From Ideonella sp. MAG2 (lineage in GTDB: Bacteria > Pseudomonadota > Gammaproteobacteria > Burkholderiales > Burkholderiaceae_C), in NCBI GenBank assembly GCA_004359425.1, contig PTEU01000002.1, forward strand, positions 1,328,402 through 1,392,401: DNA of 64,000 nt, written 5' to 3'. Positions within the stretch are counted from its first letter, which is position 1. The number at the start of each line of letters is the position of its first letter. The position numbers were made by a program, and so were the translations under genes. This document shows positions 1-64,000 of the stretch, piece by piece. The notes below the pieces were generated by a model. The model was not told the DNA's origin. It made no database searches and was given only the letters and a program-made list of their open reading frames with translations.

Positions 1-3
1 GGT

Positions 4-1950
4 TTGTCTGACGCAGTCGCCTCGGCGTTTTCAGCGGCCGGCCCGCTGGCGCGCGCGGACGCTGGCTTTGCGGCGCGCCTGCCGCAGTTGGAGATGGCCG
101 AGGGCGTCTCCCAAGCCATTGCGGGCCGACAGGCGCTGGTGGTGGAGGCGGGCACGGGAGTGGGCAAGACCTTTGCCTATCTGGTGCCCGTGTTGCTGTC
201 TGGCCGCCGCGCCTTGGTCAGCACCGCCACCAAGAACCTGCAAGACCAGCTATTTTTCCGCGACCTCCCACGCCTGCGGGACGCCCTGGCCCTGCCTGCC
301 AGCATTGCGCTGCTGAAGGGGCGGGCGAGTTATCTGTGCCGTCACCGGCTGGGTTTGGCGCGCGAAGGGGCTTTGCTCAGCGATCGCATGGCGGTTCGAG
401 CCTTGGCGCGTATTGAGCAATGGGGCCAGGCCACCCAGAGTGGCGATATGGGCGAATTGGAAGGGTTGGACGAGCGCTCGGAGATCATCCCGCTGGTGAC
501 CTCCACCCGTGAAAACTGCCTGGGCAGTGAGTGCCCGGAGTACCACAACTGCCATGTGATGAAGGCCCGGCGCGAGGCCATGGCGGCCGACATTGTGGTG
601 GTCAATCACCATTTGTTTTTTGCGGACTTGGCGCTCAAAGACAGCGGCGTGGCGGAGCTACTGCCCACCGTGGATATTGCGGTGTTTGATGAGGCCCACC
701 AAATGGTGGAGGCGGGGGTTCAGTTCCTGGGCCAGAACCTTGGCACCAGCCAGGTTTTGGATTTTTCGCGCGATTTGCTCGCGGCGGGCCTGCAGTTTGC
801 ACGCGGCATGGCGCCTTGGGCAGACCTCGCCGCAGCCTGTGAGGTGGCGGCCCGGCAATTGCGGCTGAGTGCCGCCGAGGGAGCCGGTGATGTGCGAGCC
901 ATCGTCAAGCGCCGCTGGGAAGAGGTCGTGGCAGACGGTGCTTTGCAAGCACCGCTGGAGGAACTGGCGGCGGCCTTGAAGCAGGCCGCAACGGTGCTGC
1001 AAGACCATCTGGGTGCAGCGCCAGATTTCAGCCGCTTGCAAAGCCGAGCGTCTGAGCTGGCGGCGCAGGCGGCGCGCTTTCAAATGCGCGCCGCTGACGA
1101 CAGGGTGCGCTGGGTCGATTTGACACCTCACCAAGCCCGGTTGATTGAGTCACCCCTGGACATTCGCGCCATGATGACCGAGCAGCGGGCGGCTGCGCCG
1201 CGCGCTTGGGTCTTTACCTCAGCCACCTTGGGCGATGACGATACGCTGAGCTGGTTCTCAGAGGCCGTAGGTTTGGAAGATGCGTCAAAGTTGCGCCTGG
1301 GCAGCCCATTTGACTATCCGGCGCACGCTCGGGTGTACGTGCCGCCACGCTTTCCCGCCCCCAACGAACCGGCGCATGTGGTGATGGTGGGGCGGGCAGC
1401 CGCCCACTGTGCTGCCGCCCTGGGTGGGCGCACCTTTGTGCTCACCACCACGCTGAGGGCCTTGGGCATTGCGGCTGAGGCCATGAAAACCGAGCTGGCA
1501 ACATTGGGCGCAGACCTGGAGTTGTTGGTGCAAGGCCAGGCTCCCAAGCGCACCCTGTTGGCGCGTTTTGCCCAGGGGCGCAGCGTGCTGCTGGGCTCGC
1601 ACAGCTTTTGGGAAGGCATAGATGTGCCGGGGGATGCCTTGCAATGCGTGATCATTGACAAGCTGCCCTTCCCACCGCCCAACGACCCTCTGGTTGAGGC
1701 GCGGGTTCGCCATCTCAAGTCCCAAGGGCGCGATGCGTTTTCAGACTATTTTGTGGCCGAGGCCGCCATCGCCCTGAAGCAAGGGGCAGGGCGCCTGATT
1801 CGCACCGAATCTGACAAGGGTTTGCTGGTCATTTGCGACACCCGCTTGCGCCAAGCCCGCTATGGCCCGCGGCTGATGCAGGCATTGCCTCCTATGGCTC
1901 CGCTGCAATCAGGCGAGCAGGCGCTGGCGTGGCTTCGGGAGTTGGCTTGA
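4..1950 (+). CDS. DinG/YoaA-family ATP-dependent helicase
   Basis: Walker A 'EAGTGVGKT', DEAH box 'VFDEAHQ', Cys cluster C..ENCLGSECPEYHNC typical of Fe-S XPD/DinG helicases; TTG start near window edge so the true start is uncertain. Confidence 0.85.
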   Translation: MSDAVASAFSAAGPLARADAGFAARLPQLEMAEGVSQAIAGRQALVVEAGTGVGKTFAYLVPVLLSGRRALVSTATKNLQDQLFFRDLPRLRDALALPASIALLKGRASYLCRHRLGLAREGALLSDRMAVRALARIEQWGQATQSGDMGELEGLDERSEIIPLVTSTRENCLGSECPEYHNCHVMKARREAMAADIVVVNHHLFFADLALKDSGVAELLPTVDIAVFDEAHQMVEAGVQFLGQNLGTSQVLDFSRDLLAAGLQFARGMAPWADLAAACEVAARQLRLSAAEGAGDVRAIVKRRWEEVVADGALQAPLEELAAALKQAATVLQDHLGAAPDFSRLQSRASELAAQAARFQMRAADDRVRWVDLTPHQARLIESPLDIRAMMTEQRAAAPRAWVFTSATLGDDDTLSWFSEAVGLEDASKLRLGSPFDYPAHARVYVPPRFPAPNEPAHVVMVGRAAAHCAAALGGRTFVLTTTLRALGIAAEAMKTELATLGADLELLVQGQAPKRTLLARFAQGRSVLLGSHSFWEGIDVPGDALQCVIIDKLPFPPPNDPLVEARVRHLKSQGRDAFSDYFVAEAAIALKQGAGRLIRTESDKGLLVICDTRLRQARYGPRLMQALPPMAPLQSGEQALAWLRELA

Positions 1951-1995
1951 ACTGGGGGCTACCCTAGCTGCTCAATGAGTTCGGCCCACAAAAAT

Positions 1996-2010
1996 GGGGC
2001 CACAGGCCCC
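1996..2010 (-). terminator. Rho-independent terminator of bamD (minus strand)
   Basis: GGGGCC-TGT-GGCCCC followed by ATTTTT on the minus strand, just past the BamD stop. Confidence 0.6.
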
Positions 2011-2037
2011 TGGGTTCGAACAACAGGCGAGGCAAGC

Positions 2038-2265
2038 TCACCAGAACTTCCACCACGGTTTGGCGTCAGCCGCTTTGCCGCCAGCCAAAAAGCTGCTGCT
2101 GGGAAAGTTGGTGCGAAGCAGGCGGTCGGCGTCATCCCGCAAGGGGGTCAAGCCCAGCTTGTCATAGGCCCGGCTCATGATGAACAAGGCCTCTTCGGTG
2201 GCGGGCGTCTGCGGATAGGTGGTTAGCGCCTGCTGAGCCCTGTTGGCCGCCGCCACATAAGCCCA
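2038..2265 (-). pseudogene. bamD: BamD C-terminal fragment (outer membrane assembly lipoprotein); N-terminal part absent
   Basis: 'AYVAAANRAQQALTTYPQTPATEEALFIMSRAYDKLGL' resembles BamD C-terminal TPR; sequence breaks directly into rluD. Confidence 0.75.
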
Positions 2266-3069
2266 CAGTTGATTCAAGACGGGCATGTGCAGGTCAATGA
2301 GGCCGTGGTGGCGCAGGCGTCACGCAAGGTCAAGGCGGGGCAGCGGGTCGTGGTGGAGCTGGTGCAACCGGCCGAGAGCCTGGCTTTCACGCCTCAAGCC
2401 ATACCTCTGGACGTGGTTCACGAAGATGAGCATGTGCTGGTCATCCACAAACCTGCGGGTTTGGTGGTGCACCCGGCGGCTGGCAATTGGTCGGGCACCT
2501 TGCTGAATGGCTTGCTGGCGCGCGACCCGGCGGCCGCGCGCCTGCCCAGAGCGGGCATCGTCCATCGTCTGGACAAAGACACCTCGGGCCTGATGGTCGT
2601 GGCTCGCAGCCTGGAGGCAATGACAGCCTTGGTGCGCGCTTTGGCGGCCCGAGAAGTCCATCGCCAGTACATGGCGCTGGTACACGGCGACGTAGGGGCA
2701 CAGCCCTTTACGGTGGATGCACCGATTGGGCGGGACCCGCAAGCCCGCGTGCGCATGGCGGTGGTTCCTAGCGGCAAAGAGGCGCGCACCGATGTCAGCC
2801 CGGTGGCGTACCGCAATGGGGTGTCCGCCGTCCGGTGCAAGCTGCACACCGGCCGCACCCACCAGATCCGGGTCCATTTGCAGCACCGTGGCCACCCCTT
2901 GGTGGCCGATGCCGTCTATGGTGGGCCAGCGGCCCTCGGGTTGAGCCGCCAGGCCCTCCATGCTGCGGAGTTGGCTTTTGTGCATCCGCTCACTGGCCAG
3001 ACACTGAGCTTGAGTGCCGATCCGCCGCAGGATTTGGCACAGGCCTGGGCCAGTGTGGCGTCAGATTGA
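2262..3069 (+). pseudogene. rluD: 23S rRNA pseudouridine synthase RluD, N-terminus missing
   Basis: 'GIVHRLDKDTSGLMVVARS', 'HTGRTHQIRVHLQHRGHPLVADAVYGG'; begins mid S4 domain ('QLIQDGHVQVNEAVV'). Confidence 0.85.
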
Positions 3070-3106
3070 CGAAATGCCTGCTGCGCCATGCCATGCTGTG
3101 GCTACA

Positions 3107-3330
3107 ATAGTGCTGTACTGAGTGGCGAATGGTCATAGTCCATGCCCGAAGGCCGCGTCGGTAACGGCGTAGCAACCTCCAAGAACCTGACGGGCAGCCC
3201 CATGGCGCCTAGAGAGGGGTGATGGCAGGTCGGCCCCGAAGTGAAATGCCCCAGCGAGATGCCTGGCGTGGTGCAAAAGCGCAACCGCTTTGCCCCCAGA
3301 TCTCGAAGGCCTACCCCCGAGTTGTTTGCG
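3107..3330 (+). ncRNA. Candidate structured RNA between rluD and scpB (identity unknown; 6S-like is one hypothesis; strand inferred only)
   Basis: No convincing ORF; nested hairpin CGAGAT..CTGG..GCAAAAGCG-CAAC-CGCTTTGC..CCAG-ATCTCG at about 3257-3305, GCCCG/CGGGC pairing around 3147-3196, TACAAT -10-like box at 3103-3108. Confidence 0.35.
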
Positions 3331-3361
3331 GCCCCATGTGCCGCCCAGAGACACAGACCGG

Positions 3362-3970
3362 ATGAATACACAGGATGCCAAGCGCGTTCTAGAGACGGCG
3401 CTCATCTGCGCCACGCAGCCCATGCCGCTGCGCGAGCTGCGTGTGCTGTTTGCCGACCAATTGGGCCCCGACACCCTGCGCATGCTGCTGGACGAGTTGG
3501 CCCAGGATTGGGACGGCAGGGGCGTGGAGTTGGTCAGCGTGGCCTCGGGTTGGCGGTTTCAAAGCCGCCCGGAAATGCGCGAGTATCTCGACAGGCTGCA
3601 CCCCGAAAAGCCGCCCAAGTATTCGCGTGCCGTGCTTGAAACCCTAGCAATCATTGCCTATCGGCAACCGGTGACACGCGGGGACATCGAAGACATACGC
3701 GGTGTGGTGGTGTCGAGCCAGATCATCAAACAGCTTGAGGATCGCAACTGGATAGAGTGCATTGGCCACCGCGATGCCCCGGGCCGCCCAGGGCTTTACG
3801 CCACCACTCGCCACACCCTGGCGGTGAGCGCTGACGCTGAAAGCGCAGCGGCACCGTTGGAGCCTGCGCCAATGCCAACGGCTGATACCGCCACCCCCCT
3901 TAACGATGACCTTGTAGAGCCGTCTGGCTCTGAAGCACCACTCCCTCCTGAATCCCACCATGAACACTGA
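3362..3970 (+). CDS. scpB: Segregation and condensation protein B, possibly with a small internal deletion near 3810
   Basis: '[30 protein letters not shown]', '[15 protein letters not shown]'; expected 'QFLDDL..' motif after YATTR absent. Confidence 0.8.
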
Positions 3971-5314
3971 TTTGCCTGACTCCGCCGCCTCTGCAGAGGA
4001 CCACCGCCCGGCCGATTCGGTCGATTCGGGGGAGGCACCTGCCGTTCCAAAAAAGCGGACCAGGACGCGCAAACCCGTGGCAGATGCCGCTGATGCGCCC
4101 CTAGAAGCGCAGCCTTCTGCGGCCGCGTCAGAACTGGGCGAGGGCGCCGCTAAACCGGCCCGCAAGCCACGTGTCCGCAAGCCCGTGGCCAAGGCGGATG
4201 AGGCGAGCGCGCCCCATGAAGAGGCTCCATCGCAGTCTCAGCTTGAAGCCCCGGCGCGGTCTGAGGGGCCGACGGTTGTGTTGACGGTGGCCCCTGCCAG
4301 CGAAGGCCTGGGCGCAGAAGACGCCAGGGTCCCCGTGATGGCGGGTGGAACGCCTGAGGGACGTGGTGGATTTGAGGGTGACGAAGAGCGCGGTGCGCGT
4401 AGCCGCAACCGGCGGCGTGGGCGGCGTGGCAGCGGCGGGCGCGCCCATGATGAGAGCCCCCGAGATCCGCAGGGGATGGCCCCAGCGACACTGGTTGTTG
4501 CGCCGACCCCTGACACCGGTGCGCTGTTTGCGAGCCTGCTGTCTGGAGAGTTCGACACCGAGGCCGAATTGTCTGCGGCGTCGGATGAGGCGGTCGCAGA
4601 GGCCGGTGAAGTGGAGGCCGAGTTCAGCGCAGAAGCGGGTGGGCAAGAGCCTATCGGTGACGATAAGCGGGTGTTGCTGCCCGACCCTGATGCACCCAAG
4701 CTGCACAAGGTGCTGGCGCAGTCAGGCATTGGCTCGCGCCGCGACATGGAGCAAGCCATCCAAGACCAACGGGTCAAAGTCAACGGTGAGGTGGCCCATA
4801 CCGGGATGCGCATCTCGTTTGGAGACCGCGTCACGCTGGACGACAAACCGGTCAAGGTCCGCATTGCTCCGCCTCCGGCACGGGTGATTGCCTACCATAA
4901 GCCGGTAGGCGAAGTCGTCACGCTGGACGACCCCCAACAACGCCCAACCGTTTTCCGAAAGTTGCCCCGCCTGGCCCAAGGCAAGTGGCAGTCGGTGGGG
5001 CGTTTGGACATCAATACCGAAGGTTTGTTGCTGTTCACCACCTCCGGAGACCTGGCCAACCGCCTGATGCACCCGCGTTTTGGGGTTGAGCGTGAGTACG
5101 CCGTGCGGGTGCTGGGCACGCTTGAACAAGAGTCCAAAGACAAACTGTTGGCCGGCGTCAGCATTGAGGGCCAAACAGCCAGCTTCAAGTCCATTGAAGA
5201 CGGCGGTGGCGAAGGCGTCAACCGCTGGTACCGAGTGGTCATCACGGAAGGCCGTAACCGAGAAGTTCGCAAGCTGTTTGAAGCCGTGGGGTTGGCCGTC
5301 AGCCGCTTGATCAC
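3960..5314 (+). CDS. rluB: 23S rRNA pseudouridine synthase RluB, C-terminus truncated at junction with ndk
   Basis: S4 '[21 protein letters not shown]', '[15 protein letters not shown]', '[22 protein letters not shown]'; then changes to ndk sequence in another frame. Confidence 0.85.
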
Positions 5315-5713
5315 ATCAAACCCGACGCCGTTGCCAAGAACGTCATCGGCCAAATCTACGCTCGCTTTGAAGGCGCTGGCCTGAAGATCGCCGCTGCCAA
5401 GCTGGTACACCTGTCGCGCGCTGAAGCCGAGCAGTTCTACGCGGTGCACAAGGCACGTCCTTTCTTCAAGGACTTGGTCGATTTCATGGTCTCCGGCCCG
5501 GTGATGATCCAGTGCCTGGAAGGCGAGAACGCCATTGCCAAGAACCGTGAGCTGATGGGCGCGACCGACCCCAAGAAGGCCGAGAAGGGCACCATCCGCG
5601 CTGATTTCGCTGACAGCATCGACGCCAACGCTGTGCACGGCTCTGACGCCGCTGAAACCGCTGCCGTTGAGATTGCCTTCTTCTTCCCAGGCATGAACGT
5701 CTACGCCCGTTGA
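5312..5713 (+). pseudogene. ndk: Nucleoside diphosphate kinase lacking its first residues
   Basis: Frame reads [34 protein letters not shown]...[22 protein letters not shown]; no start codon before the IKPDAV motif. Confidence 0.85.
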
Positions 5714-5749
5714 TCGTGGCGTGAGGTGGAGCATGTGGTGTCAGGTGCT

Positions 5750-6904
5750 GTGAGCAAGGTCAACCTGCTCAACTTCGATCTCGAAGGCCTCACCGCGTAC
5801 TGCGAAGGGCTGGGGGAAAAGCGTTTTCGCGCCACCCAGCTTTTTCGCTGGATCCACCAACGCGGCGCAGCGGACTTTTCGGCGATGACCGATCTCGCCA
5901 AGTCCCTGCGCGACAAACTCAGTGGCCTGGCAGAGATCCGGCCGCTTCCCGTGGTGTCTGAGCATGTTTCGGCAGACGGCACCATCAAGTGGTTGTTTGA
6001 CGTAGGTGCGGGCAATGCCGTGGAGACGGTGTTCATCCCTGAGGATGACCGCGGCACCCTGTGCGTGTCCTCCCAAGCTGGTTGCGCCGTGGGTTGCCGG
6101 TTTTGCTCAACCGGTCATCAGGGGTTCTCGCGCAATCTCACCACGGGTGAGATCCTGGCTCAGTTGTGGCAGGCCGAACATGCCTTGAGGCTGCGCCTGC
6201 AGACGCCGGTGGGCGAGCGCGTCATTACCAATGTGGTGATGATGGGCATGGGCGAGCCACTGCAAAACTACGATGCGCTGGTGCCTGCATTGCGCACCAT
6301 GCTCGACGACCATGGTTACGGCTTGTCGCGCCGACGTGTCACGGTCTCCACCTCGGGCGTGGTGCCCATGATGGACCGCTTGCGTGTGGATTGCCCGGTC
6401 GCTTTGGCGGTGTCTTTGCATGCGCCCATCGACCCATTACGCAATGAGCTGGTCCCTCTGAACAAAAAGTACCCGTTGCATGAATTGATGGCAGCGTGTT
6501 TGCGCTACTTGGAGGCCGCGCCCCGCGACTTCATCACCTTCGAGTACTGCATGCTGGAAGAGGTGAATGACAGCCCGGCGCAAGCGGCCGAGTTGCTGGC
6601 GTTGATCGATGGACGGCGTGGCCAGCGCGTCCCCTGCAAGCTCAACCTCATTCCCTTCAACCCCTTTCCCGCGTCTGGCTTGGCCTGCTCCTCCAAAGAG
6701 CGGGTGGCTGCCTTTGCCAAAGTGCTGCAAGACGCGGGCGTGGTGACCACCATCCGCAAGACCCGGGGTGATGACATTGACGCGGCGTGTGGGCAATTGG
6801 CCGGCGAGGTGCAGGACCGCACACGCGCCGCCCAGCGCATGAAGCGCCTTCCTATTCCGGTCGTGGCTTTCGGTGACCGACCATCGCCCCCTTCCCAGCC
6901 CTGA
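5750..6904 (+). CDS. rlmN: Dual-specificity 23S rRNA/tRNA adenine-C2 methyltransferase RlmN
   Basis: Radical SAM '[25 protein letters not shown]', '[14 protein letters not shown]'; start codon uncertain (GTG 5726 or 5750). Confidence 0.92.
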
Positions 6905-6932
6905 GCGGCCCGTCCTCTAGAAAGTGGATTGC

Positions 6933-7455
6933 ATGACGACTTCTCTTCGCATTGCGCCATCCTCTCCCTTGGCATTGCTGGCGCGAGGCACTGGCCTTGG
7001 AATAGTGCTCATGGTGCTGGCCACGCTGTTGGTAGGCTGTGTGGGTGGGCCAAGCCGCGAGCAACGTGAGCAGCGGGCCACTGCCACTCAAAACGAAGTG
7101 GAGCGGCGTGCTCGCGTGCGCTTGGAGTTAGCAGCGGCCTACTTCGGGCGCGGGCAAAACACCACGGCGCTCGATGAAGTCAAGCAGGCCTTGGCCACCG
7201 ACCCAAACCTGGGCGAGGCCTTTAATCTGCGCGGCCTGATCTATGCCAGCATGGACGAGGCAAGTTTGGCCGAGCAAAGCTTTAAGCAGGCTTTGCAGCT
7301 CAACGCGCGCGACGCTGATGCCATGCACAACTATGGCTGGTTTTTGTGCCAGCAGCGCCGGTTTACTGAAGCTGATGCGCAGTTTCAACTGGCTGAGGCC
7401 CAACCCAACTACCGCGAGGCCCTGCGAACCATGATGGCGCAAGGCATTTGCCATG
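6933..7455 (+). pseudogene. pilF: Type IV pilus biogenesis TPR lipoprotein PilF/PilW, C-terminus missing
   Basis: Lipobox 'LLVGCVGG', TPR 'NLRGLIYASMDEASLAEQSFKQAL', 'MHNYGWFLCQQ'; identity lost after 'MAQGIC'. Confidence 0.75.
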
Positions 7456-7456
7456 A

Positions 7457-7597
7457 GAAATCGCCGGGCTCGAAGGGGTTTTTCCCATGCGTGTCAAGAT
7501 CGGCAATGCCGCTGGCACAAGTTTGACTGTGCGCGGTCAGCCCGTGGAGCTTGCCCCTTGGACCCGGGACAACGTGGCCCGCATCGAACTCAAGTGA
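7457..7597 (+). pseudogene. C-terminal remnant of RodZ-like protein (DUF4115)
   Basis: Frame reads '[43 protein letters not shown]', directly before ispG as expected for rodZ. Confidence 0.65.
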
Positions 7598-7602
7598 ACC
7601 GC

Positions 7603-8883
7603 ATGACAAACGCCCCCATTCTTGTCTCCAGCGACGAGCCCATCACTCCGGCGACGCCTGCGGCTCGGCGCAGCCTACAAGCCCAGGTCCGTTGGGGTGA
7701 CCGCCTGGTCACCGTGGGCGGCGATGCGCCTGTTCGTGTCCAATCGATGACCAACACCGATACGGTCGATGTGATCGAGACGGCAATTCAAGTCAAAGAA
7801 TTGGCCATCGCAGGCTCGGAGATGGTGCGCATCACCGTCAATACACCCCAGGCCGCCGCTGCCGTTCCGCATATCCGCGACCAGTTGGACAAAATGGGCA
7901 TCGATGTGCCCTTGGTGGGGGACTTCCACTACAACGGCCACCGCCTGCTGAGCGAACACCCGGCCTGCGCCGAGGCACTGTCCAAATACCGCATCAACCC
8001 AGGCAATGTGGGCAAAGGCGACAAGGGAGACAAGCAATTTGCCCAGATGATTGAGGCCGCTTGCCGCTACGACAAGGTGGTGCGCATCGGCGTGAACTGG
8101 GGCAGCTTGGACCAGGAGTTGCTGGCAGCCATGATGGACGCCAACTCGCGCCGCGCCCAACCCTGGGATGCCAAGCCGGTGATGTATCAGGCCTTGATTG
8201 AGTCGGCGCTGCAATCTGCGGCTGATGCGCAGGCCTTGGGGCTACCGGCCCATCAAATCATCATCAGTTGCAAAGTCAGCGGCGTGCAAGACCTGATCTC
8301 GGTCTATCAAGGCTTGGCGGCACGGTGCAACTACCCCCTGCACCTGGGCCTGACCGAAGCGGGCATGGGCACCAAAGGCACCGTCGCCTCGGCCACGGCC
8401 CTCGCGGTGTTGCTTCAACAAGGCATTGGGGACACCATTCGGGTGTCGCTCACACCCCAACCGGGCGAGGCCCGCACCCAAGAAGTGGTCGTGGCTTTGG
8501 AGATTCTCCAGTCACTGGGCCTACGCAGCTTTAACCCCAGTGTGACGGCGTGCCCAGGCTGTGGCCGTACCACCAGCACCACCTTCCAGGAGCTGGCCAA
8601 GCAAATCGATGATTTTCTGCGGGCTCAGATGCCCGTTTGGCGTGGCAAGTATCCCGGTGTTGAGCAGATGAAAGTGGCCGTGATGGGTTGCATTGTCAAC
8701 GGCCCGGGCGAGAGTAAGCATGCCGACATTGGTATCAGCCTGCCAGGGACGGGCGAGGCACCGGCCGCGCCAGTGTTCATCGACGGTGCCAAAGCGGTGA
8801 CGCTGCGCGGCGAGAACATCGCCGCAGAGTTTCATGCGCTGGTTGAATCCTATATCGAGAAGCGCTACGGCGGTGCCGCCTGA
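7603..8883 (+). CDS. ispG: 4-hydroxy-3-methylbut-2-enyl diphosphate synthase
   Basis: '[12 protein letters not shown]', '[18 protein letters not shown]', '[12 protein letters not shown]', '[11 protein letters not shown]'. Confidence 0.95.
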
Positions 8884-8921
8884 GCCTTGATTCCCGGCCC
8901 ACGGGCCAACGCTGAAACACC

Positions 8922-10241
8922 ATGACAGAGACCAAGAAACAAGCCCTTCAGGCCGTGAAGGGCATGAACGACATCCTCCCGCCCGATGCGGCGCGTTGGG
9001 AGTGGCTGGAGGCCAAGATGCGCAGCGTGTTGCAGCGCTACGGCTATCAGAATGTGCGCACGCCCATCGTCGAGCCCACTGCCTTATTTGTACGCGGCAT
9101 TGGCGAGGTCACCGACATCGTCGAGAAGGAGATGTACGCCTTTGAGGACCGTGCAGACAAGCACGGGCAGGCCGAACACTTGGCCCTGCGCCCAGAGATG
9201 ACCGCCGGGGTCGTGCGGGCCATGATTGAGCACAGTTTTCTTCGCGACGGCGGGCGGCGCTTGTACTACTTTGGGCCGATGTTCCGCCGCGAGAAGCCTC
9301 AGAAGGGGCGCTATCGCCAGTTCCACCAAATGGGCATCGAGGCACTCGGCTTCCACGGGCCTGACGTGGATGCCGAGGTCATTTTGCTCGGCAGCCGCTT
9401 ATTGCAGGAGTTAGGTTTGGTGGCGGGCGAGCATGTGCGCCTGGAGTTGAATTGCTTGGGTGCACCAGCTGAGCGCCAAGCTCATCGTGAGGCGCTGATT
9501 GCCTACCTGGAGCAGCACAATGACGTACTAGACGAGGACAGCCAGCGCCGCCTCTACACCAACCCCTTGCGCGTGTTGGACACCAAGAATCCAGCCCTGC
9601 AAGCCATGGCCAACGCCGCACCCAAGCTGCTGGACTTTTTGGGAGAGGCCTCGCTGGCTCATTTCAACGGCGTCAAAGCCATTCTCGATGCGTCGGGGGT
9701 GGCCTACAGCATCAACCCACGGTTGGTGCGCGGCTTGGACTATTACAACCTGACGGTCTTCGAGTGGGTCACCGAGCGTCTGGGCTCACAAGGCACGGTC
9801 TGCGGTGGGGGCCGATATGACGGTCTGATCGAGCAACTGGGTGGCAAGGCCACCCCGGCAGTGGGCTTTGGCATGGGCTTTGAGCGCATGCTGCTGCTGC
9901 TGGAGGAGGCAGGCGTGGCACCGCCGGCACCTGCGCCCGACGCCTACGCCATTGTCCCGGACGTTGACAGCGTTCCCCGCGTGATGGCAGCGCTGGAGCA
10001 AGTGCGTGCATTGGGTGTTTCGGTGCTCATGCATCCCGGCCAAAGCAGCATGAAGTCGCAGTTCAAAAAGGCAGATGCCAGTGGTGCACGGTATGCGCTG
10101 GTGTTTGGTGCCGATGAATTGGCGCAGGGTCAGGTCGCCGTAAAACCCCTGAGGGACGCCGCCGTTCCACAAACTTTACAGGCCCTGGATCAAGTCTCCG
10201 TGTGGGCTCCTGGGCTCCGGCAGGCTGGCGGGGACGCATAA
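8922..10241 (+). CDS. hisS: Histidyl-tRNA synthetase
   Basis: '[12 protein letters not shown]', '[12 protein letters not shown]', '[20 protein letters not shown]', '[15 protein letters not shown]'. Confidence 0.95.
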
Positions 10242-10314
10242 TCCCGGCTTCGTCCCACTCTCTGGGTGGGTCAGACACCAACCACCAGCCCGCTGCATGG
10301 CGGGCCTTGTACGC

Positions 10315-10983
10315 ATGGCAACCAATCTCGATCTGCAAGAACAAGAACAGCTGGATGAATTGAAGGCGTTCTGGAATCAGTGGGGCAATCTCATCACCTG
10401 GACGCTGACGCTGGTGTTGGCAGGCTTTGCGGCCTGGAATGGCTGGAATTGGTGGCAAGGCCAGCAGGGGGCCAAAGCCGCTCTGATGTTTGACGAACTC
10501 GATCGTGCCGTGCAAGCCGGGGAGCCGGATAAGGCCGCCAAGGTGTTTGCCGACATGAAAGAGCGTTACGCTGGTGCGCTGGTGACCCAACAAGCCGGCC
10601 TGATGACGGCCAGAACCCAGTTCGACAAGGGGCAGGTCGATGCCGCAATCACCTCCCTCCAGTGGGTGGCAGACAAGGGCAATGATGAGCATGCGGCCTT
10701 GGCTCGCTTGCACTTGGCCTCGGTGCATTTGGACAAAAAGGCTTACGACGAAGCGCTCAAGCAGTTGGACGGTATTCAGTCTGCTGAATTTGCAGCGCTG
10801 AGCCAAGACCGGCGTGGCGATGTGTTGAAGGCGCAGGGCAAGACGGCAGAAGCCCTTGTGGCTTGGAAGGCCGCGTGGGACAAGCTGGAAGAAGGCTCGG
10901 ACTACCGTCGCATTGTTGAAGCCAAGTTGACCTCTGCCGGTGCGGCACCTGTGGCACCGGCGGCCTCCGGAGCTAAGCCATGA
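10315..10983 (+). CDS. YfgM-like periplasmic TPR chaperone
   Basis: N-terminal 'DLQEQEQLDELKAFWNQWGN' followed by TM; position hisS-yfgM-bamB. Confidence 0.85.
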   Translation: MATNLDLQEQEQLDELKAFWNQWGNLITWTLTLVLAGFAAWNGWNWWQGQQGAKAALMFDELDRAVQAGEPDKAAKVFADMKERYAGALVTQQAGLMTARTQFDKGQVDAAITSLQWVADKGNDEHAALARLHLASVHLDKKAYDEALKQLDGIQSAEFAALSQDRRGDVLKAQGKTAEALVAWKAAWDKLEEGSDYRRIVEAKLTSAGAAPVAPAASGAKP

Positions 10984-12104
10984 AGATTGCGCGCCGTTCT
11001 GCGGTGATCCTGGGCGGGCTGGCCCTGGTTGTGTTGGCAGGGTGTGCGGGGGGCGATAGACCCAAGCCCACGCCGTTGGTGGAGTTGACACCAAAGATTG
11101 CCGGACGCCAAGTGTGGTCGGCCAAGGTTGATGGTGTTCAATTCCCCTTGGGCATCAGTGTGCGGGCTGGCCGTGCTCATGTGGCCGGCAACGACGGCAC
11201 CGTGCTGGCGCTGGATGCTCAAACTGGTGCAACGGTTTGGCAAGCAAATGTCGGCGCGCGTTTGTCGGCGGGTGTCGGCAGCGACGGGCGGTTTGCTGCG
11301 GTGGTGACCCGAGACAATGAGGTCGTGGTGCTGGAGGGTGGCAATGTGCTCTGGCGAGCCAGTGTGCCCGCCCAGGTCGCTACGCCACCCCTGGTGGCCG
11401 GTGAGCGCGTGTTTGTCGTCGGGGTGGACCGTGTGGTGCATGCCTTTGACGTGCTGGATGGGCGGCGCCTGTGGGTGCTAAAGCGGCCCGGAGATTCGCT
11501 CACCCTGTCTCAGGCCGGCGTGTTGACGGCCTATAAAGACACTTTGCTGGTGGGGCAGGGGGTCCGTCTCCTGGGGGTCGACCCGGTGAAGGGCACAGTC
11601 CGCTGGGAAGTGCCGATCACCACGCCGCGGGGGACCAACGAAGTTGAACGCTTGGCCGACCTGGTGGGCCCTGCGGCGCGCGAGGGCAGCAGCTACTGTG
11701 TGCGGGCATTCCAAGCGGCTGTCGGTTGTGTGGATGCTGAGCGCGGCACCTTGCGTTGGAACCAAAACGGCGGCGGCATCGCGGCGGTGGCGGGTGACGC
11801 AGATTTCATTTTCGGTGCTGATGGCAGCGACCGCATCACCGCAAGGCAGCGCGCTGGTGGAGAAGTCGCTTGGACCTCCGAAGCCCTGCTTCATCGAGGC
11901 TTGTCGGCACCCACCGCCATGGGCAAGACCGTTGTCTTTGGGGATAGCGAAGGCTGGATGCACTTCTTGGCCCGTGACAGTGGAGAGCTGCTGCTGCGCT
12001 TGCCCACCGATGGCTCACAAGTCGTCTCCGCGCCCGTTCTGTGGGACAACACCCTGATAGCGGCCACTCGCAACGGCGGCATTTTTGCCTTCCGTCCGGA
12101 ATGA
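10980..12104 (+). CDS. bamB: Outer membrane assembly lipoprotein BamB
   Basis: Lipobox 'VVLAGCAGG', PQQ-like WD repeats. Confidence 0.92.
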   Translation: MKIARRSAVILGGLALVVLAGCAGGDRPKPTPLVELTPKIAGRQVWSAKVDGVQFPLGISVRAGRAHVAGNDGTVLALDAQTGATVWQANVGARLSAGVGSDGRFAAVVTRDNEVVVLEGGNVLWRASVPAQVATPPLVAGERVFVVGVDRVVHAFDVLDGRRLWVLKRPGDSLTLSQAGVLTAYKDTLLVGQGVRLLGVDPVKGTVRWEVPITTPRGTNEVERLADLVGPAAREGSSYCVRAFQAAVGCVDAERGTLRWNQNGGGIAAVAGDADFIFGADGSDRITARQRAGGEVAWTSEALLHRGLSAPTAMGKTVVFGDSEGWMHFLARDSGELLLRLPTDGSQVVSAPVLWDNTLIAATRNGGIFAFRPE

Positions 12105-12123
12105 ATAACTTGGTTGATCTCGC

Positions 12124-13452
12124 TTGAAACCTGTCATCGCGCTGGTCGGACGACCCAATGTGGGCAAGTCCACCTTATTTAACCGCTTGACCAAGAGCCG
12201 CGACGCCATTGTTGCGGACTACGCGGGTTTGACACGTGACCGTCACTACGGAGACGGCCGGCTGGGCCAGCGCGAGTTCATTGTGGTGGACACCGGTGGC
12301 TTTGAGCCAGACAGCACCACGGGCATCGTCAAAGAGATGGCCAAGCAAACGCGGCAGGCGGTGGCTGAGGCCGATGTGGTCATCTTCGTCACCGATGTGC
12401 GCACCGGGCTGTCCGGGCAAGACCAAGACATTGCGCGTTACCTGCGGCAAGCCAACAAACGCGTGCTGTTAACGGTCAACAAGGCCGAGGGCATGGTGGA
12501 GTCGCCCCTGTTGGCGGAGTTTCATGAGTTGGGCATGGGTGAGCCCCACCCCATCTCTGCCGCTCATGGTCAAGGCATTCGCAGCCTCTTGGAGGCCGCG
12601 TTGGCGGACTTTCCAGAGGACGAAGAAGATGAAGCCGCTGACCCAGACGCACCGATACGCTTGGCCGTTGCGGGGCGTCCGAATGTCGGCAAATCTACGC
12701 TGATCAACACCTGGCTGGGCGAGGAGCGATTGATTGCGTTCGACATGCCGGGCACCACCCGAGACGCCATCAAAGTGCCTCTGGAGCGCAACGGTCAGCG
12801 CTTTGAGTTGATCGACACGGCAGGTCTGCGCCGCAAAGGCAAAGTCTTCGAGGCCATCGAGAAATTCTCGGTGGTCAAAACACTGCAAGCCATTGCGGAC
12901 GCCAATGTTGTCGTCTTGATGGTAGACGCCACCCAAGGCGTTAGCGACCAAGATGCGCACATTGCAGGCTATGTGCTGGATTCAGGGCGTGCGGTGGTCA
13001 TTGCCATCAACAAATGGGACGCCATTGACAGCTATCAGCGCCAAATGCTGGAGCGTTCCATTGAGCAGCGCCTAGCTTTCCTCAAGTTTGCGCCCATCGT
13101 CCATATCTCAGCCTTGAAGCGCCAGGGCTTGGGGCCGCTCTGGCAGGCCATTGTTGACGCGCATGCATCGGCTTGCCGTAAGATGCCAACGCCGGTGCTG
13201 ACCCGTTTGCTGCTTGAAGCTGTGCAGCACTTGGCCCCCAAGCGCTCCGGCGCATTCCGGCCTAAGATGCGCTATGCCCACCAAGGGGGCATGAACCCTC
13301 CCATCATCATCATCCACGGCAACTCACTGGAACACGTGGCGGACACCTACAAACGTTATTTGGAAGGCCGCTTTCGCGAGCACTTCAAGTTGGTGGGCAC
13401 GCCCCTGCGCATCGAGTTTAAGAGTTCCCACAATCCATTTGTGGACGGTTGA
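12124..13452 (+). CDS. der: Ribosome biogenesis GTPase Der (EngA), TTG start
   Basis: Two G domains: '[18 protein letters not shown]' and '[19 protein letters not shown]'. Confidence 0.95.
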
Positions 13453-13539
13453 CGGTTTATCCATGACCTTGGTCGCTTGAAACCCAGCGGCCTGTGTTAA
13501 CGTGAGATTTTCACACTCTCTTCCAACACGGAGCATATC

Positions 13540-13782
13540 GTGAGCAACAAAGGACAACTCCTGCAAGACCCGTTCCTCAACCTGCTGCGCAAGGAGCATG
13601 TCCCGGTGTCGATTTACCTCGTCAACGGCATCAAGCTTCAAGGGCATATCGAGTCTTTCGACCAATACGTCGTCCTGCTGCGCAATACGGTGACCCAGAT
13701 GGTGTACAAGCACGCCATCTCCACCGTGGTGCCTGGCCGTGCCGTGAGCTTCCACACGGCCGAACCGGGCGACGCTCCCTGA
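13540..13782 (+). CDS. hfq: RNA chaperone Hfq, GTG start
   Basis: '[55 protein letters not shown]'. Confidence 0.97.
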
Positions 13783-13831
13783 GCGCCCCAGGCTCTTTTG
13801 TACGGACCGGGCTGAAGAGGCCTGCTGCATC

Positions 13832-15061
13832 TTGAGCGCATCTTCCATGCAGACGGCAACGTCTGACGCTGATGTCGCGAAAGCGGTGTTGGTAGGTGTC
13901 GACTTTGGCCCGGGTTCGTCTTTCGACCCCAGCTTGGACGAACTGGCCTTACTGGCAGAGTCGGCAGGTGATGTGGCGGTCGCTCGCGTGACCGCGAAGC
14001 GCAAGTCACCGGACCCTGCGCTGTTTGTGGGCTCGGGCAAGGCTGACGAAATCAAGTTTCTAGTGCAAACCCACGGCGCACATGGCGTGATCTTCGATCA
14101 GGCCCTGAGCCCGGCGCAGCAGCGCAATCTTGAGCGTCACTTGGGTGTGCCTGTAGCTGACCGCACGGCCCTGATCCTGGAAATCTTTGCCGCGCGCGCC
14201 AAAAGCCACGAGGGCAAACTGCAGGTGGAGCTGGCGCGGCTGCAATATTTGTCGACCCGGCTGGTGAGGCGCTGGAGCCACTTGGAGCGGCAGCGCGGCG
14301 GCGTGGGGCATCGTGGTGGGCCCGGTGAGGCGCAGATCGAGTTGGATCGTCGCATGATCGGCGAGCGCATCAAGTCGGTCAAAGAGCGTCTTCACAAGGT
14401 CAAACGTCAGCGCAGCACCCAGCGCCGGGCTCGTGAGCGCAGTGGCACCTTCCGTGTGTCCATCGTCGGCTACACCAACGCGGGCAAGTCAACCTTGTTC
14501 AACACCTTGGTCAAGGCGCGAACTTACGCGGCTGACCAATTGTTTGCCACGCTGGATACGACCACTCGTTCGCTTTATCTCGGTGAGCTTGGTCGCTCTG
14601 TCTCTTTGTCGGACACGGTTGGTTTCATCCGCGACCTGCCTCACAAATTGGTTGAGGCCTTCCAAGCCACGCTGCAAGAAGCTTGCGATGCCGATCTGCT
14701 TCTGCATGTGATGGACGCCTCAAGCCCGCACCTGCAAGAGCAGTGCGAGGAGGTCGATCGAGTATTGGCCGAGATTGGTGCGGACGATATTCCGCAACTC
14801 TGGGTCTGCAACAAGGTCGATCAACTTGACGAGAGCCAACGCCCGCGTCAATGGGTTGACGACATCGACCGAGGTGCGGCGGGCCGAGTTCAGCGTGTGT
14901 TCGTCAGCGCACTCACCGGCGAAGGTCTGGATGTCTTGCGTCAGCACATTGCCGCAGCCGTCGCGCGTGCGGTGGACTTGAATTCCAAAGACATTGTCAC
15001 CATCTTGCCTGATGGCAGCGCGGTAGAGTCTGAAACCTCGACGTCTGCGGATCCGGCCTGA
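13832..15061 (+). CDS. hflX: GTPase HflX
   Basis: 'RGGVGHRGGPGEAQIELDRR', 'GYTNAGKSTLFNTL'; downstream of hfq. Confidence 0.95.
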   Translation: MSASSMQTATSDADVAKAVLVGVDFGPGSSFDPSLDELALLAESAGDVAVARVTAKRKSPDPALFVGSGKADEIKFLVQTHGAHGVIFDQALSPAQQRNLERHLGVPVADRTALILEIFAARAKSHEGKLQVELARLQYLSTRLVRRWSHLERQRGGVGHRGGPGEAQIELDRRMIGERIKSVKERLHKVKRQRSTQRRARERSGTFRVSIVGYTNAGKSTLFNTLVKARTYAADQLFATLDTTTRSLYLGELGRSVSLSDTVGFIRDLPHKLVEAFQATLQEACDADLLLHVMDASSPHLQEQCEEVDRVLAEIGADDIPQLWVCNKVDQLDESQRPRQWVDDIDRGAAGRVQRVFVSALTGEGLDVLRQHIAAAVARAVDLNSKDIVTILPDGSAVESETSTSADPA

Positions 15062-15093
15062 TCAACCCTTTTCATAAGCCCATCGGCATCACT

Positions 15094-16170
15094 ATGCACG
15101 ATTCCTCAACACCAAATCCTGGGGTGGCACGGCTGAACGCCTTGTCTCAAGCCCTGACCCGCGCATGGCAGCGAGGCAGCCGTGCTGGATGGCGCTTGCT
15201 CAACAATGGCCGTCAAGACGGGCCGCCTGACTTGGACGAGCTGTGGCGCGACTTCCGGCGCAAGCTGGGCGGCATTTTTGGCAAGGGTGGAGGCCAAGGG
15301 CCAGCAGGTGGCCCCAACTTTGAACCCGATATGAAGAGTGCTGGCGTCGGCGTTGGCCTGATTGCGGGCGTCGTGGCGCTGATCTGGGCTGGCAGCGGGG
15401 TGTTCATCGTGCAAGAAGGTGAACAGTCGGTCATCACCACCTTCGGCAGCTACAGCCGCACGGTGGACGCGGGCCTGCAATGGCGTCTGCCTTATCCCTT
15501 TCAGCAGAACGAAACCGTCAAGGTGACCCAGTTACGCTCGGTGGATGTCGGTCGGCAATCCGTTGCGGCCTCTACCGGCCTGCGCGATTCGTCGATGCTG
15601 ACCCAAGACGAGAACATCGTCGACATTCGCTTCACGGTTCAGTACACCCTCAAGGACGCGCGGGCCTTCTTGTTTGAGAACCGTGGCACGGACGAGGCGG
15701 TGTCTCAGGCCAGTGAATCCGCCGTCCGAGAAATCGTTGGGCGCAGCAAGGTGGATTCGGTGCTGTACGAGCGCCGAGATGCCATTGCTGCCGATCTGGT
15801 CAAGTCGATTCAGGCCCAGCTTGACAAGCTGAATGCGGGTGTGACGATCAAGAACGTCAACCTGAAGAACGTGGAAGTGCCGGAGCAAGTGCAAGCTGCT
15901 TTTGACGATGCCTTCAAAGCCGGCGCTGACCGCGACCGCTATAAGAACGAAGGCCAAGCCTACGCCAGCGATGTGATCCCCAAGGCGCAAGGCACTGCGT
16001 CGCGTTTGGCCGAAGAGGCCCAAGGCTACAAGTCTCGTGTGGTGGCGCGGGCCGAGGGTGATGCGCAGCGCTTTTTGTCGGTGTATGCCGAATACCAAAA
16101 GGCACCAGGCGTGATGCGGGACCGCCTTAGACCGCGACAGCCGCTGATCCCCCCTGTTGCACACGAGTGA
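15094..16170 (+). CDS. hflK: FtsH protease modulator HflK, disrupted near the C-terminus
   Basis: SPFH domain; conserved up to 'YQKAPGVMRDRL', then frame-shifted 'RPRQPLIPPVAHE'; overlapping frame shows 'DRDSR*' typical of the true C-terminus. Confidence 0.85.
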   Translation: MHDSSTPNPGVARLNALSQALTRAWQRGSRAGWRLLNNGRQDGPPDLDELWRDFRRKLGGIFGKGGGQGPAGGPNFEPDMKSAGVGVGLIAGVVALIWAGSGVFIVQEGEQSVITTFGSYSRTVDAGLQWRLPYPFQQNETVKVTQLRSVDVGRQSVAASTGLRDSSMLTQDENIVDIRFTVQYTLKDARAFLFENRGTDEAVSQASESAVREIVGRSKVDSVLYERRDAIAADLVKSIQAQLDKLNAGVTIKNVNLKNVEVPEQVQAAFDDAFKAGADRDRYKNEGQAYASDVIPKAQGTASRLAEEAQGYKSRVVARAEGDAQRFLSVYAEYQKAPGVMRDRLRPRQPLIPPVAHE

Positions 16171-16174
16171 CATC

Positions 16175-17017
16175 ATGAATCGCATAGCAATGTTTGCCAG
16201 CGTGCTGTTGGCCCTGTTGATCTTGGCGGCTGCCACCTTGTTTGTGGTGGACCAGCGCCAAGTGGCAGTGGTGTACTCCTTGGGTGAAATCAAGGAAGTC
16301 ATCACCGAGCCAGGCCTGAAGGTCAAGCTGCCGCCCCCGTTCCAAAACGTGGTCTTCCTGGATCGTCGTATCCAAACCCTGGACAGCCCTGAGACCCGCC
16401 CCATCTTCACTGCCGAGAAAAAGAGCTTGGTGATTGACTGGTTGGTCAAGTGGCGCATCAAGGAGCCACGCCAGTTCATCCGTAACAACGGCGCTGACAT
16501 GCGCAACCTTGAAAACCGCCTCAGCCCCGTCGTGCAAGCGGCGTTCAACGAAGAAGTCACCAAGCGCACCGTGGGTGGTGTGTTGGCGACTGAGCGTGAG
16601 AAGGTCATGCAGGACGTGCAGGCCCGCCTAGCCGATGAGGCCAAGTCCTTTGGTATCGAAATCCTGGACGTGCGCATCAAGCGAGTCGACTTCGTGGCCA
16701 GCATCACCGAGTCGGTGTATCGCCGCATGGAATCTGAGCGCAAACAGGTGGCCAATGAACTGCGCTCCAAGGGCCAAGCCGAGAGCGAGAAGATTCGGGC
16801 TGATGCAGACCGCCAGCGGGAGGTGATCGTGGCCGAGGCTTATCGTGACGCTCAGAAGGTGATGGGTGAGGGCGACGCTGAGGCCTCCGCTACCTACGCC
16901 GCCGCCTTTGGGCGTGACCCGCAGTTTGCGCAGTTCTATCGCAGCCTGGAAGCCTATCGCGCGACCTGGCGGAACAAGTCTGACGTGATGGTGGTCGAGC
17001 CCAACAGCGACTTCTAT

Positions 17018-17020
<3 letters not shown>
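16175..17020 (+). CDS. hflC: FtsH protease modulator HflC, last residues lost at junction with hisZ
   Basis: 'VVDQRQVAVVYSLGEI', 'KSDVMVVEPNSDF'; ORF then continues in frame as HisZ. Confidence 0.88.
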
Positions 17021-19452
<2,432 letters not shown>

Positions 19453-19503
19453 TGTTCAAGTCTGCTGAACTTTTGTTTTTCATCACCCTCTGCTGGAGCC
19501 CCT

Positions 19504-20025
19504 ATGCTCACTGACGACGGCAAGCATCTCTATGTCTCCTGGGACGAATACCACCTGCTGATTGAGCGCTTGGCGCTGAAGGTGCACGCCTCGGGTTGGG
19601 AATTCGACCAAATCTTGTGCTTGGCCCGTGGCGGTATGCGCCCTGGTGATGTCTTGTCGCGTGTCTTTGACAAGCCGCTGGCCATCATGTCGACCAGCTC
19701 CTACAGGGCTGAGGCCGGCACCATCCAAGGCCGTTTGGACATGGCCAAATACATCACTATGCCCAAGGGCGAACTGGCTGGCCGTGTGCTGCTGGTGGAT
19801 GACCTGGCAGATTCCGGCGTGACGCTCAAAGCGGTGGTCGAGCGCTTGCGTGGTGTGCCATCGATCAGCGAACTGCGCTCTGCCGTCATATGGTCTAAGG
19901 CGGTGTCGAGCTACACCCCCGACTATTACGTGGAGATGTTGGCGACCAGCCCATGGATTCACCAGCCGTTTGAAGAGTACGACGACCTGCGTCCCGACGG
20001 CTTGGCCAAGAAGTTTGCCGTCTAA
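19504..20025 (+). CDS. Phosphoribosyltransferase (Gpt-like)
   Basis: PRPP motif 'VLLVDDLADSGVT', 'CLARGGMRPGDVLSRV'. Confidence 0.85.
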   Translation: MLTDDGKHLYVSWDEYHLLIERLALKVHASGWEFDQILCLARGGMRPGDVLSRVFDKPLAIMSTSSYRAEAGTIQGRLDMAKYITMPKGELAGRVLLVDDLADSGVTLKAVVERLRGVPSISELRSAVIWSKAVSSYTPDYYVEMLATSPWIHQPFEEYDDLRPDGLAKKFAV

Positions 20026-20146
20026 CGCAGCAGGGGGCCCCATTCGCTTGGGTGAGCCATCTCGATTTGAGCTTCTCTTGGGTGTGGGTCTGCTTGGCTG
20101 CTTTGGTGGCTTTGGCCGCTCGGGTCTGCTTGCACCAGTGCGAACT

Positions 20147-20172
20147 GCGCCGTCTCGATACGGCGCTTTTTT
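20147..20172 (+). terminator. Rho-independent terminator
   Basis: GCGCCGT-CTCGAT-ACGGCGC followed by TTTTTT. Confidence 0.75.
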
Positions 20173-20221
20173 CTTTAAACGGCTTGCCCACTGCACGCAG
20201 TGCATTTCGCCACTGCAATGC

Positions 20222-20250
20222 AAAAGGGCCGACGTTTTCACGTCGGCCCT
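20222..20250 (-). terminator. Rho-independent terminator of tRNA-Leu
   Basis: 11-bp perfect stem AGGGCCGACGT-GAAA-ACGTCGGCCCT followed by TTTT on the minus strand. Confidence 0.75.
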
Positions 20251-20261
20251 GTCACAATATT

Positions 20262-20346
<85 letters not shown>

Positions 20347-20441
20347 ATTTTGTCTTGCGGTGCATATATTTTGCGCCGCTCAACGAAAGATAGGACTATA
20401 TCATTAAAACAAAAAACAGTGCAAGCGGGCCTCAGAAAAAT

Positions 20442-22336
20442 TTGGCTTTGCTGAGCGAATTTGAAGGCGTCGTCATGGGCCACCGAGACGGCCATGGCTT
20501 TGTCAAACGAGGCGACGGTGAGCCGGATGTGTATGTGTCTGCGGACGACATGCGCGCCGTGTTGCACAAAGATGTGGTTCGGGCTCGCATTGTGCGTTAT
20601 GACCGCAAGGGGCGGCCTGAATGTCGAATTCTGATCTTGTCACCATTGACGGGGAAGATGCACGCGACTTTGATGATGCGGTGTATTGCGAACCCTACGC
20701 AGCGGGCCGTGGCCGCAACGCTGTCAAGGGGTGGCGCTTGTTGGTGGCCATCGCCGATGTGAGCCACTATGTGACCCCTGGGTCGGCCATTGATGACGAC
20801 GCGATTGAGCGGGCGACTTCGGTGTACTTCCCGCGGCGGGTCATCCCCATGTTGCCGGAGCGGCTGTCAAACGGTTTGTGTTCGCTCAATCCCGAGGTGG
20901 ACCGCCTGACCTTGGTGTGCGATATGGTCGTGGACGAGTCGGGCGAGGTCCAGGCCTACCAGTTCTACCCGGCGGTGATCTCTTCGCATGCCCGCCTGAC
21001 CTACACCGAAGTGGCTGCGGCACTGAGCAATACGCGGGGGCCGGAGGCCGCAAAACGCAAAGACGTGCTGCCCCACTTGCTGCATTTGCACGAGGTCTAT
21101 CGCGCCTTGCTGAAGGCGCGAGGCCGACGCGGTGCAGTGGATTTTGATACCCCAGAGACCCAGATTGTTTGTGACGATAACGGCCGCATTGAGCGGATAG
21201 TGCCGCGTTTGCGCAATGACGCTCATCGTCTGATTGAAGAGGCCATGCTGGCGGCCAATGTGTGTGCGGCAGAGTTTATTGCGCAGGCGGAGCATCCTGG
21301 CCTGTACCGGGTCCACGAAGGGCCTACGCCTGAGAAGCGCCTGACCTTGCAGAACTACCTCAAGGCCTTGGGTTTGGGTTTGAGCATCAGTGACGACCCC
21401 AGGCCGGCTGAGTTCCAGGCTATCGCGCATGCCACCAAAGATAGGCCCGACCACCAACAGATCCACACCATGCTGCTGCGCTCCATGCAGCAGGCCATCT
21501 ACACCCCCATCAACAGTGGCCACTTCGGCCTCGCCTACCCGGCATACACCCACTTCACCAGCCCCATACGTCGCTATCCGGACCTGTTGGTGCACCGGGT
21601 CATCAAGGCCATCTTGCTGGGCAAGCGCTATCGCCTGGCCACGGGTGAGTTGACGGCGGCTCCCAAGAGCACCTCTAAAGCAGGCGGGCGAGCCGCTTTG
21701 GGGGAGGTCGGCCACTGGGAAGCCTCGGGCCTGCAGTGCAGCACCAACGAGCGGCGCGCCGATGAGGCCTCTCGCGATGTTGAGGCTTGGCTCAAATGCC
21801 GCTATATGCGCGAACACTTGGGTGAGGAGTTCAGTGGCAGCGTCAGTGCGGTGACCAGCTTTGGATTGTTTGTGACCCTTGATAGTCTGTTTGTGGAGGG
21901 CTTGATTCACATCACCGAGTTGGGTGGCGAGTACTACCGCTTTGATGAGTTGCGTCAGGAGCTGCGGGGCGAACGCTCCGGTATGCGCTATGCGGTAGGC
22001 AGCAAGCTGCGCGTGCAGGTCAGCCGGGTGGATTTGGATGGGCGACGTATTGACTTCCGCTTGGTGCGGGAAGGCGACTCAGAGCGATTGCTGTCCAAAG
22101 GCCGCCCCGGGGCCGTGGCTAGCAAGAAGCCGAAGTCCGCCGTGGAGTCTTTGGCTGCGGTGGAAGAAGGCGACAGGGTGCTCAAGCGATCGACCAAGTC
22201 TTTGGCAAAGGCCGGGCGCTCAGGGGGCGGCGGCAAGAGCAGTGGTGGTGGTGCATCACGCAGCCCATCGGCCGCAAAAAAAGGCACGCGCAAGGCTAAA
22301 CCGTTGGCTCCGGCCAGCTCAAAAGCCCGCCGCTGA
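20442..22336 (+). pseudogene. rnr: Ribonuclease R, N-terminus missing and internal segment deleted with frame change near 20620
   Basis: 'GVVMGHRDGHGFVKRGDGEPDVYVS..HKDVVRARIVRYDRKGRPE' then jump to 'LVTIDGEDARDFDDAVYCEP...'; C-terminal S1 domain and basic tail present. Confidence 0.88.
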
Positions 22337-23655
22337 GCCGGGGCCGACCAAAACCTTGGCCATGGCCTCGGCCAATTGGCTGGCTGGCAAAGGCAGGTGC
22401 GTGGAGGTTTGTTGCTGCGCAGGGCTGGGTTCTGCCGCCTGTCCGTGCAGCCACACAGCAGCGGCGGCCAGTTCACTGAGCTCCATGGCGGGCGTGTCTG
22501 GGGCTTGCGACCACAGGCCACCTAGCCAGCCAGCCAGCACATCGCCGCTGCCTGGTGTTGAAAGACGCGCGTTGCCGCTGCTGTTGATCCAGGGCAGGCT
22601 GCCTGCCTGGGCGACCACAGTGCCCGAGCCCTTGAGCACTACGCAAGCGTGAGTCTGCGACGCGAGGCTCTGCGCGCTTTCAAGGCGGCGCGCCTGAATC
22701 TGGGCGGTGTCGCACCGTGCCAGGCGTGCGGCTTCCAGGGGGTGTGGGGTGAGGATGGTGTGCTGCTTGCGCCCAGCGCGTGCTGCCAAGGCCTGGGCTA
22801 GGCTCTGGTCGGCTGCGAGCGCATTGAGGGCGTCGGCGTCCAACACCAGACGCGGCGCTCGCTGCACCAAAGCGGGCAGCATGGTGGCCACCGGGCTGCC
22901 GCCGCCACAGCCGCACACCACGGTGGCTTGCTCTAGAACCTGGGGTTTGAGCAAGTCTTCCAGGTGTCGCCACATCAGCTCAGCCCGTGCAGACGGATCG
23001 CGCTGGCCCGACAAGGGCACCACCAAGACGCGGCCAGCACCGGCTTGCAAAGCCGCCCCGGCCGCCAGCGTCGCGGCACCTTCCATGCCTGTGGCTCCAC
23101 CCAGCACCCACACATCGCCAAAGCGCCCCTTGTGGCTAGGGTGCGGGCGCTGGGGTTGCATGGCGGGGGCCAAAGCGGGGGTGGTCAGCCGGGCGCTGGC
23201 ACCCTGCGCGGGTGGGGTATTGCCAGCGGTCAAGCCCAAGCCGTCATACCAAAGCTGGCCCACATGATGACGCCCTTGGTGGGTCAGCAAACCGGGATTC
23301 ACCGTCAAGAGGCTGAGGGTGGCATGCGCCAAGACCGCATCAGCGCCCAACAAGCTGCCGTGGTCGCTACAGAGTCCGGTGGGCACATCAATGGCCAGGA
23401 CTTTGGCATGGGCGCGCCAAGCGTTCAGTGCACCAATCCAAGCCAAGAGGGTGGTGTCCGGAGCACGAGCATGACCCAGACCCAACAGTGCGTCGAGCAT
23501 CACATCAGGGCCAGCTGTGTGCGACCTTGGCATGGGCGGAGGCAGTGTGGCCTCCAGCACCTCAACCCCTGCTTGGCGAGCGTGTGCCAGCGCTTGCTGG
23601 GCGTCGGCGGGTAGCGCTGAGGCATGGCCCCAAAGATAGGCGACCAAACCCAAGG
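22319..23655 (-). pseudogene. Bifunctional NAD(P)H-hydrate epimerase/dehydratase (NnrE/NnrD), epimerase N-terminus missing
   Basis: 'VMLDALLGLGHAR', 'KGRFGDVWVLGGATGMEGAATLAAGAALQAGAGRV', 'TPHPLEAARL', 'GSGDVLAGWLGGL'. Confidence 0.82.
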
Positions 23656-24868
23656 TCCAACCCAAATTGCCGTGGCCCAGATGGAGCCAGATGCCGGGCT
23701 TGGCACTGGGGCCAATCACAGGCAGGCCGTCGGGCAAACAAGGGCGTGCCCCATGCCACTCCTGTGCCTTGGAGGTGCGGGCCACCCCTTCAAACCAGTG
23801 ATCCAGCACTTTGTAAAGTCGGCTCAGCTCACTGCTCTGCGCCTTCTTTAGGTGGCCGCCTCGTCGCTGCCCGCCACCAACCCGGATGCGGTCGCCCAGG
23901 CGACTGATGGAGACTTGTTGTGCCCAGTCCACCAAGGAAGCACGGGGCCCTGGGTCTGGCATAGCTTCGAACAGTGGCAATGGGGCCGTGATGGTGTGCC
24001 CGTGAACCGGTAGCAGTGGCAGGCTCAGGCCCAAGGATTGCATCAATTTGGGTGAGGCCAAACCGGTACACAGCACCACGGCGTCCACTCGCAGTGCATC
24101 AGTGGCGGTTTGGCTTGGAGCGGATGAACGGTGCGGGCTGGGCTGCTGCTGCGGGCCTTCGTCGCGCAACAGCACGGTGAGTGGCGGGCCACTCTGGATG
24201 TCTATCACGGCTTGTTCAAAGCGGAAAACAGCGCCCATGCGCTGTGCATCGGCCTTCAGCAACTGTGTGACCTGTCGGCTATTGGCCACCACATCCTGGG
24301 GGAGATGAACTGCCGCTTGGAGGCCCGCTTTCGGGTTCAGGCCGGGCTCGATCTCCAAAGCCTCTTCGGGATTGAGCCAGCGTGCCGCCTCACCCGTTTC
24401 TGTGAGGCGGTCGCAAACCTGCCTGGCCGCGGCGGCATCGCGTTTGTGGCGCAGCAGCAAGAGGCAGCCCTGGCTTTGCTCATGACCCAGATCCAACTCA
24501 AGGCTCAGATTCTGGAGTTCGTTCAGGGTTTGCTGGGCCAGCGCCTTAACGTGAGGGCGGCGTGCTAACTCCAGGGCAGGGCGCTGACTGAGCCAAGCGC
24601 GCCACCACCACCCTGTCAAGCTGGGATGCCGCAGGCTGCGAGCCACGGCAGTCAATGTCTGCCCAGCTCGGCCACGCCGAGTTTCCAACAAGACATCGGC
24701 ACCCCAGCCGGACACCAAAGTCGGGGAGAGTAGACCTGCATTGGCAAAGCTGCCCTCGGTGGCGACGCTGCCGCGCCGCTCAATCACCGTGACCTCATGC
24801 CCGGCACGTGCCAAGGCATGCGCACTGGCCACGCCAACAATGCCGGCACCAATCACCGCAATTCGCAT
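23655..24868 (-). CDS. FAD-dependent D-amino acid dehydrogenase-like oxidoreductase (DadA family), extreme C-terminus lost
   Basis: 'MRIAVIGAGIVGVASAHALARAGHEVTVIER', 'HLGHGNLGWTLG'. Confidence 0.85.
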
Positions 24869-25118
24869 GGCATCAGCCTCGCAGCATCATGGCCTTGACG
24901 CCAGGCCCTTGGCGGCGTTGTGCAGGGCACAGCGTGCAGGGCAGGGTGGAAGAGAGGGCTGCACTGGGGCAGGGGGCAGATTCTTGAAGAAGCACAGCAA
25001 TATCGGCGCACCGATGTGGTGCTTTGTAAAGAGTGGGCGAATGTGGGCGAGGATCATAGGTGCAAGCACCCTCACTTGCTGAAGGGCAGGGCAAGCCTTT
25101 TGCTGAAATGTCGCCCTG

Positions 25119-25167
25119 ACGCCACCTTGCCCTTGATGGCGGCTCCATTGCGGGGGCAAGGTGGCGT
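25119..25167. repeat. 14-bp perfect inverted repeat upstream of rpsB
   Basis: ACGCCACCTTGCCC (25119-25132) / GGGCAAGGTGGCGT (25154-25167), 21-nt spacer. Confidence 0.9.
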
Positions 25168-25397
25168 GCCGACTTGCTGCTACAATCCGCAGGCTTTGCT
25201 GAGTGGGCTTGGCTCTTTGGGGGCAAGTGCGCGGCAAAGCATAGGGTGCAGCTCGATACAGATGCTCTGGTGACAGAGCCAAGGATTCGGCGCACCTCAC
25301 TCGCGAACCCGGCTGACAAGGTGTTGTATTGCGTGTTGGAGCTTCCAGCGCGCATGCAATGAAAGCCGGTGTTCTAGACCCAACCTTCGGAGAAATT

Positions 25398-26144
25398 ATG
25401 TCCGTTTCAATGCGCGAAATGCTGGAAGCCGGTGTCCACTTTGGTCACCAAACCCGCTTCTGGAACCCCAAGATGGCCCCGTATATCTACGGCCATCGCA
25501 ACAAGATCCACATCATCAACTTGGAGAAGACGCTCCCCAAGTTTGAAGAAGCCCTGAAGTTCGTGCGCCAACTGTCGGCCAAGCGCGGCTCCATCCTGAT
25601 GGTGGGCACCAAGCGTCAAGCACGCGATTTCGTCGCCCTGGAAGCCCAGCGCGCCGGCATGCCTTACGTCGACCAGCGTTGGCTCGGCGGCATGCTGACC
25701 AACTTCAAGACCGTCAAGGGTTCGCTGAAGAAGCTCAAGGACATGCAAGCCCAGAAGGATGCCGGCGCTGAGCTGCGTATCAAGAAGGAAGCCCTGCTGT
25801 TCGACCGCGAATTGGCCAAGCTCGAAAAAGACATCGGCGGCATCCAAGACATGGCTGCACTGCCTGACGCGCTGTTCGTGATCGACGTGGGTTACCACAA
25901 GATTGCTGTGGCTGAAGCTCGCAAGCTGGGCATTCCCGTCATCGGCGTGGTCGATACCAACCACTCGCCTGAAGGCGTGGACTACATCATCCCTGGCAAC
26001 GACGACTCGGCCAAGGCTGTCGCCTTGTACGCCAAGGCTGTTGCAGATGCCGTCCTCGAAGGCAAGGCCAATGCCACCACCGAGTTGGTGCAAGCCGTTG
26101 CCGCTGAAGGCGACGAATTCGTTGAAGTCAACGAGCAAGCCTGA
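25398..26144 (+). CDS. rpsB: 30S ribosomal protein S2
   Basis: '[28 protein letters not shown]'. Confidence 0.97.
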
Positions 26145-26172
26145 GCCTTGCGCGCTTGAGCGCCGGTGAACG

Positions 26173-26194
26173 AGGGGCTTCAAGGCCCCTTTTT
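26173..26194 (+). terminator. Hairpin plus T-run between rpsB and tsf
   Basis: AGGGGC-TTCAAG-GCCCCT-TTTT. Confidence 0.6.
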
Positions 26195-26264
26195 CACAAC
26201 TTTCAGAAGTTCATTCATCAATCCGAGCCGTGATGCACGGGCTCGATAGAACCGGAGAATACAC

Positions 26265-27161
26265 ATGGCAGCGATTACCGCCAGCATGGTCGCAGAACTG
26301 CGCGCCAAGACCGACGCCCCGATGATGGAGTGCAAGAAGGCTTTGACGGAAGCTGAGGGCGATATGGCCCGCGCTGAAGAAATCCTGCGCGTCAAGCTGG
26401 GCTCCAAGGCCGGCAAGGCCGCCTCGCGCGTGACGGCAGAAGGCGTGGTCGCCGCCGCCGTGTCGGGCAGCACCGGCGCCATGATCGAAGTCAATTGCGA
26501 AACTGACTTCGTCACCAAGAACGACTCTTTCCTGGCCTTCTCCAAGGCTTGCGCTGAGTTGGTGGCTGCACACGGCCCGGCCGATGTCGCCGCCCTGTCG
26601 GCACTGCCGCTGAGCCAAGATGGTTTCGGCCCCACCGTGGAAGACGTGCGCAAGGGCCTGATCGGCAAGATCGGCGAGAACATGTCCGTCCGTCGCTTCC
26701 AGCGTTGGACTAACGGGGGCAACTTGGCCAGCTACCTGCACGGCACCCGCATCGGCGTGGTCGTGGAGTACACCGGCTCTGATGTGGCGGCCAAGGACGT
26801 CGCCATGCACGTGGCCGCCATGAAGCCGGTGTCGCTGTCGCAAGCCGACGTGCCTGCTGATCTGGTCGAAAAAGAGCGCAAGATTGCCGCTGAGAAGGCT
26901 GCTGAGTCTGGCAAGCCTGCCGACATCGTCGCCAAGATGGTTGACGGCTCGGTTCAGAAGTACCTGAAGGAAGTCTCGCTGTCCAACCAAGTGTTTGTGA
27001 AGGCCGCTGACGGCAAGCAAACCGTGGAGCAGATGCTCAAGGCCGCCAACACCGTCGTCAAGGGTTTCACCCTCTACGTGGTGGGCGAAGGCATTGAGAA
27101 GAAGGTGGACGACTTCGCCGCTGAAGTGGCCGCTCAGGTCGCTGCTGCCAAGGGCCAATAA
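26265..27161 (+). CDS. tsf: Elongation factor Ts
   Basis: '[19 protein letters not shown]', 'EVNCETDFV'. Confidence 0.97.
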
Positions 27162-27254
27162 GCCCTCACGCTGGTCGCGTTGGTGCCCGCAGGCCGGGTG
27201 CCACGCGTACACTGCATTTGATTCGCAAGACACCACTTCGCAAAGGTCCACCGC

Positions 27255-27579
27255 ATGCCAGCGTACAAGCGCATCCTCCTGAAATTGTCCGGTGAAGCCC
27301 TGATGGGCGACGATGCCTTTGGCATCAACCGAGCCACCATCGTGCGCATGGTGCGCGAAGTGCAGGAAGTGACTCAGCTGGGTTGTGAAGTGGCGGTGGT
27401 GATTGGCGGCGGACTCGTTTGATGAGGCCATCGCAAAGAATTTGCAGGTGCTAGACGCCACCGCCTTTGCCTTGTGCCGCGACCAAAAGTTGCCCATCAA
27501 AGTGTTCTCTATCTTCAAGCCCGGCGCGCTCAAGCGCGTCGTGATGGGCGAAGACGAAGGCACCTTGGTGCATGTCTGA
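27255..27579 (+). pseudogene. pyrH: UMP kinase PyrH with internal deletion and frame change
   Basis: N-terminal '[23 protein letters not shown]' joined at about 27412 to C-terminal '[54 protein letters not shown]'. Confidence 0.9.
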
Positions 27580-27590
27580 GGAGCTGATGC

Positions 27591-28154
27591 ATGACGACGA
27601 TTGCTGACATCAAAAAGAACGCTGAAGCCAAGATGGCCAAGTCCATCGAAGCCTTCAAGAACGAACTGCACAAGATCCGCACAGGCCGTGCTCACCCCGG
27701 CATCCTTGATCAGGTGCAGGTGGAGTACTACGGCTCCATGGTGCCCATCAGCCAGGTGGCTAACGTCAGCCTGATGGACGCACGCACCATCAGCGTTCAG
27801 CCCTGGGAAAAGGGCATGGGTGCCAAGATTGAAAAGGCGATTCGCGAGTCCGACTTGGGCTTGAACCCCTCGGCCCAAGGGGACCTGCTGCGCGTGCCCA
27901 TGCCTGCGCTCACCGAAGAGCGCCGCAAAGAGCTGACCAAAGTGGTTCGCAATGCCGGTGAAGACGCCAAGGTGGCTGTGCGCAATCTGCGACGTGACGC
28001 CAATGAACACGTCAAAAAGCTGGTCAAAGACAAGCTGGCTACCGAGGACGATGAGCGTCGCACCCACGATGACGTTCAAAAGCTGACTGATCGCGTTATC
28101 GGCGAGATCGACAAGCTGGTGTCGGGCAAGGAAGCAGAGATTCTGGCGGTCTGA
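27591..28154 (+). CDS. frr: Ribosome recycling factor
   Basis: '[26 protein letters not shown]'. Confidence 0.97.
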
Positions 28155-28160
28155 CGCCCC

Positions 28161-28700
28161 ATGGCCCTTTTCTCCGGCAGCCCCGCACCTTCTTCCTCCG
28201 CCTCAGGGGGCGCAGAGGTGCCGCGCCACGTGGCCATCGTGATGGACGGCAATGGCCGCTGGGCCCGCAAGCGCTTCATGCCTCGGGTATTTGGCCATAA
28301 AGCGGGCATGGAAACGGTGATGAGTGTCATTGCCGATTGCCAGCGGCGCGGCATCAGCTACCTCACGCTCTATGCCTTCTCGTCCGAGAACTGGAAGCGC
28401 CCCGCCGAAGAAGTCTCTGGCCTGATGAACTTGGTGCTGGTGGGCGTCGCCAAATACCTGATGCGCTTGGCCGAGCAAGGCGTACGCATCAAGGTGGTGG
28501 GCGAGCGTGCTGCCGTGTCGCCCAAAGTTCGTGAAGCTTGGAATGAGGCCGAGCGCATCACCGCCGACAACAAGGGGCTGACCTTGACGGTGGCCTTTAA
28601 CTATGGTGGCCGCTGGGACGTGGTGCAAGCCTGTCGCCGTGCCATGGCGGATGGCCTCAGTGCAGAGCAGATCACGGAAGAAGCCTTGTCGACCCATATT
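28161..28700 (+). pseudogene. uppS: Undecaprenyl diphosphate synthase, C-terminus missing
   Basis: 'HVAIVMDGNGRWARKR', 'LTLYAFSSENWKRP', '[14 protein letters not shown]'; the conserved C-terminal segment expected in this family is absent. Confidence 0.88.
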
Positions 28701-28704
28701 GGCG

Positions 28705-28989
28705 GTGGTGTGGCTGAACGTCGAAGTGGCTATCTTCGGGAGCAGCACCAGCGTGTTTTCTGTGTTGTGGAGCCGCTTGGGAGGCCTAGGCTTTTTGGTC
28801 GCCCTCATTTTCCTGTGCATGCTCAGCGTCATGGGTGACTTGGTGGAGTCCTTGGTCAAGCGAGCGGTGGGAGCCAAAGACTCCAGTGCACTGCTGCCTG
28901 GGCATGGTGGAGTGCTAGACCGCGTCGACGCGCTCTTGCCTGTCTTGCCGGCCGCAATGGCCCTGGCTTCGCTGGCCGCGCCTTTGTGA
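28705..28989 (+). pseudogene. cdsA: Phosphatidate cytidylyltransferase, C-terminal fragment
   Basis: '[36 protein letters not shown]' is the CdsA signature region. Confidence 0.88.
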
Positions 28990-28996
28990 GGTGACG

Positions 28997-30190
28997 ATGA
29001 GCCAACGACAAACCCTGTGTATCCTGGGCTCAACGGGCTCGGTGGGCTCCAACACCCTGGATGTGGTGGCGCGTCACCCAGAGCGCTATGAGGTCTTCGC
29101 CCTCACCGGTGCTCAGCGTGTGCAGGAACTGGCCCTGCAATGCCTGCAGTGGCGCCCACGCTATGCGGCCATGGTGCAACCGGAGGCGGCTGTGGCCTTG
29201 GCGCAGCGCCTTAAGGCGGAGGGGTGCCCCACCGAGGTGCTGTCCGGTGCACAAGCCCTGAATGATTTGGCGGCCCACCCTGAGGTCACGACCGTCATGG
29301 CCTCCATCGTGGGGGCGGCCGGTTTGGCACCTTGCATCGCCGCAGCGCGCGCGGGCAAGCGTTTGCTGTTGGCCAATAAAGAGGCCCTGGTCGTGGGCGG
29401 TGCGCTGTTCATGCGGGCGGTGGAAGAGGGCGGTGCGACCCTGCTGCCCATCGACAGCGAGCACTCGGCCATTTTCCAGTGCCTGCCTGAAGATCGTCAC
29501 ACTTGGGTGGATCGGATCGACCACATCTTGCTGACGGCCTCGGGCGGCCCCTTCCGCCAACGTGATCCGGCCACCCTGTCAGACATCACGCCCGATCAGG
29601 CCTGTGCCCACCCGAATTGGGTGATGGGGCGCAAGATTTCGGTGGACTCTGCCACCATGATGAACAAGGCACTAGAGGTCATCGAAGCCCGTTGGCTGTT
29701 TGGCCTCAGTCCGGATCAGATCAAGGTCGTGATCCACCCCCAAAGCATCATTCACTCGATGGTGGTCTGCAAAGACAACTCGGTGTTAGCGCAATTGGGC
29801 ACGCCCGATATGCGGGTGCCGATTGCTTATGGCTTGTCCTTTCCGGAGCGCATTGAGTCCGGGGCCAGTGTTTTGGATTTTCTGAGCCTGAAGGCACTGA
29901 CCTTTGAGGCCCCGGAGCGCACCCGCTTCCCCGGTTTTTTCTTGGCCTGGGACGCCCTGCGCGGTCCCGAAGGAAGCACCACCGTGCTCAATGCCGCCAA
30001 CGAAGAAGCCGTGGCCGCCTTCTTGGAGAGGCAGATTCGCTTCGATGCCATTCATCAAGTCAACGCCGAGGTGTTGGCCCGTGTGCCTCCCCATGCGGTG
30101 GAGTCTGAGAGCATTGAGGGCCTGTTGAACCTGGACCAACGTGCTCGCCAAGAGGCCAAGGCCTTGATGGCGCTATTGCCCAGGCCGTGA
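28997..30190 (+). CDS. dxr: 1-deoxy-D-xylulose 5-phosphate reductoisomerase
   Basis: 'LGSTGSVGSNTLDV', 'LLANKEALV', 'PIDSEHSAIFQ', 'MGRKISVDSATMMNK'. Confidence 0.96.
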   Translation: MSQRQTLCILGSTGSVGSNTLDVVARHPERYEVFALTGAQRVQELALQCLQWRPRYAAMVQPEAAVALAQRLKAEGCPTEVLSGAQALNDLAAHPEVTTVMASIVGAAGLAPCIAAARAGKRLLLANKEALVVGGALFMRAVEEGGATLLPIDSEHSAIFQCLPEDRHTWVDRIDHILLTASGGPFRQRDPATLSDITPDQACAHPNWVMGRKISVDSATMMNKALEVIEARWLFGLSPDQIKVVIHPQSIIHSMVVCKDNSVLAQLGTPDMRVPIAYGLSFPERIESGASVLDFLSLKALTFEAPERTRFPGFFLAWDALRGPEGSTTVLNAANEEAVAAFLERQIRFDAIHQVNAEVLARVPPHAVESESIEGLLNLDQRARQEAKALMALLPRP

Positions 30191-30211
30191 GAGGCTGAAG
30201 GTCTCTCTACC

Positions 30212-31594
30212 ATGCTCAACAACTTCTTCTTCAGCACCTTCGGCTTCATCGTCACACTGGGGCTTCTGGTCATCGTGCATGAATGGGGCCATTACCAGGT
30301 GGCCCGCTGGTGTGGGGTTCGTGTCCTGCGTTTCTCTGTGGGTTTTGGCAGCGTGCTTTGGCGGCGTCAGAACCATCCGGGAGCCACGGAGTTCACGCTG
30401 TCCGCGCTGCCGCTCGGCGGCTACGTTCGTTTCTTGGACAGCCGCGAAGACCTGGTCTCTCCGTCCGAGCGGGCCATGGCGTTTGATGCACAACCCTTGC
30501 GCAAACGTGCCGCCATTGTGGCGGCTGGGCCTGTGCTGAATCTGCTGTTGGCTGTGCTGCTCTACACCGTGGTTGCTTGGAGCGGCAAGAAAGAGCCACA
30601 GGCTGTGTTGGCGACGCCGCCCGCAGGCAGCTTGGCCGCAGACGCAGGATTGGTGGCTGGTGATCGCGTGCTGGCCAGCCGGAGCGCAGGCTCAGATGAA
30701 TGGCGCGACGTGGTGTCTTTTGCCGATTTGATTCAAACCCTGGGTCAAACGGCTGTTGAGGGGCAGTCTTTACACCTGTTGGTGGGTAAAGAAGACGGTC
30801 GCAAACGCCAAGAAGTGTTGCTGGAGCGCGCTCATTTGGGTGAAGGTGCCGAGCTGAACCTCAAGACCATGGCTCGCGTGGGTTTGCGTGGTGGATACGC
30901 TGAGCCCGTGATGGGGAATATCAAGCCCGGCGGCGCGGCGCAGCAAGCCGGCTTGCAAAAAGGCGATCTGGTGCTTGCGGTGGATGAACAGATCGTGCCC
31001 GATGCAGCTTGGCTGCGAGATCGCATTCGGGCACATATCGATGCGCCAGCCCCCATGCGTTGGGCAGTTGAGCGCGCAGGCCAGAGGCTGACTTTGCAGG
31101 TATCTCCGAAGCTTGCCCACGAGGGAGAGACGCGCATTGGCAAGGTGGAGGCCTACATCGGTGCGCTGCCGCCGACGGTGGTGGTGAGCTATGGCTTCGC
31201 CGACGGCCTTGAACGTGGTGTCGCGCGTACCGTAGAGATGGCCAGCTTTAGTTTGAAGATGTTAGGGCGCATGCTGGTGGGCGAAGCCTCGCTGAAAAAT
31301 TTAAGCGGCCCGCTGTCCATCGCCGAAGGTGCCGGGCAATCCGTGCAGCGCGGCTTGTCAGATTACCTAGAGTTTCTGGCCCTTGTCAGTTTGAGTCTGG
31401 GTGTGTTGAACCTGCTGCCGCTTCCCCTGCTCGATGGGGGGCACCTGATGTATTATCTTTTCGAAGGGCTGACCGGGCGACCGGTCTCCGATGATTGGCT
31501 CAAGTGGCTGCAACGTGGTGGAGCGTTGGCCTTGTTGCTGATGATGTCCATCGCCCTCTCCAACGACCTGGTGCGCCTTTTCGGCCCACCCTGA
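30212..31594 (+). CDS. rseP: RIP metalloprotease RseP
   Basis: 'VIVHEWGHYQVAR' (HExxH), PDZ, 'LLPLPLLDGGHL'. Confidence 0.94.
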   Translation: MLNNFFFSTFGFIVTLGLLVIVHEWGHYQVARWCGVRVLRFSVGFGSVLWRRQNHPGATEFTLSALPLGGYVRFLDSREDLVSPSERAMAFDAQPLRKRAAIVAAGPVLNLLLAVLLYTVVAWSGKKEPQAVLATPPAGSLAADAGLVAGDRVLASRSAGSDEWRDVVSFADLIQTLGQTAVEGQSLHLLVGKEDGRKRQEVLLERAHLGEGAELNLKTMARVGLRGGYAEPVMGNIKPGGAAQQAGLQKGDLVLAVDEQIVPDAAWLRDRIRAHIDAPAPMRWAVERAGQRLTLQVSPKLAHEGETRIGKVEAYIGALPPTVVVSYGFADGLERGVARTVEMASFSLKMLGRMLVGEASLKNLSGPLSIAEGAGQSVQRGLSDYLEFLALVSLSLGVLNLLPLPLLDGGHLMYYLFEGLTGRPVSDDWLKWLQRGGALALLLMMSIALSNDLVRLFGPP

Positions 31595-31604
31595 ACCCAC
31601 CCAA

Positions 31605-33953
31605 GTGATGCCCTCTTTCTTTAACCCGATTTCTCTACGCCCCATTCCTGCTCTTGTGGCGCTGGCGTGCGCGGTCCAGGCTTTGCCTGCCTTGGCGGCC
31701 GAGCCCTTTCAGATCAGGGACATCCGTATTGAAGGTTTGCAACGGGGGGACCCGGGTAGCGTGTTTGGCGCTCTGCCTTTTCGTGTGGGCGATACCTATA
31801 CCGATGACAAAGGTGCGGCTGCTCTGCGGGCGCTTTTTGCAACGGGCTTGTTCAAAGATGTTCGTCTCGACATCGATGGCAAGGTTGTCGTCGTGGTGGT
31901 GGACGAGCGCTCTATCGTGGCGTCGGTCAATTTTGTTGGCTTGCGTGAGTTCGACAAAGAGCAGTTGACCAAAGCCCTGAAAGAAAACGGCGTGGGCGAG
32001 GGCCTGCCGTTTGACAAGGCGGTAGTAGACCGCGCCGAGCAAGAGATCAAGCGCCAGTACCTCTCAAAGAGCTTGTATGGCGCTGAGGTCGTGACGACGG
32101 CGACGCCCATCGAGCGTAATCGAGTGGATGTGACCTTCACAGTGGTTGAAGGCGATGTGGCCAAGATCAAAGAGATTCGCATCCTTGGCACCAAAGCCGT
32201 CTCCGAGTCGACGCTGCTCAGCGAGCTGGACCTGACGGTTGGGGGCTGGCTGACTTGGTATACCAAGACCGACCGCTATGCACGCTCCAAGCTCAATGCC
32301 GACCTAGAGAAGCTGCGTTCCTTCTACCTCAATCGGGGCTATTTGGAGTTCGATGTCAAATCAACCCAAGTCACCATCTCGCCCGACAAGCAAGACATCA
32401 GCATCACCATCACCGTTGATGAAGGTCAGCCTTATGTGGTGACCTCGGTGCGTTTGGAAGGCGATTACCTTGGGCGCGAGCAAGACTTCCGGCAACGGGT
32501 GTTGGTGCAACCAGGGCAAGCCTATCGTGGCGATGATGTGACGGCCACTCAGCGTTCGTTCACAGACCATTACGGCACCTACGGCTACGCTTTTGCACGG
32601 GTCGAACCTCGCACCGAGATTGATCGCAAGACGGGCCAAGTGGCCGTGGTCTTGCAGGGCGTGCCAGGCCAACGTGTGAATGTGCGGCGAATCAGTGTGT
32701 CGGGCAACACCACCACCCGCGACGAAGTCATCCGCCGTGAGTTCCGCCAACTTGAATCGTCATGGTATGACGGAGCCAAGATCAAACTCTCGCGTGATCG
32801 CGTGGAGCGCTTGGGCTTCTTCAACGAGGTCACCGTCGACACCAATGAAGTCCCAGGTGCACCCGACCAAGTCGACTTGGCCATCAATGTGACAGAAAAA
32901 CCAACGGGCAGCTTGCTGTTGGCGGCGGGCTATTCTCAGACTGACAAGCTGACCATCAGCGTCTCGGTTCAAAAGGAGAATATTTTCGGCTCAGGCAACC
33001 GCCTGGGGGTGGATGTGAATACCGGCAAGACCAGCCGCAATTTGGTCATCAGCACCACCGATCCGTACTTCACGGATGACGGGGTATCGCGCACGTTGGA
33101 CCTGTATTACAAGACATCCCGCCCTTTAAACAGTCTGTCAGAGGAATTCCAGCTGGCCACGGCGGGTACGGCCATTCGCTTTGGCGTGCCGTTCACGGAG
33201 TACGACACGGTCTTCATGGGTATTGGGGCTGAACAGAACATCATCGGTACTGCGGCAGGCCTGCCTCAGAGCTATGTCCTGCACCGTTTCTTGTACGGTA
33301 GTCACAGTTTGTCTATTCCACTGACGGTCGGCTGGAGCCGTGACGAGCGCGACAACCCCCTCACGCCGACCCGTGGTGCCTATAAACGACTGAACTTGGA
33401 CATGAGCTTGCTGGGCGACTTGCGCTATGCACGCCTGAATGCTCAGTACCAACAGTACATTGGTCTGCCGTGGAAATTGACCTTAGGTTTGAATGGCGAG
33501 GTGGGCCTTGGTTACGGCATCATGGGCCGTCGCTACCCGACGTTTAAGAATTTCACGGGCGGTGGTTTGGGCTCGGTGCGCGTCTTTGAGCAAGGCTCGT
33601 TCGGTGGGGTGGACATCACGGGTGCCTATGACGGTGGTTCGCGGAAATTGAACCTGAATGCCGAGCTCTATGTGCCTGTGCCGGGCAGTGGCAACGACAA
33701 GTCCTTGCGTATTTTTGGCTTTGCCGATGCGGGCAATGTGTGGCGCACCCAGAACAATCTGGGTGAGCAAACTCAAAACAGCGAGGAGCGCGGCCAAACC
33801 AATTCTTTGAGCGATATCCGAGCGTCCGCGGGTATCGGCCTGAGCTGGATTTCCCCGGTCGGCCCCTTGAAACTCAGCTACGGCACGCCCCTACGGTCGT
33901 TCAAGGGCGATAAAATTCAACGCTTCCAGTTTCAAATCGGATCGGCATTCTGA
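31605..33953 (+). CDS. bamA: Outer membrane protein assembly factor BamA
   Basis: POTRA repeats, C-terminal beta-barrel ending '..QFQIGSAF'. Confidence 0.96.
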   Translation: MMPSFFNPISLRPIPALVALACAVQALPALAAEPFQIRDIRIEGLQRGDPGSVFGALPFRVGDTYTDDKGAAALRALFATGLFKDVRLDIDGKVVVVVVDERSIVASVNFVGLREFDKEQLTKALKENGVGEGLPFDKAVVDRAEQEIKRQYLSKSLYGAEVVTTATPIERNRVDVTFTVVEGDVAKIKEIRILGTKAVSESTLLSELDLTVGGWLTWYTKTDRYARSKLNADLEKLRSFYLNRGYLEFDVKSTQVTISPDKQDISITITVDEGQPYVVTSVRLEGDYLGREQDFRQRVLVQPGQAYRGDDVTATQRSFTDHYGTYGYAFARVEPRTEIDRKTGQVAVVLQGVPGQRVNVRRISVSGNTTTRDEVIRREFRQLESSWYDGAKIKLSRDRVERLGFFNEVTVDTNEVPGAPDQVDLAINVTEKPTGSLLLAAGYSQTDKLTISVSVQKENIFGSGNRLGVDVNTGKTSRNLVISTTDPYFTDDGVSRTLDLYYKTSRPLNSLSEEFQLATAGTAIRFGVPFTEYDTVFMGIGAEQNIIGTAAGLPQSYVLHRFLYGSHSLSIPLTVGWSRDERDNPLTPTRGAYKRLNLDMSLLGDLRYARLNAQYQQYIGLPWKLTLGLNGEVGLGYGIMGRRYPTFKNFTGGGLGSVRVFEQGSFGGVDITGAYDGGSRKLNLNAELYVPVPGSGNDKSLRIFGFADAGNVWRTQNNLGEQTQNSEERGQTNSLSDIRASAGIGLSWISPVGPLKLSYGTPLRSFKGDKIQRFQFQIGSAF

Positions 33954-33955
33954 CG

Positions 33956-34471
33956 ATGAGCTCGCTTTTCAAAACTATCGCGCAGACCCTGGCCCTCTCA
34001 GCCGCTTTGTGCGCTGCGTCTCTGGCTGGCGCCCAAGAGCTGAAGATTGGCTATGTCAATGGCGAGCGCGTGCTGCGTGAAGCGGCACCTGCCAAAGCGG
34101 CTCAGGCCAAGCTCGAAGCTGAGTTCAGAAAGCGCGAAACTGAGCTGAATGACACCGGTACCCGATTGCGGCAGTCCATGGAGAAGCTCGAAAAAGAGGG
34201 CCCCACCATCTCCGAGACTGAGCGCACGCGCCGACAACGTGAATTGTCGGAGCAGGAGCGCGATTTCCAGCGTAAGCGTCGTGAGTTGCTCGAAGACCTG
34301 AATCAGCGCAAGAGCGAAGAGTTGGCCGCTGTGAGCGAGCGGGCCAGCAAGGTCATCAAGCAGATTTTTGAGCAAGAGAAGTACGACCTGATCATCACTG
34401 AGGCCGCGTTTTTCAGCCCCCGCGTGGACATCACCAAGCGGGTGATCGACGCCCTCAACGCAGGCAAGTGA
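33956..34471 (+). CDS. skp: Periplasmic chaperone Skp/OmpH
   Basis: '[29 protein letters not shown]'; between bamA and lpxD. Confidence 0.93.
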
Positions 34472-35526
34472 GCGGTCTCGCAGATGCTCTTGTGCCTGCA
34501 GAGGCTTCAGTCGCCGAGATAGCCACCGCCCTTGGCGGGGAGGTGTTGGGCGATCCGGCTCTGCGCCTAGAGCGCATCGCCTCACTGCAGAGTGCAGATG
34601 CTCACAGCATCAGCTTTTTGGCGCACAACAAATTTCTCCCCCAGCTCCAGGCCAGTGCTGCGGGCTGCGTTATTTTGCGGCCGGAGCACCGTGATTTGGC
34701 GGCTGCGCGTTTGGCCGCCATCCTCACGCCCGACCCTTATCTTTTTTATGCGCGACTGACCCAGTGGTGGGTTCAGCGCCAGCGTGCCCAGCAGGCTCCT
34801 GGCGTGCATCCGTCAGCGCACATTGGTCAGGGTGTTCACCTGCACCCGTCCGCACGGGTGGGTGCCTTTGCCGTTATCGACGATGGAGCACGCATTGGGG
34901 CTGGCGTGGTGGTGGGTCCGCACTGTGTGGTGGGGCCCCATGCTGTATTGGGCGAGCACACCCGTTTGGCGGCACGGGTGAGCTTTGGTGAGCACTGCCG
35001 TATGGGCGCACGCGGCGTGATCCACAGCGGTGCAGTCATCGGGGCTGATGGCTTTGGCTTTGCGCCACAAGCGGGCACCTGGACGCGCATTGAACAACTG
35101 GGCGCGGTGCGCTTGGGCGACGATGTCGATATCGGTGCCAACACCTGTGTCGATCGCGGTGCCTTGGACGACACCGTGCTGGAAGACGGCGTCAAGCTCG
35201 ACAACCTGATTCAGATTGCCCACAACGTCCATATCGGTGAGCACACGGCCATGGCCGGTTGTGTGGGCGTAGCGGGCAGCGCGCGAATTGGCAAGCACTG
35301 CACCTTCGGCGGGGCTGCCATGATCCTGGGCCATCTGGAGATCGGCGACCATGTGCACATTTCGGCGGCCAGCGTGGTGATGAGCTCCATCACCAAGCCT
35401 GGGCAGTACAGCGGTGTCTTCCCAATCGACGACAATGGTGCTTGGGAGAAGAACGCGGCCACACTGCGCCACCTGCACACGCTACGGGCTCGCCTGCGTG
35501 CCTTAGAAAAGAAATTCGCATCATGA
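34468..35526 (+). CDS. lpxD: UDP-3-O-(3-hydroxymyristoyl)glucosamine N-acyltransferase
   Basis: Hexapeptide repeats, '[21 protein letters not shown]'. Confidence 0.95.
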
Positions 35527-35966
35527 TCATGGACATTCATCAGATTCTCAAACGCCTTCCGCATCGTTACCCCATGCTGTTGGTCGACCGTGTGCGCGAG
35601 CTTGAAAAAAACGTCCGCATCCTGACGATCAAGAACGTCACGATCAACGAGCCCTACTTCAACGGGCATTTCCCGCATCGCCCCGTCATGCCGGGCGTGT
35701 TGATCCTCGAAGCCATGGCCCAGTCGGCCGCATTGCTGTCTTTTGCCTCGGCGGAATTGGACCCAGGCGACGACACCGTGGTGTACTTTGCCGGCATCGA
35801 CTCAGCGCGTTTCAAGCGCCCGGTGGAGCCGGGTGATCAACTGCTGATCGAAGCCAGCATCGATCGCGTCAAGGGCGGCATCTACAAGTACAAAGCCCAA
35901 GCCACGGTGGACGGCGAGGTCGCGGCTTCGGCCGAGCTGATGTGCACTATGCGCAAGATCGCCTGA
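35523..35966 (+). CDS. fabZ: 3-hydroxyacyl-ACP dehydratase FabZ
   Basis: '[17 protein letters not shown]', '[21 protein letters not shown]'. Confidence 0.96.
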
Positions 35967-35988
35967 CCCAACGCTGCTGAGCTTGCCC

Positions 35989-36755
35989 ATGGCACTGATT
36001 CACCCGACGGCTGTTGTAGATGCCGCTGCTGAGTTGGACAGCTCGGTGCGCGTGGGCCCGTATGCCGTGATTGGCCCCCATGTGCGCATAGGCGCAGGCT
36101 CGGAGATTGGCCCGCATTGCGTGGTCGAGGGCCGAACCACTATTGGCCAGCACAACCGGTTTTTCCAGTTCAGCTCCATCGGGGCCGTCCCGCAAGACAT
36201 GAGCTATGGCGGCGAGCCCACCGAGCTGGTGATTGGCGACCACAACACCGTCCGCGAGTTCTGTACCCTGAACCTGGGCACGCTCAAGGAAGAGGGCGTC
36301 ACGCGCATCGGCTCGCACAACTGGATCATGGCCTATGTGCACGTGGCCCATGATGTGCGCATTGGCGACCGCACGGTGCTGGCCAATGGAGCCACGCTCG
36401 CCGGCCATGTGCATGTGGGCGATTGGGCTACGGTGGGCGGCCTCACTGGTGTTCATCAGTTCGTCCACATCGGTGCGCACGCCATGATTGGCTTCCAAGG
36501 CCATGTGGCGCAGGACGTTCCTCCGTTCATGACGGTGGACGGCAACCCTTTGCAAGCGCGCGCCGTCAACATGACGGGCTTGAAGCGCCGCGGCTTTAGC
36601 GACGAGCGCACCGCCGTCATCCGCCGCATGCACAAGCTGCTGTATCGCTCTTCATTGCCGCTGGCGGAGGCCATGGAGGCGATCGCCGCACTCAAAGGCA
36701 GCGAGCCCAGTGCCGACGGCGACATTGCCGTGATGCTGGATTTTCTGGCGGGTGC
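35989..36755 (+). CDS. lpxA: UDP-N-acetylglucosamine acyltransferase LpxA, last residues lost at junction
   Basis: '[26 protein letters not shown]', 'GLKRRGFS'; continues in frame into LpxB sequence. Confidence 0.92.
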
Positions 36756-37173
36756 CAAGCGCGACAGCCGCTTGCCGCTGATGCTGGTCGATGGCCGCTC
36801 ACACGAGGTGCTGGCCGCTTGCGATGTGACGCTGATTGCCAGTGGCACCGCCACGCTGGAGGCCGCGCTCTATAAGCGGCCCATGGTCATCGTGTATCGC
36901 CTGGGCTGGCTCAACTGGCAGCTCATGCGCCGCATGGCCTATCAGCCTTGGTTTGGCCTGCCCAATATCTTGCTCAAAGACTTTGTGGTGCCCGAGTTCA
37001 TTCAAGACGCCGCCGAGCCTGAGGCCATTGCGCAAGCGGGCTTGGCTTGGCTGGACGACGCACCTCGGCAAGAGCGTTTGCAGCGACAATTCACAGACCT
37101 TCACCTCAGCCTGCGGCAAGACACTGCGGCCCGCTCCAGCGATGCCCTCGCGACGCTCCTCCAAAACGCCTGA
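36756..37173 (+). pseudogene. lpxB: Lipid-A-disaccharide synthase LpxB, only C-terminal third present
   Basis: '[43 protein letters not shown]', '[19 protein letters not shown]'. Confidence 0.9.
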
Positions 37174-37780
37174 GCAGCTCACGCTGCACTTCCCCACCTC
37201 GGGTCTACTGGCCGGTGTGGACGAGGCTGGCCGCGGCCCCCTGGCCGGGTCGGTGGTGGCTGCGGCGGTCATCTTGGATGACTTGCAACCCATCAAGGGC
37301 CTCAAAGACTCCAAGGTGTTGACTGAGCGCAAGCGCGACGCCCTTTTCGACGAGATCCGTGCCAAGGCCCTGTGCTTCTGCATCGCCGAGGCCTCGGTCG
37401 AAGAGATCGACCGCCTGAACATCTTGCACGCCACGATGTTGGCCATGAAGCGCGCTGTGGAAGGCCTGCGCCTGCCGCCGGCCAAAGTGCTGGTAGATGG
37501 CAATCGGCTGCCGGTGCTCAAGATCCCGGCCGAGGCCATCGTGAAGGGAGACGCCAAAGTGCAGGCCATTTCGGCAGCGTCCATCTTGGCCAAGGTGCAC
37601 CGAGACCGGCTCTGCCTGGACATGCACGCCCAGTGGCCGCACTACGGCTTTGCCACGCACAAAGGCTATCCCACCGCCCTGCACCTGCAGGCCTTGCAGG
37701 AACATGGTGCATCGCCCGTCCACCGCCAGAGTTTTGGCCCGGTGCGCCAGGCTTTGGCCTCAAAGGCCGCTGCCGCATGA
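37142..37780 (+). CDS. rnhB: Ribonuclease HII
   Basis: '[24 protein letters not shown]', '[13 protein letters not shown]'. Confidence 0.95.
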
Positions 37781-38553
37781 CCACCTCCACTGAGCGCATC
37801 ACCTCCAAAGACAACCCCTTGCTGGTGCGCATTCGCAAGCTGGGGGCAGACTCAGGCGCCTATCGCAAGCAAGGGCTGGTGTGGCTGGAGGGCGACCACC
37901 TCATCAGCGCTGCACTGCAGCGGGGCGTGGCGCTCTCAGAATTGGTGGTGGCCGAGTCGGCCTGGGCACAGCGTGCAGACTGGCGCCGCTGGGCCACTGA
38001 AGTGCGGCGAGTGGTCGAGGTGCCGGATGCGCTGTTCGCGGGCCTCAGCACCTTGGACACCCCGGGCCGCATTGGCGCCCTGATGTCCTTGCCAACGGCC
38101 CCAACGCTGGCGCCGCAGGCCTTCACGGTGGTGCTCGACCGCCTGCAAGACGCCGGCAATGTGGGCAGCATTCTGCGCAGCGCAGCGGCTTTTGGCGTGC
38201 GCCAGGTGTTGGCCCTCAAAGGCACGGCGGCGCTCTGGTCGCCCAAGGTGGTGCGCGCTGGCATGGGCGCGCACTTTGCGATGCACCTCATCGAAGGCTT
38301 GGCCCTGGACGACCTGGCCGCTCTGCAAGTGCCTATGCTCGCGACCAGCTCTCACCAGGGCTTGGTGTTGGGCCAAGCCGCATTGCCGTGGCCTTGCGCT
38401 TGGGTCATGGGCCATGAAGGCCAGGGCGTCAGCGACGCCCTCATGGCCCGCTGCGCGCATACCGTGCGCATCCCCCAACCGGGTGGTGAAGAGTCACTCA
38501 ATGTGGCGGCTGCTGCGGCGATTTGCCTCTACAGCACGCAGGCCCCTGCGTAG
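37777..38553 (+). CDS. TrmH/SpoU-family RNA methyltransferase
   Basis: '[23 protein letters not shown]', '[13 protein letters not shown]', '[15 protein letters not shown]'. Confidence 0.92.
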
Positions 38554-38587
38554 TGCTGGGTGTCTTGCGGGGGCCGCTCGGCGCGCC

Positions 38588-39646
38588 TCACGGCCGCCGC
38601 TCTCCAGTCTGCAAAGCCCTGGCAATCCGATGCCGTGACACCGTGGGCTTGGGCACCTTGCCCTTGACCTGTTCAAACCACGCTCGCACGTCCAAGTCTC
38701 GGCGCAGCAGTTCCTCGGCCAAGGCCTTGAGGGATTTGGGCGGTGCCGCCTCATCGACAAAGTGAAAGCCGGTTTGGCCGGTTTCTTGGACGATGGCTTC
38801 AATGCGGTCCGCCAGCACCTCGGCGCTGGCGGCGTCATAGCGCGAGATGTAGTCCAGGCTCACGTCGCAGAAGCTGCACTTCTTCCAGTAGCAGCCGTGG
38901 GCTACGGTGAGCTTGTTCCAGCGCCCATCGCTCCACAGCCGGTTCATGGGGTTGAGCATGTCCAGCAGCGAGAGATAGCGGTTCAGCGGCAGGCCGTCCC
39001 AGGTGGGCGTCCCCACGTCGCTGAAGGCAATGTCGGCCTCGGGGAACTGGATCAGGCGCACCGCGCCCGCTTCGCGCACAAAGGTGCGCACCAAGCGCTC
39101 GCGCGAGCGCTTGCCTTGCAGGTGGGCGATCAGGGCCAGCAGCGGGCGCTCGCCGGCGTCTAAGGTAACGTAGTCGACAAAGTCGAACAGGCGTGGTTCG
39201 GCCAACTCACGCAACTCGGTGTTCACAAAGCCGCCGCCCAGGGCAATGGCCACGCTGGGGTGGTGGGCCTTGATGGTTTGCGCCATGCGCAGGGCGGCAT
39301 AGAGCGCGCCAGGAAAAGGCACGGAGAGCAAGACCAACTGGGGCTGATGCTGGGCCATCGCGTCCAGATGCTCAGCAGCTTCGCGCACTTGGTCCAGGCC
39401 TTCAGGGCTGAGCAGGGCCAGCACCAGGGCCAGGGCCAGGTCTTCTTGAACCGCATCGACGCCTTGGCTGCGCAGGAAGCCGGTCAGGTAGGCGGTCGAA
39501 GGGTAGGGCGTGTTGAGCTGCGTCATCGGCGGGATGACGGACAACACCTTGAAGGCCGAGGTGCCTGCGGGCAGCGCGGCCACCGCAGGCTGGGAGTGTG
39601 GGGCAGAAGAGGAGGGCATGGATGGGCGCGATTGTCCCATCCTCAT
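38588..39646 (-). CDS. B12-binding-domain-type radical SAM protein, probably with an internal/C-terminal deletion
   Basis: 'VAHGCYWKKCSFCDVSLDYISRYD' Fe-S motif (C-x4-C-x2-C), N-terminal Rossmann-like domain; short after 'RRDLDVRAW'. Confidence 0.75.
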   Translation of the reverse strand: MRMGQSRPSMPSSSAPHSQPAVAALPAGTSAFKVLSVIPPMTQLNTPYPSTAYLTGFLRSQGVDAVQEDLALALVLALLSPEGLDQVREAAEHLDAMAQHQPQLVLLSVPFPGALYAALRMAQTIKAHHPSVAIALGGGFVNTELRELAEPRLFDFVDYVTLDAGERPLLALIAHLQGKRSRERLVRTFVREAGAVRLIQFPEADIAFSDVGTPTWDGLPLNRYLSLLDMLNPMNRLWSDGRWNKLTVAHGCYWKKCSFCDVSLDYISRYDAASAEVLADRIEAIVQETGQTGFHFVDEAAPPKSLKALAEELLRRDLDVRAWFEQVKGKVPKPTVSRHRIARALQTGERRP

Positions 39647-39652
39647 GTCCGC

Positions 39653-40639
39653 TTACTGTGGGCTAAAGCCGCTGCTCTTGATGATGCGCGCCCACGCGGC
39701 GGTGTAGTCGCGTTCGCGCTGGCCGAGTTGCTCTGGGCTCATATAGCCCGGGGTCAGGCCCATGGCCAGCATGCGGGCGCGCACCTCGCGCTTGTCCAAC
39801 ACCTTGGCCATGGCGGCAGAGAAGCTGTCGATGAAGGCCCGCGGCGTGCCAGTAGGGGCAAAGACACCGTAATACGGCACCTCTTCAAAGCCCTGTACGC
39901 CCAGCTCATGGAAGGTGGGTACGTCAGGCAACACACCTTGGCGCTTGATGCCACCAACCGCCACGACCTTGATCTTGCCGCTACGGTGGTTGTCAATGAA
40001 GTCAGGCACCGAGCCCACACCAGCGGCAATTTGGTTGCCCAGCATGTCGGCCATCATGGGGGCGCTGCCCCGGTAAGGCACGGGTACCAGATCGAGCGCG
40101 TGCTTTTGTCCCAGCGCCTTGACCAGGAATTCGGGGGTAGAGGCCGGGGCCGGTATGCCCACAGCGCCCTTGCCTTGGCCAGCACCACGCAGCCAGGCCA
40201 CATAGTCTTTGTAGTCTTTGACAGGGGTGCCGCCCGACACCGCCATGGCGGCCACAAAGCTGGCAAAGCCGACCACCGGCACAAAGTCCTTGGCGGGATC
40301 GTAGCCCGGCGTCTTGATCGTTTGGGGCAGGATGGAGATGCTGTGGTCGTGCGAGAGGAACAGCGTCAGACCGTCTGGGGTTGCTGCCTTCAGGGCTTGG
40401 GCCGCCAACTGCCCACCAGCCCCCACCTTGTTTTCCACCACGATGTTGGCCCCTAACTCGTTCTTCAGGTGCTCAGCCAGCACGCGGGCAATAGCGTCGG
40501 TACCACCGCCTGCTGGGAAGCCGACCAGAAGCTTGATGGTCTTGCCTGCCTGAGCCCAGGAGACACCGGTGGCAGCGCTGGTGGCCAGCGCCAAACTACC
40601 CACCACAAAGTGGCGGCGCGAAGGTTTCAACGGGGTCAT
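39653..40639 (-). CDS. Tripartite tricarboxylate transporter (Bug/TctC) substrate-binding protein
   Basis: 'IKLLVGFPAGGGTDAIARVLAEHL', Tat-like signal 'SRRHFVVGSLALA'. Confidence 0.92.
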   Translation of the reverse strand: MTPLKPSRRHFVVGSLALATSAATGVSWAQAGKTIKLLVGFPAGGGTDAIARVLAEHLKNELGANIVVENKVGAGGQLAAQALKAATPDGLTLFLSHDHSISILPQTIKTPGYDPAKDFVPVVGFASFVAAMAVSGGTPVKDYKDYVAWLRGAGQGKGAVGIPAPASTPEFLVKALGQKHALDLVPVPYRGSAPMMADMLGNQIAAGVGSVPDFIDNHRSGKIKVVAVGGIKRQGVLPDVPTFHELGVQGFEEVPYYGVFAPTGTPRAFIDSFSAAMAKVLDKREVRARMLAMGLTPGYMSPEQLGQRERDYTAAWARIIKSSGFSPQ

Positions 40640-40733
40640 CACATCTCCTTGGGTGTTGCTGGGCATAAGGTTCAAGGATAGTGGCAATTCGACCTTGTGG
40701 GCCGCCAAAGGCGGTGATGAGCTGAGTCCGATG

Positions 40734-40760
40734 GTGAACAAAGTATTGATATTTGTTCAC
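40734..40760. promoter_or_regulatory. Putative operator dyad of the RES/Xre TA operon
   Basis: GTGAACAAA-GTATTGATA-TTTGTTCAC, perfect 9-bp inverted repeat just upstream of the antitoxin; overlaps TTGATA (40746-40751), 17 nt before TAGTAT (40769-40774). Confidence 0.65.
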
Positions 40761-40772
40761 TATTGAATTAGT

Positions 40773-41216
40773 ATGGCATATCGCGTTTACCTGTCCGCCA
40801 CCGTGTCCCCTGCGCTCGCCCATACCCGCCCCACCGATGTGTTTGGCCCCGATGCCGCTGCCCAGGCACTGGCGGTCTTCTTTCGCATGGCCCAGGAGTG
40901 GGGCTTGCACCAAGCCCAGGAGCAGGTGTTGTTGGGCGTGGGGCGAACCACCTTGTTTGCCTGGAAGGCGGGGCGGGTGCGTGGCGGCTTGGATGCGGTG
41001 GTGTTGGAGCGACTCAGCTACCTGTTTCGCATCTACGCGGCGCTAGAGATTCTGTTGCCGGTGCCTGAGCGCGCACGCGCTTGGCTGCACAAACCCAACG
41101 CCGCCCCTTTGTTTGGTGGGCAAACGGCGCTGGCGCGCATGCTGGGTGGGCAAGTGGGTGATCTGCTGGTGGTGGCCCAGTACCTGGATGCCCAGCGTGG
41201 TGGGGATTTTGCGTGA
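40773..41216 (+). CDS. Xre/MbcA/ParS-type antitoxin (GTG 40803 is an alternative start)
   Basis: HTH-like 'WGLHQAQEQVLLGVGRTTLFAWKAG', C-terminal 'PLFGGQTALARMLGGQVGDLLVVAQYLDAQRGG'; overlaps downstream RES gene by 4 bp. Confidence 0.85.
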   Translation: MAYRVYLSATVSPALAHTRPTDVFGPDAAAQALAVFFRMAQEWGLHQAQEQVLLGVGRTTLFAWKAGRVRGGLDAVVLERLSYLFRIYAALEILLPVPERARAWLHKPNAAPLFGGQTALARMLGGQVGDLLVVAQYLDAQRGGDFA

Positions 41217-41917
41217 CTGTGCTGCCCGTGCCGCAAGCCCCTCGCGTCAAAGTGCTGGGTTGGAACCCCTGCTACCGGCTGATTCCCAGCCGTTTTCCGC
41301 CTGCCAGCCTGTTTGACAGAGTGGCAAAGCCGGAGGAGTTGGAGGCGGTGTTCGCCATTCAAGCCCTGACCAACCCCCGCCTGCGCGACGAGCTTGGGCA
41401 CATACATTTGGTGCCCGCTGAGGAGCGGGTGAGCGGTGAAGGCTCCACCCCGGTGATGGCTGCCTTCTGCCATTTGAACCCAGACGGTAGCCGCTTTTCT
41501 GATGGCAGTTGGGGTGTTTACTATGGGGCGGAGAGCCTAGAGACGGCGGTGGCCGAGGTCAGCTACCACCGCAGCCGTTTTCTGAGCGCCACCCAAGAGC
41601 CGGCCCTGCAGGTGGATATGCGGGCCTATGGCGCGCGCGTGGTTCAGCCGCTGCACGATATGCGGGGCAAAACCTGGCAGGCCCTGCACCAACCCGATGA
41701 CTACGCACCGGCGCAGCAGTGGGCGCGCCGCCTGCGCGAGGCACAGTCTTGGGGCGTGGCCTACCGCAGTGTGCGCCGCCCAGGCGGCGAGTGTGTGGCC
41801 TTGTTCCGGCCGCGTGCCGTGGCCCTGCCTGTGGTGCAATGCGCCCATATTGCCTTGCACTGGGACGGGCAACGCATGGCCAGTTGGTGCATCAAGTCCG
41901 ACGCCCAAAGCCTCTGA
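41213..41917 (+). CDS. RES-domain toxin
   Basis: 'WNPCYRLIPSRFPP', 'FSDGSWGVYYGAESLETAVAEVSYHR'; RES-type motifs. Confidence 0.87.
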   Translation: MTVLPVPQAPRVKVLGWNPCYRLIPSRFPPASLFDRVAKPEELEAVFAIQALTNPRLRDELGHIHLVPAEERVSGEGSTPVMAAFCHLNPDGSRFSDGSWGVYYGAESLETAVAEVSYHRSRFLSATQEPALQVDMRAYGARVVQPLHDMRGKTWQALHQPDDYAPAQQWARRLREAQSWGVAYRSVRRPGGECVALFRPRAVALPVVQCAHIALHWDGQRMASWCIKSDAQSL

Positions 41918-42039
41918 AGCCCTATCATGTTGGGGCATGCCTTCTTCGCTCGCGCTGCCGCCCTGGTGCGCTGTGCGCCGTGCCTCCCATTCGGCCTGGG
42001 GCTGTGTCGTGTTTAACTTGCTGCGCCTGCGGCCCTTTC

Positions 42040-44082
42040 ATGTCCTCTGATTCACCCCGCGCCGTTCGCCTGCCGGACGCGCGCCACCTGGCCCGCGTGC
42101 CTGCTCACATCAGCCCCGAGTCCTTGGAGCGCATCCGGCAAGCGGCCTATAACCTGCCGCAAGTGCTCAAGCCTGGTGACTTGCAGCCTGACGATGCGGC
42201 CGAGGCCGAGCGCACGCTGGACACCATGGGCTTGATACTGCTGCAAAAAGCGGTGGCCCACCAGCGCCCCAGCCGCTGGATAGCACCCTCGCTGCTGGAG
42301 GCTGCTTTGCGCCATCTGGACGAAGTGGGAGTGGGCCGAGAGACCCGTGCCTTGATGCTGGAGCGCACGGGCACCCTGGAAGCGCAAGGCCTGAGCCGCC
42401 GTGTGGACGGATGGGAGCGCTTGGTGCGCCAAGCCCTGCCGGTGCAGCACCCAGCCTGGTTGCGGGCCTCCGGCACAGCAGCCCAGGCGGCTTCGGTGGC
42501 GTTTCGTGCGGCTGCGGACAGCGAGCCTGTGTGGACCTTTTTCCGCACTGGTGATGTGCGTGTGCTCCTGGCCCAATTAGGGCCCGCTCCGGCTTACCCG
42601 CAGGCGCAAGCCTTGGCGGCCCACTTGGACGCCTTGGTGGAGCGCGGTGCCCAGCAAGACGCCAGCCAACTGTCATCGCTCATCGCTCGCCTGCAAGCCG
42701 AGTGTGCCCGCCCGCAAGCCTTTGAAGGCCTGCTTGCGGCGTGCGGCCGGGCGCAGGAGCGCTGGTCGCACCAGGTGGCAGAGCAGCACACCTTGAGCCG
42801 CCTGAACCAAGAGCTGGCCTTCCAAGGCTACCCTGACAGCTTTGAGCAGGCTCGCCGCCTGCAACGCAAGGTCACGCTGTTTGTCGGCCCACCCAATAGC
42901 GGCAAAACCTATCACGCCTTCGAGAAGCTGGCTGGGGCGCTGGATGGTGCTTACCTGGCCCCATTGCGCTTGCTGGCCCTGGAGGGGCGTGACCGATTGG
43001 TAGCCAGGGGCGTTCCATGCTCCCTGTTGACGGGCGAGGAGAGGGTGCCGGTGGATGGCGCGCGCGCCGTGTCCAGCACCATTGAGATGGTCAACACCCG
43101 CGAGGTCATCGACGTGGCCGTCATCGACGAAGCCCAGATGATTTTCGACCCCTCTCGGGGCTGGGCCTGGACGCAGGCCATCGTGGGCGTGCCCGCCCGG
43201 GAGCTGATCATCATCTGTTCCGCCTACGCCGTGCCGGCCATCGAGAGCCTGCTGGGCTTGTGCGGAGAAGCCGTCAGCGTGCAGCATTTTGAGCGCAAGC
43301 AACAGGTGCAACTGCTCAGATCGCCCGTGCCCATTGCGGCGCTCAAAAAGGGGGACGCGGTGGTGGCTTTCAGCCGCCGTGAGGTGCTGATGCTGCGCGA
43401 CCAGATCGCTGCCAACGGCCATCCCGTCTCAGTGGTGTATGGTGCTTTGCCACCGGAGGTTCGGCGTCGCGAGGCAGAACGCTTTGCCAGTGGGGAGTCC
43501 CATCTCCTGGTGGCCACTGATGCCATCGGTATGGGCCTGAATTTGCCCATCCGCCGTGTGCTGTTTTCCACCCTCACCAAGTTCGATGGTGTGGGAGACC
43601 GGCCCTTGAACGAATCAGAAGTACACCAAATCGCCGGGCGTGCGGGGCGTTTTGGCATTCATGAAGAAGGCTTTACCGGTGTGTTGCATGAGGCTGAACC
43701 CACGGCCATGCGCACGCTGCGCGACTTGCTGCCCAGAACCCCCAAGGCACCGCGCAACTTCAAGGCCCCCGTGGCCCCCAACTGGTGGCATGTCAGCACC
43801 ATCGCCAGCCGTTTGGGCAAGAGCAAACTGCATGAGGTGCTGACCGTGTTCATGGAGCAGTTACGCCTGGATAACGCTCATTTTCAGGTGGCTGAGCTAG
43901 AGGGCAGCATGGAGCAAAGCCTGCGCGCTTGCACCTTGTGGTTGTGGCTGGACCTGCGCTTCCCTGGCATTTATGGCCATTTGGACGAGGTTCTGAACCT
44001 GCGCAACCGCTTGAATGATGGCATCGAGCGCCACCTCAAAGGCAAGCGGCCACTGTGGCAGTCGCGCGGCAAAAAGCGCTAG
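42040..44082 (+). CDS. SUV3-like DExH/D RNA helicase
   Basis: 'VTLFVGPPNSGKTYHAFEKL', 'DVAVIDEAQMIFDPSRGWAWTQAI', 'LLVATDAIGMGLNLPIRRVLFSTLTKFDG', 'VHQIAGRAGRFG'. Confidence 0.85.
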   Translation: MSSDSPRAVRLPDARHLARVPAHISPESLERIRQAAYNLPQVLKPGDLQPDDAAEAERTLDTMGLILLQKAVAHQRPSRWIAPSLLEAALRHLDEVGVGRETRALMLERTGTLEAQGLSRRVDGWERLVRQALPVQHPAWLRASGTAAQAASVAFRAAADSEPVWTFFRTGDVRVLLAQLGPAPAYPQAQALAAHLDALVERGAQQDASQLSSLIARLQAECARPQAFEGLLAACGRAQERWSHQVAEQHTLSRLNQELAFQGYPDSFEQARRLQRKVTLFVGPPNSGKTYHAFEKLAGALDGAYLAPLRLLALEGRDRLVARGVPCSLLTGEERVPVDGARAVSSTIEMVNTREVIDVAVIDEAQMIFDPSRGWAWTQAIVGVPARELIIICSAYAVPAIESLLGLCGEAVSVQHFERKQQVQLLRSPVPIAALKKGDAVVAFSRREVLMLRDQIAANGHPVSVVYGALPPEVRRREAERFASGESHLLVATDAIGMGLNLPIRRVLFSTLTKFDGVGDRPLNESEVHQIAGRAGRFGIHEEGFTGVLHEAEPTAMRTLRDLLPRTPKAPRNFKAPVAPNWWHVSTIASRLGKSKLHEVLTVFMEQLRLDNAHFQVAELEGSMEQSLRACTLWLWLDLRFPGIYGHLDEVLNLRNRLNDGIERHLKGKRPLWQSRGKKR

Positions 44083-44100
44083 AACGGATCGAACTTCGGC

Positions 44101-44676
44101 ATGGAAGCATTTCTTTTCTCCACCGGCATCGTCGCACTGGGCGAGATGGGTGACAAAACCCAGTTGTTGGCCTTGATGCTGGCTGCGCGCTTTCGCAAAC
44201 CCGCTCCTATCATATTGGGCATTTTTGTCGCCACCGTGCTCAACCATGCCGCGGCCGGTGCGGTGGGCGGCTGGGTGGCTCAAGCATTGGGGCCGAACGT
44301 GCTGCGCTGGGTCATCGGCCTGGGATTCTTGGCCATGGCGGCGTGGATGATGATCCCTGATAAATTGGACGACGAAGAAGCCCGTGGCTCGCAGCGCTTT
44401 GGTGTGTTTGGCACGACGGTTGTGGCCTTCTTCTTGGCCGAGATGGGCGACAAAACCCAGATCGCCACGGTGGCCTTGGCCGCCCGCTACACCGGTGAGT
44501 TAGTGGCCGTAGTCATGGGCACGACCCTGGGCATGATGCTGGCCAATGTGCCCGCCGTCTTCTTGGGTGATGCCGTGGCTAAAAAGGTCTCCATGACCGT
44601 GGTTCACGCCATCGCTGCAGGCATCTTTGCGCTGCTGGGCATCCTGACCTTGCTGAATGTCGGGCGTCTGTTCTGA
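44101..44676 (+). CDS. UPF0016/GDT1-TMEM165-family putative Mn2+/Ca2+ exporter
   Basis: Two 'E-x-G-D-K-T-Q' motifs ('ALGEMGDKTQLLALMLA', 'FLAEMGDKTQIATVALA'), six TM-like segments. Confidence 0.9.
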   Translation: MEAFLFSTGIVALGEMGDKTQLLALMLAARFRKPAPIILGIFVATVLNHAAAGAVGGWVAQALGPNVLRWVIGLGFLAMAAWMMIPDKLDDEEARGSQRFGVFGTTVVAFFLAEMGDKTQIATVALAARYTGELVAVVMGTTLGMMLANVPAVFLGDAVAKKVSMTVVHAIAAGIFALLGILTLLNVGRLF

Positions 44677-45252
44677 TCACTCCATCTGCGCTTGCTCGCG
44701 CAGATATCGGCCCATCAGCACGAAGAAACGGTCATAGAACGGGCCTGCGGGAATGGTCTCGCTGCCCACCTTGACCAGCGACTCATCGGTGGACGATAAG
44801 GGAATGGACACCGAGCCCAAGGCACTCACCCCCAGGCTGGCCGAGTTGGAGCTTTTCTTGATGGTGTAGCGGTCTTGAATCGCGTTCACATAGGCGGTGG
44901 AAATCTGCCCGGCACGCCCCTCCGGCAAGCACATCACGTTAAAGCTGATTTGCACATGCACCGAGCCTTCAGGTTGAAAGTTCTTTGTCGCTTGCAAGGC
45001 GTCAGGCTTGGCCATGGCCAGCAAATAGCCCTGGCTCAATAGAGCGCGTCTAGCGGCCTCGCAGGTACTGGCCGCAGGGGCGTCAAACAGGCGTGAGAAG
45101 GTCTCGTCAGCCTGAAAGCTTTCGTTTTGGTAAACGCGCGGGGGTTCTTGTTGCGGAACGGACGGGCAGCCAGCGAGCAACATCGCCCCGGCAACCGTCA
45201 CCAGGCTGCGGACAGCGTGCTGTAGCGATAAGGTGGGGGTGAAGTTCAGCAT
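44677..45252 (-). CDS. DUF2242-like lipoprotein
   Basis: Lipobox 'GAMLLAGCPS', 'QNESFQADETFSRLFDAPAASTCEAARRALLSQGY'. Confidence 0.65.
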   Translation of the reverse strand: MLNFTPTLSLQHAVRSLVTVAGAMLLAGCPSVPQQEPPRVYQNESFQADETFSRLFDAPAASTCEAARRALLSQGYLLAMAKPDALQATKNFQPEGSVHVQISFNVMCLPEGRAGQISTAYVNAIQDRYTIKKSSNSASLGVSALGSVSIPLSSTDESLVKVGSETIPAGPFYDRFFVLMGRYLREQAQME

Positions 45253-45382
45253 GACATTGAAAGGCGGGTGATCCGTGCATTATCTCCATGCCCGGGGTGC
45301 TTGCGCTGGCTTGCCGTCTGTCGGCTTCATGTGGCGGTGGTACGTTGTGAAACGGTCAACAAGAGATCAACCGAGGACATGT

Positions 45383-45650
45383 ATGGACCGCCTTCAAGCC
45401 CATCGCGAACACCTTCAAGCCAGCCGCAAGCGCCTATGGCACTTGGCTTTTTGGTTGACCCTGGCTGGCACGGCTGCTTTTTGCATCGCGGCTCCAGCGC
45501 CAGCGTCTGCACCGCTGCGCAATCAAGCGGCGGCGGGCAGCGATGCCGTAGTGGAGCATCGGCCTCTGCGAGGGACTTATTGGAAGATGATGGAGGTGCG
45601 GGGAGCCAAGGTACTGGCGCAGGACCATGCCGCCGAGCCGCAATTTGAGC
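45383..45650 (+). pseudogene. META/HslJ-like domain protein, truncated at junction
   Basis: 'PLRGTYWKMMEVRGAKVLAQDHAAEPQFELAF' followed by loss of frame similarity. Confidence 0.55.
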
Positions 45651-46717
45651 TTGCGTTCTCGCTCTCCCCTGCGCACGGTCAGCTCCGCTTGGTTGTCGAT
45701 CCCGGCCTTGTCCAGCTCGGCCACGAAGCTGGAGAGGCTGTCAATGGGGCGGCCATTGACCGCCACGATGATGTCGCCCAACTCTCCGTTGCGGCGGTTC
45801 AAGGGCACCAAGCCCGCCTCGGCGGCTGGAGAGCCGCGCTCCACCTCAGCCACCACAATGCCGCTCAGGCCTGCGCGCGCGACCAGCTCTGGCCGCACGG
45901 GCGTGATGCCAATGCCCGGCAAGGGCGCACGTCCCCGTGCGATCAGCGAGGGCACGATGCGGTTCACCAAGTCGGCCGGGATGGCAAAGCCCACGCCGGC
46001 CGAGCTGCCCGAGTTGGACCGAATGGCGGTGTTTACGCCCACCAATCGCCCGGCACTGTCCAGCAGCGGGCCACCCGAATTGCCGGGGTTGATGGCCGCA
46101 TCGGTTTGGATGACGCCCGATACTTCGCGGTAGCGTGTGGTGGGCAACTCGCGGTCCAAGGCGCTCACAATGCCATTGGTCAGCGTGCGCTGTAGGCCAA
46201 AAGGGTTGCCAATGGCATACACCGCTTGGCCGATGCGCAGGTCTCTAGACTGGCCCAAGGGCAGCGGGCGTATGTCTTTGGGGAAACGAGTGAGGCGGAC
46301 CACGGCGAGGTCGTATTCCGGCGAGCGGCCCACCAAGGTCGCCTCGATGGGCGCGCCCGCGTCCAACTGCACAAACACCCGTCGCGCACCGTCCACCACA
46401 TGGCTATTGGTCACCACATGGCCGAGGTTGTCCCACACAAAGCCCGTGCCCGCCGACTGCTGCACCTCAGTGCGCATCCAGATGCCAGCACTGACCACCT
46501 CGGTCGTGATGTAGGCCACCGAAGGCGAGGCCGTGGCGAACAGGTCGACGACCTGCTGCTCTGCGGGTAACAGAGGCCCACGCGGGGTGACGGTACGCGG
46601 CTGCCCGGCACCGCCATCTCGGGAGAGGGCAGGCCAGGCCAACAGGCCACTGGCCACGGCAACGCTCACGAGCGTGAGCCACATCCAAGGTTTCGAAACA
46701 GGGCGAGACAACATCAT
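45650..46717 (-). CDS. DegS/AlgW-type trypsin-like serine protease with PDZ domain, extreme C-terminus lost
   Basis: 'GTGFVWDNLGHVVTNSHVV', 'TDAAINPGNSGGPLLDSAGRLVGVNTAI', PDZ; C-terminal tail is antisense of the META gene. Confidence 0.88.
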
Positions 46718-46956
46718 GAAAGAGACCCCTCTGCGCAATCGCCCCCTCAGGTGCGGCCGACAGCATGAATTTCAAGACGCCAGCGACGCACGCTCAGCCA
46801 TCGGGCCGAAAGAGCGCCCAGCACCGCAACAGGACCCTTCGCACTGCAGACACTCAGGCCATCAGCGAAGAAGGCTCCCAAAGGCCCGTTCGACCTTGCG
46901 TTGGGGATTTTGAGCCTCATTTTCAAATGAACGGGAGCCCAACGCCCTAGGGTCTG

Positions 46957-48948
46957 TTGACATATAAATCCTGCCCGCGCAGGAGTGTCCAAGGGCGCTG
47001 GAGTAGGCACACAGAACACGAGCCCTTCAACAGCGACCGGGTCTACGGTGATGTGACTCAGCGCTGGAAGACCGACCACGACCCGGCAGCCCTGGCCGCA
47101 CGCCTGCGCGACATCTGCGATCGACCATCGATCATCAAACATTGCGTGGAAATGGTTCCGTGGGAAGTGACCAAGGCCTTGGCCGAGGCCAGCAGCCGCG
47201 CTGGCTACCGCCATTTATTTCTCTACCGTCAGCGCCCTGCTGGGAGGTTGCTATCGTTGCACTTCGCGCGCCAGAGCGGCATCTGGGGGCCTCAGGGCAA
47301 AACGGCCAAAGTGCTGGACGCCGTTTACGCAAAGCCGCTTCCAGTCGCAGAACTGGTCGCGCATGAAGGGCGATGTGCCCAACGGCTGCGCGATAGTTGG
47401 GAGTTGCTGCTGTCTCTGAATCAGCATCCGCTGGCACTGGCCTTTGAAGATGTCTACGACAACCCTGACGCGGCCTCCGCCCAGGCTGGCATCGAAGCGC
47501 TATTGCAGGCCCTTAATCTGGGTGAAGACCCAGCCTTTACGGCCAAGTTCGTGGCCGATGTGCTGAACAAGGGCAAGCAAGGGACACGCGACGACTATGC
47601 CCGCTTCCAGGGCGTGGCCCAACTCGAGCGCAGCTTGGGGCGTGTCGCGGCTTTCATTCCTGCACCTCGGTTGGCGCAGTGCGAAGCCACCCAGCCGGGC
47701 ACAGCTTCGACTTGGATTCGCTTCTCCTCGCTCGACGCAGCCGGTCAACTGCACCCGGAGCACACGCCACTGAGTCTGGGTGGGCTGGCTGTGATGTCTG
47801 CGACAGCGCCGCCCTCCGCAAAGCTGCTGCTGTGCCAGGGGCCGCGTGAGACCCCTGTACCCTGGGGGTTCGCGTCGCAATGGGCCAAGCAAAAGTTTCC
47901 CAATGCCCCCAACGGTGAGCGTGCCCGTTTCGCCGTGAAGGGGGTCTGTTTGGACGAACCTGCGGACCTCGTTGTCACCGACCCGGCAGCTGGCGCAAGG
48001 CAAAGCGTTCTGCACCTCAAGGCCCGTGCCGCGACGCGAGAGGCGGTGCTAGCGGCCGCTCTGAAGGTGGCCACCACCCCGACAGAGACGACGGCCCAGA
48101 CGCCGGATCTGATTCTCTACGGTGGGCTGCGGCGCGAGCTGAATGCGCTGATCGACGATCCTCAGGACCTCGACGCGCTGCGAGCTTCGGTGTTGTTAGA
48201 TGCGCGCTACCGCCAAGCAGCCACCGTGGCGTTTGAACGCATGACGCGCTTGCTGCAGGCACTGGAGGCGCAAGGCCCGGGCGCGTCGGCACCGTTCCTG
48301 GCGCAGATGCGCGCCGTGCTGGGTGACCTGACCCTGAACGCCCATGGTTACACCACCGCTCTGGCCGGCCGTGACCCCGTTGAAGTCTGGCAGGGCATTC
48401 GGGCCTTGGCCAGTCGACTCGAAGGGCTTGGCCTGCGCTGGTTCATCAATTCAGGCACCCTATTGGGGGCCATTCGCGAACAACGCTTGATTGCGCATGA
48501 CGACGATGTCGATTTGGCAGTTGTGTTAGAGGCCTCGACTGCCGAACAAGCCGCTGGAGCCTGGGAGGCCCTGAAGCGGCGGCTGGCCGAGGCCAAGCTG
48601 CTCAACGTGGCGTTCGATCAAGAGAACAAGAGCCACGCCAAGATCGGGCAAGCTGGTGGTGCCAGTGTCGACCTCTTCCCGGCCTGGATCGAACAAGGAC
48701 AAGTGTTTGTCTGGCCCTACGCCGCCGGTGAGGCTCCGGTGGAGGCGCTGCTCCCCTTGCAGCCCCTGTCGATCTGCGGGGTGGACGTCCAGGTGCCAAA
48801 CGACCCAGCGACACTGCTGACTCTCAACTACGGTGCCAACTGGATGCAGCCCGACCCAGGCTTCCGATTTCCCTGGAAGCAAGCGCGAATTCGGTTTACA
48901 CGTTTCCTTGCGGCGCTGAAGGAACTTTCGCCCCTTACTTCCCCATGA
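46957..48948 (+). CDS. Sulfotransferase-like domain + uncharacterised middle region + LicD/fukutin-type nucleotidyl/phosphotransferase domain; N-terminus suspect
   Basis: 'EHEPFNSDRVYGD', 'HLFLYRQRPAGRLLSLHFARQ', 'ALAFEDVYDNP' (sulfotransferase-like) and 'RWFINSGTLLGAIREQRLIAHDDDVDLAVV', 'GGASVDLFPAWIEQGQVFVWPY', 'NYGANWMQPDP' (LicD-like). Confidence 0.7.
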   Translation: MTYKSCPRRSVQGRWSRHTEHEPFNSDRVYGDVTQRWKTDHDPAALAARLRDICDRPSIIKHCVEMVPWEVTKALAEASSRAGYRHLFLYRQRPAGRLLSLHFARQSGIWGPQGKTAKVLDAVYAKPLPVAELVAHEGRCAQRLRDSWELLLSLNQHPLALAFEDVYDNPDAASAQAGIEALLQALNLGEDPAFTAKFVADVLNKGKQGTRDDYARFQGVAQLERSLGRVAAFIPAPRLAQCEATQPGTASTWIRFSSLDAAGQLHPEHTPLSLGGLAVMSATAPPSAKLLLCQGPRETPVPWGFASQWAKQKFPNAPNGERARFAVKGVCLDEPADLVVTDPAAGARQSVLHLKARAATREAVLAAALKVATTPTETTAQTPDLILYGGLRRELNALIDDPQDLDALRASVLLDARYRQAATVAFERMTRLLQALEAQGPGASAPFLAQMRAVLGDLTLNAHGYTTALAGRDPVEVWQGIRALASRLEGLGLRWFINSGTLLGAIREQRLIAHDDDVDLAVVLEASTAEQAAGAWEALKRRLAEAKLLNVAFDQENKSHAKIGQAGGASVDLFPAWIEQGQVFVWPYAAGEAPVEALLPLQPLSICGVDVQVPNDPATLLTLNYGANWMQPDPGFRFPWKQARIRFTRFLAALKELSPLTSP

Positions 48949-49403
48949 CCAAGACCGTCATCACCTACGGCACTTTCGACATGTTCCATGTCGGGCATGT
49001 TCGCCTCCTCAAGCGTTTGCGCGCACTCGGTGACCGCTTGCTCGTTGGATGCTCCACCGATGAGTTCAATGCCTTGAAGGGCAAACGCGGTGTCATCCCC
49101 TACGAGCAACGCGTGGAAATGTTGCTGGCTTGCCGATATGTCGATGACGTTTTCCCGGAGCATGACTGGGGGCAGAAGCGCGACGACATCCTGCACAAGA
49201 AGGCCGACATCTTTGCCATGGGCGATGACTGGGCCGGCAAGTTCGACGACTTGGGTGACATCACGCAGGTCATCTATTTGCCACGCACCCCCAGCATTTC
49301 GTCGACCGAGTTGCGTCGGGTCAGCGCGGCCCTGCGAGAAGAGCAGCTCAGCGAACTGCGCAACGTGCTTGACCACCTCAACCGGGTGGTCAAGTCACTC
49401 TAG
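48945..49403 (+). CDS. Glycerol-3-phosphate cytidylyltransferase-like (TagD family)
   Basis: 'ITYGTFDMFHVGHVRLLKRLRALGDRLLVGCSTDEFNALKGK', 'YLPRTPSISSTELRR' (HxGH and RTxxISST motifs); overlaps upstream gene by 4 bp. Confidence 0.85.
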   Translation: MTKTVITYGTFDMFHVGHVRLLKRLRALGDRLLVGCSTDEFNALKGKRGVIPYEQRVEMLLACRYVDDVFPEHDWGQKRDDILHKKADIFAMGDDWAGKFDDLGDITQVIYLPRTPSISSTELRRVSAALREEQLSELRNVLDHLNRVVKSL

Positions 49404-49504
49404 GGCGCAATTGACAGACCGTTTCGCCCATTTGCCGTCGACTCTCTTGCCGACCTTTCAAAGCCTGGAACTCCGGTTTTGCATTCAATTGGATTGTTAC
49501 TTCG

Positions 49505-50104
49505 ATGGTCATCATTCCAGCCTTGTCCCTAGGCTATCAAGGCGTACCGAAAGTCGGCACAACGTCGATGTACAGCTGGCTCTATGAGCATTTGTTGCAG
49601 GTGAACGGCACTCTGGTGGACGAGGTCGACCTCAAGTCGCCCAACCACAAACGCCTGCTGTTCACTGCGGGCAAGGCTGGCAATGTGCTCGTGCCCAATA
49701 CCGCAGAGGCCGTTCATCCTTACGCTTCGGCATTCAAGTTCGCATTCACTCGTGACCCGGTGAAGCGCTTTGTGTCGATGTATCGCAATCGCGTCGTCCA
49801 TCACCGCGAATTGGGCAGTCGCACCTCAGCGGCGGCCCGCATGCGCCAGCACGGCTTGGCGGTGGACCCGTCTATTGATCTATTGGTTGAGCGCTGGGAA
49901 GACTACCGTAGCTGTTCGGTGTCCATCGCCCACCATGCGCGCACCCAACTTGATTTCCTGGGGCCGGATTTGTCCGTCTACGACCGATTGATCGACTTGT
50001 CCGGCATGGCCACGGTCCTCGAGGAAGTTCGGAAGCGTTGGCGCAGCACCCACTTGGCGAGCCTTGCCGAACGGCGAAAGCGGCTGACACCGGCACCTGC
50101 GTAG
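49505..50104 (+). CDS. Sulfotransferase-family protein
   Basis: 5'-PSB-like 'GVPKVGTTSMYSWLYEHL' and 3'-PB-like 'FAFTRDPVKRFVSMYRNRVVHH'; C-terminus possibly truncated. Confidence 0.72.
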   Translation: MVIIPALSLGYQGVPKVGTTSMYSWLYEHLLQVNGTLVDEVDLKSPNHKRLLFTAGKAGNVLVPNTAEAVHPYASAFKFAFTRDPVKRFVSMYRNRVVHHRELGSRTSAAARMRQHGLAVDPSIDLLVERWEDYRSCSVSIAHHARTQLDFLGPDLSVYDRLIDLSGMATVLEEVRKRWRSTHLASLAERRKRLTPAPA

Positions 50105-50212
50105 GGGTCCAGCCTCAGGAGCAACGGCTTCTAGAGCACATGCCAGGGGCTAGGAGCCTGTCGGACTTGGGGAGTGTCGGCTGCAAATCGGCCGCAGCGC
50201 CCAGCGGCAAAG

Positions 50213-50737
50213 TTAGCCTTTGCGCCGTCTTGGCCCGCCCATGGTCCCCTTGGCCTGTACCACCGGCAGCCTCACTTCAGACTTGATTTCGCGCAGCACG
50301 ATGCTGCTGCGCACATGGGTCACGCCAGGCAGCTTGAAGATGGTGTCGTGCAGCAGTTGTTCGTAGTGCTTGATATCGCGCACCAGTACCGTCATGATGT
50401 AGTCGGCTTGGCCGGTGGTGGAGAGGCAGCGCACGATCTGCGGGCTGGCGGCTACGGCGTCTTCAAAGCGGCGCACCAGGGCCTCGGTGTGCTCGCTCAA
50501 GTTGGCCTCGACCACCACGGCCAGGTTGAGGCCCACCTTTTCGCGGTCCACCAAGGCGGTGTAGCCGGTGATGACGCCGGCGGCTTCCATGTCCTTCATC
50601 CGTTTCCAGCAGGGAGTGGCGGAGAGCCCCACGGCGTCGGAGATCTGTTGCACGGTTTGGCGTGAGTCGCGTTGCAGCTCAGCCAGGATTTTGAGGCTGT
50701 AGGTGTCGAGAGTGAATTCAACTTCTGAACCGCTCAT
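50213..50737 (-). CDS. Lrp/AsnC-family transcriptional regulator
   Basis: 'LDTYSLKILAELQRDSRQTVQQISDAVGLSATPCWKRMKDMEAAGVITGYTALVD'. Confidence 0.93.
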   Translation of the reverse strand: MSGSEVEFTLDTYSLKILAELQRDSRQTVQQISDAVGLSATPCWKRMKDMEAAGVITGYTALVDREKVGLNLAVVVEANLSEHTEALVRRFEDAVAASPQIVRCLSTTGQADYIMTVLVRDIKHYEQLLHDTIFKLPGVTHVRSSIVLREIKSEVRLPVVQAKGTMGGPRRRKG

Positions 50738-50823
50738 TGGAAGAATCCTTTTCTTCAGAAATGCTTTGTTCCCAGTGTATTCAAGAAAGAATTCCTTCAT
50801 CTAAAGAACCAAAATCCTGCGCC

Positions 50824-53800
50824 ATGAATACCCGAACCATCCCGTCCACCGCCTCGAACACGCCCTCAGAGATCGTCCGCCCCGACTATCAGTTGTCTGA
50901 CAGCTTGTGGGCCGACGGCGGTGCCATTTTTCTGACGGGCACACAAGCCTTGGTGCGCTTGCTGGTGATGCAGCGCCAGCGCGATGCGGCGCGGGGCTGG
51001 AACACGGCGGGTTTCATCAGCGGCTATCGCGGCTCGCCGCTGGGCATGGTGGATCAGGCCATTTGGAAGGCCGGCAAGCGCTTTGAAGATGTAGGCTTGC
51101 GCTTTGTGCCGGCCATCAATGAGGAACTGGGTGCCACCCAAGTGCTGGGCACTCAGCGGGTAGAGAGCGACCCCGAGCGCACCGTGGAGGCCGTGTTTGG
51201 CATGTGGTACGGCAAAGGCCCGGGGGTGGACCGTGCGGGCGATGCGCTGAAACATGGCAATGCCTATGGCTCTTCGCCCAAGGGTGGGGTGTTGGTGGTG
51301 GCGGGCGATGACCACGGCTGTGTGTCGTCCTCCATGCCGCACCAAAGCGACCAAGCCTTCATGGCCTGGAGCATGCCGGTGCTGCAACCGGCCTGTGTGG
51401 CGGAGTACCTGGAGTTTGGGCTCTACGGCTATGAGCTCTCGCGTTACAGCGGCGCGTGGGTGGGCATGGCCGCTCTGTCGGAAGTGGTGGAAAGCGGCTC
51501 CACTGTCGACCTGGACGCGATCAAAGCTCGCATGGCGACCTGGGCCGATGCCGACACCGTGCGCCAAACCACCGGCCATCAAGCCCCGGCGGACGGCCTG
51601 CATTACCGCTGGCCCGACTTTCCGTCGCTCAACATCGAGCGTCGCTTGGCAGACAAACTCGCCGCTGTGGCGGCCTTCGCCAAAGTCAATAGCGTGGACC
51701 GCGAGGTCATCACCAGCCCGCAAGCCCAGGTCGGTATCGTGACATGCGGCAAGGCGCACTTCGACCTGATGGAGGTGCTGCGTCGACTGGAAATCAGCCT
51801 CGAGATGCTGGCCGAAGCGGGCGTGAGGCTTTATAAAGTAGGTTTGGCCTTTCCGTTGGAAGCCTCTCGCATGCGGGCCTTTGCCCAAGGCTTGAGCGAA
51901 GTCTTGGTCATCGAAGAAAAAGGCGCGGTCGTCGAGACCCAGATGCGCGACATGTTCTATAACGCCCCTGTGGGCCAGAGGCCGGGCATTGTGGGCAAGC
52001 GCGACAAGTTCGGTGTCCCGTTAATTTCAGCGTTAGGCGAGCTGCGGCCCTCGCGCTTGATCGAGATCGTGGCGCACTGGATCGAACGTCACTTCCCCGG
52101 CCACGCAAGCCTAGGCAATCACCTGCAGCATGTGCGAGATTTCACCCCGCCTGAGCTGCTGTCCAACGCCGCCGACGCCGTCAAGCGCGTGCCTTACTTC
52201 TGTGCGGGCTGCCCGCACAACACCAGCACCAAGGTGCCTGAAGGCTCGTCCGCCCGGGCCGGCATTGGCTGCCACTTCATGGCCAACTGGATGGACCGCG
52301 ACACCGCCGGCCTGATCCAGATGGGCGGGGAGGGCGTGGACTGGGTCTCGCACTCCATGTTCACCCGCGTGCCGCATGTGTTCCAAAACCTGGGCGATGG
52401 CACTTACTACCATTCGGGCTACTTGGCCATCCGCCAAGCCGTGGCGGCCAAGGCCACACTGACCTACAAAATTTTGTTCAACGATGCCGTCGCCATGACA
52501 GGCGGCCAGCCGGTCGATGGCGTCATCAGCGTGGACGCCATCGCCCGCCAGGTCGAGAGTGAAGGCGTGAAGAAGGTGGTGGTGGTGTCCGACGACATTG
52601 CCAAGTACGACAGCCAACGCGGCCGCTTCCCCGCAGGCACTGAGTTCCATGACCGCGCCGAGCTGGACCGCCTGCAGCGCGAGCTGCGCGAGGTGGCCGG
52701 TGTCACCGTGCTGATCTACGAGCAAACCTGTGCCGCTGAAAAGCGCCGCCGCCGCAAGAAAAAGGAGATGGTGGATCCGCCCAAGCGCCTGTTCATCAAC
52801 GAGGCCGTGTGTGAAGGCTGCGGTGACTGCACCGTGCAGAGCAACTGCGTGGCCGTGCTGCCCCATGAAACTGACTTTGGTCGCAAGCGCAAGATCGACC
52901 AAACCGCCTGCAACAAAGACTACGCCTGCGCCAAAGGTTTTTGCCCCAGCTTTGTGGGCGTGACGGGCGGCACCTTGCGCCGCAAGGCCGGTGCCTTGGC
53001 CTCTGACAAAGCCGCCTTCTTGGCCTTGGTCGACCAGTTGCCCCAGCCTCGCGCCCATGCCTGGACAGGCCCTTATGACCTGCTGGTCACGGGCGTGGGC
53101 GGCACCGGCGTGGTGACGGTGGGCGCGGTGATCGCCATGGCCGCGCACCTCGAGGGCAAGTCGGCGTCGGTGTTGGACTTCATGGGCTTTGCCCAGAAGG
53201 GCGGCTCGGTGCTGTCCTTTGTGCGCTTGGCCGACAGGCCCGAGCGCCTGAACCAAGTGCGCATTGACACCCAGCAGGCCGATGCCATTCTGGCCTGCGA
53301 CATCGTGGTGGGCGCGTCAGCCGACGCGCTGCAAACCGTGCGCCACGGCCGCACCCAGATCTTGGCCAATGTGCATGAGATCCCGGTGGCCGAATCCTTG
53401 AAGAACCCTGACGCTAAGCTGCGCGTGGCCCAGATGTTGGAGAAGATGCGCTTTGTGGCGGGGGCCGAGCAAGTCATTACCTTTGATGCGCAGACCCTGG
53501 CCGAGGAGTTTTTGGGTGACACCATCACCGCCAACATCCTGGCCATGGGCTTGGCCTGGCAACACGGCTTGATCCCGGTGAGCCTGGGCGCTTTGCAGCG
53601 CGCCATTGAGCTCAACGGCGTGGCCGTGGAAGCCAACAAAATGGCCTTTGCGCTGGGACGCTTGGCAGCAGGTGATGGCCAGGCACTGAGCCGACTGCGC
53701 GGCCATGCTGCTGCTGCCCCGCACGCCGCGGCAGGCGAGCCGCTCGACGCTCTATTAGCCCGCGCCAAGGCCCACCTGACCGCATGGCAAGACGCGGCTT

Positions 53801-54444
53801 GGGCTCAGCGCTTTGAGCGCAGCATTCAGGCTTTGGCGCAAGCCGAGCGCCGGGCGCTGCCGCAGGGCGACCAAGCGCTGACCCGCGCCGCCGCGCAGAG
53901 CTTGCTCAAACTGATGAGCTACAAGGACGAGTACGAAGTAGCGCGGCTCTACACCGACGGCCAGTTTGCCCGCGCCCTGGCGGACCAGTTTGAGGGTGAT
54001 CTGCGCCTGGAGTTTCATATGGCGCCGCCCCTGCTGTCCAAGCCCAAAGACGGCCATGCGCCCCGCAAAGTGCGCCTCGGCCCTTGGCTGATGCCCGCTT
54101 TGGGCCTGCTGGCCAAAGCACGCCGCCTGCGCGGCAGCGTGTGGGACGTGTTCGGCAAGACCGAAGAGCGCCGCATGGAGCGCAGCCTGATCACTGAGTT
54201 TGAACAGCGACTAGAGGCCCTGGCTCAAGACCTGAGCCCGCAGAACCATGCGCTGGCCCTGCAAGTGGCGTCACTGCCGCAAAGCATGCGTGGCTACGGT
54301 CACGTCAAGCTGGCCAATGTGGCCCTGGCACGGGTGCGCGAGGCTGAGTTGCTGCACCGCTTCAACCCGCAGCGCTATCCCCGCCCCCAAGGTCCGGCAC
54401 GGGCCGGGCAAATCAAGGGGATTGAAGTGGTGGCGTTGAACTAA
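50824..54444 (+). CDS. Single-chain indolepyruvate ferredoxin oxidoreductase family protein
   Basis: TPP/ferredoxin-like 'NEAVCEGCGDCTVQSNCVAVLP', 'GVGGTGVVTVGAVIAMAA', 1207 aa; divergent from Lrp gene. Confidence 0.92.
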   Translation: MNTRTIPSTASNTPSEIVRPDYQLSDSLWADGGAIFLTGTQALVRLLVMQRQRDAARGWNTAGFISGYRGSPLGMVDQAIWKAGKRFEDVGLRFVPAINEELGATQVLGTQRVESDPERTVEAVFGMWYGKGPGVDRAGDALKHGNAYGSSPKGGVLVVAGDDHGCVSSSMPHQSDQAFMAWSMPVLQPACVAEYLEFGLYGYELSRYSGAWVGMAALSEVVESGSTVDLDAIKARMATWADADTVRQTTGHQAPADGLHYRWPDFPSLNIERRLADKLAAVAAFAKVNSVDREVITSPQAQVGIVTCGKAHFDLMEVLRRLEISLEMLAEAGVRLYKVGLAFPLEASRMRAFAQGLSEVLVIEEKGAVVETQMRDMFYNAPVGQRPGIVGKRDKFGVPLISALGELRPSRLIEIVAHWIERHFPGHASLGNHLQHVRDFTPPELLSNAADAVKRVPYFCAGCPHNTSTKVPEGSSARAGIGCHFMANWMDRDTAGLIQMGGEGVDWVSHSMFTRVPHVFQNLGDGTYYHSGYLAIRQAVAAKATLTYKILFNDAVAMTGGQPVDGVISVDAIARQVESEGVKKVVVVSDDIAKYDSQRGRFPAGTEFHDRAELDRLQRELREVAGVTVLIYEQTCAAEKRRRRKKKEMVDPPKRLFINEAVCEGCGDCTVQSNCVAVLPHETDFGRKRKIDQTACNKDYACAKGFCPSFVGVTGGTLRRKAGALASDKAAFLALVDQLPQPRAHAWTGPYDLLVTGVGGTGVVTVGAVIAMAAHLEGKSASVLDFMGFAQKGGSVLSFVRLADRPERLNQVRIDTQQADAILACDIVVGASADALQTVRHGRTQILANVHEIPVAESLKNPDAKLRVAQMLEKMRFVAGAEQVITFDAQTLAEEFLGDTITANILAMGLAWQHGLIPVSLGALQRAIELNGVAVEANKMAFALGRLAAGDGQALSRLRGHAAAAPHAAAGEPLDALLARAKAHLTAWQDAAWAQRFERSIQALAQAERRALPQGDQALTRAAAQSLLKLMSYKDEYEVARLYTDGQFARALADQFEGDLRLEFHMAPPLLSKPKDGHAPRKVRLGPWLMPALGLLAKARRLRGSVWDVFGKTEERRMERSLITEFEQRLEALAQDLSPQNHALALQVASLPQSMRGYGHVKLANVALARVREAELLHRFNPQRYPRPQGPARAGQIKGIEVVALN

Positions 54445-55117
54445 ATTCGGCCGCAGGCTCCAGCGCCAGCCGGGCCTGCCGCTTGGCCATGTGCTGCGCC
54501 ACGCACTTCTCCAGGTGCGCCTTGTTGGCCTTTTGAAGCTCATGCAGCAGCGCATGGTCGGCCGCCACCGGGCCCATGTGCTGAGCAAAGCGCTCGGTGA
54601 TGTCGCGCTGTAGGCGGATCAACAACTGCGCGGTCACGTCGGCGTCCGACATGGCGCGGTGGGCCTGGCCGTCGCGCTTCAGGCCGCACCACTCGCCCAA
54701 GGCGCTCAGCTTGTGGCTGGGGGCCTCGGGGTAGAGGCGGCGGCTCAGCAGCACGGTGCACGCAAACTCGTGGGCCGGGTCGGGCTCCAGCCCGGCGCGG
54801 GCGCGCTCGGCCAGCCAAAAGCCCCGGTCAAACGAGGCGTTGTGGGCCACCATGGGGATGCCGCGTGTGAAGCCGTCCAACTCGCGCATCACCTCTTCAG
54901 CGGGTGGGCCAGACTGCATCATGGCGTTGCTGATGCCGGTGAGTTGTTCAATAAAGGGCGGTATCCAGGCGTCCGTCTTCATCAGGCTCTGAAAGCGGCC
55001 CACGATCTGGCCATCACGCACCAGCACGGCGGCAATTTCAGTGGCCCGAGCCCCTTGCGCCGGGCCCATGCCGGTGGTTTCAAAGTCGATGACGGCGATG
55101 GTGTTGGATCGAGGCAT
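54413..55117 (-). CDS. DnaQ-like (DEDD) 3'-5' exonuclease
   Basis: 'IAVIDFETTGMGP', 'GIPMVAHNASFDRGFW', 'AHRAMSDADVTAQLL'. Confidence 0.9.
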   Translation of the reverse strand: MPRSNTIAVIDFETTGMGPAQGARATEIAAVLVRDGQIVGRFQSLMKTDAWIPPFIEQLTGISNAMMQSGPPAEEVMRELDGFTRGIPMVAHNASFDRGFWLAERARAGLEPDPAHEFACTVLLSRRLYPEAPSHKLSALGEWCGLKRDGQAHRAMSDADVTAQLLIRLQRDITERFAQHMGPVAADHALLHELQKANKAHLEKCVAQHMAKRQARLALEPAAEFSSTPPLQSP

Positions 55118-55184
55118 AGTGCCATTTTCGCAGCCATGCGGCCTGCTACAGTTTTGAGCTCTGACACATCCAAAGGAGGGAGCG

Positions 55185-55976
55185 ATGACTGTGGAGTTCA
55201 AACGTGCTGGGGTCGGGGCCGCACTGTTGCTGCTCTTGCTGGCTGGCTGCGGCAAAGGCGGCGTGGAGCTGGGGCAGGGCGGCTCGGTGGTGACGGGTTC
55301 TGGCGGCACGGCGGGAGCTCAAAACGCCGCCAAGGCGCTTCAACGCTGTGACGCCCCCATTGCCGTGGTGGCCCTGGAAGAGAACCAAAGGGGCTACATC
55401 GGTCTGGGCCGGGGCGGCTTGCCGGAATCTCCCTTGCCTTTGGTGCGGGTCTTGATGCAGCAGAGTGGCTGCTTCCGTATTGTTGACCGCAATGCGGGCC
55501 TGAAGGCCACGGTGCGTGAGCAAGAATTGAAGGACCAAGGCATTCTCAAAGCCGACGGGAGCGTGCGCAAGGGTCAAGGCCTGATGGCGCAGTACAGCGT
55601 GGTGCCCAGCCTGACCTTTTCAGAGCGCGATGCAGGCCGTCAGATCGGCGGCATTCTGGCCAAGATTCCTGGCGTAGAGGGCTTTGCCGGTGCTGCGGAG
55701 CAGGTCAAGGTGAAGGAGGCTCAGGTGGTGCTCTTGCTGACCGACGTGGAGTCCACCGAACAGTTGTCGTCTGCCACGGGCTCGGCCCGCACCACCGACC
55801 TGGGCCTGGGCGGCTTGGCCTTGGGGGCGGGCGGTGGCTTGGGTGGTTTGGGCTGGAGCAATACCAATGAGGGCAAGGTGATCGCCGCCGCCTTTTTGGA
55901 TGCGCACAACCAACTGGTGACCCAGTTGCGGACCTTAGCCGCTAAGCCCCTGCCGCCGTTGACGCCGGTGCGCTGA
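55185..55976 (+). CDS. CsgG/HfaB-like lipoprotein
   Basis: Lipobox 'LLLLAGCGKG', 'LVRVLMQQSGCFRIVDRNAGLKATVREQEL'. Confidence 0.72.
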   Translation: MTVEFKRAGVGAALLLLLLAGCGKGGVELGQGGSVVTGSGGTAGAQNAAKALQRCDAPIAVVALEENQRGYIGLGRGGLPESPLPLVRVLMQQSGCFRIVDRNAGLKATVREQELKDQGILKADGSVRKGQGLMAQYSVVPSLTFSERDAGRQIGGILAKIPGVEGFAGAAEQVKVKEAQVVLLLTDVESTEQLSSATGSARTTDLGLGGLALGAGGGLGGLGWSNTNEGKVIAAAFLDAHNQLVTQLRTLAAKPLPPLTPVR

Positions 55977-55979
55977 GCC

Positions 55980-56330
55980 TCAGGGCAACAGTTCGCGCAC
56001 CAACTCCGGTGGGCGGCACAGGCGGGTGCCTTTGGGCGTGACCACAATCGGGCGATTCAACAACACCGGGTGGGCATGAATGGCCGCGATCAGCGCGTCC
56101 TCGCTCAGCGCGGGGTCGCCCAGCTTCAGCTCGCTGTAGACCGCCTCTTTGCTGCGCATCAACTCGCGCACGGGCAGGCCACAGGCTTTGACCAAGGCCT
56201 TGAGCTCAGCCACCGACGGCGGACTTTGCAGGTAATCAATGACTTTTGGTGTCAGCCCTGCTTCTTGGATCAGGGCCAGCGCCCCGCGCGAGTTGCTGCA
56301 GCGGGCGTTGTGATAGATCGTGATGTTCAT
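55980..56330 (-). CDS. arsC: Glutaredoxin-dependent arsenate reductase ArsC
   Basis: 'ITIYHNARCSNSRGALALI', 'HPVLLNRPIVVTPKGTRLCRPPELV'. Confidence 0.93.
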   Translation of the reverse strand: MNITIYHNARCSNSRGALALIQEAGLTPKVIDYLQSPPSVAELKALVKACGLPVRELMRSKEAVYSELKLGDPALSEDALIAAIHAHPVLLNRPIVVTPKGTRLCRPPELVRELLP

Positions 56331-56389
56331 GGGTCGTCATTGTCGCCCGGCCGCTGCGGCGAGAATGCAGGCATCACGATGGGGACCAC

Positions 56390-57157
56390 ATGCTCGTTGA
56401 CAGTTTGATTCTGGGCGCAGCGGCGCTGGGGGCCGGTGTGCTCAATGCGATGGCGGGCGGGGGCAGTTTCTTGACCTTTCCGGCGCTGGCCTTTACCGGG
56501 GTGCCGGTGATTGCCGCCAATGCCACCAGTGCGTTGGCGGTGTGCCCAGGTTACCTGGGCAGTGCCTTGGGTTTCAAGGCCGAGTTGGCCGCATTGCCGC
56601 GGGCGCGTTTGGTGCGAGAGGGCCTGGTTTGCGCCTTGGGTGGCTTGGGTGGCGCGGCGCTGCTGCTGGTGACACCAGCTAAAGTTTTTTCGGCTGTGGT
56701 GCCGTGGTTGCTGCTCTTTGCCACGCTGCTCTTCGCGCTGGGCCCCAAGTTGCTGGCGCAGCGGCAGGCGCACTTGGCCGCTGCGCAAGTCCCGTCTGGC
56801 TCGACGGGTTTGTCACGCTGGCTGGGCCTGGGCGCAGTGGCGGTGTATGGTGGCTACTTCAACGGCGGCTTGGGCATCTTGCTGATGGCGCTCTACACCG
56901 TCACGGGCGAGCGCGACATCCACACGGCAAACGCCTTGAAGAACCTCAATTCGCTGGTGTTGTCAGTGCTGTCGGTGCTGGCATTTGCCTTTGCCGGAGC
57001 CATTGCCTGGCCTCAAGCATTGGGCATGGCGGTTGTGGCGACAGCCGGAGGTTACATTGGCGCACGCTGGGCTAAGCGCATGGCCATTGGGCAGGTGAGG
57101 GCCGTCGTCATCGCCACGGGGTTGATCATGTCATTGGTGTTTTTCTGGAGGATGTGA
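56390..57157 (+). CDS. TauE/SafE-family sulfite exporter-like permease
   Basis: 'GVLNAMAGGGSFLTFPAL', 'GGYFNGGLGILLMALYTVTG'. Confidence 0.88.
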   Translation: MLVDSLILGAAALGAGVLNAMAGGGSFLTFPALAFTGVPVIAANATSALAVCPGYLGSALGFKAELAALPRARLVREGLVCALGGLGGAALLLVTPAKVFSAVVPWLLLFATLLFALGPKLLAQRQAHLAAAQVPSGSTGLSRWLGLGAVAVYGGYFNGGLGILLMALYTVTGERDIHTANALKNLNSLVLSVLSVLAFAFAGAIAWPQALGMAVVATAGGYIGARWAKRMAIGQVRAVVIATGLIMSLVFFWRM

Positions 57158-57159
57158 AC

Positions 57160-58134
57160 ATGAAGATTTGCATTTATGGAGCGGGTGCTATTGGCGGCCT
57201 CATTGGCACACGTCTCGCGGCCACCGGCCAGCATGATCTCAGCGCGGTGGCGCGCGGTGCTACTTTGGCAGCCTTGCAAACTCAGGGCTTTCGGGTGCAA
57301 TCGGCCGCTGGGCTGATCAGCGGGCCGGTGCAGGCCGAGCAAGATCCGGCGCGCTTGGGCCCGCAAGATGTGGTGGTGATCGCCGTCAAGGGTGGTGCCC
57401 TGCCCAACATCGCAATGAGCATCGCACCGCTCTTGGGGCCGGACACCGTGGTTTTGCCCGCACTCAACGGGGTGCCCTGGTGGTTTGGGGAGAGCCTGCC
57501 GGCCTTACAGGGGCTGGAGCTGCCGGCGGTGAACCCAGGAGGAACCTTGTCCGAAGCGATTGCCTTGAAGCATGTCGTGGGCTGCGTTGTGCATGCTTCG
57601 GCCTCCTGTCCAGAGCCAGGCCTGGTACACCATCGCATGGGTCAGGGTTTGATCATCGGGGAGCCCCTCGGCGGGGTCTCTGAGCGCTTGCAGGCCCTTG
57701 CGGCGGCGCTGCGAGGTGCCGGTTTTGAGGTGACCGAATCCCCGCGCATCCAACAAGACGTTTGGTACAAGCTCTGGGGCAATATGACCATGAATCCGAT
57801 CTCTGCGCTGACGGGAGCCACCTGCGACCAAGTCTTGGCCGACCCGCTGCTGCGAGAGTTTTGCAGCGCCGCCATGCGTGAGGCCGCAGTCATTGGCGAG
57901 CGCTTGGGATGCCCGATTGCCCAGTCCCCGGAGGATCGGCATGCGGTGACGCAAAAACTCGGTGCCTTCAAAACCTCCATGCTGCAAGACGTGGAAGCGG
58001 GGCGCAGCATCGAACTGGACGCTATCGTTACCTCAGTGCAGCAAATTGGGCAGGTGTTGGCCGTGCCCACGCCCTTCATCAATGCCTTGCTGGGCATGAC
58101 CCGGGTGTTTGCGCGGCAGCGGGGGCTCTACTGA
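57160..58134 (+). CDS. 2-dehydropantoate 2-reductase-like
   Basis: 'KICIYGAGAIGGLIGTRLAATG', 'VWYKLWGNMTMNPISALTGAT'. Confidence 0.88.
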   Translation: MKICIYGAGAIGGLIGTRLAATGQHDLSAVARGATLAALQTQGFRVQSAAGLISGPVQAEQDPARLGPQDVVVIAVKGGALPNIAMSIAPLLGPDTVVLPALNGVPWWFGESLPALQGLELPAVNPGGTLSEAIALKHVVGCVVHASASCPEPGLVHHRMGQGLIIGEPLGGVSERLQALAAALRGAGFEVTESPRIQQDVWYKLWGNMTMNPISALTGATCDQVLADPLLREFCSAAMREAAVIGERLGCPIAQSPEDRHAVTQKLGAFKTSMLQDVEAGRSIELDAIVTSVQQIGQVLAVPTPFINALLGMTRVFARQRGLY

Positions 58135-58252
58135 AGCCTGAGTACCGATTTGCGCTTGCAGGTGTCCGACGCCTTGGCACAGGAGGCTGCCTGACCTCGA
58201 CCGAGGTGCTTGACCTCGAATGATGGCCAGAGGGGCGGTGCTATCATCGCCC

Positions 58253-58468
58253 GCGTTGGTGCCTGGCCTGCCCACTCGGGGCGGCTGGGGTAAACGGGAA
58301 TCAGGAGGGTGCGTCTCAGCGAGACAAGCCTCACCTGAGCTGCCCCCGCAACGGTAAGCGGACGGAGCTGTTCTTTCAGCCCCCGCTCGTGCACACAGTC
58401 ACTGGAGCCTTTGGGCTTTGGGAAGACAGCACGGGTCGCCTCCGCCAGCCCGGATACCGGCCAACAGG
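58253..58468 (+). promoter_or_regulatory. Cobalamin riboswitch upstream of btuB
   Basis: 'GGGAATCAGGAGGGTGCG..CTGCCCCCGCAACGGTAAGCGG..AGCCCGGATACCGGCC' matches the B12-box/core pattern. Confidence 0.93.
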
Positions 58469-58500
58469 GTGGCCCAGCTTGTCTCAAGCCGGGCCGTTGA

Positions 58501-58535
58501 CAGGCGCTTGCGGGGAAGCTTGCGCCTGGGTTTTG
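58501..58535 (+). promoter_or_regulatory. Putative riboswitch expression-platform hairpin/terminator
   Basis: CAGGCGC (58501-58507) ... GCGCCTG (58522-58528) then GGTTTTG, just before the btuB start. Confidence 0.5.
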
Positions 58536-58552
58536 TCCTGTCTGGTTTCCCC

Positions 58553-60484
58553 ATGTTGTCTTCTTCCTTGCGTCTGGCACGCCCGTACTTGGCTGCGCGC
58601 GTGGCGCTGCCATGCGCCCGAGTGTCTGCTCTGTCTGTGTTGGCCGTGGCCGTGTCATTGGCCACAGCCACCGCCGCCCAAGCCCAATCGACCACGAATC
58701 AACTCGACCAAGTGGTGGTCACCGCCACCCGCATGCCCCAGCGTCTGGGTGATGTGTTGGCCGATGTCACTGTCATCACCCGCGCCGAGATTGAGCGCCA
58801 AGCCTTTGGTGGCTTGGCGGATCTGCTGGTCAACGCCGGCTGTGTGGAGGTCTCTCGCACCGGCGGCCCCACCAGCACCACGTCGCTGTTTTTGCGCGGG
58901 GCGGAGAACCGCCACACGGTGTTGCTGGTGGACGGCGTGCGCGTGGACAGCCAAGCCACCGGCGGCGCGGCTTGGAACACCATTCCGCTCGCGCAGATTG
59001 AGCGCGTTGAAGTGCTCAAAGGCCCGGCCAGCGCGGTCTATGGCTCTGACGCCATTGGCGGCGTGATCCAGGTCTTCACCCGCCGCAGCGACGGCCCTTT
59101 GATGGCCGACTTAGGGCTAGCCGCAGGCTCCCAAGGCACCGTCAAGCTGGAGGCCGCAGTGCGCGGTGGCAACAAGAGCTTTGACCATGCCGCCAGCGTG
59201 AGCGTGGAGCGCAGCAATGGCTTCAATGCCACCAACGAGAAGAGCCAGTTCTCCTACGTGCCGGATCGCGACGGCTATCGCCGCGCTAACGGCAGCCTGC
59301 GCTTGGGCGCGGAGGTCAGCAGCGGCCACCGCCTCTCGCTGGTGGCCCTGAAGAACCGCACCGACAGCCAGTACGACGGCTCGCGCAGCAAGCCCTTGGT
59401 GGACGACCATGCCATCACCAACACCACGGCGGCTCGCCTGGCTTGGGATGCGCAATGGAGCCGCGAGTTGCGAACCGAGTTGAGCTTGGGCGAGGGCCGC
59501 GACGCCTATGAGACCAGCCCCTCGGTCTATCAAACCGAAACTCGCATTCGCAGCCTCGCCTTGAACGGCAGCTACCAGCTGGGCGGTGGACACCAAGTGA
59601 ACGGCTTGGTGGAGCACCGTGAGAACCGCCTGGACAACGCTGGTCTGCGTGGCGGCCCCAGCAGCAGTGGCACCCAAACGGGCGTGGCCTTGGGCCACCT
59701 TGCACGCTGGACACCCGCGCTGCAAACCCAGTTGCATGTGCGGGCAGATGACGACTCTGAGTTTGGCGTGGCCAACACCGGCACGGCCGCCTTGGGCTAT
59801 GCGCTGACCCCCAGCCTGCGCCTCATGGGCTCGGTGGGCACCGCATTCAGGGCACCCACGCTGTACCAGCGTGGTTCGGTCTATGGGCCGGACCTCAGCA
59901 AACCTGGTGTCAGCGCACTGAAGCCCGAGCGTGGCCAGAACTTGGAGCTGGCCTTGCGCTACAGCCAAGAGGCCCTGAGCCTTAGCGCCACAGCCTATCG
60001 CAACCGCATCAGCGACTTGATCGTCTTTGGCCAAGCCGGTGCGTGCAGCAGCGAGTTTGGTTGCTACGAGAACGTGGCCCGTGCTCGCTTGCAAGGCCTG
60101 CACGTCGAAGCCCAATACGGCCTGGGCGACTGGTTGCTGAGCGGCAGTGTGGATGCGCAATCTCCCAAGGATGTGGACAGCGGCAAGCTGCTGGCCCGCC
60201 GCAGCAAGCTCTTTGGCACGCTGCGTGCGCAGACCAAGCTCGGTGCCCTCACCCTGGGTGGTGGCGTGCAGGCCTCAGGCCAGCGCTATGACAACGCCAG
60301 CAACACCACGCCCTTGGGCGGCTACGCCATCGTCAACCTGGACGCGCAATATGCGCTGCAGCGCGACCTGAAGCTGAGCCTGAACCTGGACAATGCCTTT
60401 AACCGCGTTTATCAGGTGGCCAATGGCTACAACCCGGCACCACGCTCGGTGATGCTGGGCCTGCGCTGGACACCGTCCTTGTAA
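58553..60484 (+). CDS. btuB: TonB-dependent cobalamin receptor BtuB
   Basis: TonB/plug 'LDQVVVTATRMPQRLGDVLADVTVITRAEI', 'VEVLKGPASAVYGSDAIGGVIQVFT'; riboswitch upstream. Confidence 0.9.
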   Translation: MLSSSLRLARPYLAARVALPCARVSALSVLAVAVSLATATAAQAQSTTNQLDQVVVTATRMPQRLGDVLADVTVITRAEIERQAFGGLADLLVNAGCVEVSRTGGPTSTTSLFLRGAENRHTVLLVDGVRVDSQATGGAAWNTIPLAQIERVEVLKGPASAVYGSDAIGGVIQVFTRRSDGPLMADLGLAAGSQGTVKLEAAVRGGNKSFDHAASVSVERSNGFNATNEKSQFSYVPDRDGYRRANGSLRLGAEVSSGHRLSLVALKNRTDSQYDGSRSKPLVDDHAITNTTAARLAWDAQWSRELRTELSLGEGRDAYETSPSVYQTETRIRSLALNGSYQLGGGHQVNGLVEHRENRLDNAGLRGGPSSSGTQTGVALGHLARWTPALQTQLHVRADDDSEFGVANTGTAALGYALTPSLRLMGSVGTAFRAPTLYQRGSVYGPDLSKPGVSALKPERGQNLELALRYSQEALSLSATAYRNRISDLIVFGQAGACSSEFGCYENVARARLQGLHVEAQYGLGDWLLSGSVDAQSPKDVDSGKLLARRSKLFGTLRAQTKLGALTLGGGVQASGQRYDNASNTTPLGGYAIVNLDAQYALQRDLKLSLNLDNAFNRVYQVANGYNPAPRSVMLGLRWTPSL

Positions 60485-60500
60485 TCGCCGCGCCCCTCCC

Positions 60501-61511
60501 ATGCACGCCAGCCCCCTGCGCCACGCCCTCACGCTGCTCAGCTTGAGCGGCGTGCTGCTGGTGGCTTTGGTGGTGTCGCTGGCCACGGGCAGTGTGGAGC
60601 TGCCGCTGGCGCACATACCGGGCTGGTTATGGCAGCCGGATGGCAGCATGCAGGCCGATGTGCTGCACCGCTTGCGCCTGCCGCGTGCAGGCGCTGCCAT
60701 GGCCACGGGGGCCTTGCTGGCTTTGGCGGGGGCTTTGATGCAGGTCTTGCTGCGCAACCCCTTGGCGGACCCTTATGTCTTGGGGCTCTCTGGCGGTGCC
60801 GCCTTGGGCGCACTCAGCGCCCTGGCCGTGGGGGCCAGCGTGCTGGTGGTGCATCTGGGCGCGTTTGCCGGGGCCTTGGTGGTCATCGTCACGGTGTTTG
60901 GTTTGGCCCACCATGACCTGGGTCGGCTGGAGACCATCAGCAGCCAAGACCCGTCACCCCGCCTGCTGCTGACCGGGGTGATGATGTCCTCGCTGGCCAT
61001 GGCCGGCGTGAGCCTGCTGCTGAGCTTGGCACCGAATGAGCGCCTGCGCGGCATGTTGTTCTGGATGATGGGCGATCTCTCTGGCGCCGATGTGCCCCTG
61101 TGGGTGCTGCTGGCCCCCCTGGCGCTGGTGCTCTTGCTGTGGCCCTTTGGCCGTGAGCTGAACCTCTTGCTGCGTGGCCCTGGCCCCGCCCAGATGTTGG
61201 GCGTGCCGGTGCGCCGCTTGCGCATCCTCATCTACGTGGTGGCCTCGGCGGCGGCTGCACTGGCCGTGGCCACGGCAGGCAGCATCGGCTTTGTGGGCCT
61301 GGTGGTGCCGCACGCCTTGCGCCTGGTCTTGGGCAACGACCAGCGCTTGCTGCTGCCGGCAAGCGCCCTGGTCGGCGCGGCGTTCTTGCTGCTGGCCGAC
61401 ACCCTGGCGCGCACCGTGGCCGCCCCCCTGCAATTGCCGGTGGGCGTGATCACGGCCTTGGTGGGCGCGCCTGTATTCATCGCCTTGCTGCGCAAAGGGG
61501 CCAGCCGATGA
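60501..61511 (+). CDS. btuC: FecCD-type ABC permease, probably BtuC
   Basis: 'RLRLPRAGAAMATGALLALAGALMQVLLRNPLADPYVLGLSGGAALGA'. Confidence 0.88.
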   Translation: MHASPLRHALTLLSLSGVLLVALVVSLATGSVELPLAHIPGWLWQPDGSMQADVLHRLRLPRAGAAMATGALLALAGALMQVLLRNPLADPYVLGLSGGAALGALSALAVGASVLVVHLGAFAGALVVIVTVFGLAHHDLGRLETISSQDPSPRLLLTGVMMSSLAMAGVSLLLSLAPNERLRGMLFWMMGDLSGADVPLWVLLAPLALVLLLWPFGRELNLLLRGPGPAQMLGVPVRRLRILIYVVASAAAALAVATAGSIGFVGLVVPHALRLVLGNDQRLLLPASALVGAAFLLLADTLARTVAAPLQLPVGVITALVGAPVFIALLRKGASR

Positions 61512-62302
61512 GCGAGCCGCTGCTGCAGGTCCATCAACTGTCGGTGGCCGTGCCGCTAGGTGCCGGCCTGCGCCCGCAGCGCGTCCTCGTCCAAGGCCTG
61601 AGCTTTAGCGCCGAGCCCGGCCAGTTCTGGTGCCTGCTGGGGCCCAATGGTGCGGGCAAGACGCAGTTGCTGCACACCCTGGCCGGTGCGCGCCCGTCCA
61701 CTGCCGGTGAGGTTCACCTGGGCGGCAAGCCTTTGGCGGACTGGCCCTTGGTGGAGCAAGCCTGTTGGCGGGGCTTGGTGCCCCAATCCGTGCACGACGC
61801 CTTCAGTGCCACGGTGCTCGAGGTGGTCTTGCAAGGGCGGCACCCGCATTTGTCACGCTGGCAGTGGGAGGGCGTCTCTGCACATGCGCTGGCCATGGCG
61901 GCGCTGGAGCGTGTGGGCCTGGGCAGCTTGGCCGACCGCGATGTGACCACGCTGTCTGGCGGCGAGCGCCAGCGCGTGGCCTTGGCCACCGTGCTGACCC
62001 AAGACCCGCCTCTGCTGCTGTTGGACGAACCCTTGGCCCATCTAGACCTAACCCAGCAGCAGCGCATGCTCCGCCTGCTGGCCCAAGAGGTGCGCGAACG
62101 CCAGCGCTGCGTGCTGATGTCCGTACACGACCTGAGTTTGGCTCAGCGCGTTGCCACCCACGCGCTGTTGATCATGGCTGGAGGCCGGGTGCTTGCTGGG
62201 CCTGTCGACGAGGTCATGACCCAGGCCCAACTCAGCGTGGCTTTTGGCCACCCCATCACCTTGTTGGAGACCCAGGGTCAGCGGTGGTGGCTCCCCGCCT
62301 GA
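61508..62302 (+). CDS. btuD: ABC ATP-binding protein, probably BtuD
   Basis: Walker A 'LLGPNGAGKTQLLHTLAG', signature 'LSGGERQRVALA', Walker B 'LLLLDEPLAHLD'. Confidence 0.9.
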   Translation: MSEPLLQVHQLSVAVPLGAGLRPQRVLVQGLSFSAEPGQFWCLLGPNGAGKTQLLHTLAGARPSTAGEVHLGGKPLADWPLVEQACWRGLVPQSVHDAFSATVLEVVLQGRHPHLSRWQWEGVSAHALAMAALERVGLGSLADRDVTTLSGGERQRVALATVLTQDPPLLLLDEPLAHLDLTQQQRMLRLLAQEVRERQRCVLMSVHDLSLAQRVATHALLIMAGGRVLAGPVDEVMTQAQLSVAFGHPITLLETQGQRWWLPA

Positions 62303-62321
62303 GCCACCCATGGTCATATGC

Positions 62322-63008
62322 TCACGCCGCAGCGCTGAGCATGCCGCTTGTTGCATGGGTGGTCCATGATGCAGCGGCTTGGGCATAGAGTTGCTGGGCG
62401 AGGCTGGCGATGGCGGACTTGCCGCTACGCTCCGTGTCATTGGCCGCGGGCTCATCGCCAAAATAGGCGCGGCCCAGGCCAGACACCTCCAGTGGTGTGG
62501 GCATGCTCTCTTCATCCATACCGAACTGCGGCATCACTTGGGTAGCGTCCACCTCTAGCGGCTTGTCGTTCAGGCCCATGGACTCACTGTCAGTCTTGAT
62601 CTTGTCGGTCAGAACCTTCAATTCCGACTTGCTGATCGAGCCGTCACCGTCGGTGTCCAGTTGAGCAAACATGTCGTCGGGCTCTTTTTGGCCGCCGATG
62701 GCCGGACGTGCCTCTGCAAATGCCAAGGTCGAGGCTGGGGGCTGCAACAACTGCTTCATGCCTTGGTCCAGCTCGTCGAAGGACAGGCTGCCGTCGGCGT
62801 TCCCATCCATCTTGCTGAAAATCTTCTTGCTGTCCTCAAAGCTGGCGCCGGTCTTATCGGCAACTTTCTTCAGCAAGTCATTCAGTTCGTTCTGGTCAAC
62901 GCCCTTGCTGCCGTCGGTGTCCACCTTGGCAAACATTTTCTGGGCGCGTTGACTGTTGGCGGTGGCCCAGGCATTGGTGGATCCGCCGATCCCGCTGATG
63001 GTGCTCAT
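62322..63008 (-). CDS. Protein with three EF-hand loops
   Basis: Loops DTDGSKGVDQNE, DGNADGSLSFDE, DTDGDGSISKSE; no evident signal peptide. Confidence 0.88.
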   Translation of the reverse strand: MSTISGIGGSTNAWATANSQRAQKMFAKVDTDGSKGVDQNELNDLLKKVADKTGASFEDSKKIFSKMDGNADGSLSFDELDQGMKQLLQPPASTLAFAEARPAIGGQKEPDDMFAQLDTDGDGSISKSELKVLTDKIKTDSESMGLNDKPLEVDATQVMPQFGMDEESMPTPLEVSGLGRAYFGDEPAANDTERSGKSAIASLAQQLYAQAAASWTTHATSGMLSAAA

Positions 63009-63233
63009 GGTTCATTCCTTTCAAGGAAAGTGGGAGGGTTGCCACCCGAGGCCGTGAGGTCCGAGCGACAAGTCGATTCTGGGAAGGAGGCGTATCAGCG
63101 AGTTGTCGGCTTTGTACCGAGCTTGATACAGAAGGGGGCTTCAAGCGCAGAGCAATAGGGGCGGTGCCTGCTATTTCTGCGCTTCCTTGCAAGCTGTGCA
63201 TTTCTACACTGCTGGAGGCATATGGGACGGCCG

Positions 63234-63907
63234 ATGAACTCCAAGACCTGCATATTGATGGTTGACCACGACGCACGGGCCACCGAGCAGCTTGCGGACT
63301 ACCTCGCGCGTTTCAACCTGCTGGTCCACACGGCGCAAGATGTGCCGGGCATGCGCCGCCAATTGGCCGAGCACAGCATTGATTTAGTGGTACTGGATCA
63401 TCTGCTGCCTGGCACCGAAGGCCTGGCCGTGCTGGCAGAGGTCAGGGTACGGGCTCGACTCCCCCTCATCATTCTCAGCGAACCGACCAGCATCATCGAC
63501 CGCATCATGGCCTTGGAGGGTGGGGCCGACGACTTCATAGAGAAGCCCTGCGAGCCACGCGAACTGGTAGCACGTATCCACGCCGTGCTGCGCCGCAGTG
63601 GCAGTGGCGCAGCGGCCATGAACAGCAAGACTAGCGGTGATGTGGTGTGCTTCGACGGCTGGGTCCTATATCGCGATGACCGCAAGCTGGTCTCACCCGC
63701 GGGGCAGGTGGCTCTGCTGTCTAACGCTGAATTTCGCTTGCTCAGCACTTTTTTGCAGACTCCACGCCGCTTATTCAGCCGAGACCAGCTCATGGCCCAG
63801 GCGCGTGGACGTGCCATGGACGCATTTGACCGCAGCATTGACCTGTTGATCTCTCGGCTGCGTCACAAACTGGCGCAGGACGGCGAAGATTCTTCGCTGA
63901 TCAAGAC
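63234..63907 (+). CDS. OmpR-family response regulator, cut off by adapter sequence
   Basis: Receiver 'LVVLDHLLPGTEGLAVLAEV', 'EGGADDFIEKPCEPRELVARIHAVLRR', winged-helix 'LSNAEFRLLSTFLQTPRRLFSRDQLM..DRSIDLLISRLRHKL'; coding stops at the Nextera junction. Confidence 0.88.
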
Positions 63908-63945
63908 CTGTCTCTTATACACATCTAGATGTGTATAAGAGACAG
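63908..63945. other. Nextera mate-pair junction adapter (technical sequence)
   Basis: Exact CTGTCTCTTATACACATCT + AGATGTGTATAAGAGACAG (two Tn5 mosaic ends tail to tail). Confidence 0.98.
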
Positions 63946-64000
63946 ACAGTAGGCAGTATGAGTGGTTGGCAAGTCAGTATAAGCACCAGATAAACAGGAA

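Follow-up and report, generated by a model that had tools for sequence, protein, structure and literature searches.

Genes of the TagD type and of the LicD family stand together in several capsule loci. CpsC of A. pleuropneumoniae, a member of the LicD family, uses CDP-glycerol to build poly(glycerol-3-phosphate) on the Kdo glycolipid of the group-2 capsule; its NTase domain resembles FKRP, and two Asp residues are needed (PMC11666461). The capsule loci of N. meningitidis H and Z contain the same GCT-LicD pair as cshA/B and cszA/B (PMC3647402). In CpsB/CpsC (serotypes 3 and 7 of A. pleuropneumoniae), cshA/cshB and cszA/cszB alike, the donor is CDP-glycerol and the LicD protein has, besides an additional N-terminal domain, two Asp residues that are essential.

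Here we describe three same-strand genes, A, B and C, from a window of 64,000 nucleotides (the whole stretch analysed) of Ideonella sp. MAG2. Their coordinates, strand and the 4-bp overlap of A with B, as given by an earlier sequence-only reading, were confirmed on the window. The locus is probably a mobile, partly eroded LicD-TagD island for phosphoglycerol decoration, in which the N-terminal fusion of A is new but damaged. Its features are the following:

46948..46949, no strand: TA target dinucleotide at the left end of a MITE remnant; insertion into C-TA-G, from the sequence and comparison with full copies
46950..47008, + strand: MITE remnant, the 5'-terminal ~59 bp of a ~266-bp element; full copies elsewhere in the genome have paired inverted ends 265-266 bp apart
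46957-48948, + strand: ORF A, 663 aa as read, comprising a MITE-derived start, sulfotransferase-like remnant, middle module and LicD domain
47009..47667, + strand: sulfotransferase-like domain of A, ~residues 19-237; N-terminal P-loop segment absent; 41% identity to L011
47668..48084, + strand: middle module of A, ~residues 238-376; blastp matches to L011 and L008, the kind also in G309
48133..48945, + strand: LicD/fukutin-related nucleotidyltransferase-fold domain of A, ~residues 393-663; IAHDDDVD and VDLFP; Pfam, phmmer, Foldseek
48945-49403, + strand: B, TagD-like glycerol-3-phosphate cytidylyltransferase, 152 aa; ATGA overlap with A
49505-50104, + strand: C, Sulfotransfer_2-family protein, 199 aa; P-loop PKVGTTS; ~25 C-terminal aa absent (possible frameshift)

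As in the capsule systems, a GCT gene lies adjacent to a LicD-family transferase gene in A/B, although the order is LicD-TagD here and TagD-LicD there, and the N-terminal TPR of those LicD proteins contrasts with the sulfotransferase-like remnant and middle module of A. Whereas those pairs belong to capsule loci, the island lies outside one and lacks CpsA/CpsD-like neighbours: it is flanked by DegQ-like and Lrp/IOR genes, no CpsA or CpsD polymerase gene stands beside it, and no capsule or glycosyltransferase genes adjoin it, kps being ~0.88 Mb away. The pair is already known, and the description of the locus as a candidate novelty was overstated for its LicD-TagD part.

B is closely related to TagD and shares enzyme family and motifs with B. 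subtilis TagD. It matches the structure of that enzyme (PDB 1coz) with an E-value of 3.7e-41, and the active-site motifs (HxGH-type, GDDWxGKFD and RTxxISST) align; the partner transferase of B, in contrast, is of the LicD type and not TagB/TagF (PF04464). The TIGR01518 model matches B with E 6.7e-43 and 145.8 bits, short of the equivalog cut-off of 165.4 bits, a threshold that only one of the 12 matching class members passes. CDP-glycerate synthesis of the Caulobacter type was rejected for B, as CpgD belongs to COG1213 and is not homologous to TagD (PMC12275187).

A had been read as containing a LicD-type part, and Pfam, the FKRP match and both catalytic Asp motifs bear this out for its C-terminal third. 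Pfam LicD (PF04991) is matched with 5.4e-7 and 30.4 bits (cut-off 22.6), over profile positions 5-35 of 227 only. Human FKRP is matched by phmmer with E 4.6e-7 and is the best structural match (Foldseek, E 5e-7) of a model with pLDDT ~80-98 across most of the domain. The likeness consists in the same catalytic fold and Asp motifs, and IAHDDDVD and VDLFP of A fall in invariant columns; FKRP, however, uses CDP-ribitol on alpha-dystroglycan and has no linked cytidylyltransferase gene, unlike A/B. A plasmid origin of the domain was rejected, as no plasmid match was obtained. In LicD proteins of other Proteobacteria (L025, 7212-8894; L022, L026, L027) an N-terminal F5/8-type (discoidin) carbohydrate-binding-like domain was seen by eye.

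Stand-alone LicD genes followed directly by TagD, with 4-11 bp overlap, occur at seven Rhodobacteraceae loci (L012, L015, L017-L021), with 35-39% identity of LicD to A and 60-66% of TagD to B; two further loci (L014, L016) have LicD without TagD nearby, and L013 is cut by a contig end. These genes are adjacent and overlapping as in A/B, but their LicD stands alone, without the sulfotransferase-like domain or middle module of A. Within the genus, the orders gpsA-tagD-LicD (G305) and LicD-gpsA-tagD (G306) combine the enzymes for glycerol-3-phosphate, CDP-glycerol and transfer. TagD was found at E 1e-25 in 12 of 274 class genomes, two of which, the distant members G588 and G824, have LicD at most 3 kb from it. 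Because the LicD-TagD adjacency and overlaps recur and gpsA-tagD-LicD clusters occur in the same genus, transfer of glycerol-phosphate from CDP-glycerol is the best reading of the A C-terminus together with B. The earlier proposal that an enzyme making CDP-glycerol works together with a phosphotransferase of the LicD type is supported by the Rhodobacteraceae overlaps, gpsA in the genus and the biochemical precedent (PMC11666461). The GCT-LicD pair, known from Pasteurellaceae and Neisseria as a capsule-linker system, is hereby extended to stand-alone islands in other Proteobacteria, where the conserved overlap of the genes suggests that LicD draws on CDP-glycerol as its donor. The gpsA, tagD, LicD-type rows of two same-genus genomes (L070:7289-10379 and L073:5643-8601) lie amid unrelated genes; in L070 the neighbours include urease accessory-like and metG-like genes.

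In G309, the nearest relative (90-93% identity in the DegQ-like protein), the genes run exo-IOR-Lrp-DegQ-DUF2242-GDT1 as they do here, but Lrp and DegQ are only ~170 bp apart and A, B and C are absent. As the same flanks enclose nothing in G309, ABC is regarded as an insertion in the present genome, probably a small island that was gained by horizontal transfer and lies between two housekeeping genes; a loss in G309 would be less likely. The view that the locus is foreign to its housekeeping surroundings thus stands, whereas that of a conserved three-gene pathway does not: the A-B-C arrangement is absent from every other genome searched, C was found beside LicD-TagD nowhere else, and the fusion in A was seen only here. 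An assembly chimera is ruled out, both flanks being collinear with G309 on a 1.87-Mb contig, and a reading as a defence system was dropped, as PADLOC gave no match.

When positions 46700-47100 were compared with the own genome, 17 other matches were obtained, all within 46938-47008 and with 88-100% identity across 29-71 bp. They belong to a MITE whose full copies are 265-266 bp long, have the inverted ends GGGTCTGTTGACATATAAATCC and are flanked as CT[AGGG...CCCT]AG, the target being C-TA-G. The copy in the window has kept only its first ~59 bp and then runs straight into codons for TEHEPFN, so that A owes both its TTG start (46957) and its first 17 codons (17-18 residues) to the MITE, and the junction with the sulfotransferase-like domain lies at 47008/47009. 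The TTG start is probably fortuitous. The ORF of 663 aa is present as described, but since its 5' end (46950-47008) is a MITE end, it does not represent the native protein of A. A striking fusion ORF can therefore be an artefact in which a mobile element lends a start codon to a truncated gene. A MITE probably inserted near or in the A gene, and a later deletion would have joined its left end to the codons just past the presumed PAPS-binding P-loop. No promoter-like site was found before A; as the native start is also gone, expression of the LicD half is uncertain. The MITE family is present mostly on contig C2 of the own genome (L031-L047, L109-L111) and also in G309 (L066, L068, L069, L108), as CTAG insertions with apparent TA duplication, and includes deletion forms of 70-185 bp and one-ended copies. 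A search for a donor locus of A near the MITE clusters of contig C2 returned only MITE matches.

The N-terminus of A is recognisable as a sulfotransferase, as far as its sequence goes, only through its relatives L011 (Methylococcaceae; 41% identity to A residues 20-325) and L003 (same order as L011). Pfam and NCBIfam matched no family in this part of A, sulfotransferase family models matched neither A nor L011 or L003, though the latter two bear a P-loop, and no sulfotransferase was matched when three proteins of the N-terminal family were used for a profile search of the PDB. AlphaFold modelled the sulfotransferase-like and middle parts of A with pLDDT 37, too low to be of use. A Gly-Thr-rich loop is the expected PAPS-binding segment of sulfotransferases. 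L011 and L003 have it as WT[LM]QRTGGTN ahead of the common HEPF motif, L011 reading FIIWTLQRTGGTN...AEHEPFNPERQYGD across this stretch and L003 FIIWTMQRTGGTN...LHEPF, whereas A is without it: the N-terminal domain of A has MITE sequence in place of a 5'-PSB P-loop, and none was found upstream in three frames from 46700. Without the presumed P-loop, the domain should not bind PAPS. Of the sulfotransferase-LicD hybrid proposed earlier, the LicD half holds and the working sulfotransferase is not supported. The N-terminal family is rarer than TagD, occurring in 2 of 369 class genomes, the own included.

C matches Sulfotransfer_2 in Pfam (1.2e-10, 42.4 bits, cut-off 22) and has the P-loop VPKVGTTS, in keeping with its earlier assignment as a second sulfotransferase; its domain, however, is incomplete (profile positions 7-184 of 252). 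In the 251 genomes of the family, C has a single homologue, encoded at a different site in G309: it forms the C-terminal portion of a 568-aa protein, where it is fused to a relative of the L011 middle module; C is ~25 C-terminal aa shorter than this homologous portion. C is probably a 3'-shortened sulfotransferase in its own right, with uncertain activity. After the stop of C another frame of the window (50104-50213) reads EQRLLEHMPGARSLSDLGSVGC, faintly like the lost C-terminus, and a frameshift at the 3' end of C is possible, if weakly supported. The 568-aa protein (L107:8105-9811) lies in a polysaccharide cluster with further sulfotransferases and has, in order, a sulfotransferase-like N-terminus without P-loop (by eye), the middle module and Sulfotransfer_2.

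The middle module connects several of these proteins: blastp aligned L008 with A residues 271-352 (E 6e-6) and L011 with the G309 protein (E 1.9e-9), and modules of this kind follow or join sulfotransferases in L011, L008 and G309. The partner is LicD in A and Sulfotransfer_2 in G309, and in L008 the module comes after a sulfotransferase-like part. A somewhat speculative reading, which we consider improbable, takes the sulfotransferase-like domain plus middle module as a recurring, sometimes non-catalytic glycan-docking unit on different decorating enzymes. If it were true, A could do without its P-loop, and the fusion would direct glycerol-phosphate towards an acceptor recognised by sulfotransferases.

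The main competitor of the proposed island is decay of the whole locus, with A deprived of promoter, start and first domain, C of its 3' end, no product made, and TagD intact by chance. The truncation of A by the MITE, the shortening of C, the missing promoter-like site and the absence of ABC from the same site in G309 all agree with it. However, the frame of A continues uninterrupted for 645 codons beyond the junction, and its GC content varies with codon position as in a gene (0.71 at third and 0.47 at second positions in the LicD part). The LicD domain also retains its catalytic motifs, and LicD and TagD still share the ATGA overlap, so that complete decay is considered unlikely, though it deserves more weight than the other alternatives. 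At the opposite extreme, a working bifunctional sulfotransferase-LicD protein would act with TagD and a second sulfotransferase, placing sulfate and glycerol-phosphate on one extracellular polysaccharide. Such a model draws on the domain content, on the P-loop kept by C and on CysNC near kpsC/kpsS, by which PAPS may be available; the loss from A, at the exact MITE junction, of the very segment present in L011 and L003 and the singular three-gene architecture make it highly improbable. A double modification pathway with sulfate and glycerol-phosphate is accordingly held to be unlikely.

The LicD-TagD pair could also transfer another CDP-alcohol, i.e. ribitol, ethanolamine or choline phosphate, since the LicD family includes users of CDP-ribitol and CDP-choline and the best structural match, FKRP, is a ribitol-phosphate transferase. 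B fits glycerol-3-phosphate cytidylyltransferases far better than choline (1e-6) or ethanolamine (5e-21) enzymes, and in the genus gpsA stands together with tagD and LicD; we give this possibility very little credence. On the preferred reading of a phosphoglycerol decoration island, B would make CDP-glycerol from CTP and sn-glycerol-3-phosphate, and with this donor the LicD domain of A would add glycerol-phosphate to a glycan on the surface or linked to lipid. We infer as a candidate acceptor a Kdo-anchored capsule, for KpsC and KpsS are encoded in the own genome (C1:489.8-493.2 kb) and CysNC lies ~5 kb from them, which makes both such a capsule and PAPS plausible in the organism. No relatives of A or C were found near this kps locus. 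In this region (G000:C1:483022-493171; L113, L114) the genes for a two-domain KpsC and for KpsS lie beside CysNC and a gene that, by eye, resembles one for a sulfate-permease-type transporter, so that the capsule of the organism may be a sulfated one of group 2.
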